Assembly: GCA_021234155.1 (NCBI GenBank)
Contig: JAJEKV010000027.1
Location: 12,412,716 to 12,476,715, forward strand
DNA: 64,000 bases
Direction of reading: 5' to 3'
DNA from: Isoetes taiwanensis
Taxonomy: Eukaryota > Streptophyta > Lycopodiopsida > Isoetales > Isoetaceae
Shown: positions 1 through 64,000 of the stretch, piece after piece
Layout of the letters: each line of letters starts with the position of its first letter
Numbering within the stretch: position 1 is the first letter of the stretch
The notes under the pieces: generated by a model
Databases searched by the model: none
What the model was told of the DNA's origin: nothing
Seen by the model: only the letters and a program-made list of their open reading frames with translations
Program-made: the position numbers and the translations under genes

Positions 1-179
1 CTCTGTTCTTCCCTCTCTGCTCAGATAACACAGTGATCATAATCCTCCTCCACAATGTATACGTGCAAATATCCTGCACGCGTGCATGTGCATATATCCC
101 TCCATATACGATATGGTTTCCTACACCACCTCAATAGTGGTGAGTGTGGTGAGTGTGGCGAGTGGTGACCACCCCAATA
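1..179 (-). mobile_element. Partial Ty3/gypsy LTR, cut by window edge
   Basis: This is the 5' part of the same LTR found complete at 10479-10794 and 23654-23969. It sits on the - strand, and its outer end (TATTGGGG in element sense) is at 179. It matches 10616-10794 almost base for base. The rest of the LTR and any gag/protease would lie left of the window. Confidence 0.85.
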
Positions 180-440
180 GGGTTGTATTATGGTGGTACT
201 TTAGAATCAATTTATCCTATGACAATTTTGTATATGTAGGGTTGTAAAGGAAAGGTTTGGCACCAAAAGTTCATGAAAAAAGGTAGTGCTCGTTATTTTA
301 TGCCTATTTTACTCTTAATGTGCTAGAAGTATGTATGATTGGACCTTAATAGAATGAATTACCTTATAGTTTTAAATGTTTTTTCATGTGCAAAAGATGT
401 CATGGAAGGCAGAATCCTTCATACATTCGAGATTGAGGAC
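1..440 (+). repeat. Segmental duplication, copy 1 (other copy 10616-11055)
   Basis: Positions 1-440 and 10616-11055 match at a constant offset of 10615 bases, with only about two differences noticed. The block includes 179 bp of LTR and 261 bp of the flank next to it, so it was copied after the LTR inserted. Homology stops abruptly at 440/441 inside an exon-like stretch. The copies resemble each other more than the two LTRs of the element do, so this duplication is younger than the insertion. Confidence 0.9.
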
Positions 441-1127
441 AATGGTGCTGGTAAGGTGCTGGTACCCGTCATAAAATTTTTTCGACCGCCCTTCATGTTT
501 CGTCAAGCACTTCACCCGCCATAGCCAGCCTTGAGCGGGAGTCAAGATCCATCATTCCTGCTTATTTTTGCGCTAAGCCATCATCCCAAATTTTAGTTTG
601 TAATCTCCAATTGGACCAACCTCTCCAAATCAAACACCTTCGCACTATAAATAAGCTTCAAATATTTCTTGAAGCAATTTAAGTGGTTCTTGAGTTGAGA
701 GAGAATTTTGCTTCCACCCGCGCACACAGCGAATTTGATGCCCGATTGCCGGCGTGGTATGCAAGAGTTCACAACAATTCCAAGCGACATTTCCGAGGCT
801 GCTCACAATTTGCGTAGTACCACTTGAAGAATCACCTACACAAATCAAGCCGGCATCACATTGAAAAACAAAGGATTTCACAAGGAATGAAGAAACTATA
901 TTTGAAGACTAAAATTCAGATCAAGAATTTCATCATGAAGATGAAAGACCGGTATTCCTTGTTAAATGCCTCCTGCTATTAAATTGCTTTGAATTTTTTG
1001 TTCTAAATTGTCGACCGATGTAATTTACCGCTTCAATGGAAACGTAATTCATTCAATGGTGCTGAATTTATGGACTTTGAACATGATTTCAACATGTCGA
1101 AAGTATGCAATTTAAATTTGTTACTTG
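441..1127. other. Spacer with a TATA-like site
   Basis: No convincing gene. A TATAAATA box lies at 646-653, followed by a leader-like stretch that could belong to the transposase-like pseudogene downstream. The start of that gene is not certain, so the promoter assignment is only a suggestion. Confidence 0.3.
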
Positions 1128-2014
1128 GTTTATAAAAAGTAAACCGACGTGCTAAAATTACGCTGAGAGAATATGGTGGAATATCAAATGAGGATGATGA
1201 AGTTATGGATGTTGGCAATGTCAGAGGGTTGGATCCGACCGTCATAATACGTACTTGCTATAATAGAGGTATTTGCATTGATAAATTTCGTTCGACCAGT
1301 AGTTAGAATTGCGAAGCTTGCAAACCAAGAGAATTATGAAACCGCTTTCAAAAAAAGACAGGCCGAAATCAGGAGGATTCAAAGACAGAAAAAAAGAGAA
1401 GTGGATGCTGCAATTGGCAATTTAGGTGCAGTTGCAAATGATGCTACCGTTGGTAAGAAAGGTTCATTCAGCAGCTTGGAAGAAAAGAAAGTTGTCAAAA
1501 GAATTAGGCAAGCTTGTGAACGAATTGTGTGAGAATGCTACATCTGAAGAAAGAGTGGAAATTCTAGCTAGAAAGTGGATACCTGAACTAGATCTCTCAA
1601 ACAGCAAAGAATTAAACACAATGAAAACAATCATTAACAATTTGAGGGAGTCTTTTGCAGCTCATAAGTATTCAAAAATACGATGTGTGGAGAGCAAGAA
1701 GTGCCGCAATGACTTTTACAAATCAATGGTGAAACTAACAAGTCCCGCTTTTGCAAAGCAAATGAATCAATAGGAAGATTGTGTCGGTTCGCATAAAATA
1801 GAAGATTGGTCAGCAGAGCATGGTAGTGGACCATGGTCCATGTTCAAGAAGAATACTAGATTTGACAGACTCTCTTATGATGAGAGGAAGCTAATAGTTG
1901 ACTTTTGAGAGATAACACACGAAAGTGTCTCCATGCAAGAAACATGTTATAAGGATTAGAGTGGCTGAAGGATTCAAGATCATGCATCCATTATACTTCA
2001 TGGAGGATACTCAG

Positions 2015-2117
2015 GTTAGTTTGATTGCACATGCTGGATGTTGTTACAATTGCTGTAATTGCTGTAATTCTGCTGTAATTGCTCTAATTGCTGTAATTCT
2101 TGTGTCTGTTTTTGCAG
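2015..2117 (+). other. Intron 1 of the transposase-like pseudogene
   Basis: CAG|GTTAGT donor and TTTTTGCAG|G acceptor. Joining the exons keeps the frame open from EDTQ into the block before YVRKVKDRETC. The intron contains short tandem TGCTGTAATT repeats. Confidence 0.6.
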
Positions 2118-2562
2118 GTTTCATTTTACCAAATAAGCTTCGTAAGGGAGTATCCTAAGTTTGAGGTTTCTTTCTCAGTATTTCATGCCTTGAAACCCCT
2201 TTATGTCAGGAAAGTAAAGGACAGAGAGACGTGCTGTTGTGTGTATCATATGAGAGCAGATTTTATTCGACTTGCAATGAACAAAGTAAGACATGATGAA
2301 AAAATTCATGGTCCAAATTGTAAATGCACGCGGTGAAGTTTGTGGTCCCGGACCAACATGCATGGCAAGGAAGAGCACCTATGCTTCAACAAGTGAGCTT
2401 TGGAGGTCTCTTATTTGTCCAAGAGATGAAAGTGAAGAATGGTATGCACATGACTGCCTAACTCTCAAGTGCAATAGTTGTGGACCTAGCAAGCTGCCAA
2501 CATGTCCAAAAGAAGTGAATTTCAAAAATGGTGTGCAGGTGGAGTGGAAGACATATGACAAG

Positions 2563-2635
2563 GTACTAAGATTGTTGCTGTTTTTTATGCTTCATTATGG
2601 TGTAGCTTTATTTTTTATTTCTGTATTTCTTGTAG
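2563..2635 (+). other. Intron 2 of the transposase-like pseudogene
   Basis: AAG|GTACTA donor, T-rich body and TCTTGTAG|A acceptor. It joins TYDK to IYESVEE in frame, and a 1-nt slip follows shortly after in a run of A. Confidence 0.55.
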
Positions 2636-4319
2636 ATATATGAATCTGTAGAAGAACCTGATGGCAAAGGTGGTTATAAGCTGGGAAAAAAAACCAGTCA
2701 CTAAACCGGTTTACAAGACCACAAGTGTCACCGATATTTTCCGAATGCTAGAACAAGTCTTTGAAAGAATTCATTCCACACAACTATGAGGCTAGATGGC
2801 AGGCCAGGCAATTCAAGGAGTGTTTGGAAACATTTCCAAAGGATGCAATAGTTTCAGTGATTGATTTTGCTGAAAATTACAGCTTCAAAATTCAGCAAGA
2901 AATTCAGAGTCTGCATTGGAGGAATGATCAGTGCACAATTTTAGTGCATATATCATATAGACATGCCACCAAAAGTGATGACCCTAAATTGGATGAAGAT
3001 GAGAGAAGAATCATCAAAGAAACTCACTTCTACATTTCGTGATGACAGGAACATGACACTTTGTTTATGCAACATTGTTTGAACAAATATGCAAAGATTT
3101 TTGTCCAAAGAAACAAATCAAGTACAGCAATAGACACATTGTTTGGTCCGATGGATGTTCTAGCCAAAGGGAAAGGAAGTAGAACATTTTACTTTCTAGG
3201 AAGAAATTATCAAACTAGTGGCATCCCAATAACTTGGAATTATTTTGCTTCTTATCATGGGAAAGGTAACTTTCATTTTCAAGCACCTAGAGTTAATGTT
3301 CATTTCCAGCACTAATCTGATAGAGAAACAAGTGAACATGATGGTGCTGGAGCTGTCATTAAGAGAGCCCTAACTCATGAGATGTTAAAACGAAATTCAG
3401 TGCCACTTAGAAATGCACATGATGTAGTGGTTTTTTGCAAAAAACATTTCAGTGACAACATCACAATGGAAGGCAAGGACAGATACAGGTGTGCTGTTGA
3501 ACTGCTGGATTTTTATACATTCCAATTTGCTGAGCTTGTGAATGCTTGTGTTTGACAGATTTTTTTGGGAAGTTGGCATAGGAGATGTTGATAGAAGTGA
3601 GAGGTATGATTGTGCAACTCTATCTGGCTCTAGCAAATTTCATTCCATCAGGCCTACTCAAAGAACTGACCCGACTCAAGTTGCACATATGAACTTCACT
3701 TGTTTCTGCCATAACTGCTGGTTAGGGAAATATGCAAAGTGTCCCTACATTGCTAGAATAGGCACGTGGTCATACTCTGAATTAAAACCTGTGGGTGCTG
3801 ACTATGTTGAGGAAGTTGTTGAAGGCCCTGTTTTTGAAGGAGATCATGAGTGGAAATCAGATATCATTGCTGTTGGAGATAACTTTGCTGTCAATGCTGA
3901 GCCTAACAACAAAGAAAAAGTAGACTTTTATATTTTAAAATGCACTAGAACAAAGCATGTTATAGAGAAAGCATACAAGGATCCTTGGGGGCAAAAGTTT
4001 GGTAGGAATGAAGTAGTTGTCACTGGAAAATATTACAAGTTGATTAATGGTAACTTGTATGAATTGCTAGAACATGAGCCAGAGTGCAGTGTATACAGCC
4101 ATTTGGTTCTGGCTGTTAATTTTGATATGACCAGATTGAGGAACAACCTGCTTTGATACCACGACATAGTGGAAGATCAAATTATGGATAGCTTGCATCA
4201 AAGCACATCCATTTATGCTCAAGAAGTTTTAGAGTCTAAAGGAAATGATCTGAAAGGAAAGAAGAAATCAAAAGCAAAAGCAGCAAAAGGCAAAGATGCT
4301 TTGTGATTCAAACTGTGAA

Positions 4320-5030
4320 CCTTAGACCAATTTGTAAATTGTGAAACATATTGTAAATTGTAAATCATATTGTAAATTTGTTGTCAAATATGTTGTCATA
4401 GTTCATATGTAATCAAATTGGTTGTCAATCATAACCATAAACATATTGGTTGTAAACATAAACAATCATATTGGTTTTCAATCATAAACATAAACATGTA
4501 AACCATAAACATGTAAACATAAACATGTCAACCATAAACATGTAAACAATCATATTTGTTGTCAATCATAAACAATCATAAACAAATATGTAACCATAAA
4601 CAATAATATGTAAACAATCATATGCTAGATAGCTATCAATCATAAACCTTATATTCATGTACACCTTATATTCATAAACCTTATTCATTGCTATTCTTCA
4701 TATGTAAACCTTATTCATAAACCTTATTCATTGCTATTCTTCATATCATATAGACCTTATTCATAAACCTTATTCATTACTATTCCTATTATACATAAAC
4801 CTATTGCTATTCATATGTAAACCTTATACATAAACCTTATGTAAACCTTATTCATATGTAAACCTTATGTAAACCTTATTCATATGTAAACCTTATGTAA
4901 ACCTTATGTAAACCTTATTCATATGTAAACCTTATATTAATGTAAACCTTCTACATGTAAAAACCTAATGTAAAACTTATATTCCAGAATGCAAACCTTA
5001 TATTAGTGTAAACCTTGCTATTACATAAAT
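4320..5030. repeat. AT-rich degenerate tandem repeats
   Basis: Two interleaved low-complexity families: AAACATAAACATGTAAACC-like units in about 4430-4620, and TGTAAACCTTATTCATA-like units in about 4640-4960. No coding signal. Confidence 0.8.
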
Positions 5031-5933
5031 ATACAAAAAACATGTCAACACTATGGAACAAAATTGTGTTGCATGTATACAAGATCCACATAATATTTAA
5101 AAAAAAAAAACATCCTCATAATATCCTCCCCGGTAGATCTTTGATAAGATGTTTGGTAGATGCTTTGAGATCTGCTAAATTCCGAAAGTCTTGCCTTTTT
5201 AAAAGCAAGATAATTTTCCTCCAATTGTACCACCCGGAAGGATTTCTTCTTCGATTCTCCCCTTTATCCCGTGATAAATCTGCTCCTATATCCCGTGATA
5301 AATCTGCTCCTATATCCTCTTCAAAGATCATTGTTCTTTACATCTCCAAAGATCTTGATCTTCTATAGGCTCCAACCTTGCATCTTTAGCGGCGGCTTTC
5401 ACAAAGAATGTTAGACACATTTTTTCAACAAGAAATCAATATTTAGTACAACTAAATTGAACATGGACTACTATTCAAAATTTCGATTAGACTTACCATT
5501 TTTCTTCATGCTCCAAGCTTGGTTCTTGCAAGGGTCTTCTTTGTCTCCAGGTTGTCCAAAGGTCTTGCGAGGGGTCTTCTTATCTGCGCAGTTGTCCAAA
5601 GGGCAGGGTTCTTCTTGTCTCCAAAGATTAATTTAAAATTAATGTAACTTAAAGAGAAGTTATAATACTAAAACTAAATGTGTACCTTTTATGGGAGATA
5701 TGTGAGCAAATTTAACAGGACTCAAATTTTGTCAATATCTATAACCTGCTCAAATAGAATTGAAGTTAGCACAAAACAAATACATTACAAGATACATTGA
5801 ACAAGAATACTTACTTGCAACAGGTTTCGAGTCTTTCTTGGTGCTGGCCCTTGTCTTCCTTTTCTTAATTTTTGCAGTCCTTTCTCGCTTTAAATTCAAA
5901 GACTTGCGTTTATTGTACAAAGTGGTGCTGCTA
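5031..5933. other. Non-coding spacer with a small tandem duplication
   Basis: A 24-bp unit containing ATCCCGTGATAAATCTGCTC occurs twice in tandem (5265-5286 and 5289-5310). Pyrimidine-rich GGTCTTCTT-type repeats lie at 5530-5620. I see no gene. Confidence 0.5.
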
Positions 5934-7105
5934 TCAACTCTTCATCCTTCGCTTCTTATCTTCATCACTGTTTGCATTTTCAGTTTCTTCTTCATCTTCA
6001 TAGTTAGAGTCTTCTTCAATCACAATACTGAATTCTTTGAATCCCAGTTCCTGCAAAATGTTGCTTGGGACTTCCTCTCCACAACAGGGAACCACACAGT
6101 GCATAGTTTTCAAAGACAGGTTGAAAAGCAAAACACATGGTACTTATGTCCACATTGGTTTATTTTAACAAACAGGTCATATTCTTGAGGAAAACAAAGG
6201 CCACATGCCTGACATACATCAGTAGTTAGCAAAGGCAAAGAATACACACCCATACCCAACTCCATCCGAAGCTTTGGTGCTTTCACTATCTTCTTTGCGC
6301 ATGGCTGAAATATGCTTAGCCTTTGCATGCCACTTAGCCATTGATTCCTCAAAGGTATCTATTTCATCCTTCAAAGAAAGAAATTTCTTTTACTTAATGT
6401 GTTCTTCCCCTTTAGAATCTATTTTCGGTGTTTGACCCAAAAGCTCTCGCATAACTTCTTCATCATTCTTTAGTTTTGCAATAGCATCAACTTCTTCCGA
6501 AAAATCACGCTCAAGGTCTTCTCGGACTTCGCTTGGCCTCTATATTTTCATATATAGCTTTGCAAGCTATGTCCGCTCCAAAGAATAGCACCTTCTTTCC
6601 TCAACAAAGACTCTTGTTTTGATAATAGCAACTCCTCTGCATCTCTCTTCATCTCAAAAAGCTTACCCAAGTGATCCAAAATAGCGTTGCTATTCAAACA
6701 AAGAGTCTGCTGGTCTCTCCCTTAGAAATCAAGCGCCGGATGTTCGATAAGCTTCCTCAAGAAAAAACTAGCCCAGTTCACTTTGAATTGCCCAGGGGTT
6801 GACAAAGCTTCGTTGGGTATTACTCCAAGCAAAAGCTCGAGCAAAGGTTACCCTAACCTCATTGTTGGTAGGCTTGCTTTTCGATAAATCCTTTCCAAAG
6901 GTCATGCGGCCAAAGCGGTGGCGAACCGGGCCTAACAAATTTTAAATTTATCTTTCCTTTCCGAAGTGAGCACCGCCTTCACTTCAAGAAAATCACGGTT
7001 CCGGAAACATCCTTCCTTCAAATCCTTTGGCTTCTTCCCTTCATTACACAAACCTCTGTTTGTGTGAAATTCATACTCGCCTTCTTGCGGCGGCTCCGAT
7101 AACAT
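5934..7105 (-). pseudogene. Degraded gene with RING-like Cys/His domain
   Basis: Read on the - strand, an ATG at 7105 opens about 60 codons (MLSEPPQEGEYEFHTNRG...) before a stop. A frameshifted middle follows (an FKVNWASFFLRKL-type block near 6770-6800 and a coiled, charged stretch near 6480-6700). Then comes a Cys/His domain: CQACG, about 18 residues later CGHKYHVFC, a 1-nt frameshift near 6120, then HCVVPCCGEE. This spacing resembles RING-type zinc binding. The tail is very acidic and ends at 5934. I recall similar uncharacterised plant proteins near transposons but cannot name the family. Several stops and frameshifts make it a pseudogene unless unseen introns remove them. A 23-bp tandem duplication (AAAATGATGAAGGGCGTCCT...) lies upstream at about 7369-7412. 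Confidence 0.45.
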
Positions 7106-7439
7106 CAAACAAACTTTTTTAGTTCAATATCGGTAGATAAAGAAAAAGCATGAGAAATAGAGGGATTTTACCTCACGGGACTTCAAGCGCCATAGCTAGA
7201 TGCTGGAATTCCTAAGAGTAGCAGAATGAACCGAACTTCCCAACCCAATTACACTTTCAATTCGAAAATCAAAATCATAATCAAAATGATCACGATTCGA
7301 AAATCCCTAGCTGCACCTAATCAATTCTGCCTGCGAAAACTTTTCGCGCGCAGGCCTACACACCCTGCAAAAATGATGAAGGGCGTCCTTCAAAAATGAT
7401 GAAGGGCGTCCTTCACGTCACGAGAAAAAGCTGAAAATA

Positions 7440-7900
7440 GGTGCTGAGCCGGTGCTGGAGCGTCGCGAAATTGGGTAGGTCAATAAAAAAAGCACCCTAT
7501 AGTAGTACCATCATGTCTAGACATAAAATATTAGTTAATAATATAATTTTGAACTTCAGATCCAACCTCCTAAGATCATATCTAGTACACACACCCTCTA
7601 TGTCTAATATAATTCAGAATCCAACCTCCTCAGATCATTTGCAAGTCTAGTATACAACATCCAGATCAAAGTTGATAAATTTTCCAAATGCATCAATAGA
7701 TACATGATATTACCTTTGGATCAATCTACAAAATGCATGTTTATCAAAGAGCTCTCTAAAACCTATAATCACAAAACAGGAAATAAATATACTATTTCCA
7801 TAGATTGAAACAGAGAAAATAAATGCAGGAAAATTTTACCTTCGGAGGAGCCAGAAGGTCTCTCATCGGCCGACGATTTCTTTGGCCTTGTCACCCACTT
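7440..7900. other. Spacer at the left end of the inverted gypsy half
   Basis: AT-rich with no gene seen. Recognisable element sequence stops near 7900, just after the protease-containing frame, so one breakpoint of the proposed inversion should fall in or near this stretch. Confidence 0.4.
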
Positions 7901-7917
7901 TCAAGACATGAAAACAA

Positions 7918-8997
7918 CTAAGACCTTGCTGCCCTAACACCATAGCAATTCTCTATGTTGATTTGTAACTGCGGGCTGCTCAAAGAAGGATTGCAAAGAA
8001 AGGTACATTTTGCTGATTTTAGAGGATGATCTATAGTAACCTTGTGTTCTCCTTGAAAGATGTTCATTTCGCGCTTCCTCCATGAAGTCTCGGCTTGTAT
8101 GGCATCTAACCATGTACGACTCAGCAACAAAGTATAAGTTTCAGCATGCACACTCTCTGCAAATTTCAAAACCATGAAATCCAAAATTGCTTCCACCTCA
8201 TAAACCTTGGATAAGACATTTCTTATGACTCCCATAGGCTGCACCTTCATTTGATTGAATGCTTTGAGCATCATAGTTGTCGGTTCCATCATTTTTAATC
8301 CAACTTGAAGCATTATATGGTAAGGCATTACATTCACTCCGCTGCCGGTATCTATGTTGGCGTCTTTGATTAAATATCCATTAATACTCACATCACAAAG
8401 AAATGGCCCTGGATCCTTGGATTGCCGGGCTGGTGGCTCCATTCTACTCTTATTGGTATCATTTGAGATGATTTGTTGAACTGAAATTTCTGATTTTGTT
8501 CTTCCCCCTAACTCTTGCAACAAATTTGGAGAATAATGCATCAATTGCTCAAGAGTAAGTGTAACTTTAGTGGCCAAAACATGGCTGATCACATCATCTT
8601 CATTTTGAATTTCCTCATCCACCATAGGAGGCATCACTATGGGCTGATTTTCTTCTATAGACTGAAACTATTCTGTGGGCAGCACATTGAATTGCACCTT
8701 CTTAGATGCTGACACCTTCAAAGCCTTTGGAAAAGAGGTCTTAGTCTTCTCCGCAATTGACACTACTCTTGGTTCTTGAACCACCTTTTGTGATCTTATA
8801 ACCGCATTTACTTCTCCAATCTCTTCTTCTTGCTGAAATGGATCATTTTCCGCCTCAACAAATCCATAATTTACTACTGATTTTGCCTTCTCTTGCATCT
8901 TAATCTCCTCAAAACGAGCCTTAACTTGAGGATTATCAATGTACTTTGCATCTTGAATGCGAACATCATTATTAGGAAGAGGTACTGATTCAAACAC
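7918..8997 (-). pseudogene. pro: Gypsy protease region of pol
   Basis: Two - strand open segments, 8668-8997 and 7918-8637, separated by a stop/frameshift near 8640-8668. The lower one contains the retroviral-type aspartic protease signature: LCDVSINGY, then IDTGSGVNVMPY with the catalytic DTG (about residue 95 of the 239-residue segment), and the later hydrophobic block MGVIRNVLSKVYEVEAILDF. The protease would cut the Gag-Pol polyprotein. The upstream segment is charged and low in complexity, typical of a Gag-protease linker. No RT follows on this strand; that part lies inverted at 11506. Confidence 0.75.
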
Positions 8998-9050
8998 TTG
9001 CTGCCTTGGTGGATACTTTTAGTTGCCCATTCTGGTTTCCCATGAATTTT

Positions 9051-9425
9051 TCAATAAGTACTCTCATCATGCTTGAATTTATCACATAACTTGCAATACA
9101 AATGAGCCTTACTTGGATACCATCCCTGTTTTGGCTGCACCATTTGTGTGGAACCAATTTGTGCTTGTTGGGCAATTAGAGCTTGTGGTAGCATTGGAAC
9201 TTGTGGTATGATAGGTGCTGCTTGCATTGGTTGAATAGGAATAGGTGGTGCTTGTTGCATAACAGCAAATACCGGATTGGCCTTCTCAAAGAATCTCTTC
9301 TCCTTACATTCTTGATCAGTATGACCTTTTATTTGGCATCTTAAGCAGAATTTCAGCAATCTACATGTAGTATCAAAATGTCCAATAGACCCACAATACT
9401 CACAAGTAATAAACTGAACCTCTCT
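9051..9425 (-). pseudogene. gag: Gypsy Gag nucleocapsid, Cys/His knuckles
   Basis: Two zinc knuckles with C-X2-C-X4-H-X4-C spacing are visible on the - strand: CEYCGSIGHFDTTC (about 9370-9410) and CLRCQIKGHTDQEC (about 9300-9345). A third, degenerate one (CKLCDKFKHDEST) is near 9060-9095. A Pro/Gln/Ala-rich linker with repeated QAPPIPIQP-type motifs separates the second and third. These knuckles package element RNA. Stops and frameshifts divide this part from the N-terminal Gag frame. Confidence 0.75.
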
Positions 9426-9652
9426 TGGCTTCTCACCAATTGTAAGCTTAGAAATCTTGGCTGCAATATCCTCTGTTTTATGCTCTAGAGCAGCAACTTC
9501 ATGAATGTATTCGAGCTTTCTTCAGCCTTAAGAGCATACTTTTGTGCCTCTAGCAATGTTGTAGGCTGTTTAGCCTTCACCTTATGAGCAATAGCTCATT
9601 TCAGCCACTTCACATACCCTTGGATATCCATTTCATCACTCCTTGCAATCTT

Positions 9653-10288
9653 CTAATGAACCACGGCTTTGAGAACCGCAATATACCTCTGATTATACTC
9701 TCTAATTGATTCATCTTCCTTTTGTGTGAAATTTGTCCACCTTTCCATAGTCTTATCCTTACCATGGACTTCTTGATAATTAGCAATGAATGCTTCCTTT
9801 AATTCCTGATATGTCATGGTATCTGGCTGGGTTTGTGCCCATTCCTCCACTGAATCTTGCAAAGAACTATGAAACCAAAGCAAGTAATCAGCAGCCGGTA
9901 ACTTACATTGCTGGCAATACCTCTCAAACTTCACAATATGCTTCAAAGGATCCCGATCCACCAGATCATCAAACTTTGGAATCCCCATTGTCTGAACACC
10001 CCACACCATCGGTGGTATAACAGCCATCTCTGCCTCTTCTTGAGGTTTTTGAAATTGAAAAAACGAAATGGAATCTCCCTTCAATTTGAAAAGCGAAATT
10101 GGATTACCTTCTAGATCGATAAATGGAATCAAAACCTCCTGGATCTGAGAATTAGACCCCAGATCTGCTCCCAAATCTGAAAACGAAATTGAATCTTCAT
10201 GCAATTTTGAGCCCAAAGATTGACTCACCGGTCCCCTTCTTGTTACGATGGAGCTTGATGGGATATCCTTCTTACTTTTCTTGGACAT
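9653..10288 (-). pseudogene. gag: Gypsy Gag, capsid part
   Basis: Open frame of 211 codons from an ATG at 10288, 170 bp downstream of the primer-binding site. It holds a Retrotrans_gag-type capsid region at about residues 100-205: FDDLVDRDPLKHIVKFERYC, then LLWFHSSLQDSVEEWA and REYNQRY. A short repeated segment (GNPISLFKLKGDSISFFQFQ) precedes it. Capsid protein forms the virus-like particle in the cytoplasm. The frame ends at a stop at 9653, short of the zinc knuckles that should belong to the same protein, so Gag is broken. Confidence 0.8.
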
Positions 10289-10457
10289 AAAACTATGCTC
10301 CCCTTGTCAAATTTTGTCCCGCAAATCACTTACGGCAAAATCCCCTTCACATAAAGAAATTGCTCCTTGCTCAATGGTGTCGTTCTTTACCGAGATCACC
10401 AATACAAATGATAACAACTCCTTTTCCAATAGAAATTCTTGCCAATAAATGGCCTGT

Positions 10458-10475
10458 CGAGCACCGTGGTCGCCA
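10458..10475 (-). promoter_or_regulatory. Primer-binding site of the gypsy element
   Basis: Three bases inside the 5' LTR, the element-sense strand reads TGGCGACCACGGTGCTCG. It starts with TGG as expected for pairing with a tRNA CCA end. I cannot name the tRNA with confidence. Confidence 0.6.
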
Positions 10476-10478
10476 AAT

Positions 10479-10794
10479 CGTTAGAGCCTAAACTCTAACC
10501 TTGCAAGAAGGATGGAAAACCAATACTCTAAGCTTCAATTTACCAAATCTATGCAATGCACAACATCATCTCCATAGCTAGATCAAGCAAAATACTCTCT
10601 CTCAATACACCGTCCCTCTGTTCTTCCCTCTCTGCTCAGATAACACAGTGATCATAATCCTCCTCCACAATGTATACGTGCAAATATCCTGCACGCGTGC
10701 ATGAGCATATATCCCTCCATATACGATATGGTTTCCTACACCACCTCAATAGTGGTGAGTGTGGTGAGTGTGGCGAGTGGTGACCACCCCAATA
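10479..10794 (-). mobile_element. Gypsy 5' LTR, inverted
   Basis: 316 bp, the same length as the LTR at 23654-23969, with a few percent of differences. In element sense it starts TATTGGGG and ends GGCTCTAACG; the other LTR has TGTTGGGG and CTCTAACA, so both terminal dinucleotides here carry one G/A change. The primer-binding site lies on one side and the AACCC target duplication on the other. Confidence 0.9.
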
Positions 10795-11008
10795 GGGTTG
10801 TATTATGGTGGTACTTTAGAATCAATTTATCCTATGACAATTTTGTATATGTAGGGTTGTAAAGGAAAGGTTTGGCACCAAAAGTTCATGAAAAAAGGTA
10901 GTGCTCGTTATTTTATGCCTATTTTACTCTTAATGTGCTAGAAGTATGTATGATTGGACCTTAATAGAATGAATTACCTTATAGTTTTAAATGTTTTTTC
11001 ATGTGCAG

Positions 11009-11122
11009 AAGATGTCATGGAAGGCAGAATCCTTCATACATTCGAGATTGAGGACCAGCTTGATGTATGCTGCCAATTCTCTTATCAGTATATATGACAA
11101 ATATGAAAAGCTTATTGAGGAG
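11009..11122 (+). other. Exon-like segment beside the LTR, weakly PPR-like
   Basis: A 114-bp open stretch framed by a pyrimidine-rich CATGTGCAG acceptor and an AG|GTTAGG donor. Its 38 codons include HSRLRTSLMYAANSLISIYD and KLIEE, which loosely resemble the 'ANSLISMYAKCG..EEA' block of plant PPR proteins. It is the original flank of the gypsy insertion. It may be a remnant of an interrupted host gene, or chance. Confidence 0.3.
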
Positions 11123-11505
11123 GTTAGGCTCTACAATTTGAGTTTTGAAACGTCATTTCTTGGACTTTTATAATTGCAGCATGTGCTGAGCTCTTGAACT
11201 TTTCCAAATCAATCACATCTCTCAATTTATGCAGGTGTTGATATGTCCACAACCCTATTTTGTTTTGAATATGAAAGAAATTCTATTTGTTTTGGCAATT
11301 GGAAGCTAGGAGGAATATCAGACATCTAGGCTAGAAATCTGAACGTATTCAAAAAATGGGAGTAGTAAGATTAAGCCCTTTCGCAGTCCCTTTTTGCATT
11401 GGAATTCCCTTCCAAATTAAAAACATTCTCCAAACTATCGCGGAGAGATGCAAAGCAAAATAATTATTACAAATACCTTTTCCAACATGGATATCTTGGC
11501 ATCAA

Positions 11506-12057
11506 ATGCGACTTGAAAGTATTGGTGAAGGTGAGTTACAAGGGACCCTTGTGAACAGACAGGAGGAGTCCATTCAAAGACCCATTGCTGAGACTTTATT
11601 TCAGCAAGATATTGATCAAGATCAAGTAGAGATGTTGATTTTGACATCAAGCATGGATGGGGTAAACAGAAATCAGCCCACTATACAAGGACAAGTGTAT
11701 TTTGATGGTGCATTCTCTAAGCTCAAGAGTTATGGAGGTGTAGGAGTATTTCTGACATATGGGCATAAGAAGAAGATTGTTACATTGAGTATGCCATGCA
11801 ATGCAAGCAGTAATAATGAGGCTGAATATCATGCACTTATTCAAGGGATGACTTTGGCAAAGAAGAAGCATGTTGATTGTTTGACTATTTTTGGAGACTC
11901 TTTGTTGGTGTGTCAATAATTTATGGATCAATTTCAGGTTTTAAGTGCTAATTTGAGAGCCTTACATCAACAAGCCATGGATTTGAAGTCCTATTTTCAG
12001 CAGTGCATTGTGGTATATGTTCCAAGAGAACAAAACAGTGTGGCAGATGCTTTAGTA
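11506..12057 (+). pseudogene. Gypsy extra RNase H domain, upstream of RT
   Basis: Frame 11506-12426 begins with a complete RNase H fold of the type seen as the second (archaeal/plant-like) RNase H in some plant Ty3 elements. The first Asp is in VYFDGAFSK (about 11695), the Glu in SNNEAEYHAL (about 11810), the next Asp in IFGDSLLVCQ (about 11890) and the last in NSVADAL (about 12035). A TAA at 11917-11919 follows VCQ and precedes FMDQF; restoring one C would give CAA. It lies in the same frame as the RT downstream but before it, whereas in Tat-type elements the extra RNase H follows RT-RNase H. The polyprotein start is lost at the inversion junction. Confidence 0.75.
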
Positions 12058-12117
12058 CAATCGGCAATAGTGCAAGCAACTTGGTGGCATGCGCACATTC
12101 TGGAGGATGAGGTAAAT

Positions 12118-12360
12118 CAGATCAGTCCATGTTCACCACAGTCATCACAATCACCACATGCACCACATTCATCACAGTCATCACATGCACCACATCCATT
12201 ACAGTCACCACAGTTATCACACGCACCACATTCATCTCACTCACCACATTCATCACAGTCACCACGTTCACCACAATCACCACATGCACCACATTCACCA
12301 CGGTTACCACACTCGCCACATTCATCACATTCATCACAATCACCACATTCCTCCGTCAAG
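12118..12360 (+). repeat. Ser-Pro-His repeat linker in pol
   Basis: A minisatellite of 9-bp and 18-bp units of the CACCACATTCATCACAGT type, coding for runs of SPHSSQ, SPHAPH and similar. It joins the extra RNase H to RT in one frame. Because of the simple repeat all neighbouring frames are open too, so only the frame continuous with RNase H and RT is meaningful. Confidence 0.8.
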
Positions 12361-12426
12361 AACATCAATATTTCTCAAGGAAATCAAGAAGAATTGGTTA
12401 CTATTGGAGGAGATCTTAGTCAATAG

Positions 12427-13512
12427 GAGGAACGTGATTTGATATCTTTGTTAAGAGAATTCAGGGATGTTTTGGCAAGAAATTACAAAGAATTGAAAGG
12501 CATTCCACCAGAGGGTGTAGTTCATACCATTGATTTAAAACAAGGATCAAACCCAGTCCAATAAGCTCAAAGGAGAATGAGTCCAACCATAGAGGAGCAA
12601 GTCAAGGTTGAAGTCATGAAGCTTTTGGAGGCGGGATTTATTGTACCAGTGCCAAATTCAGATTGGATCAGTTCTATTGTACCAATGAGAAAGCCAAATA
12701 ACTCAATTCGAGTATGCATTGATTACAGGAATCTCAACAAAGCTACCAAAAGACATCATTTTCCTACACCATTCATAGACACCTTGTTGGATATTGTTAC
12801 AGGAAATCAGACTTATTCTTTCTTGGATGGTTACTCAGGATATAATCAGATCCAAATCTATCCACCACATCAAGCAATGACGGCTTTTCGAACACCTTTT
12901 GGCATCTATGCTTATAAGGTATTATCTTTTGACCTCACAAATGCTCCAACCACATTTCAGCGAGCTATGACATATGCTTTTCATGATATTTTAGACTTTT
13001 TGAGAGTCTTTATAGATGACTTAACAGTGTTTTCGAATCCAAGAAGGGATCACTTGGATCATCTCAGAAAAGTTCTTGAAAGATGCCGATTGTATGGCAT
13101 AAGTTTGAATCCCGCTAAGTGTATTTTCTTCACTAGAGGAGGAAAACTATTGGGTAATTATGTTTCAAAAAATGGGTTACAAGTGGATCATGGTAAGATT
13201 GCAGCCTTGGAGAAGGTGAAACCACCTACAAATGTATCACAAGTGAGAAGCTTATATGGCCAATTCAGTTTTAGTAGGAGATATTTGCACAATTTTGCTA
13301 AAATAACCCAGCCACTTGTGGATTGTATGAAGCAAGGGCAGAATTTTAGATGGAAGGAGGACGCTCAAGAAGCATTTGAATGGTGCCTTGGACAATTGAA
13401 AGAGAGAACTTTGCTGATTCCTCCAAGAATGAGTGAGCCATTTCATTTATTCTTTACAGTTTGGGAGCAAGCTTTGGCTGTCACAAAAATCAACAAAAGC
13501 ATTATGATGTGA
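12427..13512 (+). pseudogene. Gypsy reverse transcriptase
   Basis: Same frame as the extra RNase H, separated by a TAG at 12424-12426 and a TAA at 12562-12564. Blocks: LLEAGFIVPVPNSDWISSIV, CIDYRNLNKATKRHHFPTP, FLDGYSGYNQIQI (first Asp), FGLTNAP-like FDLTNAPTTFQRAM, the catalytic FIDDLTVFS (about 13005-13032), LNPAKCIFF and LLGNYVSKNGLQVD. It copies element RNA into DNA. The F-I-D-D box keeps both Asp residues. The 3' end of this frame slips into the RNase H frame near 13460-13500. Confidence 0.88.
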
Positions 13513-13910
13513 ATTACTATGCTAGCAGGTTGTTAACTCCACAAGAGCAGAAATGGACTCATATGGAGCATCTTGGGTTGGCATTGAAGTGGGCCTTGAC
13601 CAAATTTAGACATTATCTTCTTCCTTCACAATGGAATTCAGCAAAATGTACAGTATGTCTACATTCATATGGATATGAACCCATTGCCATGCATTCAAGA
13701 CGGTCCAAGATCCTAAATTTATAAGGTGGGCTCTTATCATACAAGAGTTTGAGTTGAAGTATGTTAAGATGGCTCAAGGAGCTCATAATCCAAGTGCCTA
13801 TTTGAGAAGTCGTGCTGAAATAGAAGAGGAAATAGACCAGCAAGTAGTATTTCAGGATAATAGAGTATTACAAGGGTTCATTGAGACCGTGGATCTTTGC
13901 TCTATGCTAA
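13461..13910 (+). pseudogene. Gypsy RNase H and start of the connection domain
   Basis: After a frameshift the frame continues as VNYYASRLLTPQEQKWTHME and LALKWALTKFRHYLL, the conserved middle of Ty3 RNase H. Another slip leads to IRWALIIQEFELKYV and HNPSAYLRS. The element then breaks off at about 13907, where the (TAGAA)n tail of LINE-A begins. It resumes with integrase at about 22019. Confidence 0.75.
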
Positions 13911-13936
13911 TAGAATAGAATAGAATAGAATAGAAT
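13908..13936 (-). repeat. LINE-A 3' tail, (TATTC)n
   Basis: Five to six TAGAA units on +, equal to TATTC repeats at the 3' end of the element. The LINE remnant ending at 24795 has a similar tail in the other orientation. Confidence 0.85.
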
Positions 13937-14175
13937 ACATTTATGTCCTTTGTGCCGTAAGGCCCCTGGACTTGTGTAGCATGGGCGAGCTCCCTACAAG
14001 GGTGCTACTAGCACATCACGCTGTTTTTATGTAGCCTTTTCGGAAGGCTGACTTTTTTCCTTTAATACCAGCACCCCGCTTTACCTCGGCTTCTTGGCCG
14101 TGCAGTGATGCGTCGTTATCAATCAGCTTTTAGCTGAGCAATTTGTGTGGGGCTATATGACCCGTATTGTACAGA

Positions 14176-17100
14176 TCATATTACAAGCCCTCTTTCACTG
14201 TGTACCTCTCTGTGTCTGGTCATCATTCTTTGGATCGCATCTGCCAGATCCCGTAACGATTCCGTCATCGTCATCATCCTGTGGATTGGTTCCCCCCACT
14301 TTATATTTCTATATCTGTCCCTGATGTCCCCATAGATCGGGCAGTCGTTAATCATATGGTTTTCATCCTCTATTCCCCCCCTGTCACATATTCTGCATAT
14401 CCTATCCTCCTTGTCTATCCCTCTCCATCTGTCCTTTTCGATTCTTAGGTCGTGGCTTCCCATCCTGAATCTGACCAGTATGTCCCTTCTGTTCTTCCCC
14501 AATATGTTATCCCGGTACACCTGGTGTCCCATCTGTTGGTCTGGATTAAAAACTTGTACGAGCCAGTCTGTCTTGGGTCCTGTGTGTCTCTGCAGCCATG
14601 CTCTCGTCGCTATGTCTGTCCAATCCTCATTCCACTGCTCTTCTTCTATCAGGTTACTCAGGTTTAGTCCCATCTTCCTGGTCCATGTTGCCACCTCTCT
14701 GAACCATCCAGTGCCTTCAAGGATGTGTGACTTTGCTGATTCGGTGATTGCAATGCTGGACAGTTTCCCTTGGATGTCTCCAGCGTTGTCTCTGAGCAGG
14801 TATCTTATGGTTCTCTCCCACGCTCTCACTTCCATTGGCCTTTGCCCTGTTTCGAGGACCATGATTGTCAGTGGTGTGTTTGTCCTTACCCTGAATTCCT
14901 GTCTGTGCCATTGTCTAAAAATTCCTTCCTGCTTTTCCCAGTTTCTTTCTGTTAGGCCTGGCCCCCATGCTTCTGCTCCGTACAACTGGGTGGTGGCTAC
15001 CGCTGCACTAAATAGGTAGCATTTGATGTCCCAATCAGTTATTCGACTTCTGTTACAGAAGTTTTTCATGTTAAAGTAACTTCCTATAGCTGATTGGAAT
15101 CTGGCGTTAGCTCCTTTGGCCCACTTCCCTGTGCCATGTGCATCATAACCCAGATATCTGTATTCTGTTGCTTCCTCTATCTCCTTCTCTTTATATCTGA
15201 AAGGTTTATGCCTGTTCCTGTGTCCAAAGATTACTATCTTTGTTTTTGTTAGGTTCACTGTTAGCCCTGTATCTTCACAAAATTGTTCCAGGATTTTGAG
15301 CAATGCGGCATTCCTTTGTTTTTGTTGCCATCATACCAAGATCGTCCGCGATATAGCATTATTGGTACCTTAGTGTCTCCCATTATGGGGGCATACTCGT
15401 CCCCTTGTTGATCATTATGTATCCCTCAGAGTGCATCTATGTATATTCCAAATAGGGTTGGGGATAGCGGGCATCCCCGCTTCACACCCGTGTCACATAT
15501 TATCGGGCCGTCCTTCCCTGCTCCATCTTTGCATACACCTTGTGGTACGGTCTTTGCGATCGATCCTACCATGCTTCTCGGGCCTGCATATCCATTAGTC
15601 TTTTTAGCGGCTTCTCTCTCGATCTGTGTCAAACGCTTTTCAAATCTACAAAGCAAATAGATTATTTTTCTTTCCATGCGCTTTATTCTCGTTCTATTAG
15701 TATCCGGCGGGTCACGAGATGATGATCGTGGTTGAGTGCTCGTCTGAACCCGGCTTTTGCCCTTGTGCTCTCACATTTCCTTCCTCTTCCCATTTCTTTA
15801 GTTTGTTATCCAAGACCTTTCCAAACCATTTTATAAAAATCGAGCTTACCATTATCGTCCCTATAGTTCCCTCGGATCTTTTTATTCCCTCGCCTTATGT
15901 AGGGGTATGACTCATTGTATGTCCATCCGTCAGGGGAGCCCTGTATGTATGATGCCGTTAAAAATGTCTGTTACCTGTCTGCTTATTTCTGTCTCGGCGC
16001 ATTTCAGCAATTCCACGGTCAGGCCGTATAAATCTGGTGCTTTGTGATTAGCCATTTTGTTTAGGGCTAGCATTACTTCCAAAGATATTGAAGCATGGTC
16101 CATCCGTGTCATCTTTGTATTGGTATTGGTACCGGTGGCCCCTGTCTTGTATAATTTGTCCAGATATGTCTCCCATCCCTCGGTTCCAATGTCATCTTGT
16201 TCGTCCCTTGCTTTTACATTGCTACCCCCTCCTTTGTTTTTGAATCCTTTCCAGAATCTTCGGGGCTGTTTCCTCAGCAGTTTTCCCATGTACCATTGGT
16301 GCTGTAGCAGGTTATCGTATCTTTTCTTCTTTAGTAACCTTAAGTATGCTGCCTTCTCTTCTCGGTATGTCTCCCTTCCCTTATGCTTTCTCAATTTCCT
16401 CTTGTGTTCTCTGCATTCGTCATCATACCATACTGAAGCTCTGAATGCCCCGTTCTTCCTAATTTTGATCCTTCTCCCAAACACATCTGCTGCTACCCTT
16501 ATCATTATGTCATTGAGGGTATTCCCATTGTCAATTGCATTGTGTTCCCCCCAGTCCCATTTTCCCATTTCATCCTTGATCATTTGGGTAAAGGTTTCTG
16601 CGTACCTTTCCTGGAATTGAATTCTTACCCTGTCTTTGTTACCCTTCTTTATTTCTGTGTCATCCTTTTGTGGCGTCTCATCCAATCTAAATGTTAGTTT
16701 GATCGGTCTATGGCTTTCCCTTTTCCCAGTCGGCCATTCCTGTAGCATTAGCCCTTCTACCTTTTCTGCTGCTTGGTCGCTCAGAATTATATAATCCACT
16801 ATGCTCTTACCATGTGAGTTTTGGCTCGTAAAACCTCCCGATCCCCTCCATCTTTTTGTGCCATTAGCTATGATCACCCCTGTTGCCGTGCAGACTTCCA
16901 GCAATAGCTCACCCCTAGCGTTGACCTCAGCCTTATCTTCTGTATCCCTCTGCCATTCCTGTGTCCTCGCCGTGTACACTATCTGACCATCTTTCTCATC
17001 TGCATGCGTAATTTGTGCTTGTTCCTGTCTGGTTCTGGCATTTAGATCTCCTACTATAATCATTGGTCCTTGTCCCTTCCATTTCGTTATGTTTTCTCCC

Positions 17101-17461
17101 AGTTCCAACAATTCCAGCTTATCGCTGTTTGGCGGGTAATATGCAATTATCAGAACTACCTCTTGTTTATTTTTCAATTGAATATTCAAAACCATATATC
17201 TTTTATTGATATCTGAATGTAACATACATGCATTGTGAACCGCACTATTCTTTATATAACAAGCCAGGCCTGCACTCCCTCTCCCTTTCTTGAAATCCCT
17301 GTCTTTCCAACATGTAAACAGCTGGTACCCTTCCTCCTCTGGTAGCCTTTTGGTGTTATGCTCCCATGTCTCTGCCAGACATATTATGTCACAGCCGTGG
17401 GCACCTTCCAGTCTTTCTCCATCATCCCATGGGTACCCGGTACAGTTCCAGTACCATAGTG
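14176..17461 (-). pseudogene. LINE-A ORF2: endonuclease, RT, Cys/His C-terminus
   Basis: The endonuclease begins with LTLWYWNCTG at about 17458, right at the ORF1 stop. It carries CLAETWE, IIVGDLNAR, SIVDYIILSD and ESHRPIKL, the APE-type catalytic blocks. RT follows: KAPDLYGLTVELLK (near 16030), a frameshifted QxGFR-like block (about 15740), GVKRGCPLSPTLF (about 15460) and the YADD box at about 15340-15350. The YADD box is cut by an extra base within it and a second extra base about 20 nt later. The thumb and C-terminal half (14176-15303) are open and end with CRICDRGGIEDENHMINDCP, a CCHC-like motif. The frame before 17461 (to 18041) is open but overlaps ORF1 and is probably not translated. 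Few lesions otherwise, so the copy is fairly young. Confidence 0.85.
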
Positions 17462-18568
17462 TCAGCGTCTTTTTCCCCGAGGTTGCTCCTTCGAGGTCTC
17501 CATGTTTTCCGTGCCATTCCCCATTCTCCTTGGCCTCCCCCTGGTTCTCATTGTCGGGGTTGGCCCTTCGAGCCCTGCTTGATTTGTTCGCTCTCCGTTT
17601 CCCCCGTTTCCGTTTCCTCCTATTGCTCTGTTCTGGCTCCCTTCTACCGTGATTGCTCTTAGTGCCTCTCTCTGCATTCTGTTCTCTTGCATCTCTTGCA
17701 TCAGTTGTATGGATTTCACGAGATGTGAATTTTCCTTCTCTGCCCCCGTTGGTTCTACGCTGCCCCTGCTGACCCCTTCCGTCTGCTCCTGCGGTTGAGT
17801 CCCTTGCTCTCTTACCCTTTTGTGTATGTATACCTTGCCATTCTTGACCCCTGCTTGTATCCCTGCTTGGTTCAGTTCCCTGGCTTTGGCCAATTCCCTG
17901 TGTAGCCCCTGTCTCTGCATCACTGTTAATGCCTCCTGTACTTTGATTCCATTCCTCAGTCTGGATCCCATCCGCAAGATCCTCTCCTTGGTTGCCATGT
18001 CCCTCAATGTCAGGTTTATGTGCCTCGATCTCCCCCTCCATTGTCCCGATCGGAGGGCTTTGACGATGACGCCCCTGTGTTCCTTGAACACCGTCTCTAT
18101 CACTTCTGCAGTAACTCGATATATATCCTCATTAGGCCTCTCTGCTATCCCAATTAGCCTAACATCATGTTTAATCTTATTCTGCTCCTCATATTCCAAT
18201 AAATGTGGTTTTATCCTATCATATGAATCCCATGCATCCAGCTCAACATTTGATTTCTCTAGTTCAACCAACCTTTGCAGGATCTTTGCTTTCTCCTCTT
18301 CGATCTCGTCCATTCTGCGCTGCATTTCCTCGTTCATCTTCTCCACCCCTCCTACTCTCACGTCCATGCTAGTGATGGCTGCTTTGTTGCTGTTACAAGT
18401 CTCAGCCAATGCGTTGAGTGCATCCAGGTTCGGGATCTTTGCCTCTAGCCGCTTATCCATTTGTGCCAGAAAGTCCCTAAGGTCTTGTTGGCTCACCGGG
18501 GCTCTTGCCGCCTCCAATCTCCTCTGCTGGCTGCAGTTGATGCTATCGGCCATCGCCCTCGTTTGCAA
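17462..18568 (-). CDS. LINE-A ORF1, coiled-coil RNA-binding protein
   Basis: Intact 368-codon frame starting MQTRAMADS. A coiled coil covers about residues 70-120 (VGGVEKMNEEMQRRMDEIEE and a LEKSN stretch). Then comes an L1 ORF1p-like nucleic-acid-binding region: KHDVRLIGIAERPNED, RHINLTLRDMATKERIL, then the LTVMQRQGLHRELAKA and GKVYIHKR blocks seen in transposase_22-type domains. The tail is Gly/Asn- and Arg-rich. The protein would coat LINE RNA. It overlaps an alternative frame by about 580 bp, and ORF2 endonuclease homology starts exactly where this frame stops. That suggests frameshifting or re-initiation. Confidence 0.75.
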   Translation of the reverse strand: MQTRAMADSINCSQQRRLEAARAPVSQQDLRDFLAQMDKRLEAKIPNLDALNALAETCNSNKAAITSMDVRVGGVEKMNEEMQRRMDEIEEEKAKILQRLVELEKSNVELDAWDSYDRIKPHLLEYEEQNKIKHDVRLIGIAERPNEDIYRVTAEVIETVFKEHRGVIVKALRSGQWRGRSRHINLTLRDMATKERILRMGSRLRNGIKVQEALTVMQRQGLHRELAKARELNQAGIQAGVKNGKVYIHKRVREQGTQPQEQTEGVSRGSVEPTGAEKENSHLVKSIQLMQEMQENRMQREALRAITVEGSQNRAIGGNGNGGNGERTNQAGLEGPTPTMRTRGRPRRMGNGTENMETSKEQPRGKRR

Positions 18569-18599
18569 GAGAATCCTGTGCAGAAAGACTCTAAGCAGT

Positions 18600-20400
18600 G
18601 CGTTCGTGCTAGACTCTTGCTTGTGGAGTAACCGTCGTTTCCCCCTAAGACTATATATATTTGCTGCTTCTAAACGGTATTTTTATTGGCGATTACCGTT
18701 CTGATTTGAATTTCAAATTTTAAAATTCAAAATTCAAAAGGCCCTAATTAGTTTCGTCCGTCCCTTTTTATTGTCACTCAGTTCCTTCGTCCGTTGCCCA
18801 AGGTTGATCCTCTCGGTTTTCTCGAGTCTGAGTGGTTGGTTAGATGCTTGTCTGTATTGATTGCGCTAGTATTTTTGTGGTTCTGCATTCCTGTATTTCT
18901 GTGCATGTATCGTTCTGTTGTGCTGTGCTCGTGCTCCTTAGTCTGTGGTGGGTGGTAAACCCCCCCTTGTCCATACTTTTCCCCGATCCCTGGTGTCGGT
19001 AGTTTCATCCTCTGGGGTATTCTTCATACATATATTGTATCGTTAGTTATATTGAGTTTTTAGTGGTCCGGGTTACCAGTTGGTGGGTCTTGCCCTCGCT
19101 ATCCTGGTGTACGGCGGAGGCTTGGCCTCACTGTCCCGTATCTTATTCCCGTCCACCTTTTACTCTGTGTTGCCATACATCAGTGATTCAGTAATTGAGG
19201 TATTCTTCATACCCCGCTGTACAAGTCATATGCCGCTCTCCATGCGTTGATGAGTTTATGGTGGTCCGGGTTACCAGTTGGTGGGTCTAGCCCTCGCTAT
19301 CCTGGTGAACGGCGGAGGCATAGCCTCTCTGTCCCGTATCTTGCCCCGTCCGCCTTTTACTCTGAAATCATTTTGTTCTCTGCGTGCTTCTGCGTGTCCT
19401 TTCATCAGTCTCCCTCTGCTTGTATCTCTTACGGGGCTTATTATCTTGTTCCCTTTCTATCGGTCACTTACCTGTCACCCATTATTTTGTATTTTCCCTT
19501 TACCTTTGAGTGTTTTCGTCATCCTTATTCTTAATATCTTTCCTTGATATCTCACAACCTCGATGCATCCTTGACGTCATCTATATATTATACTTTACAT
19601 ACTTTACATTCGACCTTCCATACCCCTTATTATATTACTATACTTCTATTATTATTATATTTCTATAGTTCTCGTGCCTCCTGTGTGGGCCCATGTCCGG
19701 GGGTCCGGGGATCGTTACCACCTTACTCACATGTCCTCCTTTGTCTTCAATCGTGTTTCTGCCAACCCGTTTATATGCTTCTTCATGACAGTTAGCTAAA
19801 TTGTTGTGTATCATCCAATATGTTCTTCGTGTCCCTCAAGCTGTGTGCAGGCATTCTCGTTTACATTTGTTATCTCGCTAGTTTAACTACCTCATATTAG
19901 TTCACGAAATACAGTTATGCTGTGCGTCTCTTTTGCTTTAGGGAAAGAATAGCCGATAACAGGACGCATAGTTACTATGAGTATCATCCGATTTTATATT
20001 TACTGGAAAAAGTCTACATTAAGACGAGAGTTCTTCTCTCACGACCATTGTTTGTCTTTTCAGCCATTCTTACACAAAATTTTTCATGCAGACATACAAA
20101 CAATCATTTGTTTCCCTTCTGTATCATCTAAAAGTCGATGTCGTTCCTGAACCTGAACCTGAGTCGTTTTGAACAAGGGGCTGTTTTGAACAAACAATAG
20201 AAAACAGAAAACAGAAAGCAGAAAACGAGAAGTTGAAGAGGGCAACCAGGTATAGAAGATAAAAGGATAAACGGCCAGAAGATACAAAGAGAAAAGTAAG
20301 AAAGAAGGAAAGAAGGAAAGAAAGTGGCACAAAAGGAAAGCATGGCTTGCCAATGCTCGGTCCTCCCTTAGCTTCATACTTATCCGATTTCTTCCCTGCC
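18600..20400 (-). other. LINE-A upstream region with 198-bp tandem units
   Basis: No conserved coding seen. Two copies of a unit of about 198 bp lie at 19016-19165 and 19198-19363. They share TTCTTCATAC at the start, GTGGTCCGGGTTACCAGTTG (at 19063 and 19261) and the CCCGTATCTT...CCTTTTACTCTG end. Tandem 5' monomers of this kind act as promoters in mammalian L1; here that is only an analogy. 20150-20340 is purine/pyrimidine-biased. Confidence 0.55.
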
Positions 20401-20405
20401 CATAA

Positions 20406-20954
20406 CTAATGCTTTAGCTTCTTGTCCTCTGATGGTTCCCCGATCTTTTTAACTTTTTCGAGATTCCTCCCCATATACGCCCGACATAAGAAATCGACGG
20501 GATTCTTCTCACAGCAGTAAATACAGACCTTGCCGAAATCACACACCAGAAGATTGTGCTGGTAGCTCGACGACCTTTGTATGGCGGCGTGAACCTGCAG
20601 TCTATTGAAGCATTGCATTGTGCGATCTATGTCTTGGCGCCTCACCGAATCGTTTTTGTCGCCTAAAACTCCGAGTACTTCAAGCAACCCTAGAGTATAC
20701 TGGCTATCCCGCATGGACTGAGCATGATGAATTCTGTCACAGTACAGACAGTGCACTCGGCCGCAGCTGATGCATGAAGGCAAGCCCCTGCTCAGGCACA
20801 TACAACTGTCGAAGCAGATACACCATGGGTTGAGCTCCTCCAGCTCCGGATTGAATGGCACTGTCAAGTTTCCTGGGGTGCCGGAGTTGGGACGCTTTTT
20901 GCCAATTTTCTGCTCCCCATCTACCTTCACGAGAACCTTTTTCCCCTTATCCAT
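20406..20954 (-). CDS. Cys-rich zinc-binding protein, possibly PLATZ-like
   Basis: Intact 182-codon frame from ATG at 20954. Cys/His clusters: WCICFDSCMC, CISCGRVHCLYCDRIHHAQ (about residues 55-80), then VRRQDIDRTMQCFNRLQ, and CIYCCEKNPVDFLCRAYMG (about 140-160). The order C-C-C-C-H-H, an R..D......C...Q block and a closing C-X2-C...C resembles plant PLATZ DNA-binding proteins, though strongly diverged and lacking the usual RRYVYHDV core. It has a Lys-rich N-terminus and tail. A TATA box lies about 165 bp upstream, so it looks like a real transcription unit. It sits inside the nested insertion between LINE-A ORF1 and the gypsy integrase. It may be a LINE accessory ORF, a captured gene, or a host gene trapped by rearrangement. 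Confidence 0.5.
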   Translation of the reverse strand: MDKGKKVLVKVDGEQKIGKKRPNSGTPGNLTVPFNPELEELNPWCICFDSCMCLSRGLPSCISCGRVHCLYCDRIHHAQSMRDSQYTLGLLEVLGVLGDKNDSVRRQDIDRTMQCFNRLQVHAAIQRSSSYQHNLLVCDFGKVCIYCCEKNPVDFLCRAYMGRNLEKVKKIGEPSEDKKLKH

Positions 20955-21117
20955 ATTTGCTTCTGATCTGTGACGATTGCTCGGACTTGTTGGCGCTTCT
21001 TTGCCCGGCCGGATCTCCAGCGTCTCAGGATTAGGCGCTCAAGCGGACCGGAGAGACTAATTTCTAAATTCTAACAGGGGGCGCCTTCACTATCACTCTT
21101 CTCCTCGTTATCACCGT

Positions 21118-21125
21118 TATATATA
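21118..21125 (-). promoter_or_regulatory. TATA box upstream of the Cys-rich gene
   Basis: TATATATA on the - strand within AACCCTATATATAACGG, about 165 bp before the ATG at 20954. This is a normal distance for a plant promoter plus leader. Confidence 0.5.
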
Positions 21126-21127
21126 GG

Positions 21128-21910
21128 GTTTTGGGATATTTAGGGTTTACGAAATTATGTCTGATTTCCCGCCTACTGAATTCCAGCCGTCTGTCTTAAA
21201 TGCCAGTCTTGTCCTATCCTGTCCCAAGATTTTCGTCTGTTAATCTCCGCCGCACATCCTTGGCCCTATACCTGACATGTGTACCTTCCCTATTCTCTCT
21301 ATACTACTCATTATTATGGCTATCTGTAGCTGTCATGATCATTTCTACCCTGTTCGTTGGTTTACGACCCTCCTCTCCGAGTGCCACGTGCCCTATTCTT
21401 ACTCATATTTCTTACTGCCACGTGCCCTATTCTTTGCCGTTCGGCCGTCTCCCGATGTTATTCCTCCGCTTTGCCACGTTTCGCCCTCGTTGTTTCTAAA
21501 TTCATTAATTAATTTTCTCATTTTTGATTTATTTTATTCTATGAATATTCTTGTTTCTCAACGGCTCCGAGATTTTGAATCATCTGTCGTCGAACCTTCG
21601 AGCTCCTCTTCCCGGTGTCCTCCTGTATTCTACAGTTGTGCCTGTTCGTGCGTTCGTTACCATTCCTTTATCTACCTTGAGTTCCAATTTATAGCAACGA
21701 TCTGTCCTAGTCTAATAGTGTTGTGTCATGCTCATGCACCTATTTCTATCTGTTCCTCTTTCGTCCAGATCAATCATACACTTGAATACTACATAGTTTA
21801 TAATTTATTTCATAAACGGTATGAACATAGTATATGTCTGACTATTTTGAGAAGCTAGTGTGTAAGAATCAGGAGAGATGGGGGATATGCACTTAGCTGG
21901 ATATATAGCT
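21128..21910. other. Non-coding, pyrimidine-rich stretch
   Basis: No conserved frame. The sequence is T/C-rich on + and includes a repeated GCCACGTGCCCTATTCTT segment (about 21382-21400 and 21417-21435). Confidence 0.4.
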
Positions 21911-21913
21911 GGG

Positions 21914-22003
21914 TCCGCCCGATCGTTCGCTCCGCCCCGATCGCTCCGCCCCGATCGCTCCGCCCCGATCGATCGCTCCGCCCCGATCGCTCCGCCCCGA
22001 GCG
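21914..22003. repeat. GC-rich tandem repeat, CGATCGCTCCGCCC units
   Basis: About five 14-bp CCGATCGCTCCGCC-like units, far richer in G+C than the surroundings. It lies where gypsy sequence is about to resume, so it may mark the 5' boundary of the inserted block. Confidence 0.75.
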
Positions 22004-22018
22004 AACTGCCAGATCAGA

Positions 22019-23248
22019 CTTATCCTTCATCGTTTTCAAAGCAACAAAAGCATACTCTGAGAATACAAGCAGCTGGTTATGTGGTGCATGAGCCTATTCT
22101 TTATAAGAGGACTATGGAAGGTCTCTTATTAAGATGTGTTGCTGGTCAGCAAACTCATGATTTGTTAGCAAGCACATGATTGTCAGGGGCATTTTGCATC
22201 TAGAACCACAGCTAGGAAGATCCTTCATTGGGGATATTATTGGCCAACTCTTTACAAGGATACTCGAGACTTTGTTAGCAAATGTGAGAAGTGTCAAAGG
22301 CATAAACAATTAACAGGCCACAATAATATGCCATTCCATCCTATTTTGAGCGTTGGTCCGTTTCATATGTGGGGATTGGATTATATTGGGCCTATCAATC
22401 CTCCATCTTCCAAAGGTCATAAGTATATCTTGGCAGCCACATGTATGTTTACGAAGTGGGTAGAAGCAATTCCAGCAAAGCATGCTACAGAAAATACCAT
22501 AGTAAGCTTTCTTTATCACAATTTGATTTCTCGGTTTAGTGTTCCAACCATTCTTTTGTCGGATCGGGGAACTCATTTCATGGGGAAAGTAGTAGCTCAG
22601 TTAACAGAAAAGATTGGTGTTCAACATGTACAAGCTTCTGCTTATTATCCACAAGGAAATGGGCAAGCTGAGTCTACTAACAAAATTTTGAAAGCTATCT
22701 TGGCTAAAACAGTGAAGGATAATCAAAGAAATTGGCATGAAGCTTTGACAGGTGCCTTATGGAGTTTCAGGTGTACTTACAAGTTGGCTACAGGATTTAC
22801 ACCATTTGAATTGGCTTATGGAGTGCAAGTTGTAATGCCTATTCATATGGACATTCCGTTGTGTTCATTTGTGGAGCTACCTTATTATGAGAATTTAGGA
22901 GAAGTTCCAACTCCAAATCAAGTGCATAATAGGATGGATGATTTGCTGCAATTGCAAGAGATGAGACAAGAAGCAGGAGACTTCAATATGAGGCATAAAC
23001 AGAAAGTAAAGCTTATCAAAGACATGTTACAGGTTGTCAATCCATTTGAGGAAGGGCAGTTGGTGTTGTGCAGGACCACTAAGCAGCATCTATCTAAATT
23101 TCAAAGCCCATGGGAAGGCCCATTTCTGATTAATAAAGAGGTACCAGGTGGTGCTTTCAACTTGATGACTCCAGAAGAGGAATTGTTGACTAATCCTAGA
23201 AATGGCAAGGATCTCAGGCCTTATTTTGAAAGAGAAGTGCTATTCTAA
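22019..23248 (+). pseudogene. Gypsy integrase
   Basis: The N-terminal zinc-binding region (HDCQGHF ... YKDTRDFVSKCEKC, an HHCC pattern) is at 22180-22300 and follows a 1-nt slip near 22175. The catalytic core then runs open from 22328 to the stop at 23248: GLDYIGPINPPS (first Asp), LLSDRGTHFMG (second Asp), YYPQGNGQAESTNKILKA (Glu) and WHEALTGALWSFRCTYK. The C-terminus GPFLINKEVPGGAFNLMTPE...LRPYF is a GPY/F-type end with no chromodomain visible. The enzyme would insert element DNA. The core looks undamaged; only the zinc region is shifted. Confidence 0.88.
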
Positions 23249-23653
23249 GGGGTTCAGATTTGACATAGCTCCAATTACAGAGAATTTGTGGAGAACTTTT
23301 GGGTTACAGTAGGCCGTTTTCTGTAAAACCAGATGGCGATAGTTCCATAATACACAATCTATCCTACATCAATGGATGTGTTTCGGCGATACGAATCCAA
23401 TGAGCTATGGTACAGGTCAAACGGAGGTCTGGAACTCAAGAACTCAGCTTTCAAAGATTGCCGCAATTACAGAGGCTCTGTTTCGTCACTGCCATTTTGG
23501 ACCAATTTGTTTTGTACTAGTCATTAGGGTAATTTTCTTTCTAAACATACATGTAAATGTGTCATTTGGGGACCTGTCCCAAGGACCATATTAGTATGTT
23601 TTGTTGCGGATTCTCCGCCACGGAGTGGCGCATTTTCCCACTGTGGTCGCCAC
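23249..23653 (+). other. Gypsy 3' untranslated internal region
   Basis: No coding seen. The usual purine-rich tract before a 3' LTR is not obvious. The last bases, CACTGTGGTCGCCAC (23639-23653), are instead nearly the reverse complement of the primer-binding site. Confidence 0.5.
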
Positions 23654-23969
23654 TGTTGGGGTGGTCACCACTCGCCACACTCGCCACACTCACCACTATT
23701 GAGGTGGTATAGGAAACCATCCCGTATATGGAGGGATATACGCACATGCACGCGTGCAGGATATTTGCACGTATGCATTGTGGAGGAGGATTATGATCAC
23801 TGTGTTATCTGAGCAGAGAGGGAAGAACAGAGGGACGGTGTATTGAGAGAGAGTATTTTGCTTGATCTAGCTATGGAGATGATGTTGTGCATTGCATAGA
23901 TTTGGTAAATTGAAGCTTGGAGTATTGGTTTTCCATCCTTCTTGCAAGGTCAGAGTTTAGGCTCTAACA
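23654..23969 (+). mobile_element. Gypsy 3' LTR
   Basis: 316 bp, starts TGTTGGGG and ends GGCTCTAACA (TG...CA). It is the reverse complement of 10479-10794 apart from scattered changes. AACCC follows at 23970-23974, matching the duplication beside the 5' LTR. Confidence 0.92.
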
Positions 23970-24169
23970 AACCCTTTAATATTTAACTTCCTTACACAGT
24001 CGCTATGGGTGATACATGTTTGCCCAACCTTGCTTTGGCCATGGCGATGGGTCCCCAATGCCTCAAAGCCTGCTAGAAGGACAAGCAAGCTCAGTGGTTC
24101 TCACGTTGGGGTGTACAGGCAAACAGATGCGTGCATGTAAGGACAAAGAAAGATCACAAGGCACTTAAG

Positions 24170-24795
24170 CGGTAGCTAGATGTTACTTTCCTTCGCAAGC
24201 TCTGGGATGCAGATGCTCTGACGCGCATTAAGCTGGCACACTATCAGCAGCAAGTCAATTCTAGGCTCACGAAAGGCCCACACCAGTACTTGTACACCCA
24301 GTTGCCCATGAAGAAGCTCAGACTTATAGCTTCCATTCGCACGGGTGCACATCGTCTCCGCTTGAGACAGGACGTTAGGCTCGGGAAGCACGGGAGCAAA
24401 GGCTTTGCCAGTGTTGCCATGAGGGCGCCATTGAGGATGAATGTCATGCCCTCCAGATCTGCCCAGCGTTTGCCCATATCCGAGAGTGGTATGTTCGATT
24501 ACTAGTGCCTGGTCAACCGTTGCATGAGTTATTGAATACGGCGTCAGTGGGTTTGTTACCTCCAGGAGGTTATGGATGCACGAACTCAGTTGTGTCCTCC
24601 GGGACGGTATTGAACTATCCTATACAATTGTACAACGTGCCAGCATACTTATTACTGCTAAGGTTTTACCCTCGAAAACCCTTCGGGGTGGGGGTTTTTT
24701 AATCCTGTCAGTAATACGTTTGCTGCTCTCTTTTTGTTTGGGTCCCATAGGCCAATCGGTCTCCGTGGACGCTAAAATATCTATTCTATTCTATT
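24170..24795 (+). pseudogene. 3' end of a LINE related to LINE-A
   Basis: A + strand reading gives the C-terminal part of a LINE ORF2: MKKLRLIASIRTGAHRLRL, then after a frameshift CQCCHEGAIEDECHALQICP with a Cys/His motif like the end of LINE-A ORF2. A 3' UTR and a short (TATTC)n tail (about 24778-24795) follow. The UTR has a stem-loop-like CTCGAAAACCC...GGGGGTTTTTT. The rest of the element is missing, as is usual for 5'-truncated LINEs. Confidence 0.55.
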
Positions 24796-27189
24796 ATTGA
24801 TATCAGTGAAAAGCAAGATTATTTGAAAATGAGATTAAAGGGAGTAATTAAACAACTAATGGAATGACTGGTCTCTACAATTTAGATGAACATAACAAAA
24901 AGTATGTACTAACCTATACACAAGCTCTATGGTGCAAAGGAAGCATCATACAAAACATGCTTGAACTTCCCAGCCTCTGGATCCCAGTTTCAACAAAAAT
25001 AATGCGAATATCCCCATAATAATGACATATTTTAAAGAAGTCTTTCCTGAACACTTATGTGATCCATATCATAAACATGGCATAGGCAACTGTTTCGACC
25101 CTCGCTTTTCTACCTCAATTTTAATGGAAACTCAAGAAATTGGAAGAAAAAGGGCAATTTTACCTTGGCAAGCTTATTGAAGCCTAGGGCTAAGGAAACA
25201 ATATAGATGCTTAAAACATGTTGCCATACCTTTACTTCCTATCGGAATATTCAGGCCTAAACCTAAATTGCATTCTTAGTGCGCAGCTGCTGCAATTTTA
25301 CAATGTCTCGTGAGCCCTTAACAATGATAGTAGTCTGCCATATAATATGTTTATTCGCCACCATTAAAAGACAAACTAAAATAGGAAACATGCTGCTAGA
25401 GTTATACATACCTGGCAGAACTATACAGCATGGCTTCCCTGCTGTACGTTACAAACATTTTTTGCTTATTCTATAACATGGAGTACGTAGACACTGCTTC
25501 AGATATGGTTGTCTTGACTGCCAACAATATGGCAGGTTAACTTTCCTTTTATTTTTTAATTCCGAGATTATGTACTCTCCTTCAATTTAGCCAAAGAATG
25601 TTCAAAAAGGCATTTTTCACAACCTACCATTTCTTTGCTGTCATGATTATCTTCAAAAATGTGGCACCGCGGCAAAAAAGCTCATCAAATCTTATTCCAT
25701 ATTCTTGTGTCTGCCCTTTGCCTAGTACCCATGCTTTGTGCCTGCTGCAGGCCTAAAACATCTATATGGACTCAGTCATAGAGACACATTCACCCTATCG
25801 CATAGACATTTCCCATATCCCACTTTCCATTAACAACTGATAGGCATAGGACTTATATGAAATAAGACCATCATCCATCTATTTGACGCGTCCCAGTAAC
25901 ACGCTTCTACCGAATTAGTCTTTCCAATGGTAAAAAACATGCACAATGGACATTGCAATAATGCCAAAATCATCCACAAGGATTAACATTAGAATGAATA
26001 CCGGAACCATGAAAAATTGCTCCAAGAACGTCAAATCAGCTCAACTCTCCCCAGTGCTCCATATTGCTATGCGTTGAATTTCAAATTAAATAATCATCTT
26101 GAAATCATAAACGCCTACGTGCTGACTCACTTCTATACATAAGGGTGTTGACTTAGATAATAAGTTAGCTGACTCACTTCTATGTATAAATGTACTATAT
26201 TCCATTTTTTAACCTAGTTCCATGATTCCATAATGCAAAAATTGATGGAATGGATGAAATTATCTAAGTAAAAATAAGAATCACATAAATCATTAGATAG
26301 CACACATGATATTTCATCCAGCTCTGTGCGAGTAGATAGTTTGCCATGTAAGAATGGTGAGCATGTTTTAGAGACCATTCTAAAGATGAAAAAACTGGGA
26401 GGCCATATGTTGGAATGTTTGGGGAAACTCAACAACACATTCACAATATTAAAAGGGCTTGAAAAAGCTACAAATTGCCTTATCATTGGCTTCCCAAATA
26501 ACATTTTGATTGTCAAGAAAACTAGGGCAGAATAGTGGCACTTTGCACATATAAATCCAAATACTAACATTGGGGAAGAATTTATCGCACCTGAAGCTTG
26601 GACTACTCGATTGCCACATAGCTTTGAATTGCACCTGCACTTTGAATGACACCCTTTGATAAAATTTCCAGACGACATGTCATCGACATTTTTGATGCTA
26701 TATGAAAAAACTTACAAAAAATAAGGCCTTGCATTAGGTTGCTCTCCATATTCCAGTTAGGTTGCGAGGCCAATTTAGATAATCCACAGAGAAAAATGAG
26801 AGGATCTAGTATTCATAGTGCAGATCTGATTTAGATATTTACGTAACACAGAGTTCTCCACATACTTCAGGAATAAAACATAGCATTGTAACAATATATC
26901 CATTCAAGGAATGTAAGTGGCAAGCGAAGGTGAATGTACACAGATCAAAGATAACAGACCATTTATCATATGAATGACCAGATGAATTATCATGTAAAGG
27001 CTCCACAATGATAACTACATGTACAATAGAAAACATGAACAAGGGGATCTTGTGGTATTAATAGTAGCCAATGATACCGTACCTTGATCATTGCATCATC
27101 CATCGTATGTCATGAATCCAAGAAACCCCGTACCATTCTTTCTTGTATAGTCAAGACTTAAAAAGTTCGGTTGTCATCCATGCTGAAGA
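24796..27189. other. Long AT-rich stretch with no recognised gene
   Basis: Small open frames exist on both strands (for example 26214-26678 -, 26326-26535 +) but show no familiar domain or splice structure. A short direct repeat, GCTGACTCACTTCTAT, occurs at about 26119 and 26169. It may be old intergenic or intron sequence. Confidence 0.4.
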
Positions 27190-27749
27190 CTGAGAACCTA
27201 TATTGGCCCCTCTTCATATCTTGCAATGTTGTCTTGCCACATTTAAGTGCAAACAACAAGACAAAGTTGACATTGTGGATTCCAAAGCCTCACTATTTAC
27301 ATACACCAGGATTGTACTCCATTCCCTAGTGTTCATGACAACCTCACTCACCCAGCTGTCCACTTGCCTAATTAATGATCTTCAGACTTTTGATTTTCCC
27401 AGCCTGAATTTCAGTTCATTTGCATTCCATATTCTAGATAGGGGGAAATTAAACTCATCATAAATTTGTCTCAACTCTGCATAGAAACTGTGCAAGTTCT
27501 CTTGTGTCACAACACGGGCACATGTAACCTCCACTGTTTCAGCACTTTTAACAGCCTCTGAATGTCTTTATTAAAAAAGCTTCTACAGTTTGCTTTTTGG
27601 CACACCCAATAATTCAAAATTCCCTCCCTCCTTTGTCATTTCTTCTGCCCTCTCCTTGATAGCAGTCAAGGCCACACCCATTCCCTGCTCTGCCCTACCA
27701 AAAGCATAACTAAAGATCCTTCCCTTGTCGGGTTGTCAAGATCTGTAGA
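27190..27749 (-). pseudogene. Transposase remnant, pogo/Tigger-like, downstream part
   Basis: A - strand reading of 27200-27540 gives ENLHSFYAELRQIYDEF, FPLSRIWNANELKFRL and SWVSEVVMNTREWSTILVYV. This pattern recalls the 'FF..L......P.rIfNmDETG' core before the first catalytic Asp in Tc1/pogo-type DDE transposases, but the Asp is absent (NANE in place of N-DE). It ends where the small LTR element begins. The N-terminal half appears to be at 30270-30543. Stop codons are present. Family assignment is tentative. Confidence 0.4.
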
Positions 27750-29120
27750 TATAACAGACCTGGCCACTCAACAGGCCAGTATACGTACTTATGTATGTAC
27801 ACATGCAAGGCATGCATGGAGAATGCTAAGAAAAGGTTTTACCTTTATAGAAAAGAAGCTTTTATAGAACATGAAAATAGAAGGAGCAATTCTAGCAGTT
27901 TTGGTGGCCGAATTTTGGAGTCTAATATCTCGATGATCAGAGATCCCATTTTGGGTGTTAACTTTTTGCTTGAAAGTCTTTTGAATCAGCTTTCTAGAAT
28001 AGAGCTGATCAGCTCAAAATTCATCCGTATGAGAGTGTTATGACAGAAACAGTGAATCTGAGTCAGAATTGACTGCACTATATATATCTCTTTCTGCAAT
28101 TTGATTCTTGGAGCTAGAAGGCGTTCTTTTGAGGCGTAAGCATCGGCAACGGGTTCAGAGGTCTATGCATGAAGAAATTCTCAGGTGGGATTTCACATGT
28201 GAATACAATAAATTATAAATTTGTTGGAGACTCATAAAGCTATGGAAGGTAATTAGTCAGTGGAAATATATCTGGAAGGACTGATTCTGCGTCAAGGTAG
28301 TCTGAAATTGCCTATGTGCAGTTGTAGACATTAGGGTATTTTGATTTTTAAGTTAGAAATGATGGGTTTTAGATTTTTTCTTAGTTGCATGAATAAATCT
28401 CTTTGCTAAGAAGGAAAGTGCAATCTTTAATAAAAGATATTAGAACTTTGCTTAATTGTAACTACTGAGATGGAACTTTTGAAGGTAAGTGTGACAAAAT
28501 TGAGTAGTTTTTCGAGAGAGCCATATGAAGCTTATGGGGGCTTCTGAGTACAACTATGGCATGGAGCAGTGTTGGCATAATAGAGTAAGTTATATTATGG
28601 CCTTGTGAGTAAGAAAAAGTAAGTATCATGGCAATGGATAAACAGTATAGATGTTGTATTCCTCATGGGCAAGATGGTTCTAAGTTAAGTTTTGTAGAGT
28701 GGGAAATATTAGTATCTCTATTGTTTGGTGAAGTACATATGTGTTAAATCAACATCAATATGACAGCAAGGCTTGATGCTTCCTCGACACGTTTTGATCT
28801 TCATCATAATCTTCATTGATAAGTTAGCTACTTCGATGTTGCAGGTGAATATCAAGGCAATGGCAGTAGTGCAACTGAGGAGCGAAGCTTCTGGGTTGAA
28901 TTGCTCACAGTTAGATGTTGTTGAGAATAGTGAACTCTTTGGATGTTAACTTTTTACAATTACATTGAATTCATAAGTATTTGTCCATTGAGTTTAGAAT
29001 ATCTAATTTTAACTGTGCAAAGGGAAGATTCAATTCTTCACCATACTATTAACCTAGAATTAGGGCAAGTTTTGACAAGTTTCCCAGTTGCCAGGAGGGT
29101 CAACTCGCAGGCTCGTCATA
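27750..29120 (+). repeat. 5' LTR of the small LTR element
   Basis: 1371 bp. It aligns at both ends with 29456-30255. The middle (about 28045-28650) has no counterpart in the 3' LTR. Confidence 0.85.
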
Positions 29121-29122
29121 GT

Positions 29123-29134
29123 TGGTATCAGAGC
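29123..29134 (+). promoter_or_regulatory. Primer-binding site, initiator tRNA-Met
   Basis: TGGTATCAGAGC two bases after the end of the first LTR. This is the standard plant LTR-retrotransposon site for initiator tRNA-Met. Confidence 0.92.
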
Positions 29135-29455
29135 AAGTTGGATCTTTGGGTGCCGACATGGTGGATTATAGATTAAGTTGAGATTGTGGAATTATGATGG
29201 TAATGGTTCTTCTTTCAGAGACATCTGGAGATGCTATCCTCAGGAGGAGGAGCAGTATCTAGAGGCTTTGTGGTTAGCATGAAAGAGCTAAAAGAGAATC
29301 CTCCTTATGAGCAAAGGAAGCAACTAATGATGATGTTGAGGTATGGATTAGTAAACAAGTTGGCATTGCATAATGATTCAAATTGGATGGAAGAATGCTT
29401 CACCAAATCTATGATCGACTCATGAGGACATGGGTTAAATTTTAGAAGGGAAGCC

Positions 29456-30255
29456 TGTAACATATCTGGCCACTTGATGGGCCAGTATACGTACTTATGT
29501 ATGTATGTACAAATGCATGACATGCATGGAGAATGGAGAATACTTAAGAAAGTGTTTTACCTTTATGAAAAAGAATTTCTGGAAGAGCTTCTGCAGAACA
29601 TGAAAGCAGAAGGAGCAACTCTAGGTAGTTTTGGTGGCCGAAATTTGGAGTGGAGTATCATATCTCGGCGACCAGAATTTTTTTTTAGGTGATTTTTCTT
29701 TTGCTGGAAAGGTCTTTGAATCAGCTCTCCGAAATAATCTGTGAGGAGGAGGAGGAGGAGGAGGTATGGAATGTTGTATTTTACATGGGCAAAATGGTTC
29801 TAAGTTAATTTTTGTAGTGGGAAATGTTAGTACCTCTATTGTTCGGTGAAGTACGTATGTGTTGGATCTACATCAATATGACAACATGGCTTGATACTTC
29901 CTCGACACGTTTAGATCTTCACCATAGTTTTCATTAGTTATCTAGCTACTTCGACATTGCAGGTGAATATCAAGGCGATGGCAGCAATGCAACTGAGGAT
30001 AGTGGTTGAGCGAAGCTTCTGGGTTGAATTGCTCACAGTTAAATGTTATATCTATTGAGAATAGTGAACTCTGTGGATGCGAACTTTATATAATTACATT
30101 GAATTCATAAGTATTTGCCCATTGAGTTTGGAGTATGTAAATTCAATTGTGCAAAAGGAAGATTCAATTCTTCACCATACTATTAACCTAGAATTAGGAC
30201 AAGTTTTCATAAGTTCCCGAGTTGTCAGGAGGGTCAATTCGGCAGGCTCGTCACA
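29456..30255 (+). repeat. 3' LTR of the small LTR element
   Basis: 800 bp, preceded by AGAAGGGAAGCC and followed by the GTAGA duplication. A (GAG)n run at about 29742-29763 marks where it departs from the 5' LTR. Confidence 0.85.
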
Positions 30256-30260
30256 GTAGA

Positions 30261-30543
30261 TGCCTCAATTGTTTATGAATTATCCTACCGAAAAGAATCC
30301 AAGATCATCAAGCCTCAATTGTTTATGAATTATCCTACCGAAAAGAATCCAAGATCTCCTTGATGCCTCCCTAACTGAAATTCTAGACTCACTAACCTTT
30401 TTAAGTATATCCAGGATTTGCTTCTCAGACCTAACCTTTTTAAGTATATCCAGGATTTGCTTCTGAGTTGGTGGTCTCCTCAGTGTTGCATTGGCTATTG
30501 CATTGACTTGCAGTGCCTTCTTCGTCGTCCTGGGCATGCACAC
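30261..30543 (-). pseudogene. Transposase N-terminal helix-turn-helix remnant
   Basis: A - strand frame from 30543 reads MPRTTKKALQVNAIANATLR, a QILDILKKV segment twice, then ISVREASRRSWILFGRIIHK. The last block resembles the Psq/HTH start of pogo-type transposases ('S-R-A-A..-G-I....I'). Two tandem duplications are visible: about 48 bp at 30263-30356 and about 38 bp at 30392-30467. The LTR element inserted just below it, separating it from 27190-27749. Confidence 0.4.
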
Positions 30544-30544
30544 T

Positions 30545-31534
30545 CGCGTACTGCTGGAACCCTATCAACAATAATGCTATTGTGAAAACTATAGTATTCG
30601 TGTTCTGCAAAGCCAGTTGAGGATGTCTGTGTTGTTGTGGAGCTCCATCCCCTTTTTCTTCTTCTTTTTGAATTTGTTTAAAGAGGGCGAATTAAATCCA
30701 ACTCCAGCAGCCGAGCAATGATTTGGTCGCCGATTTAAGCCACCAACATTTAATTCGGCCATAGATGGGAAGTGCTCATAGACTGGGAGTGTTAGACTTG
30801 GCTTTCAAAGGACTCCGTACGCGGTGCACAGACCCTTATTGACACGTGGAGCATGACAGCAAGGGGAAACACCTTTGGAAGCTTAAGGACACGTGAAGCA
30901 CCACAGCAGAGGGAACCACCCTCGGATGCACGCAACTCAGACACGAGCGACCATACCCTAGTTGAAGATGCATTTGCAGGCCTCTATTTGTTTAAAGTTC
31001 TAAAACATTGCAAACTCTCTATATTCACAGTCCTTAAACATTGTAGACTCTCCATATTCACATTTTAAAAGCAAACTTCCTATACAGTTCGTCCAGAAGG
31101 AAAGTGGCTAAAAATGATTTTACGTACCATTTTTCCTTCATATTTTAAAAGACTTTCCTTCAAATTTTAAAATGTATACACTCCTCCCAAAGTTTCCAAA
31201 TGAAGGTTCAAAACTTTAATGACAAAAAACTTAATCAACAGGCAGTTAAAAATTAACCAGTATACACTGCTATTCATGGGCACATTACTCTTGAAAAAAG
31301 ATAAAAAATGCATTTCCTTGATGTACACAGACAGAGATGAAATGAACATCTGATGCAAAGAGTTGCACAAAGTGCCTGCTTTTAGTAGTTTCTTAGAAAC
31401 AATATGAACAAAGAGCTGATCTCCAAACTAGAATACCTTCAGGACGAAAGTTTAAGCAAAAAAACAAAAAGCAGACCCTCTAATACCACAGCTAAGCTAA
31501 AATGCAGGATAATGAAACAAAGTGAGCATCTGCC
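30545..31534. other. Spacer and presumed 3' region of the ankyrin/CCCH gene
   Basis: No gene seen. 30860-30930 contains an imperfect duplication around ACACGTG(A/G)AGCA. The part nearest 31535 should hold the 3' UTR of the - strand gene. Confidence 0.4.
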
Positions 31535-32329
31535 TTAATATCCCAAGGCAGCTAAAACATCCCAAGCATCATCATCCCAAGGCTTGACTCCCTGGCAAGC
31601 TAATTCCCAAGCCTCTTCATCAGTAAATCCACAGTTTCTCATCCTCTGTTCAGTCTCAGAATCCTCATCACTATCTTCTTCTTCATCTTCAAAGTCTGAA
31701 TCATCTTCCACATTCTCTTCAATGGCTGAATCATCATCTTCAGATCCAGCCTTATACCTTTCATCAAGAGGGGAAACAAAGGCATCATCACAATACCTAA
31801 AACCTTGCTCAGCCACAGAGACAGGGTTTGTTTTAGCCTTTGGCAAATCAGTGGCCGAAGAAGAGGAAGATGATGCAGAACAAGAAGCAGTTTGTACTGG
31901 AATAGAAGGATTTACATGCTTGTACCAACAAGAATCACCATATCTACAAATACCTTGAAGAAAATACCTGCAAGGGCGAGAAAACCTGGTACCTGCGGTG
32001 GATTCTTTGCGATTCAAGCTACTGCCGTTCCATTTTTGCCCTAAAGCCTTAGCTTCAGAAGCCTCTCTTAGCATCCTTTTAATATCAGGGTTTCCGGAGA
32101 GGTCGATAGGCTTGCCTTGAGAGGTCCGGTGATCTGGATCAGCTCCGGAGATCAAAAGCTCCCTTACAGAGTCTGGGTATTGGAATTGAACTGCATACAT
32201 AAGGGCGGTTCTGTCTGTGCTGTCGCATGCCTCCAGATCGACGCCTGGCTTCTCAAGCTCCTTTTTCAGAGGCTTGGGATTGCCAAGCATGGCCGCTTTC
32301 ATCAAGGGGGTAACTCTGGCGCGCTCCAT
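31535..32329 (-). CDS. Ankyrin-repeat and CCCH zinc-finger protein
   Basis: Intact single-exon frame of 264 codons from ATG at 32329. Residues 1-85 hold two to three ankyrin repeats (TPLMKAAMLGN, DRTALMYAVQF, GADPDHRTSQGKPIDL). A CCCH finger follows with C120-X7-C128-X5-C134-X3-H138, the spacing of RNA-binding fingers. Then a Ser run, an acidic stretch (about 195-235) and a closing GFTDEEAWELACQGVKPWDD motif. The likely role is an RNA-binding or regulatory protein using ankyrin repeats for partner binding; the target is unknown. It is the best-preserved host-like gene in the window. The absence of introns could mean a retrocopy or a naturally intronless gene. Confidence 0.85.
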   Translation of the reverse strand: MERARVTPLMKAAMLGNPKPLKKELEKPGVDLEACDSTDRTALMYAVQFQYPDSVRELLISGADPDHRTSQGKPIDLSGNPDIKRMLREASEAKALGQKWNGSSLNRKESTAGTRFSRPCRYFLQGICRYGDSCWYKHVNPSIPVQTASCSASSSSSSATDLPKAKTNPVSVAEQGFRYCDDAFVSPLDERYKAGSEDDDSAIEENVEDDSDFEDEEEDSDEDSETEQRMRNCGFTDEEAWELACQGVKPWDDDAWDVLAALGY

Positions 32330-32674
32330 AGCCGTTTCTCTCTACAGAGCAGATCAAACACCAAATGGTCTAGGGTTTATATGCTTCTGCAGGTGTTTAT
32401 ATCCATCTACTAAATGGCACTGCCACGTACGCAGGTACATATTTTTCCCGCCAGCTATTTAAGTTTTCTGTTATGGGAAATTCGATTACATAGCTTCTAA
32501 AACAAGCTCTATCACTCTAGCAAAGTGAGGCGCAAATCCACCCTTTAAGGGCAGAGCTCACCTACCCAATTGGGCTATCCTAAGTAAGAGAATCTTCGAG
32601 AAAGACTGACTTTTGGGATAAGAAAGGCTTAAGCCATCAATTAAACAAGCATACTATCAAGAATAGGTATGGTT

Positions 32675-32890
32675 TACTAAGGGCAAATCACCTAGTGGAC
32701 CAGATACAAGGAGGTAAATACTTCTCCAAGATTGATCTCTATTCAGGGTATCGCCAGATAAGGATAAAAGAGGAGAACGTCCATAAGTCAGCCTTCAGAA
32801 TGCGATATGGCCATTATGAGTTTAATGTTATGCCTTTTGGCTTGACCAATGCTCCCGCCACTTTCATGAGACTCATGAATGCAGTAGTTC
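32675..32890 (+). pseudogene. Ty3/gypsy RT fragment
   Basis: An isolated piece of RT palm: [15 protein letters not shown], then [29 protein letters not shown]. It is closer to chromovirus-type RT than to the copy at 12427. The FLDD-type box and all other domains are missing. Confidence 0.8.
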
Positions 32891-33049
32891 TATGCCATCA
32901 TAGAACCATCATTATTGGGAAGATGCATATCATTGGCCTATTTTTATCTGATTTTTCCTTTTTCTCTATATATTGTCATTGTCTCCCAACTCATTCCTAT
33001 CGGCGTTCTCTTTGAGTATTCTCTTTCTTTCTTCTTCTTCTTCTTAGTA

Positions 33050-33191
33050 GTGTGTTGTCGCGGTGGTGGTTTAGTGGTAAGGCCTTGGATTGGGGTGACC
33101 CCCACCAGGGTTCAAAACCCACTAGCTACCATCGGGTGGGAGACGTGGGTGGGTGCAAGTCCCACTAATCTTGTCTTTAAAAAAAAAAAAG
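33050..33191 (+). mobile_element. tRNA-derived SINE
   Basis: About 140 bp with RNA polymerase III boxes: A box TGGTTTAGTGG at 33067-33077 and B box GGTTCAAAACC at 33109-33119. A tRNA-unrelated body of about 60 bp and a poly(A) at 33179-33190 follow. TTCTTCTTCTT-like sequence occurs on both sides and could be the target duplication, but the site is a simple repeat. It would depend on LINE machinery for movement. Confidence 0.75.
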
Positions 33192-33199
33192 TTTTTTCT

Positions 33200-34550
33200 T
33201 CTTCTTTGTTCTTAGTTTGTATTGTTTATTTATCTAGGTGTAGGCTTGGGTGTAGGTTTATAATTTAGTTTCTATATGGTGCAAAAGTAAAGATTTCATT
33301 GTTAGTATCATTAGATTAGTATTCATGTTATGTCGTATTCATGTTATGTCGTGTCTTAGAAGCAAAATTTAAGTGAAACTTGGATGTGGTTTGTAGTGTG
33401 GAATGATTTTTCCCTACCAGGACCATGAATCTGCTTAACTCTTTAGATTGCCTCTTTTCTACTCCCATCTTTTCAAGGAGCTCTAGGAAGTTATTTTCTA
33501 TCGATGTTTTCTTTCTCAATATATTTGCAACGTATCAATTTTTTTGGGACTTATTTTGGTAATAAGCTAAATTTCTTTGGTTGCTCTGTTGTCTGGGTTA
33601 AATTTAAAATCGATTCCACAGAACCGTTCTTCAACCTAAATCCTTAAACAAGTTTGTTTGGTGGCACTGTTGTTGCAGAATCTGGAAAATACATCATATT
33701 TTTTCTTTTCTTTGTATCATTTTTTGCACTGGATAACAGATCTGGATACATTTTCGGCCTTATGGAAACTTAGCCCTGCATATCTGGTGTAGGTTGATCA
33801 GATTGGTCCGGCTTTTTCCCTGGGCTAGCGATCCGGTCCCTTCTTTTTTCAAGAAATCTTCTGCTTAGGTTTTTCCTGCTTGGATTTTTTGCCAGACATA
33901 TTTTAGCACTGGGTTGCAGATCCGACTGCATGTCCGGCCTTTTTTGAAACCTTATAAAACCTATTACGTTTATGCTAAATGTAGAAGCTGGGTCCAGTAA
34001 CATACACGAAAGGAAAACTAGAGAAGCAAGACCTAGAACGCCTTCTGTTACTGGTAATAAGGGATACGCACCACCTCGTATAACTGTACTACCATGACAA
34101 AGTTGTTAAAGTATTAAAGATAATTCGAATGTTGAGAAAATTGGCACCCCTAATGCACTTGGAGGTTCCGTATCAAAGCTAAAGGATGAAAACAGAATCA
34201 TCAATGGTGATGGAGTAATACAACAATTGAAATATGATAAATAGGTACGAAATGATGATTTTATAGCTTTAAGCTAAAGCTACATAAAGTGTTCTTATTA
34301 TACACTAAGAAAATGTATATATACATGTTTTGGTAACTGTTCCTTATCTGGACCTTCTATGAGGAAAGTTCCATCTGACAAGAGAAGGAATGGATTATTT
34401 AAGCTTTCTATGATCACTGAGCAGGTTGATATATAGAACTTTTTCAAAGACAAGTACCAGAAACGCTTTGCATATGAGAAAGGTGATGTCACCAGCTCAG
34501 ATGAGTTTTTTAATATGATTGGCCTTGCTATCCTGTCTCTCCCAACATGA
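33200..34550. other. Non-coding spacer
   Basis: No gene recognised. A loose internal repeat around GCACTGG.TAACAGATC.G and TGTCCGGCCTT occurs at 33726-33770 and 33905-33945. Confidence 0.35.
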
Positions 34551-34559
34551 GATTGAAAT

Positions 34560-34950
34560 AGAGACAGTAATCAAGGGCATGGCTCATGGCAAATGGCCTG
34601 GTCCATGGCATTCCCGCTTGAGTTCTTTGAAATCTTTTGGGGGATTATGAAGAGGAATCTTGTCACGTTCGTCTAGGGAGCATGGAAAACATCCAAATTC
34701 CACCCTGCCATTAATATTGGGCTAGATTAATAGCTTTAGTCCCTAAGGTAGACATTCCTACCACATTCTCAGACTGGAGGCCCATGTCCTTGATTAATTC
34801 CTTATACAAAATATTGGCAAAGATCTTGATAAATAGATTGAAAGCCATAAATACTGTCCAATCTACATTTTTGCCAGCCAAAAGTATTCTTGATAGTTTA
34901 TTGGTGTTTAAGAGGGGATACACTAGAACTCTACCTTCAAACAAAATTGT
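34560..34950 (+). pseudogene. L1-type LINE RT fragment
   Basis: Reads KVDIPTTFSDWRPMSLINSL, YKILAKILINRLKAI and STFLPAKSILDSLLVF, the RT finger region of plant L1 elements. It is preceded by a shifted PGP-like motif near 34595 and is related to LINE-B. It ends where AT-rich repeat sequence starts. Confidence 0.75.
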
Positions 34951-35002
34951 GTACTACCTAAGCTTGATTTCAAAAGAGCTTATAATATTATTGTAATACT
35001 AA

Positions 35003-35945
35003 AATAATATTATATATACCTGATAATAACAATGTTGAAAACAAAAATGACAACATGATAAAAAAATATAATGAATGTAAAAGAATAAAATTTGTAATAA
35101 ACAATAGACTTATAATGCATATTTGATATAAAATTATAAGTTACAAAGTTCAAACTAATAAAACATTGTTCAATATTTTATGATAAAGAACCAGCTACTT
35201 TATTATAAGTAACAATGATACAAAAAGATATAGTAAATAACAATACCATATTTTTTTTTCTACTTTTATAAATGCCAAATTCATCCAAACATATATGTTA
35301 ATAAATATAAAACAATAAATGATACATGATAAACAGATAAGAAAAAAATTCTTAATAGTTTTTTAAGTTGAAAAAAATTCAGTAAAGTTATTAGCTCCAC
35401 TTACTATATACACATTTGCACATAAATTAGTTAAAATGCATGTGTTATTCATAAAATTTAAGATTTTACTTCAAAGATCTTTAAGAAATATTTTTTTTTC
35501 ATTTCAAAAAAGAATTTGTTGGGCAAAGATATTATTGTGTATTTCGATTAAAAGTTAATTGCTACTCTCTATTCAATTATTCTATATGCAACATAGCCTA
35601 ATAGTAGATTTTATTATAGAGTCATGTGATCTATTTTCAGATTTTCCATTTATTGTACATACAATAGCGCTTGGGAATTGAAGGTATATAATACATGTCT
35701 CGTATAACATTGAGTGGATTGATATTCACTTGATAGGTCATATCTGTTCTAGTTTCTTGATTTGAATTAATAATATGGATTGATATTTAATTGATAGGTC
35801 ATATATATTCTAGTTTCTTGATTTGAATTAACAATATATGAGCAACAAACATATGACTCATATAATAATTACACTATCAAATATATAAAAAGGAATGTTT
35901 TCTTGTTTTGTTTGCGTTTTTGCAATAAAGATACCAATTCTCCTC
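35003..35945. repeat. AT-rich long direct repeat, copy 1
   Basis: Closely matches 43286-44230 in the same orientation (for example AATAAACAATAGACTTATAA). Both copies start around ATATTATATA.ACCTGATA and end around CAATTCTCCTCT. Non-coding. They lie on either side of the recombinase-bearing element. Confidence 0.85.
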
Positions 35946-36316
35946 TCAATTGGATATAGCCATCGTTCGTTACATCGTCTGTACCGAGCACGGCAATCCG
36001 CACCGCAAATGTTACAATCGTCTGTACCGAGCACGAGGCTTCTTTCTTGACCAATGACTGCACGTCATCACGCCCGATCTGGCAGACCCAGCTCCGCCGG
36101 ATCTGGCAGACCGGGCTCGTTAAGAAGAGCGTATGTGAGAAGCTATATTGATGAACTCTTGAGTTACACAAGTGGTAATAAAGTTGGCCTTGGTGTTGTG
36201 ATAGGAGATGAAGCAGATGGAAGTTCTTGATCATAAGATAGATAGGCAGAGCAACATATCTATGTAAATGAAGATTTCAAGTCATTCCATTATCATCTGC
36301 ATTTAGATCATCATTT

Positions 36317-36430
36317 ACATAAGATCCTAATATATAGAATCCTAATGCATATAGAAGAAGAAGAAATTATGTCTAATTCAACAAATAGAATATCATAACT
36401 TTCATAAATATTGCTAAATTAAATAAGTCG
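36317..36430. repeat. Short direct repeat flanking the recombinase element, left
   Basis: Matches 42397-42508 (TATAGAATCCTAATGCATAT, AATTCAACAAATAGAAT) up to AAATAAGTC. The element with inverted termini begins four bases later. Confidence 0.8.
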
Positions 36431-38590
36431 CACTAACCAGTACCCTGGGATTACTGTTAAATTCTGTGTAAATTAACACACAGAATTTCATGTCAACCGG
36501 CATTACTTTTGCAACATTTTACATAATTTTCTTGCATTACATAATTTTCTTGAGTGCAATTTCCACACATATAAAATGTTACACACAGATTATACACTTG
36601 AGTATTACACATTAAATTCTTACATTCATATCACACATTTAAATCACTGAATTAAACTGAAATTTAGAAGTTTGAACTTCAACACAGATTACAAGACTGA
36701 AATCCAAATCCAGAAGTTTGAACTTCAACACAAATTACAAGACTGAAACTCATTGAAATCCCAAAATTCCAACAGTTTATAAGTTTTATATATCCAAGTT
36801 TAGAACTACTATTTATATCCAGTTGCATTATAGCTCAGAAATACGGAATCTACAATCAATCACTACTTCTTCATCACAACTGCAGAAATAACCTATAACA
36901 ACTGATTCGCATCGATACCTAGATTGAAGGTGCAACCTGTGAACGTCCCAGAATTACTCATAACCGGTGAGTGGTACTTTCCAAGCGCCCGTGCACTCTC
37001 TGGGCAGTCGACACTAAGCTGCTTATAGAAATCCTCGTCATATTCATCCTCAACCAGCTCACAATAGACTTTAGGAACATCGCCACTGACAATCTGACCA
37101 GATTTATCAAACACAGAAAGTTGCTGACCTGACTGACCATCTAAGGCTTTGGAGGCACAGATATAGTATTTTCCTGTTGCAGCATGTCTGGAGCTCGCAA
37201 AACCCTTGAAGACGATCCCTGCACAGCTACATTCTTTTCCAACTCCCCAAGTACAACTCTAGAACCACTGCCAGTAACTCGATTTTTGGAAACCTCATCT
37301 GCAAATAACAGAAAAAATTATGACAAAGTAAACACATAATAACGGAATCTAAAGACATAATAAAGACATTATAACAAAAACAAGGTTTAAAATGAAACGC
37401 ACTTATTTAAGAAGTGCGTTTGAAAGATTCCTTCTAAAAATTTACAAAATTCTAAAATACCCCTAAAAAGGACTCTTTTACTATCTTGTGTCTAAAGATT
37501 TATAAAACTGCTCATGAAAACAGACATTTTAGGAAGACTTAACATTAAGGAGAAGAACAACAAAGAAAAATATCTCATTTTAGAGGGAAAAAGGACCACT
37601 ACGAAAGCCAAAGATTTATTATGGGGCAAACTCATATGAAAAAATTAGACGCTTTTGTATCTTATCCCTTAGAACGTTTATATTGGGTACGTTATAGAAG
37701 ACAAAAATTTGTTATTTCACAACCATTTTGGCTAAACATCCTAATTGACCTTAAAAGACATTGGGAGACAGTTGAACAAACTGCTTGAATGAAAAATTAT
37801 TGTTTTTGCATCATATGGTATTACAAATGATAATACATCCACGAAATCATGCGCTTAGTTGAAGTTCCAACCGACGATGCCGTATAAATTTATACCGAGG
37901 AAACGAAGTTGAAGTAGTGAAGCTCGTGATTACATGGCCTTCTTTATTGTTCCCTGAGATGTATTCATCATGTCTTTGGGCTTGCACAATACCAATCCAC
38001 AATATAGTGATGTTGAGAAGATAGTCAAGCTCCTTGTCAATGTTGAGAATCTTCAAACAATTCCATCATCTCAGTAGCAGCATGGAAGCCACTTGCACAT
38101 TTCTCCACAGAGAAAGTATTTGTCTATCTTGCTTTTTTTGTCTGTTTTTGCAAAGAAATAGGTAAACTTTTGAGGGGTTGCTACTCCTCGCACCCCTATG
38201 GACAAACTACGTAGTCTCCTTCTCGTTGAACACATGTGTCTCCATAACATTTTGGGGTCCTTTGCCTTTAGAAGCAGTTTTTGAGCTGCCTAAAGTGAAG
38301 TTAGCATGTGTGTAGAGAAAAAAAAAGTAAAAATAATAACGGGATTCGACTAATTTATGCTCTAACATTGCATTACAAGGTCAGAGAATTTAGAACTATT
38401 TTAGAACTTTTTGAACTAAAAAACTAAGAAAACTGCATAAAATTATCCCTTGAGTGTGTTATTTCAACAGTATTAAGTTGCAAAAACCTTTGGGAGCAAG
38501 AAAGACCCCACAAGATTTTGCACAATATAAACTTATACTCCTGGACTACATATTTTATGTATATATATATATCTATATACATCTTACATG

Positions 38591-38703
<113 letters not shown>

Positions 38704-38733
38704 GTTCACATATTTGTATATATAAAAAAAAAA

Positions 38734-39105
38734 CGGTATAAATTTATACCGCAGGAAGTCTCGCGGTATAGATTTATACCGCAAGACTTCTCTTTTTTCG
38801 GATATATATATGTAAATATGTTATATATATATTATATATTTATATAATATACATATATATATCTTTGGTATAAATTTATACCGAGAAAACTCTTGCGGTA
38901 TAAATTTATACCGCTTGGGTCCTCTTGCGGTATAAAGTTATACCGCTCGAGTCCTTTTTTCAGATAAATTTATACCGCTTCGAGTTCTTTTTGTTGTATA
39001 AATCTATACGCTCAAGTCTTCTTTAAGGTATAAATTTATACCGTGCGAACTCTCTAGCATACTATGTCCACATATTACTATCTATTAAGGTATAAATTTA
39101 TACCA
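38734..39105. repeat. Array of GGTATAAATTTATACC palindromes
   Basis: Nine copies, some with one to three changes, of a 16-18 bp palindrome (centres near 38742, 38772, 38874, 38905, 38937, 38973, 39005, 39036 and 39097). They are separated by spacers that are themselves similar (CTCGAGTCCTCTTG-like), giving a unit of about 32 bp where regular. The array lies in an intron of the recombinase gene. Confidence 0.85.
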
Positions 39106-42100
39106 TCTTGAAATTTATTTGGAAGAAACTAAAGACTACAGAGAACAAATAAATTACAAAGTTTAAAAAAGTCCAGATTGGATACATAATTAAGCCATCG
39201 CGGTATACAGAAGTCTATAGCAAGCTGGAGGAGCAAATAAGAGCAAGTGTATAAAGCAAAGCGCAAGCATCTTCGACTTCACCTCGCGTGTGAGGCATAC
39301 TTTAAGGTGACAATATTTGCTTCATTGAGGCAATATCAAAATGTGTTGCATTTTTTGCAATTTTGTTCATAATTTTGTAGTGAATTTATAAACTTTGAAC
39401 TAAATACGTTTTTGGGCACTCTTAGCGCTTGCTGTTTTTTTTCAATGTCTATTTTGTTTTGTCCTTAAAAATATTACTATTTCTCAAACCAAACTAGGGG
39501 GTCAAAAAATGGTACCAAACAATTTTGAATGGAAGCTGAGTTCAAATTCCCCTCCAAAAATGGTGCCTAAAATATTCAAATTGTCACACTTGTCACAAAT
39601 ATACCAAGAAAAGGGCATTTTTTAAGGGAATTTTAGGGAATCTATCAAAGATTCCTTTTGAAGTGCGTTTGCAGCAAATAAGTGCGTTTCATTTTAAACT
39701 TTGTTCAAAATCTAAATTCATTAACTTATTCATTATGACAGAATACTATAATCTAAAAACATTATAACAGAATCTAAAGACAGAATAATAAGATAAGATA
39801 AGATAAGAATAAACATCACAATTACCATTTAGCACATTTGCGAATGATCTTGCTGTGCCATCATCATTAATTGGCTTCGAGACGAGGTCCATACATGCAT
39901 TGACCTTCAAATCAAGGTTACGATCATATCTGCAAGAAAAACTAATAAGAACCCTAAAAAGAAACAAGAAAACAGAAAACACAATTACAAATAATTACTT
40001 GTCATAGGAATTAGGGTTCTTATGGCCCGTAATGCTCATCTCGACATCCACTGGAACATTTACAGCCGATAAACGAGAAACCAAAGACACGCGGCCGCTC
40101 TTATTACAGATTTGTGTCTCAGGTCCAATGACACTAGCCATGACTTTCAGCCATTTTGATATGTTGTTTGTTCCGACAGGTGTAACGGCATACCAGATCT
40201 AAGAAAAGACAAGGAATTAAAATAAAGTCATAAATAAAAAAACTTTACATAAGAAATGACTTACGTTTTCTCTAGGTCGCAGAATTGGCTGAAGAAATAA
40301 TGGCCTCGCCTTCGAATCCTGCTCCTTTGCAGGTAAATGGCAGACATATTGCTTGTAGGTGAGGATAAAATCTGATTCATGCGTCCAAATAGGTTTCTGG
40401 AAGTGCCTCTCATCAAACTTCGTAGAAGTAGGCTGATGGTTCTTGCTCATTCTCTCTCCATACTTAATTATTTCACCACCCATATCATTGTCTAAGGTCA
40501 CATCACAGTCTAAGACAGCGTGCAATTCCTTTGCTCCCCTAATGCCAAACCTCGTAAGCATATAATATGCTAACCGCTTGATGCACCCTGACGGATGGGT
40601 GACTTGATGATCTATATCAGCCAAGATCTCGCCTTCTTCGGAGAAGCTTATTGATGGGGCCTTATTCCTGGATCTATCATAGTTTCCCTCCTCCCGTGTC
40701 TTCTTGATAGCACAAATAAAAGTCTCACAACTAGTGGTAAAAAGTGGATCATGTAATATCTCAAATGGTATCTCACGTATCCCTGTTTCTGTCTGAATTC
40801 TCTCCCTCTCCCTTCTCACTATTCTACCAATACCACGGTACAGACAACTCAACCTAAACAAAAACAACATATAAAATTTGCAAAAAAAAAAACATGCAGA
40901 ATACGAAAAACTTACGTCGCAGGCGGATAAAGCTTCTTGTTTTACTTCTTTACCTGCAAATAGAACAACATATTAGTATTTTGCACATTAAATAACAGAA
41001 TACAAATTCTATAAAATAAAATATAAAAAATACCTGCAATATGAATCGCGTCAGCATGGAATTCAATGTGCGCATCGGAATCTTCTCAAGCGGGATAGAA
41101 AGATCATGATTGAACGCCTTCCTCCACTCATTGAATATGCCCCTCGCCCACTTGTTTGCACCCTTCGAACGTTCGCGCCCACCAGATAGAGCATCAGACA
41201 ACATATCTTCGTCAAGCGGAATCCAATCATCTTGAGGAGCATCTTCATCGTCACTGACTTCTCCATCACATAATTCTGCCAAAATTTCCTCACGTTCTTC
41301 AGGTGTGATAGAAGTGCTAGGAAGCTCGACAACAAGACTATCGTTGCCATCGCCTTCAGGTATCAAGTTAAAGGACGGTTCTGTATTTTCTGCCATTCTG
41401 ACCACAACAAAGATAACTGTAACGAGGCCGAAAGCAAGCCTTAAAAAACAATACATTATTTCTACTACACCTGCTTACAATTTCTTCAATCACCCTGCAA
41501 CAAATATAAGTCAGAAATGTCTTAACAAATGCAAGTAATATAATGTGTAAATTGTGCCTAAAATAACTAGATGCCTAAATTATGCAAGAAATAACTCATG
41601 CCTAAATAAATTATTCCTAAATTATGCCTACATTAATCTGGAATACAATGCCTTAATCTAAGATAACAATTAAATAAACTAATATAACCTAAGAATTATC
41701 AAATCTAACATAAGAATTATCTAACATAACACGGTTCTTATCTAACAACACTTGTCGTCTGCAGATATAATTCAGTCAAAACAGCCACTTGACATGCAAG
41801 AACAGCAACCCGGAATCATAAACCTGTACCAAATATGAAGATTAGTCGCGCAAGAACAGTTTCTAAGTAAAACAAAAACACACTGCAGTAAAAAAATTGA
41901 ACAAGAAACTACTTAACAGCAAATTTGGAGCAAAACACGAAAAATCTCCACAAGAACTTCGCAACCGAACACAAAATCTCCAGCAGAACAAAAGTCGAGC
42001 CGATTTGCAGGAAGAACTCGCCCTAAAAGAAAAAAACAGAGAAAATGTTAAGATTAAAAGAAAATGTTAAGATTAAAAGATAAGAAATCGCTGCACTCCA

Positions 42101-42216
42101 AACCTGCGACTCACCTTTTGATGATTGAGCCGCAAAACTGGCTCTGACGCCGGAGATCGCCAACCCGGAAGCAAGAAAAAAGAAAAACAGAGGCGCCGGA
42201 AGGAAAAGGGAAAGAT

Positions 42217-42256
42217 TGCCACGTCAAAAAATGGTTTATAAACCTTTGCCACGTCA
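42217..42256 (-). promoter_or_regulatory. Promoter: TATA-like palindrome between two G-box-like sites
   Basis: TGACGTGGCA occurs twice on - (42217-42226 and 42247-42256), exactly 30 bp apart. GGTTTATAAACC (42233-42244) lies between them. ACGTG-core sites bind plant bZIP factors and TTTATAAA can serve as a TATA box. The position just inside the right terminus suits transcription leftward into the recombinase gene. Confidence 0.5.
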
Positions 42257-42299
42257 GCCGCCGGGAAATTTTCCGGTACGTAATCCCGGGTACTTGTTA

Positions 42300-42396
42300 T
42301 TATGTTTGATATTTTTCGAGGGAAGGGATTCCGTTCCAGGTGGCGCCGCTAGCCGAGGCGGCACACGAGCGGCGGAGCCGCGAGTGCGCCGCCGAT
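42300..42396. other. GC-rich flank of the recombinase element
   Basis: Contains GGCGCCGCTAGCCGAGGCGG and further CGCCG runs, in contrast to the AT-rich surroundings. No gene. It lies between the right inverted terminus and the right short direct repeat. Confidence 0.4.
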
Positions 42397-42508
42397 AGAA
42401 TCATAATATATAGAATCCTAATGCATATAGAAGAAGAAGAAGAAGAAATCATGCCTAATTCAACAAATAGAATATTATAACTTTCATATATATTGCTAAA
42501 TTAAATAA
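42397..42508. repeat. Short direct repeat flanking the recombinase element, right
   Basis: Counterpart of 36317-36430 in the same orientation, with an expanded GAA run. Confidence 0.8.
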
Positions 42509-42509
42509 G

Positions 42510-43285
42510 TCATAAAGTATATACACTACAAAACAAGGCATTTTAACCTATATACTATAAGAGAAACTCACTAAAAATAAAAACAAAATGCTAGAATCGT
42601 GTTATAACTTGAATATATGCATTAAATACAAGGAACGCTAGAATCATGTTAGCTAGGTTAGTGTATGGGCATTATACCTTAAATAGTCATGCCAGGGTTT
42701 AGTCCCCATAAAGGGTTTCAATAATTTACTATTATAAAAATAATTAAACTTTTATATAGGATAAGATTCAGTTTCTGAATATTATTTGAATGGCTATAAT
42801 ATAAACCAAAATTTAAAAGCAATTGAATATTCTAATTATTCTAGTTTCAGAAGACATCGAAATCTATAAAATTTTATAAAATGGCTTGAATTTTTTGACA
42901 AATTTATAAATGATAAGGAACAAATAACAAATAAATAAAGGACAAAGCTTAAATCTTTTGACAAATTTATAAATGATAAGGAATAAATAACAAATAAATA
43001 GATAATAAATAATAAATATATAACTGATAATAAAAGATCTATTAATGATAATTATAGCCGAGTTTAGGGAATTCTAAAAATTTCACAAATATAATTTATA
43101 TAAGTGATAAATCACAAATAACAAATATATAACTCATAAATGATAAACAAAAAATTTATAAATGAAAACTAATCAAGATAAAAATATATACGAGTGATAA
43201 ATGACAAATGTATGTTAATGTAACGATAATTATAAACGAGTTTATAAGAATAAACATTCTAAAAATTTCACAAATGTAATTTATA
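42510..43285. other. AT-rich non-coding stretch
   Basis: Rich in internal duplications such as TTTTGACAAATTTATAAATG (about 42892 and 42956) and TCTAAAAATTTCACAAAT (about 43072 and 43258). No gene. Confidence 0.4.
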
Positions 43286-44230
43286 TAAATAATATTATAT
43301 ACCTGATATTAACAATATTCAAAACAAAAATGACAACATGATAAGAAAATATAATGAATTTAAAAGAATAAAATTTGTAATAAACAATAGACTTATAATG
43401 CATATTTGATATAAAATTATAAGTTACAAAGTTAAAACTAATAAAACATTGTTCAATATTTTTTATGATAAAGAACCTGCTACTTTATTGTAAGTAACAA
43501 TGGTAAAAAAAGATATAATAAATAACAATACCATAATTTTTTTTTCTACTTTTATAAATGCCAAATTCATCCAAACATATTTCTACTATGTTAATAAATA
43601 TAAAACAATAAATGATACACGATAAACAGATAAGAAAAAAATTCTTAATAGTTTTTTAAGTTTAAAAAAATCCAATAAAGTTATTAGCTCCACTTCTATA
43701 TACACATTTGCACATAAAGTAGTTAAAATGCATGTGTTATTCATAAAATTTAAGATTTTACTTCAAAGATCTTTAAGAAATAAATTTTTTTCGTTTCAAA
43801 AAAGAATTTGTTGGGCAAAGATATTGTTGTGTATTTCGATTAAAAGTTAATTGCTACTCTCTATTCGATTTTTCTATAAGTAACATAGCCTAATAGTAGA
43901 TTTTATTTTAGAGTCATGTGATCTATTTTCAGATTTTCCACTTATTGAACATACAATAGCGCTTGAAAATTGAAGGTATATAATGCATGTCTCGTATAAC
44001 ATTGAGTGGATTGATATTCACTTGATAGGTCATATCTGTTCTAGTTTCTTGATTCGATTTAACAATATGGATTGATATTCACTTGTTAGGTCATATATGT
44101 GCTAGTTTCTTAATTTGAATTAATAATATGAGCAACAAACATATGACTCATATAATATTACACTATCAAATATATAAAAAGGAATGTTTTCTTGTTTTGT
44201 TCGCGCTTTCGCAATAAAAATATCAATTCT
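43286..44230. repeat. AT-rich long direct repeat, copy 2
   Basis: Second copy of 35003-35945, with many small differences spread over its length. The two copies are therefore not very recent, or belong to a dispersed family. Confidence 0.85.
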
Positions 44231-44362
44231 CCTCTACTTCTAATTGCATGTCATGCTTCAAATGAAGATGATTTTGACATCAATCACGTACATCAAAAAC
44301 CAAAAATATTAGGTGATAACTTTGAAGTTTTTATGTTTTGTAATCCTTAATTCTTACGAGTG

Positions 44363-44620
44363 TTTGGGTGCATTTTACAGGTGACGCAGATGCTATAATA
44401 GTTGAGGAATTTTATATGAGGTATCCCATTCGTTAAATAGTAACCTTCATATACTAAGAACACAAAAAACATCAGGTGGTAACTTTTGAATTTCTTAATT
44501 TCGTGTTTTGTATTTCCATGGACGTTCAATTCAATTCAATTCAATTTATTCACCAATCTTTGGGTGCATTTGACAGGTGATGCCAGATGCTATAGTAGTT
44601 GAGGAATTTAATAGAAGGGA
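44363..44620. repeat. Diverged tandem duplication with exon-like ends
   Basis: TTTGGGTGCATTT(T/G)ACAGGTGA...GATGCTATA.TAGTTGAGGAATTT occurs at 44363-44415 and 44560-44613, about 197 bp apart. Both copies have ACAG|GTGA, which could be a splice acceptor. Confidence 0.65.
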
Positions 44621-44925
44621 TCCATATACCGATTATTATTCATGGACACCAATTTCGCCCACCCGCACGTGTGTATTCCCCTCCTAGTCAATCTTTATCC
44701 CTATTCCCATGCCTACCCTCGCCTGAAGCTAGCCCATTAACAACATATGCACTATCATCATCAAATATTCAAAGCATAAACTGTGGCTATATCAAGCCAA
44801 AAAATGGGGTTGTTGACCTACCTAGTAGAAGAAGGGAGGAGCCCGGTCACCTAGGTGGACCAGAATTGGATGCGTCATCAATATGTGGCACTCCAGCTAG
44901 CAATAGAGGCCCTGGGGGTTGGTAA
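44576..44925 (+). pseudogene. Exon-like remnant of unknown protein
   Basis: After the second ACAG a frame reads AIVVEEFNRRDPYTDYYSW and slips into one that stays open to TAA at 44925 (PSPEASPLTTYALSSSNIQ, then SRRREEPGHLGGPELDASS). I do not recognise the protein. It could be the end of a degraded host gene. Confidence 0.25.
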
Positions 44926-45616
44926 CATGTTGATTTGTGACGCATATTAATTTGCCATGCAATTTTAGATTTGTCACATATGACAAAAAACATTAAAATT
45001 TGTAACGGGTGACAAACATTAATGGGTTTACACAAAAGGGTAAATTTCTTACATAATTTAACTTAGCATTAACAAAAACTAGTTTTCAGTTGGAAAATGT
45101 GAAGAATTCCATGGTTTTTTATAGAAAAACTTCCTGAGAATTTTTTCCTATATCAGAAATTCTTGATTTCAACCAGGGTTTCTCGGAATTTGTTGCTCAC
45201 TGGTCTAGCACTAAGCTAACCAATAAGTTTGCTTATTCTTAAACGAATTTTACATCAAATCCTACACAAACATATCATATTTTATATTGAAACCCATTTA
45301 TTAAATTTTTGTCTGCAAGTTTTTCAATTTATTATCCGAGGGATGAACCCCCAATCTTTGAACCTTGGACTCTATTGCTAAATCTTCTATTAACTACAAG
45401 AATATCTAATGTATATCAACATGATCTCAAAACCTACCCTAGAATACCAAACGTACAAAATACACTGCATTCTCTAAAATTGTAATTAACAAATACACTT
45501 TGGTCATAAGCCCGTAGGAATAGAACCTCGTAAGAAAATTGGGTGAGACTAATTTTGAAAAATTGCCCTTGGGTTAGGGGTATTTTTTTTATAAAAATGA
45601 CCATAACATTTTGATG
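44926..45616. other. Non-coding spacer
   Basis: AT-rich, no gene or clear repeat recognised. Confidence 0.35.
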
Positions 45617-46325
45617 ATAACAGAAACCATTACATTACACACCTTAAAATTAAATTCCCCCTTAAACCCCCTTTTGTTTGGGTGCATATTCGCACGGGGG
45701 GTGACTCCGGGCAACGAGAGTTATTGGATAGGCATATTCACCCCTTATTCCTTAATCTACACTGTACACTCGTTTGTGGGATATGGATGTATGGAATTTG
45801 CTATACTCTATAACAAGATTTGTAAAATACTATAAGATTTGAGATAATATACTATATGGTGTTGATTTTGTACGTGCAAAAGGGTGAAAGCATGCTAGGG
45901 TGTACCATCTAAAGTTCTTTTTAGGGAGTGCAAAACTACCCAAAAAAATACCCAGCACTGGGTACTAAGAACTTGCATAAATGCCTCAATAAACAATAAG
46001 TTTGAGAGTTGGTTCATTAATTTTAGTCTCTAATAGTATTGTTATCCTCTACTACTATAGGTTGACATGTTGTTGACCTTCAATTCAAAATTTTTGGATT
46101 GATTTTAATGGGAAGAAAAAATAGAAAGTACCAGTTTTAAAAGTACCCAGTGTAGGTACTTTTGAGGGTTCCAAAAGTGGTACACCGTAGCATGCTTTCA
46201 CCCAAAACATTATTATAGGGGCTCTCGCGGCCCTACATCACCCCCCGTGTGAATATGCACTCAAACAAAAGGGGGTTTAAGGAGGAATTTAATTTTAAGG
46301 TGTGTAATGTAATGGTTTGTGTTAT
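45617..46325. mobile_element. Foldback/MITE with ~88-bp inverted repeats
   Basis: Left arm 45617-45706 and right arm 46236-46325 are near-perfect reverse complements (AACCATTACATTACACACC ... CATATTC.CACGGGGGGTGA). No coding. A second inverted-repeat pair lies inside. No confident target duplication. Confidence 0.8.
45880..46206. mobile_element. Second inverted-repeat element nested in the foldback
   Basis: Arms 45880-45975 and 46135-46206 share GGGTGAAAGCATGCTA.GGTG, and further in TACCCAG.ACTGGGTACT-like sequence in opposite orientation. It is a short non-autonomous element inside, or fused to, the outer foldback. Confidence 0.65.
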
Positions 46326-46729
46326 AGCTAAAAAAAAAAGTTTGCCCCTTTAGGGCCAAAAACAAATAACATTACATTACACTTGGATGAGTTGATGTTA
46401 TGTTGTGTAATTAATAATATGCCGGATGTAAAACATGTAGCAATATCTAGCATTATAACAAATAAAAACAAATACTAATATGAAGCATAAGTAACAAACT
46501 ATAATATGAAGCAGTGAAAATTTCCTGCGACAATTTCATCTTGGCAAGAAATACAGAAGTGGAATCCATTGCGAAGAAACTAAGCTGTGATAGTGGGGGC
46601 AATGGTAAGTCCACAGTTTTGCTTTTTCGAGGATAATACTCATATCTTAAGAACCAAATCCCCCTTTCTCGCAGCTGCACTTCTGACCTTCAAACTACAA
46701 GAATCCAATATCATAATAGAAAGTATGAA
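46326..46729. other. Non-coding spacer before LINE-B
   Basis: No gene seen. Together with 62726 onward it forms the pre-insertion target locus. Confidence 0.4.
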
Positions 46730-46746
46730 AGATGCTTGTTATGGAG
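46730..46746. repeat. LINE-B target-site duplication, left
   Basis: AGATGCTTGTTATGGAG, identical to 62709-62725. Confidence 0.92.
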
Positions 46747-46805
46747 GATGGTCGACAATGAGCGCCTCCTTCTCTCGCCTCGGGATCCGTGCATCACCCA
46801 GCCCT

Positions 46806-47208
46806 GATGGATGAGTCTTTGCTCGAAGCTGTTCTCCAGAGGCTGGGTTTTGTCATTCCTCCCTAGGGCCATGAGAGCACCCTTCAAGCCATCGATGATT
46901 TGATTGAATTAGCTAGTAATAACCATTCTAGAATAGGTTTCTGTAGAGCAGATTTTGAGTTCTTTAACAGGTTTTATCTTTGCATCCTTTGTTTCGACAG
47001 AGTTGGCTCCCTCAGAGTCACAGCTCACAACTCTCAGCCTTATTTGGCTTTGGGTAATAGATTCGAGAGAAATCTCTTCCTTCTAGAGGTCCCAACAGAA
47101 TTTGGAATTGAACCTGTCCACCACTGGGCAGAATTTTTTGATCTCCAGCCAGCAGAAGTTTTTGTGGATCTTGATATTGTAGTTTGGAGGTTTGGGGTGG
47201 CCAATTGA
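46806..47208 (+). pseudogene. LINE-B 5' ORF remnant
   Basis: Frame reads MDESLLEAVLQRLGFVIPP, a TAG, then ESTLQAIDDLIELASNNHSR and an aromatic-rich stretch to a TGA at 47208. No known domain. It begins about 60 bp from the LINE 5' end, so it is probably the start of ORF1 or a short leader ORF. Confidence 0.4.
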
Positions 47209-47209
47209 T

Positions 47210-47540
47210 CTTGTCAACAGATTGGTTCTCGATTGGTTCTCTATCTTTCTTTCTGTTCTTTCTAGTTTTTCTGGTTTGCTGTTTTTCTGACGGTTGATGG
47301 GACCCTCTTCCCCTGTTAGATCCTTGCAGATGGTTCAGGGGTATGAGCAATCCTTTTTTATTAAGATGGCAGCTTTCCTCTTTTTTCCCAATCATTTCCT
47401 TTCCCTTGTCCTTTTTTCCCCTTTCTGATCTTCCGGCCCCTTTTGCATTTCTTTTCCCCCTTTCTTTCAATTTTCTTTTCTGTTCGCCTTCTTGTTTTTC
47501 CTTTCTCTGTCGATCGCTCCCCTTTTCTTTTCTGCACTAT
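47210..47540 (+). other. Pyrimidine-rich segment in the LINE-B 5' region
   Basis: Strong C/T bias (TTTCCC, CTTTTT runs). No coding. Confidence 0.4.
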
Positions 47541-49097
47541 GAGAACCAAAGGCTCGACGAGTAAACTGGCGGTTGGAGGACATTCGTCCTCAATGAGGGT
47601 GCCTTACGAGTACAAGGATACTGATCCAATCTTGATTATCCAAAGTTGGGATCAGATTTTTGTTTTAGATGACAAGAAAGATCAAACATGGATCAAGATG
47701 AAGGAACTAAAGGCTGCCTTTGACATAATTAGGGAGCAACAAGAAGCTGCCGCGGAATGTATGGGAGTATAGAAGGAGGGGCAGATCTTGGTGTGCAAAC
47801 TTGAAATGCAGAGGCTAGAAAACCAATATAAAGAAGGCAAAGCTAGTGACCGGGACCTAGCTTGGCAAATGCTTCAGAAGATTCAGGAGATGGACATTCT
47901 CCTGTACCAACTCATCAGGGTGAAGACGGGACATTCAAAAGAGGACTGTTGCAGCCTCAAAAACCAAACCTTTAGAAGATCCATGACGGAAATGTTGCAG
48001 GCAGCTAAATGTTTAGTTGAAGAACTCGAAGATCTTGGGTGGAAATCCAAGGCCTCTTTCCGTTTGGTAAAAATTTGGGAAGAAGCTGATGATCATATTA
48101 TTGAGAACTTTCGGAAAGGTTTCAAAAATAGACTTCCCCCTTTTACCGCTGAAACTCTGAAGGAAGTGGAGATGGATTACAAAACCTACCAACTCCTGCT
48201 CGAGACACCAATCAAGTGCAAAATTGCTGACAGTAATGGCTATTTTCACCCAACCGACTGTGTTAATTGTGACTGTCAAAACTGTACTAGCATCAAAGAG
48301 CAGAATATGGACAAGAACAAGACAAAGGTCTCCAAGCAAACTCTGAAGTCCTCGGTTCCGATCATGGGAAAATATGACAAAATCAATGGTAACTCTTATA
48401 AGAATGCTTTGCTTAATTCTTTGAATTCTGATAATGTTGCCCCTGATTCTGTTGAAAGTGTAACTGATACTAATAATGTAGAGGGTATCCTTGATCTTAG
48501 TGATATTATTGATAACTCTGCTAATATTAGATATATTAATCATGGAATTTTTGCTCATTTCCTCAAAATTGTCCCCCTATAAGCACTGTGAAGTATTGGA
48601 TTACCAAATCTCGTTTGGTTCCTATCCTTTCCATTCTAAAATTGGACAATAAAACCTTCCAGATCATTTGTAAAGAGGAAAAGAATGTCCCTCTGATCTT
48701 AACCAGAAAGATCTCCCTCATTTCCGGATATTCTGTGTATATTATGAAATGGGACCCTCTTTATATTCTAGGGGACTTCTCCATGATTTCTACTACCATA
48801 TGGATCTCTTGCTTGAACTTGCCCATGGGATGCTGGACAGTCTCTCATCTGAAGGCCATAGCAAGTAGTTTAGGTGACATTCAAATCTCCATACCTCAAA
48901 CCAACTTCCCCTCTGTCTGTATCCAGAAGAAAATTTATTCTAACTGGGGGGATTGTATTCCCTGCAAAATCCCTAACAGAGGCATGTTCAATCTCAATAT
49001 TTCTTACCGTAAACTGACTTTGGCTAAAATTTCTCAAACTCTCCTAAAGGAGCAGAATAAGGAAATTCAGGTGCAGAAAGATGTGGAAATACAATAA
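47541..49097 (+). pseudogene. LINE-B ORF1 with DUF4283-like domain
   Basis: Frames 47443-47772, 47788-48582 and 48588-49097 follow each other, interrupted by a TAG at 47770-47772 and a stop/slip at 48580-48590. The first part is charged (MRTKGSTSK, then a helical KMKELKAAFDIIREQQE stretch). The middle has a Cys/His cluster (CVNCDCQNC). The last matches the DUF4283 pattern of plant LINE ORF1: TVKYWITKSRLVPIL..., PLYILGDFSMISTTIWISCL, NLPMGCWTVSHLKAIASSLG. It would bind element RNA. Confidence 0.65.
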
Positions 49098-49557
49098 TGC
49101 AAGCAGGTTTGGAGACCTAAAGCCAAGCACATGGAAGACAATCACAACATCAAGACTGAATGCAACACTAGCAAAATGGATGTCCAATAAGAAAACCACA
49201 AAACTAGGGTTGACTACAATACTAGTATAAAGAATCTCCATGGTAAGTATTTTCCTGACAGAAGTATCATATTCCAGTTTCCCTCCAATGTGGTGATCAA
49301 AGTTGATCCCATTAACATGAGTATCTCTACCCTATATCTTGGTATTTGAAATGACAATTTTGGTATTTATGAGGAAACCAGGAAGGAAGACTCGGAGGAT
49401 GACTTTGACTTCCAGGTCAGCAGCAAGACCTCCACATTGGAAGATGAGGTCTGGTCTACAATCAGCAGTAGAAGGAAAAGGGGGAAGAAAACCTCCAAAG
49501 ATTATACCTTGGGACCTCCAAGAAGATCCCCAAGAAAGATCCTCCCCCCCACCAATG

Positions 49558-49990
49558 GATATAAGTCTTAAAGGTATCACTTGGAATATCCAAGGCATCA
49601 ATTCGAATCACAAAAGAGGTAGATTGAAGGTTTGCCTTAACTGTCTGACCGATAATGAGTTCTCGAGTTGGAATTCTCTCCTCTCTTCTCACCATCTCTC
49701 TTTAGCCAGAGTTACTCCCCATTCTTACAGTTGGAATGACCACAGAGATCAGCCTGTATGCTGCCTCCATGACAGATTTTATCTTAGTGAATCCCTATGG
49801 AATAATAGTTCTAGGGTCACTAATCTCACCAATTACACTCTCTCTGACCATTTCCCTCAGCTTATTAGCATATGTGGTAATAATGTTCAAAGGAAAATAA
49901 ATTCTTATTTTAAGCTGAATACTAATCTTCTCGAGCAGGATGTTTTTTTGCCAAACCTTCAACAGATCATTTCTCAAGAGGAAAAGCCTA
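49558..49990 (+). pseudogene. LINE-B ORF2 endonuclease, internally deleted
   Basis: GITWNIQGINSNHKRGRLK is the N-terminal strand of an APE-type endonuclease. The frame then jumps to the C-terminal part (LHDRFYLSESLWNNSS, YTLSDHFPQLIS with the catalytic SDH). About 150 residues holding the central Glu, Asp and Asn motifs are missing although the frame is open, so this is an in-frame deletion. A stop follows at 50014-50016. Confidence 0.65.
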
Positions 49991-50152
49991 CTGGCAATAG
50001 GGGATGGATGGATTGATGGGTAAAAGTATCCAAAAGGATCAAGAATTGGCTGAAAGTATGGGGAAAGGAAGTTCACAGAAGTAATACTGCTCATCTTCAA
50101 GACTTGAGAACCCAGTTAAATTTGGCTCATGGTCAGCAAAAGGATGACATCA

Positions 50153-50442
50153 AAATGGGTCAAAGCATGGAGGTGGGGGACACTTTTTGTGTCAGCGACA
50201 CATGGTGCTTAGGGGGTGCTTTGCGGAGCTATTTTCTTTGTATTTTTAAAAAATATTTTTTCTTTTATTTTTTTGATATTTTTCCCTGAAACGCATTCAT
50301 ATTATGCCTTGGAATACAAAATTTCAGCTTCATCAGAGTTATAGAAAAAAAGATAAAAATAAGTAAAATTTCCTGCATTAGGTGCTTAGGGTGTGCTTGG
50401 CTGGCGCAAAAATGCCCCCCAGCTCCATGCTTTGACCCAAAT
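50153..50442. mobile_element. MITE in LINE-B, with AAAT target duplication
   Basis: 282-bp element at 50157-50438 with 26-bp imperfect inverted ends (GGGTCAAAGCATGGAG... and ...CTCCATGCTTTGACCC). AAAT is duplicated on both sides (50153-50156, 50439-50442). Taking out the element plus one AAAT restores an open LINE reading across the site. The interior is AT-rich and non-coding. Confidence 0.85.
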
Positions 50443-51034
50443 GCAGATAGAAAGAGAGGAAATTAGAATTGCTAGGGGTTGGAAGATCAAGGCAAAGGCG
50501 AAGGAGCTCAAGGAAGATGAAAGGAGCAACTCAAAGTATTTCTTCATCAAAGCTAAGGGCAGAATTAAGAAAAATCATATTTACAACATTCTTTGGGAAG
50601 GCAACAATATTGATAACGACACTCAGCTAAAGTGTGCTGCCAGAGATCATTTTTCTAGGATTATGGGAATTGAGGAAAATATTAGTAGTGAAGACATTGA
50701 GAATTTTGTGCATATCCAGCAGAAAGTTACTAATCAGATGAATGACAGATTATCCAGACCTTTTTCTTATGATGAGATGCTCAAGGTTCTTCAGGAAATG
50801 GAGAATGGTAAGACTCCAGGCCCTGATGGCCTCCCAACTGAATTTTTCAAGAAATCTTGGGAAATTCTGGGTAAGGATATAGTCTCCTTGGCCAATGAAT
50901 TCTTGACTATTAAGCAACTGGACTGCAGAATCAATACAAGTTTGATTGCTCTCATCCCGAAGATTGAGCTTCCAATCACCTTCTCAGATTACAGACCTAT
51001 CTCCCTGACCAATGTGGTTTATAAGTTAATTACA
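50443..51034 (+). pseudogene. LINE-B ORF2, RT N-terminal half
   Basis: Reads IARGWKIKAKAKELKEDERS, NSKYFFIKAKGRIKKNHIY, then RT finger blocks EMENGKTPGPDGLPTEFFK, NTSLIALIPK and FSDYRPISLTNVVYKLIT. It stops at 51034 where the 9-kb insertion starts, and continues at 60092. Confidence 0.85.
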
Positions 51035-51194
51035 GGTAAGTCGTATTTAATTAAAGTGGGACAAATCTTGAATTTTGGGACTCGGACTGAAAATGTGACT
51101 CATATTGACATCAAAATTTCACATCATATAACAAGGACTGGTTCATAATATTTTCTTACAGAATTTCCAAATAAATAGTTGAGAAAGTTGAGCG

Positions 51195-51385
51195 AGGTGA
51201 GATCGAAAGGGGAGGGAAGGGGAAGACTGAGTGAGAAAGGGGGGAGAAGAGGGGCAAGGGAGAAGAGGGGCAAGGGAGAAGAAGGGGCAAGGGCAGGGGG
51301 CAAGGGGAAGGGGGGCAAGGGGCAAGGGAGAAGAAGGGGCAAGGGGGAAAGGGGAGAGTGGGGAAGGGGGGAGGGGAAAGCCAAA
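51195..51385. repeat. Purine-rich minisatellite (GGGGCAAGGGAGAA)n
   Basis: Imperfect tandem units of 9-17 bp made only of G, A and rare C/T. Proline/leucine-rich frames on the opposite strand come from this composition and are not genes. Confidence 0.8.
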
Positions 51386-51455
51386 ATAATAAAGGGAATG
51401 TATCCATTGAGATTAAAAATACATATTATCAAAATATAATTAATAATTAATTTAA

Positions 51456-52700
51456 TTAAATAGATAACCAATAAAAAAAATATAAACCATTCTCCTTTTC
51501 TCGACTAGTGAGTCGAGAATTGGAAAGGTCTCCTTTTCCTTTGCCCTTCACTTTCCGGCCTCCTTTTCCTTTGCTCGATGCCTTCGCTTCTCTGTCGTCG
51601 GAGCTCAAGATGGAGCTCTTATCCTCCTCCAGTGATGAAACTGAGACTGAAACTGAAACTGAAACTACTGTGTTTTTTTCGTTTCCGCTCGCGAATTCAA
51701 TCTTCTCGCTTTCTTCGCACGACGAAGCCGACCCATCTTCCATCCTCCAGAAAACCTTCACAAATTCGCTCCAAAAACACTCCCCAAAACTTCCCAACCC
51801 CTTTTTCAATCCGCCCACCTCCGACCATACGAAAACCTTCCCATCGCCGCTGCTGCTTCGCCTTCTTCTCCCTCGAATTTAAGATCCTCGATTCAACGCC
51901 CTTCGCCCTGATGGCCTTGCCAAATCCTGACCGCTGCTGCAGCGGCAGCAGGAGAGTTGCTCTTCGTTTCTAGAAATTGGGCTTCGAATTTTAGGGCACA
52001 CGCAGCAGCATCGCAAATTATCAAAAAACGATATGCCATAATTGCGAGGTATGCTTTCACGTTGTTACAGCTCTTCCGAGGCTCCATTCTATTCCGACTC
52101 ACGCCATAGCCAAAGCTTGACGTAACCCCTCCTACTAGTCGACCGCCTCCCAACGGAGTTCTGCCATAGCCTCCCGGACTTCCCCCTCCATATCCTCCAC
52201 CTCCGCCATAGCAGCCTCCTCCACCTCCTCCATAGCCCGGCTCTTCCCCATAGCCTCCTCTGCTTGATCCTCCGTAGCCAGGACCTCCGCCATTTGAGGG
52301 GAGGAATGGTGGAATTTTTCTGCCCTCCATGGGCTTTCTGTCGCAGAGGCCCTGCACATCGAACCCCTGCTGCAAATGGCTCGCTGGCGGACTGATTTGT
52401 AGCGACAGGTCTGGATCTGCCGCTCTCATCCGCCCTCCTTGCATTTCCTTTTACCCTTCCAAATGCCCAAATGCTCGATCAGCCTTCTGTTTCCTCAGTT
52501 TTTTCGCCGCTGCAGCATGAATGCTCCATTGCCTCCCATTCCAAATCGCCTTTTTCTTCAGGATTTCTTGTCATTTCAAGGGCGTTCTGCTCCATTGCGT
52601 CGATTTTGCTCTCAAATCCCGACCGAGATCTTCCGACAGCATAATCGGGGCCCCTTGCACAGCAAAGGGAGGTGCTGAAACGAAAAAATGGGAGCAAAGA
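51456..52700 (-). other. Possible gene with Gly-rich region, unassigned
   Basis: On -, 52444-51893 reads MQGGRMRAADPD... and contains a Gly/Tyr-rich block (GGSSRGGYG, EEPGYGGGGGG, GGSPGGYGR). 51818-51456 is Ser/Asp/Lys-rich (SVSVSVSVSSLEEDKSS). On +, 51508-51882 is also open (MELLSSSSDETETETETE). Base composition is more gene-like than the surroundings, but splice sites and strand cannot be settled by eye. It may be a captured gene fragment. Confidence 0.3.
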
Positions 52701-52739
52701 CTGGGAACAACCGGGTCAGGTATCACGGCGGAGATCTAG

Positions 52740-53496
52740 AAGCTCAACTGGGCAAAATCTTAATAACCAACTGGGTTAACGATTGAACACATTTCCGAAC
52801 GATTGGGGATTGAGGAACTGGGAAGATAACAGGGATGAGATGATGGATTCATGCTGGAGCTATGGGAGATGAAAATGGAAACAGAGAAATGGGTTATGGA
52901 GGTGCAAGGCAGAGGATTTAAGGGGTTGAGTTTGGATCGGAGGTGGAGTAAAAGCCGGTGGGAGCTATGGTGTTGGGAGCTTCTTCCAAGCGGTACAAAT
53001 GAACTTCTGTCTCAAAGGTATGTACCAAAGTTTAAAATTCAAGCATGGGCGGGAAAAAAGGCGGGGTATTAGAAAAAAAGGGTAAAATAATACGTTGAAA
53101 AAGAAAGTGTAAAATAAATGATTTTAAAATTCAAGCATGGGCGGGAAAAAAGGCGGGGTATTAGAAAAAAAGGGGTAAAATAATACATTGAAAAAGAAAG
53201 TGTAAAATAAATGCTAATAATATAGGATTATATTTTGACATGTCCTCAATTTCCTCTTTTTATGTGTGTGCTACTATGTTCACACGTTAAACATTATGTT
53301 CCCATGGTGCACGTTTTCTAGGCATATATTCTTATTCCAAGGTAAAAATTTAACTTTGCGAAGATCATGATATAATTTACACCTTGTTTAACCCATTTTG
53401 AAGGTTCAAGACACAAATGGGGACAAGTACATATTAGTAGGTCTAATGCATATTAATAGATTTAATGCATAGGTCTAATAGGCTCTCATAGGTTAT
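52740..53496. other. Spacer with a ~91-bp tandem duplication
   Basis: TAAAATTCAAGCATGGGCGG...GTGTAAAATAAATG occurs twice, at about 53031-53111 and 53122-53214, with only a few changes. No gene. Confidence 0.6.
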
Positions 53497-53624
53497 AATC
53501 CCATCGATCCGAGCCATCGGATCGCCATTCTGAGAAAGGACGAGCCCCTATATTAGGCTAGTTCCATTCTCAGGCCGGTTATCGGTGTCTTCTCACAGTA
53601 GCATTTTCTTCGTTCTCGTAGCTT
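53497..53624 (+). repeat. Split repeat A1
   Basis: Shares CCCATCGATCCGAGCCATCG, TATTAGGCTAGTTCCATTCT and TTTTCTTCGTTCTCGTAGCT with A2 (58450-58574). There is a small indel near the middle and a few percent of changes. Confidence 0.88.
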
Positions 53625-53629
53625 TCTCA

Positions 53630-56600
53630 CGGTAGCTCCTTCTTCTATTTCCGGTGCTTCCTTTCCTCATCATCTTGCCCCTTTTCTGGCATCTTCTTCA
53701 TCTTTACCACCATCTTTTCCAGAACTTCTCACAGATTGGCATTCGCGAATTCTTGCTCATCTCGGTACCTCTTGTCACGATTCGAGCTTGGTTGCAGTGG
53801 TCAGAGCTGCATTTTTGCTGAGGGCGGATTCCGCGTTTTGGTGGCTGTATTCCATCGTCTCGGACCATGTTCATGCAGATCTTGCATCTTCAATCTTTTT
53901 ATATTCCAGCTTCGGCTCTTTCGACCCCTTTTTCCCTGAATTCGTGTCTCCTTGGTCCTTGGAATTTTCCCATGACCTATCGATTGCCAGCCTGAGCCAT
54001 CGATTTTTCACGGGGCATCCAGATCTGCACTTCTTTTTTCCATTCCGATCTGGTAGGTTGGATTTCGGCCAGGCTAGCTGGGCGTGCGCAGGAACGGAGG
54101 AGAGTTGGAGCTGCATGCACCATATGCTTCATCGATTTTTCAGTGATGCCGCTTTGCCGTCCCAGCATTTCATGTGCTTCCGTTTCTTCACTTGTCCAGG
54201 CTCCCTGCATGCTCCCTGCAACCAGTCTCAGCCCACGGCGCCCTTCACTTTTCCATCCCCAGTCCTAGCCATCGAATTGGAGCTCTGTTGGATCACACAT
54301 CTCTGCTATTTTGGACATCACAACAGCAAACTACCCTGGACCTGTATTTTCATTGCAGGGATACACTCTGCTGTCGATTTTTTATCATGCTCTCAGGTCA
54401 TGGAGTCCAATTGACGCTCTCATGTGCCCATAGTTTGTCTACTATCTATATATCATGAACTAGCCGAGACCATAGCCAATTTGGTTCTCTGCACTTTTTG
54501 TAGACATCGAACCATTCTGAGGCACCCAACTTACTTTCGGCCAGGCTTTTTTGATGCACAGGGTTTGTTGTCTAGACGTCCTTACCTCTTCTTCTTGTTC
54601 TTGCTAGTTATCGATTTGACATAATCTGGCTGCATTGTTCCTTCACTAGTTTCAGGTTTGCATTGCGTGGTCGGGACTGCACTCTTCACCAGCATTCTGG
54701 GGTTGCTTTAGAGGATCTTTTTGCCATGCACAACGGTTTTTCCACACACCCATAGCATTCTGGAGTTTCAGCCTTTCTTTGCATGTATGCCATTTGTGTC
54801 CTGCTCTGGGCTAGAGGATACACCTCGTCTTTTCATTGGCCTTGGGCATGTGAGTCCAGTACGTACCTCTTATGTTAGAGGCCAGTTTGCCTTTGGCCTT
54901 TGGTTCCTCCCAATTCTTAACTTCGAGTTTGTTTGCAATATGTTACTATTTTCCTATTTGTTTATTGGGCAGGGTCCTTGGTTTTTTTTCACAGTCTCGC
55001 CCATGTGTATTTGGTGATAGTTTTTCATTATCACGCATTGCCCTCCGCAAAATTCTATGTTCGTACTCATGGACTTTTTCTTTGTCATCACACATGCACT
55101 TAGGTAATCGTTTTCCTTTATACCATAGTGCATCTTCTCATGCCAGCAGTCCTCCTTGCCCCTTGGTTCTTTTTCACTCGTCCTCATGGTCCTTTTCCTC
55201 ATCCATCCTTTCCGCCGGCCCCGAAATTTGTTTTAGTTTTTCAGTGTATTTCTTAGCTCATCCATTTTCTTTGTAGTGGGCTTATTCCTTCCGCTTGTTA
55301 TATGGTCTATAAGCATGCCTTTAGCCCTCGATTTGTAGCCATGTGCTATATTCTTCTTCTTGTAACATTTCTGGTTACCCCTCGAGATATTTAATTTATT
55401 TTTTATCCTATAAATTTCGGTATTATTTTCTCGATGTATTGATAATTTTCGTGCGTTGCCCCGTTATGTCATGTTGAATATTTTCTAGCCCCTCAATTCA
55501 CTTGTGGCCTTATATCCTTGTATTTTTATCTTGAGATTGCCTTATATTGGCATTCGTGGTGTTGTCTGCATTTCGCATTTTGTTTTTCCATTCTTGCCAC
55601 TGGGTTTTGTATTGACACTGGATTTTGTGAATGTTGTTGAATTAATCTCTTTTTATCATCTATCTTTGACCGAAGAATTCATATTTTCTTTATCATTGGA
55701 GCTCTTTGACTATGGCATTGTACATGATGTTATTGCATCTCGTTAATTGTAGGACATTGGCTTGCTTTATGGGCATGGATCTAGAATCCATTATTTAGTT
55801 TTTCGTGGTTATTCACTCTCTCTCATTAAGGTATAGTATTATATTATATTATGACTGTTTATGCTTCGATGGCTGTTGTCCATTGGCCTTGATGGCACAG
55901 AGATCTCTCTCTCTCTCTCTCTCTCAATACGCAAAAGTTTGATGTAACCTTGCTTGTCAAATTTGCCTATACGCATTTTATTTTTCCATTCTATATCTTC
56001 ATATTGTCTACATATGCACCTGCATCCTACATTTACAGTGGGTTTTCTTGGATATTGCATCATGTTGTTGTGACTTGTTCATTGTATAAAGGACGTTTAC
56101 TTATTTTTGCATTTTCTTTGGCATAAGGTCGATTGAGAACTGTATTTACTTCTCTAGGTGTTATATGGATGAGTTTTTTTTTCTGAAGTTTTCAATAAGA
56201 TGATACATTTGCCCACTTCCTATTGCCATTCATATCAATGGATTTGGGGTTTGATTTTGGACAGGCTCATCTGGCTTGAATCGTGATCATGTATGCATTT
56301 GGCATTTTCGTCTTTTTCTCATACGCACATGTTCTTCGCCTTGCTCAATACGCCCAATTTTCTTTAGACCAACTTTCTTATATGCATGTCATCGATATCA
56401 ATTTTTGCATCTGGACTTATGCTTGGTTTTACATTTGGTAGGCATTTAATTGCAGTTTATCTTATCATCATTTGGGTTTGCTCCTTGGCTTTGGATATAA
56501 GGTATATTTGCTAATTATAAATTGGTTACAAGGTTGGTGGACTTCCAGGGTTGGGCGTTCTCGTTTTCGAATTCTCGGATCCTCAATGTAGACAATTATT

Positions 56601-57380
56601 TTGTTGAGCCATTTTTCTAGCGGAAGTTCCTTTGTGGCCTTTTCAAGTCTCCTTTTATTCGGTCCATAGGGGGATGTTTTCCTTAGTCCAGGGTCGTGCC
56701 ATGGGGGCTGAGTTTTTTTACGTGTTTGTTTTGGGCTTGGGGCGTACATTATTTGTCCCATTTTATACAAGTTGAGTCCCAGGTGAGGTATCCGTTCTAG
56801 GTTTGCTTCTTTCCACGATTATATCGACTTGCTTTAGGTTATTGTTTTCTATCCATATTTCCTGGCATTAATTCATTTGAGTAGGGGTATGGATTGATAA
56901 TTGGCATGTTTTTCATGAGATGCTTTTTTGCATGTGTATTTTATTTTGAAACACGCAGGGATGCATATGGCTAATGACTTGCATTCATGTTATATGGATG
57001 TTTTCAATTCTCTGAGGCCCTCGATTTATAGTGTTTGGGTTGTAATGGGGTTCTTGATTTGGTTGTGTATATCTTTTCATATGTTCCTTTTACATTTTTC
57101 GTTTTAGTTGCCCACGTGGTTTCTTTATATGTAGCATGATCTTATAAAATTTGTGTTTTCCCATGGTGGTTTCGGATTTCTTCTCTTTTGCAATTGTCTT
57201 TTTCTATTGGATCTTGATGCTCCGCGCTATTCAACTGGGACGTCTTCTTCGACTCGTCATCGTGGATGGCTTGTTTTGTTATTGTGGGGGCGACCTTTTT
57301 CTTCGTCTCGTGGCTGGCGTGCTTTTCTTTCCATTGTTTTTTGTTCTCTAATGTACTTCCTTTTTTCAGGTCACTGAGCT
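53630..57380 (+). other. Interior of split-repeat element, no coding recognised
   Basis: T-rich on + with several open frames (for example 53788-54414, 54872-55276) that show no RT, RNase H or other known motif. A short (CT)n lies at 55903-55924. It could be a long leader or badly decayed coding DNA. Confidence 0.45.
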
Positions 57381-57381
57381 G

Positions 57382-58392
57382 ATGTCGTCTATAGCGAGCA
57401 CTTCCAGCTCTTTTCCATCCATTTCGTTTTCTCCCCCATGGCTCGCTCGCGCTGCTGGTTCTCGTCGTCAACGCGAAGCTTCCCTCTCGCTTGAACCCGC
57501 TTCTTTGGACCATAGTTCCCTTTCTCCCCCGGCTTCTCCTGCTTCCGTTTCGTCTATTTTCTCTTTTTTGGTCTGCCCCTCGTACCTTTCTTCCTCTCTT
57601 GCCTCAACACGTACGTTCTATTGTTCTCCACTTCGCACATGATGTCGGCCTCCTCCATTTCTTCAGCCTCGGCAGCCATATCCTTTTTTCATCAACTTTT
57701 CAATCTTCCCTCTCCTGCCATTTTACCTTTACCCTCGTTGGCTCGTCGGTCTACCTTTAAATCGCTTCGCCCTCCTCGTACCTTTCTTCCTCTCACCTTT
57801 CGGCATATTACGGCTCGATTGTTCTCCCACTTTGCATCCTTGCGGCTTCTTTTCCCTCTCTGGCCCGGCTTGCTCGTTTGTAGTTTCCTTTTTGCTTTTT
57901 TTGCATCTCGAGGCCCTTGCCCTCAATTGGCGTGATCTTTCTTTTTCCTTATCGCATGTGGATCTTCTTATTCGTCATTCCACGCGTGACCAACTTGCCC
58001 GTGGTCATACGATTTCTTTAGCCCGCTTGCCTTCGTTCGCATGCCCTGTCACTATCCTTCAGCGCCTGATTTCTACCGGTTCTTATCATCTCCTCGATCC
58101 TCCATCCGGCGGCCCTCTTTTTCGTTCCTCTCCTTCTTCCTTGCATCCTTTATCCTATCCGACTGCTCGGGGGTGGTGGCGGGAGTGTCTTCTTGCTATC
58201 GGCTTGAATCCAGCCCGATATGGTACTCATTCGGCTCGTCGAGGAGGGGGCTTCGGCCCGCCGCTTTGCGCCGGAGTTCCACATCTTTACTTGCGCACTC
58301 ACGGTCGTTGGCGCTCCTCTTCTTCTCACTCTCGCTATGTGCTTCGCGACCCTACTCAACACCTGGACGTTTCGCGACGCCTGGGTTTATAG
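57382..58392 (+). pseudogene. DIRS/Ngaro-like tyrosine recombinase
   Basis: Read over three frames with slips near 57640 and 57900. The N-terminal part (57382-57900) is Ser/Leu-rich with helical blocks such as ISFFHQLFN, RRSTFKSLRPPRTFLPLTF and ITARLFSHFASL, like the core-binding domain. The catalytic part (57900-58392) reads LEALALNWRDLSF, RHSTRDQLARGHTISLARL, PLFRSSPSS, ARGWWRECLLAIGLNPARYG, then THSARRGG (H-x-x-R), HLYLRTHGRWRSSSSH (third-box His with G-R-W) and SRYVLRD (nucleophile Tyr). The first catalytic Arg, expected just before LEALALNW, is not visible (Leu-His there). Such enzymes cut and rejoin DNA to insert circular intermediates without target duplication. Confidence 0.75.
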
Positions 58393-58412
58393 TTAAGGAA
58401 GTCCTTTGGTAG

Positions 58413-58452
58413 TCGGCCGGTTTTGTGTCTCTCGCGAGTTCTTTCCCAGAAT
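58413..58452 (+). repeat. Split repeat B1
   Basis: 40 bp, one base different from B2 at 59315-59354. It ends in CAGAAT, which runs straight into A2. Confidence 0.9.
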
Positions 58453-58574
58453 CCCATCGATCCGAGCCATCGGATCGCCATTGAGGAAAGGGCGAACTAT
58501 ATTAGGCTAGTTCCATTCTCGGGCCGGTTATCGGCGTCTTCTCCGCAAAGACATTTTCTTCGTTCTCGTAGCTT
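58450..58574 (+). repeat. Split repeat A2
   Basis: Second copy of 53497-53624. It starts at the AAT shared with the end of B1, the expected crossover point. Confidence 0.88.
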
Positions 58575-59115
58575 CCCCCCCTTCCCACCCTGCTGCGTGG
58601 GCGTGTACGTCTTTTTCATTTGTATTAGTACTGGTTCTTGCTCTTTTTGTGGTTTTTCACTTGTGGGTGTCGCTTTTTCCTTAGCATTTTCCTGTGTTTT
58701 TCTCCGCTTGCGGGCGATGCTGTTTATTTCCACCTTGAGGGTGATGCATCTTTATATATCATGTTTTCCACCCGCTGGGTGATGCTTTTTCCACCTTGTC
58801 GGTGACGCTATCTTTTTTTGTTACGCTTTTTTACGTGGATTTTTATGCCTTATCTCTTCCAGCTTTCTTGATGCGGATTCTTTTTATGGCTAGGCTTGTT
58901 TCTCTGACTCTTTACGGGTGTTTTTTTGAGTTTTTTGGTATTACAGGTTTTCGCTATCTTCCACCGGCTTTTGGGGTCCTGCTGGTTTCCGTTCGTCATC
59001 CTCGTTGTTACATGGGGTTTTTTCGCGGTTGTTTGGGGTCGTGCTTTCGGTTTGCCTTCGCGCTCGTCCGGTTTCTCTGTTCTCTGGGCAACACATTCGA
59101 GGTTGGTGGCGACCA

Positions 59116-59165
59116 TTTCTCATTAGGGTTTTCCTCGAAAACCCGAAAGGGCGGGGTTTTTTATC
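59116..59165 (+). other. Stem-loop before B2, shared with the LINE remnant at 24.7 kb
   Basis: CCTCGAAAACCC, a short loop, then GGGCGGGGTTTTTTATCCC can form a hairpin of about 9 bp followed by T6. A very similar arrangement (CCTCGAAAACCC ... GGGGGTTTTTTAATCC) is at 24671-24705. It could be a 3'-end or termination signal common to two element types. Confidence 0.4.
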
Positions 59166-59314
59166 CCGATGAGAACTTGTCGCCATTGCCCTCTTATCAT
59201 GCCTTAGCACATTTTCTTTTTTTGGGGTAGTCCGATATTGTTCCTATGTTCGGCTGCCCCTCTCTCTTCTTACACATTGTATACTGCTGCTGTGATGAAT
59301 GACAAGCCTATCTA

Positions 59315-59354
59315 TCGGCCGGTTTTGTGTCTCTCGCGAGTCCTTTCCCAGAAT
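59315..59354 (+). repeat. Split repeat B2, right end of element
   Basis: Matches B1 over 40 bp. The following GTGCATTATA is presumed flank. Confidence 0.88.
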
Positions 59355-59690
59355 GTGCATTATAGGTGCATATGTTGCTATTTACATGTGCATTAGGCAT
59401 TACTCTTTACATAGCTAAATATGAGCCCAATGGTCCCCTCTTCATATAGCTATATGGTATGGTCCATTAGAAAGGGGGAGGGTCCATTGGATATGTGTCC
59501 ATTAGATAATATAAGGGGAGGGTCTATTTTTCATGGAAAATACGTAGGAAATTTATGGGGAGGGTATTTTTTTTATAGAAAATACATAGGATGTTTGAAG
59601 GTTATTCATTCTCGACCTTCTCGGACTCTGAGCTTTGAAATTGCCCTTTTTTACTCTTCGGAGTGCTTTTTCGACTTCATGGGGAGGGAG
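59355..59690. other. Spacer between recombinase element and satellite
   Basis: Contains repeated GGGAGGGTCCATT(A/G)GA and GGAAAATAC(G/A)TAGGA units. No gene. Confidence 0.4.
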
Positions 59691-60091
59691 TCGAGAAAGG
59701 CCCTCAAACTTGCATTTTTTGCTTTGAGCTGCCTTTCTCGACTCGCGAGTCGAGAAAGGCCTTCTGACCCCTAAAACCTGTGTTTCTGGCTTTGAACTAC
59801 CTTTCTCGACTCGCGAGTCGAGAAAGGCCTTCTGACCCCTAAAACCCACGTGTTTTTTTTTTTGGTTGCCTTTCTCGACTCGCGAGTCGCGAGTCGAGAA
59901 AGGCCTTCTTACCCCTAAAACTTGCGTTTTTCGCTTTGAGCTGCCTTTCTCGACTCGCGAGTCGAGAAAGGCCTTCCCGACCCCTAAAACTGCGTTTCGG
60001 CCTTTGAATCGCCTTTCTCGACTCGCGAGTCGAGAAAGGCCTTCTGACCCCTAAAACCTGCGTTTTTCGCTTTGAGCTGCCTTTCTCGACT
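59690..60091. repeat. Satellite with 30-bp perfect palindrome
   Basis: Five full units and one half unit of about 67-74 bp. Each has a palindrome centred on CTCGACTCGCGAGTCGAG; the copy at 59731-59760 is perfect over 30 bp. A conserved spacer (CTTCTGACCCCTAAAACCTG...TTTGAGCTG) separates the palindromes. The unit near 59870 has the GAGTCGC core doubled. The last unit is cut almost at its centre, where LINE-B resumes. A lone diverged copy (CTCGACTAGTGAGTCGAG) lies at 51498-51515. Confidence 0.9.
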
Positions 60092-61639
60092 CGCGCAGCA
60101 AGACTCAAGCCCATTCTGGAGGAGGTCATCAGCAACACTCAAAGCGCCTATCTTAGGGGAAGGTATATTCTAGACAATGTGGCTGCAGCATCCTTAGGCA
60201 TCTCCTGGGCTAAAGAATCCAACCAGTTAATTGGCCTTCTTAAATTAGACATCACAAAGGCCTTTGACACGGTAAGTTGGGATTTTTTATGTTGGTGCTG
60301 CAAGAAACTGGGATTCTCTGATAATGTTATTTCTGTTTTCCAAGCTATTCTTAAGAATTCCAGATCTGCTGTCCTTATCAATGGTGAATGTAGTCCATTC
60401 TTTGATATCAAAAGAGGGGCCAAGCAAGGCTGCCCTCTTGCACCTTTTTTGTTTTTAATTGTGATGGAAGGACTAAATAGTGACTTCAAGAGGGCAAAAG
60501 ATCTCCATTTAATCAAGGGACTCAGTCTTCCCTCCCAGGAAGCAAATGAGATCCTTAATGTCCACTTTGCAGATGATACCTTCATATTCCTACATTTGGA
60601 GGCTCGATCCATTAAGAATACTCAAGCTATCTTGGAGGACTTCGAAAAATGCTCAGGATGCAGAACTAATCCCAACAAGACCAAGCTAATCTCAAGGCAT
60701 CAAGAAGAGGGTGAGCATGCAGCTGCAAACATGGGATGTATGTATCTCTCCCCTAGTACTAAAACAAAAATTCTAGGCATTCCTTATGCTATTAATGCAT
60801 GTGATCTTTGGGAGGACCTGCTAGATAAATTCTACAGAAAGGTTGACTCCCTTAATTCTAAATTTTTATCCAAAAATAGAAGAGCCATTCTGGCAAATTC
60901 AGTCATTTCTTCCTCTCAGGTCTATCAATCCTCCATTATTATGGCACCTAAGAAGGTATTAGCTAAAATGCAAGGTTTATTGCATTTTATTGGAAGGTTT
61001 ATTGCAGGTGGATCTAGCAGGAGGTGCTGGGTCCCAATCTCTATGGATGAATGCTGCAAGCATAAAAGTAAGGGGGGTCTGGGAGTTATCAATATCGAGA
61101 AGCAGGCCACTGCTTTGGCTGCAAAATATTTCTTCAGGGCCTGCAACAACCAGATCAACCACCCTGTGAGTGTTCTCATCTCCCATTATATTGAAAAGTG
61201 TCATCCCTTTGGCTGGAGAAACCTCAAAATGCAGCTGCCTCATAGCATTTACTTTGAATTTACTGTCCCTGCCTCCATGCCTTTGAATAACAAGAAATGG
61301 ATTAGAGCATGTATGTACACATGGAAAGAAGGCCTTTCTCAGGACCAGCCTATTTTCTGGAGTCCCTCTCTAATTTTGGATGATCCGAATATGTGTTTAG
61401 CCACTAATTTTCCTAAGTTAACCAAACAGTGGACTAATAGAGGCATAATTTATATACGGGATATTATTGATGATTTTGATTATCAGGAATCCACCCTTAG
61501 AGATCTGGGAGATGACTCCAGGCAGCTTTTCAATAGTATTTCTCAGAGATTGGCGATTGGAGAATGGCATGACACTAATGAATTTGGCATATTAATGGCT
61601 TTTGTGGATACAGAGTTAATTTGGCTTACAGGTATCTAA
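60092..61639 (+). pseudogene. LINE-B ORF2, RT C-terminal half
   Basis: Continues the RT from ARLKPILEEVI. The catalytic blocks are intact: LKLDITKAFDTVSWDFL (first Asp), GAKQGCPLAPFLF and VHFADDTFIF (FADD box, about 60560-60590). The thumb and connection follow (NPNKTKLIS, ILGIPYAIN, GGLGVINIEKQATALAAKYF). The frame is open for about 500 codons to a stop at 61637-61639, a long run for a dead element, so this LINE inserted recently in evolutionary terms. Confidence 0.9.
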
Positions 61640-62129
61640 ACAGGCACCAAGGAATATCCATTCATATAAAATGGAATATTGATCCTGATAGAGTCTTCAG
61701 AAATTTGACCTTCATGTGGAAAAGTCCCATCCATCCAAAAATCAAGGCATTCATGTGGCAACTTTGGCATAAAGCCCTTGCTACCAACAGAAAGAGAGGC
61801 TCAACATGTCTAATTCTGACATCTGTGTTAGATGTTTGCAAGATCAGGAAAATGAAGAACATTTGTTTAAAAATTGCCTATGGGCAGAATGGACTCTGGA
61901 GTTAGCAGAAACTGAGCTCAACATTCCTGGTTTAGCCAATATGCAAGCTATTGAGCTTTTTTTCCCTGCCAACCCAGTTGAATGGAGGAGGTATATTCTC
62001 CTATGGAGAATGTGGAAGGGAAGAAATGCCTTGATTTTCAAGGATGAGATCGTTTGGCCCAATGCCATAATTAAACAAGCCCAATATGACATTAATTGGG
62101 TTTTGGAAGTTTATGGGAATCAGAATTAA
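61640..62129 (+). pseudogene. LINE-B ORF2, zf-RVT domain
   Basis: Two overlapping frames (61621-61905 and 61806-62129) give FMWKSPIHPKIKAFMWQLWH, ALATNRKR and, one frame over, DICVRCLQDQENEEHLFKNC. The last is the Cys/His zf-RVT motif of plant LINEs, followed by LWRMWKGRNALIFK. The frameshift is near 61800. Confidence 0.75.
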
Positions 62130-62640
62130 GGTTCTGTTCTATTTTTTAATGCCTGTTTTCTTCTTGTTTGTAGGAAATACTCTGATCATGTTTAAAAGGC
62201 TGAGATGGAAAAGGATGAATCTCCATGCAAATGCCTTATGGCTTACTCAGTTCGGGGTCGAGGTACCTAATGAACACGGAGAGGAATGTCAATGCAACTG
62301 CGCCTGCACCTCCTACTTCGATGAGAAAAGATATATTCTATGCACTGCAAAAGACAAAAAAAACAGATTCAATCCCGGGAATGCTCATCTGTGCAAATGC
62401 CCTTATTGCCTGTTCATTGTAGCTAATAAGGGGATGGGAAGAAAGGATCATTCTCGAAGGGAGCCTAAGAAAAGAAGATTTTTGGTGAATACTAATCACC
62501 ATGCTAATCTTGAATTCGGATACTTTGCTATTTTGAGCTATCAGGAACTTTTATATTCTATTTTGGATTTGGATAGTTCTGTTCTGATCAGGGTCCTTAA
62601 TCTACCCTATCCTAAAGGTTTTTTTAAAAAAAGTTTTTAA
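62130..62640 (+). pseudogene. LINE-B 3' Cys-rich frame
   Basis: Frame 62086-62640 reads past the ORF2 end with a Cys cluster (HGEECQCNCACTSYF, CKCPYC) and ends in KKSF just before the 3' UTR. I do not recognise it. It may be a late extension of ORF2 or chance. Confidence 0.35.
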
Positions 62641-62696
62641 AAAGCTTTGCATGTAACTTTTACCATACGGATTTCAATATACTTTAGCCTTCAATT

Positions 62697-62709
62697 AAAA
62701 AAAAAAAAA
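62697..62709 (+). repeat. LINE-B poly(A) tail
   Basis: Run of A at the 3' end of LINE-B. Its last A can also be counted as the first base of the right target duplication. Confidence 0.9.
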
Positions 62710-62725
62710 GATGCTTGTTATGGAG
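62709..62725. repeat. LINE-B target-site duplication, right
   Basis: AGATGCTTGTTATGGAG, identical to 46730-46746 16 kb away. Confidence 0.92.
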
Positions 62726-64000
62726 CTCAATGGATCTAGGTCCAGCATGTTGAAAATACAAAGCCCTGAGATACCAGAAAATTAGTTGATTTCATGAATA
62801 AATAATAAAAGACAGATTGAAACTCACAATTAGTACGCAACCAGGGAAATTACGCCGATATCTTATTTTTTCTTTTCTCATGTCTGACAATGTGTATAGG
62901 TGCATGCCCGCCCTCTAACCTCAAATCTGAAAACAATAGCCTTCTAATGGGATGAAATCACATTTCTCCTGCCTTTGATCATGCAATGAGGACCCTTGAG
63001 TGGCCGTCAAATTGTCATGAAGTTACAAAGAGATATATTGAAGCAGCCAAAATCGTTCTCAATTGTTATAGAGCTAATTGCCATCTGAAAGGAACCAACA
63101 AGCTAATTAGAATCTGAATTAGATGAAATCAAAGGGGATTGAGAGCATACGAGCAAATCAGGACTGAGAGGCACAAAAAGTCGGGCAGCTTGGGGACTGG
63201 GGGAGGGTACTTATACACACTCTAGACATTTGGGCGGTAATGTAGGGCGAGAATAATCTGTAATTATTGTTTCCCGCCTATCGAACCTCCATGGCAGGTA
63301 GGTAAGGAAAATGCCGAACATCTACCTTCACGACACTTGGCATGGGAAGGCAGGCCTGGATGAAGAAAAGGCTATACACGCTCGCATTTTTATTGACTGC
63401 GCGATTTCCACGTTGGCATCGAGCTTGGGACAATAAGTGATCCCACCAAACCTGTAATGATTATATGAACCCCCTTGATAATTTTCCCGGCCTTCTGGTT
63501 TAAGAAGGTTAATCTCCCCTCTAACATAACCGAGGGGAGGAACCTGCTCATAAAAACACTAATGATGTACTCAACCCCAACATATCTAGCCTTTGGATCC
63601 AATGACAATAAAGAACTACTCTTATTAAGCTTGTGCTAAGTGTAGTATATCATTATCAAGAATGCCATGCATGAAAAGTGTACAAGTTTCATATGAAATC
63701 GCAATCTTGACATTTATAATCAATTTATGTCTAGAATGCAAAATGCTACTGAAACCTAGATCTTCACTAAGCTTAAAAACTTACAATAATTACTGTTAAA
63801 TAGAGATTTATACAATAGATAAGATAAGAGTTTTAACGTCCATGTGACCCTAGCAGGCTATGGGACGAGTACATGCAAAAGGGCAAGAGCCCAAAGAGAA
63901 CTTGGGGACTAGGCCCCATCACAATAAAATAACAAATAAATAGTGTGACGGGCCTGGCCAATTAGCCTCTCGGTAACTGGAGATCCCATCAATCTCTACC
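62726..64000. other. Non-coding end of window
   Basis: No supported gene. A 72-codon - strand frame at 63390-63608 shows no recognisable domain, splice signal or repeat, so it is not called. The DNA is unique-looking and was contiguous with 46729 before LINE-B inserted. Confidence 0.4.

Follow-up and report, generated by a model that had tools for sequence, protein, structure and literature searches.

Split-repeat retroelements carry an internal B1A2 copy, which in the model for these elements supplies the template that joins the two ends. Published descriptions of Ngaro, PAT-like and VIPER elements show the direct repeats in the layout A1, B1-A2-B2, and for Ngaro and VIPER they put the internal repeats downstream of the tyrosine recombinase (YR) gene (PMC6681497, PMC4157794, PMC9210276). 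The ORFs of Ngaro are given in two of these passages as gag-like, reverse transcriptase/RNase H (RT/RH) and YR (PMC4157794, PMC9210276), and the TOC elements and kangaroo are described there and elsewhere as coming from green algae (PMC3266345, PMC4157794). A land-plant transposon review omits DIRS, given as known from green algae only (PMC9033089), and green plants are called devoid of DIRS1-like elements in another source (PMC3266345). Other cited passages mention Dirs1-like elements from Viridiplantae in general terms (PMC4157794), place DIRS among plant transposons in a figure legend and text (PMC11630846), list 361 DIRS-labelled fragments with a total of 45 kb in a Ceratopteris repeat table (PMC6890710), report PAT-like elements in Chlamydomonas and its relatives (PMC8226300), and describe from Klebsormidium an element that has Gypsy domains despite its DIRS-like repeats (PMC5890265). 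Among the literature matches listed, no split-repeat recombinase element was found in a land plant.

Within the window, by which we mean the whole 64-kb stretch of DNA that was analysed, an element of ~5.9 kb (53497-59354) combines a recombinase gene with split direct repeats. On balance, we lean towards reading it as the decayed copy of a YR retroelement with split direct repeats in the Ngaro/PAT-type layout; lacking RT, the copy would be non-autonomous and depend on the RT of a relative. Its features are as follows.

53497-53624, + strand: repeat A1, the left end, beginning with AAT
53625-57381, no strand assigned: T-rich interior of ~3.76 kb, in which RT, RNase H and Gag went undetected, with no overall codon periodicity
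57382-58392, + strand: remnant of the YR gene, with ATG at 57382, an internal TGA at 57640-57642 and the stop at 58390-58392
57907-58392, + strand: part of the YR catalytic domain, with the conserved residues given below
58413-58452, + strand: repeat B1, ending with AAT
58450-58574, + strand: repeat A2, beginning with AAT
58450-58452, + strand: AAT common to B1 and A2, the presumed crossover site
58575-59314, no strand assigned: T-rich stretch between A2 and B2, with no codon periodicity
59086-59204, + strand: strong predicted RNA hairpin in the A2-B2 stretch, near the right end of the element (z -4.29, 0 of 200 shuffles as good)
59315-59354, + strand: repeat B2, the right end, ending with AAT

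All four repeats lie where the earlier note had placed them, and the order that it gave, A1 - recombinase - B1A2 - B2 with an AAT overlap, is borne out; the overlap of B1 and A2 is exactly AAT, at 58450-58452, and the same triplet opens A1 and closes B2. A1 and A2 match in 116 of 122 aligned columns and mismatch in 6, the alignment also showing 6 gap events, and the outermost 32 nt of A are identical between them; B1 and B2 are identical at 39 of 40 positions. As direct repeats, A scored 152 bits and B 68.9 bits, far over the 36.5 bits that was the highest value when the best direct repeat was taken from each of 100 dinucleotide shuffles of 53400-59450, which rules out a chance origin of both. 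The match is not continued into the outer flanks of A1 and B2. An extension of A or B past these borders, which the note had set against its own reading, was not found in shuffle-based comparisons for diverged homology, the score past A being 40 against a shuffle mean of 37.6 (a fraction of 0.32 of 200 shuffles equal or better) and that before B being 42 against 42.8 (0.58 of 100 shuffles). The 64-kb window yielded no other copy of either repeat, and none of the 16 inverted pairs of at least 20 nt listed links the two ends of the element, which are direct repeats. An 8-bp inverted repeat, CGATCCGA/TCGGATCG, lies within repeat A (in A1; examined in the A2 copy). The unoccupied site at this locus is expected to read ...CATAGGTTAT-AAT-GTGCATTATAGG..., with a single AAT.

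This layout had been called diagnostic of PAT/Ngaro elements; the match in layout stands, but its diagnostic value does not, because tandem YR-only elements at one AAT give the same order. Two such DNA elements, a 4956-bp A1-B1 unit coding for the YR and a 905-bp non-coding A2-B2 unit at the same AAT, would involve no RT, so that its absence follows directly. Either half indeed opens and closes with AAT and contains one A, as the left end, and one B, as the right end, and Cryptons, in the passage cited, carry a YR alone, with integration of a circular form at short repeats proposed for them (PMC3212892). In the same passage, however, Cryptons are described as ending in repeats of 4-6 bp and having no long direct repeats (PMC3212892). 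A short unit that arose as an internal-deletion form moreover predicts homology past A or B, none of which was found, and the sharp stop of A and B argues against A2-B2 as a deletion product of A1-B1. A single T-rich, A-poor strand bias spans A1-B2 and is weaker in the flanks; composition and bias are thus common to both halves, the A2-B2 stretch being as T-rich as the interior 53625-57380. No DUF3504-named family, the recombinase type of animal Cryptons, was obtained for the YR ORF at E ≤ 10, which is a weak test, Phage_integrase having been missed too. Taken with the type of the YR, discussed below, these observations make a tandem pair rather unlikely in our judgement. The A2-B2 stretch also holds a 26-nt motif in three imperfect copies (TTTCCACC...GGTGA) at 58727-58813.

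The tyrosine recombinase that the earlier note had recognised is present, although its gene is not intact. A profile built from 120 eukaryote-type tyrosine recombinases, which were gathered with a query partly composed by hand with the window ORF in view, matched 1 of the 1206 window ORFs, at 57643-58389 (E 7.9e-12). The conserved His 58228, Arg 58237, Trp 58309 and Tyr 58336 are kept, and this catalytic-domain homology with His, Arg, Trp and Tyr places the product in the tyrosine recombinase superfamily. The conserved Lys of the relatives' SKTD motif is Thr here (codon 57982), and box I, compared by eye, reads FLHLEAL in the window frame where the relatives have FLRAGEF, with His codon 57904 in the place of the Arg. 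A single in-frame TGA (57640-57642) interrupts the frame 57382-58392, in which 6.6 stops would be expected from base composition and 1 internal stop was found (P(≤1) 0.010); the segments 57383-57640 and 57906-58389 show clear codon periodicity, which 57640-57905 lacks. The frame-0 stretch 57636-57905 was tried as the N-terminal half of the YR and rejected, with a profile score of -1.1 bits where shuffled pieces reached up to 2.0, and therefore no frameshift is claimed. The structure model was weak (pLDDT 61, pTM 0.43), and a Foldseek search with it returned nothing at E ≤ 0.001; the best match was XerH (E 0.16). A structure ranking supports the YR identity, though from a poor model. Judged from its sequence, 57382-58392 is a real tyrosine recombinase gene that has been damaged, and because of this damage the copy is probably not itself active.

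Searches with the window YR itself, including phage tblastn and viral-contig protein scans, found no relative. PDB sequence searches with the ORF gave no recombinase and a single unrelated match (E 0.91), the NCBIfam scan gave nothing, and the Pfam scan gave no family at E ≤ 10, with Phage_integrase also missed. Plasmid tblastn with a hand-typed motif found nothing, nor did exact-match scans of viral contigs with B and of prokaryote contigs with A; the phage, viral, plasmid and prokaryote collections searched hold no plant genome set. In 2 of the 120 profile relatives, P0016 and P0049, the stretch directly before the YR is what we take to be a DIRS/Ngaro-type RNase H, and a YR of this type speaks against tandem YR-only elements. 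Pfam did not recognise the RNase H-like stretch of either protein, and a profile made from the two found no match in the other 118 of 120 relatives.

The interior was likewise consistent with the claim that no RT is visible. Pfam detected no family at E ≤ 1 and no methyltransferase-like domain in the six frames of 53625-57380, and the RNase H-like profile from the two relatives gave nothing over background among the window ORFs (best within the element E 3.1, minus strand), so that the RT/RNase H search which the note had proposed for this region came back empty on both counts. The lack of an RT match in Pfam carries limited weight, because Pfam also missed the YR found by the family-specific profile. 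It would thus be compatible with a split-repeat retroelement that was autonomous but has lost its RT/RNase H to erosion past recognition in this copy, for which the 3.76-kb interior is roomy enough to have held Gag and RT/RH and in which weak periodicity (fractions 0.015-0.03) appears in 3 of 19 sliding 300-base windows (starts 53500-57100) and in the first half of ORF 53602-54414 (0.027). Periodicity is nevertheless absent across that ORF as a whole and in four pieces of 54415-57380, and it is difficult to see why RT alone should have eroded with A1 and A2 still matching in 116 of 122 columns and the YR still readable, which renders this history very improbable. Because of the same repeat match and readable YR, RT was probably never present in this copy. 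ORF 53602-54414 (270 aa) was also considered as a gag and rejected, showing no Pfam match, no whole-length periodicity and, by eye, a late first Met.

For a decayed copy dependent on a relative, the reading that we favour, RNA would be transcribed across A1...B2 and copied by RT from a putative autonomous relative. The internal B1A2 would act as the template on which B, the right end, is joined to A, the left end, so that a circular DNA with the junction B-AAT-A forms, and the recombinase would recombine the AAT of the circle with a genomic AAT. The outcome would be an A1 starting with AAT and a B2 ending with AAT, with no other target duplication; AAT at both ends and in the B1A2 joint is the trace expected of a recombinase integrating a circle through the B-AAT-A junction. 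Since the copy has no RT, the RT would have to come from a relative, hence the term non-autonomous. A full set of split repeats next to a YR, with RT undetected, could also suggest a YR-only element whose entire A1-B1A2-B2 unit moves as DNA without reverse transcription. Known split-repeat elements, however, carry RT/RH in the passages cited (PMC6681497, PMC4157794, PMC9210276), a DNA route has no evident reason to retain the internal B1A2, and activity of the unit's own is not inferable from a damaged copy. We regard such movement as improbable, and equally doubtful is a lineage of RT-independent YR-only elements with full split repeats around AAT, standing between Cryptons and retroelements of the DIRS order and, if the earlier note is right about the host, found in a plant.

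In favour of the retroelement reading we counted the split repeats with an exact AAT overlap in the Ngaro/PAT-like/VIPER order, the YR profile and structure ranking, the common strand bias, and the RNase H-like stretch in P0016 and P0049. Counted against it were that RT, RNase H and Gag all went undetected, that no autonomous relative was seen, that a single copy is known, that A1-B1 and A2-B2 may each be a complete YR unit, that the YR link came through a partly hand-composed query, and that 118 of the 120 relatives are without the RNase H-like stretch. The DIRS-like, non-autonomous copy proposed in the earlier note accordingly retains its layout, its YR type and its lack of RT, but not the layout as a diagnostic character.

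The recombinase element is contained in a 9.06-kb block (51036-60098 region) between two parts of a LINE-type RT. The left part, in ORF 50390-51148, reads ...YKLIT to 51034 (by eye, with no Pfam match), and the right part, in ORF 60008-61639 (RVT_1, E 6.4e-24), resumes with AARLKPIL at 60095. The block starts with GTAAGT and ends with GCGCAG, resembling intron borders, possibly by chance, and its right end holds a tandem array (59701-60095; 68-nt unit, 5.7 copies) around a CTCGACTCGCGAGTCGAG palindrome. Elsewhere in the window, a direct repeat at 35002-35946 and 43287-44235 (955 alignment columns, 93.6%) is perhaps an LTR retrotransposon pair, and a 440-base direct repeat at 1-440 and 10616-11055 (99.5%) has an inverted partial copy at 23653-23968 (96-97%). 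Of the ten ORFs scanned, the one most clearly of host type lies at 31535-32341 on the minus strand; its 268-aa product has a CCCH zinc finger as well as ankyrin repeats.

Should the host be a land plant, this full-structure copy with exact borders would widen the range of split-repeat recombinase elements to include land plants, and its A, B and AAT junction sequences would serve as probes for relatives that are still active. Movement of the unit without RT, if it occurs, would bear on the kinship of recombinase DNA transposons and recombinase retrotransposons.

Compared with the described systems, the element resembles Ngaro, as characterised in the cited passages, in its split repeats, with A1 on the left and B1-A2-B2 on the right, and in having its internal repeats downstream of the YR (PMC4157794, PMC9210276), the remnant of which ends 20 nt before B1. 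It differs from Ngaro in its damaged YR and in having no detected Gag, RT or RNase H, the latter two by Pfam and the RNase H-like profile, which a very divergent RT could escape, as the YR escaped Pfam. Its repeats measure 128/40 nt, against 236/152 bp published for the Ngaro-like DIRS-53_XT. PAT-like elements, TOC and kangaroo included, share the split direct repeats; the window copy differs from them in that neither RT/RH nor a methyltransferase-like domain was detected by Pfam, which missed the YR too. As the searches for RT and RNase H came back negative, the copy is not filed as Ngaro or PAT, only described as laid out like one. TOC1 is an RT-less split-repeat element, and a non-autonomous element of its type would combine split repeats and a lack of RT with an RT-bearing relative in the same genome; of these, split repeats and the absence of a detected RT were observed here. 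DIRS1-like elements, with inverted terminal repeats and an internal complementary region, are set apart by the direct ends of the window element. With Cryptons it shares a YR as the sole recognisable enzyme and no RT found, subject to the same caveat on Pfam, and the circle integration at a short repeat proposed in the cited passage for Cryptons; their ends of 4-6 bp direct repeats contrast with its long split repeats (PMC3212892), a difference that holds for the unit A1-B2 and would not apply to two tandem units with AAT ends. VIPER of kinetoplastids, which in the cited account codes for Gag, YR and RT/RH where only a YR was detected here, has the same A1 ... B1A2B2 layout, and its truncated relative SIRE, a short non-autonomous form, matches the VIPER A2-B2 (PMC6681497), as the 905-bp A2-B2 half of the window element would match its own A2-B2.
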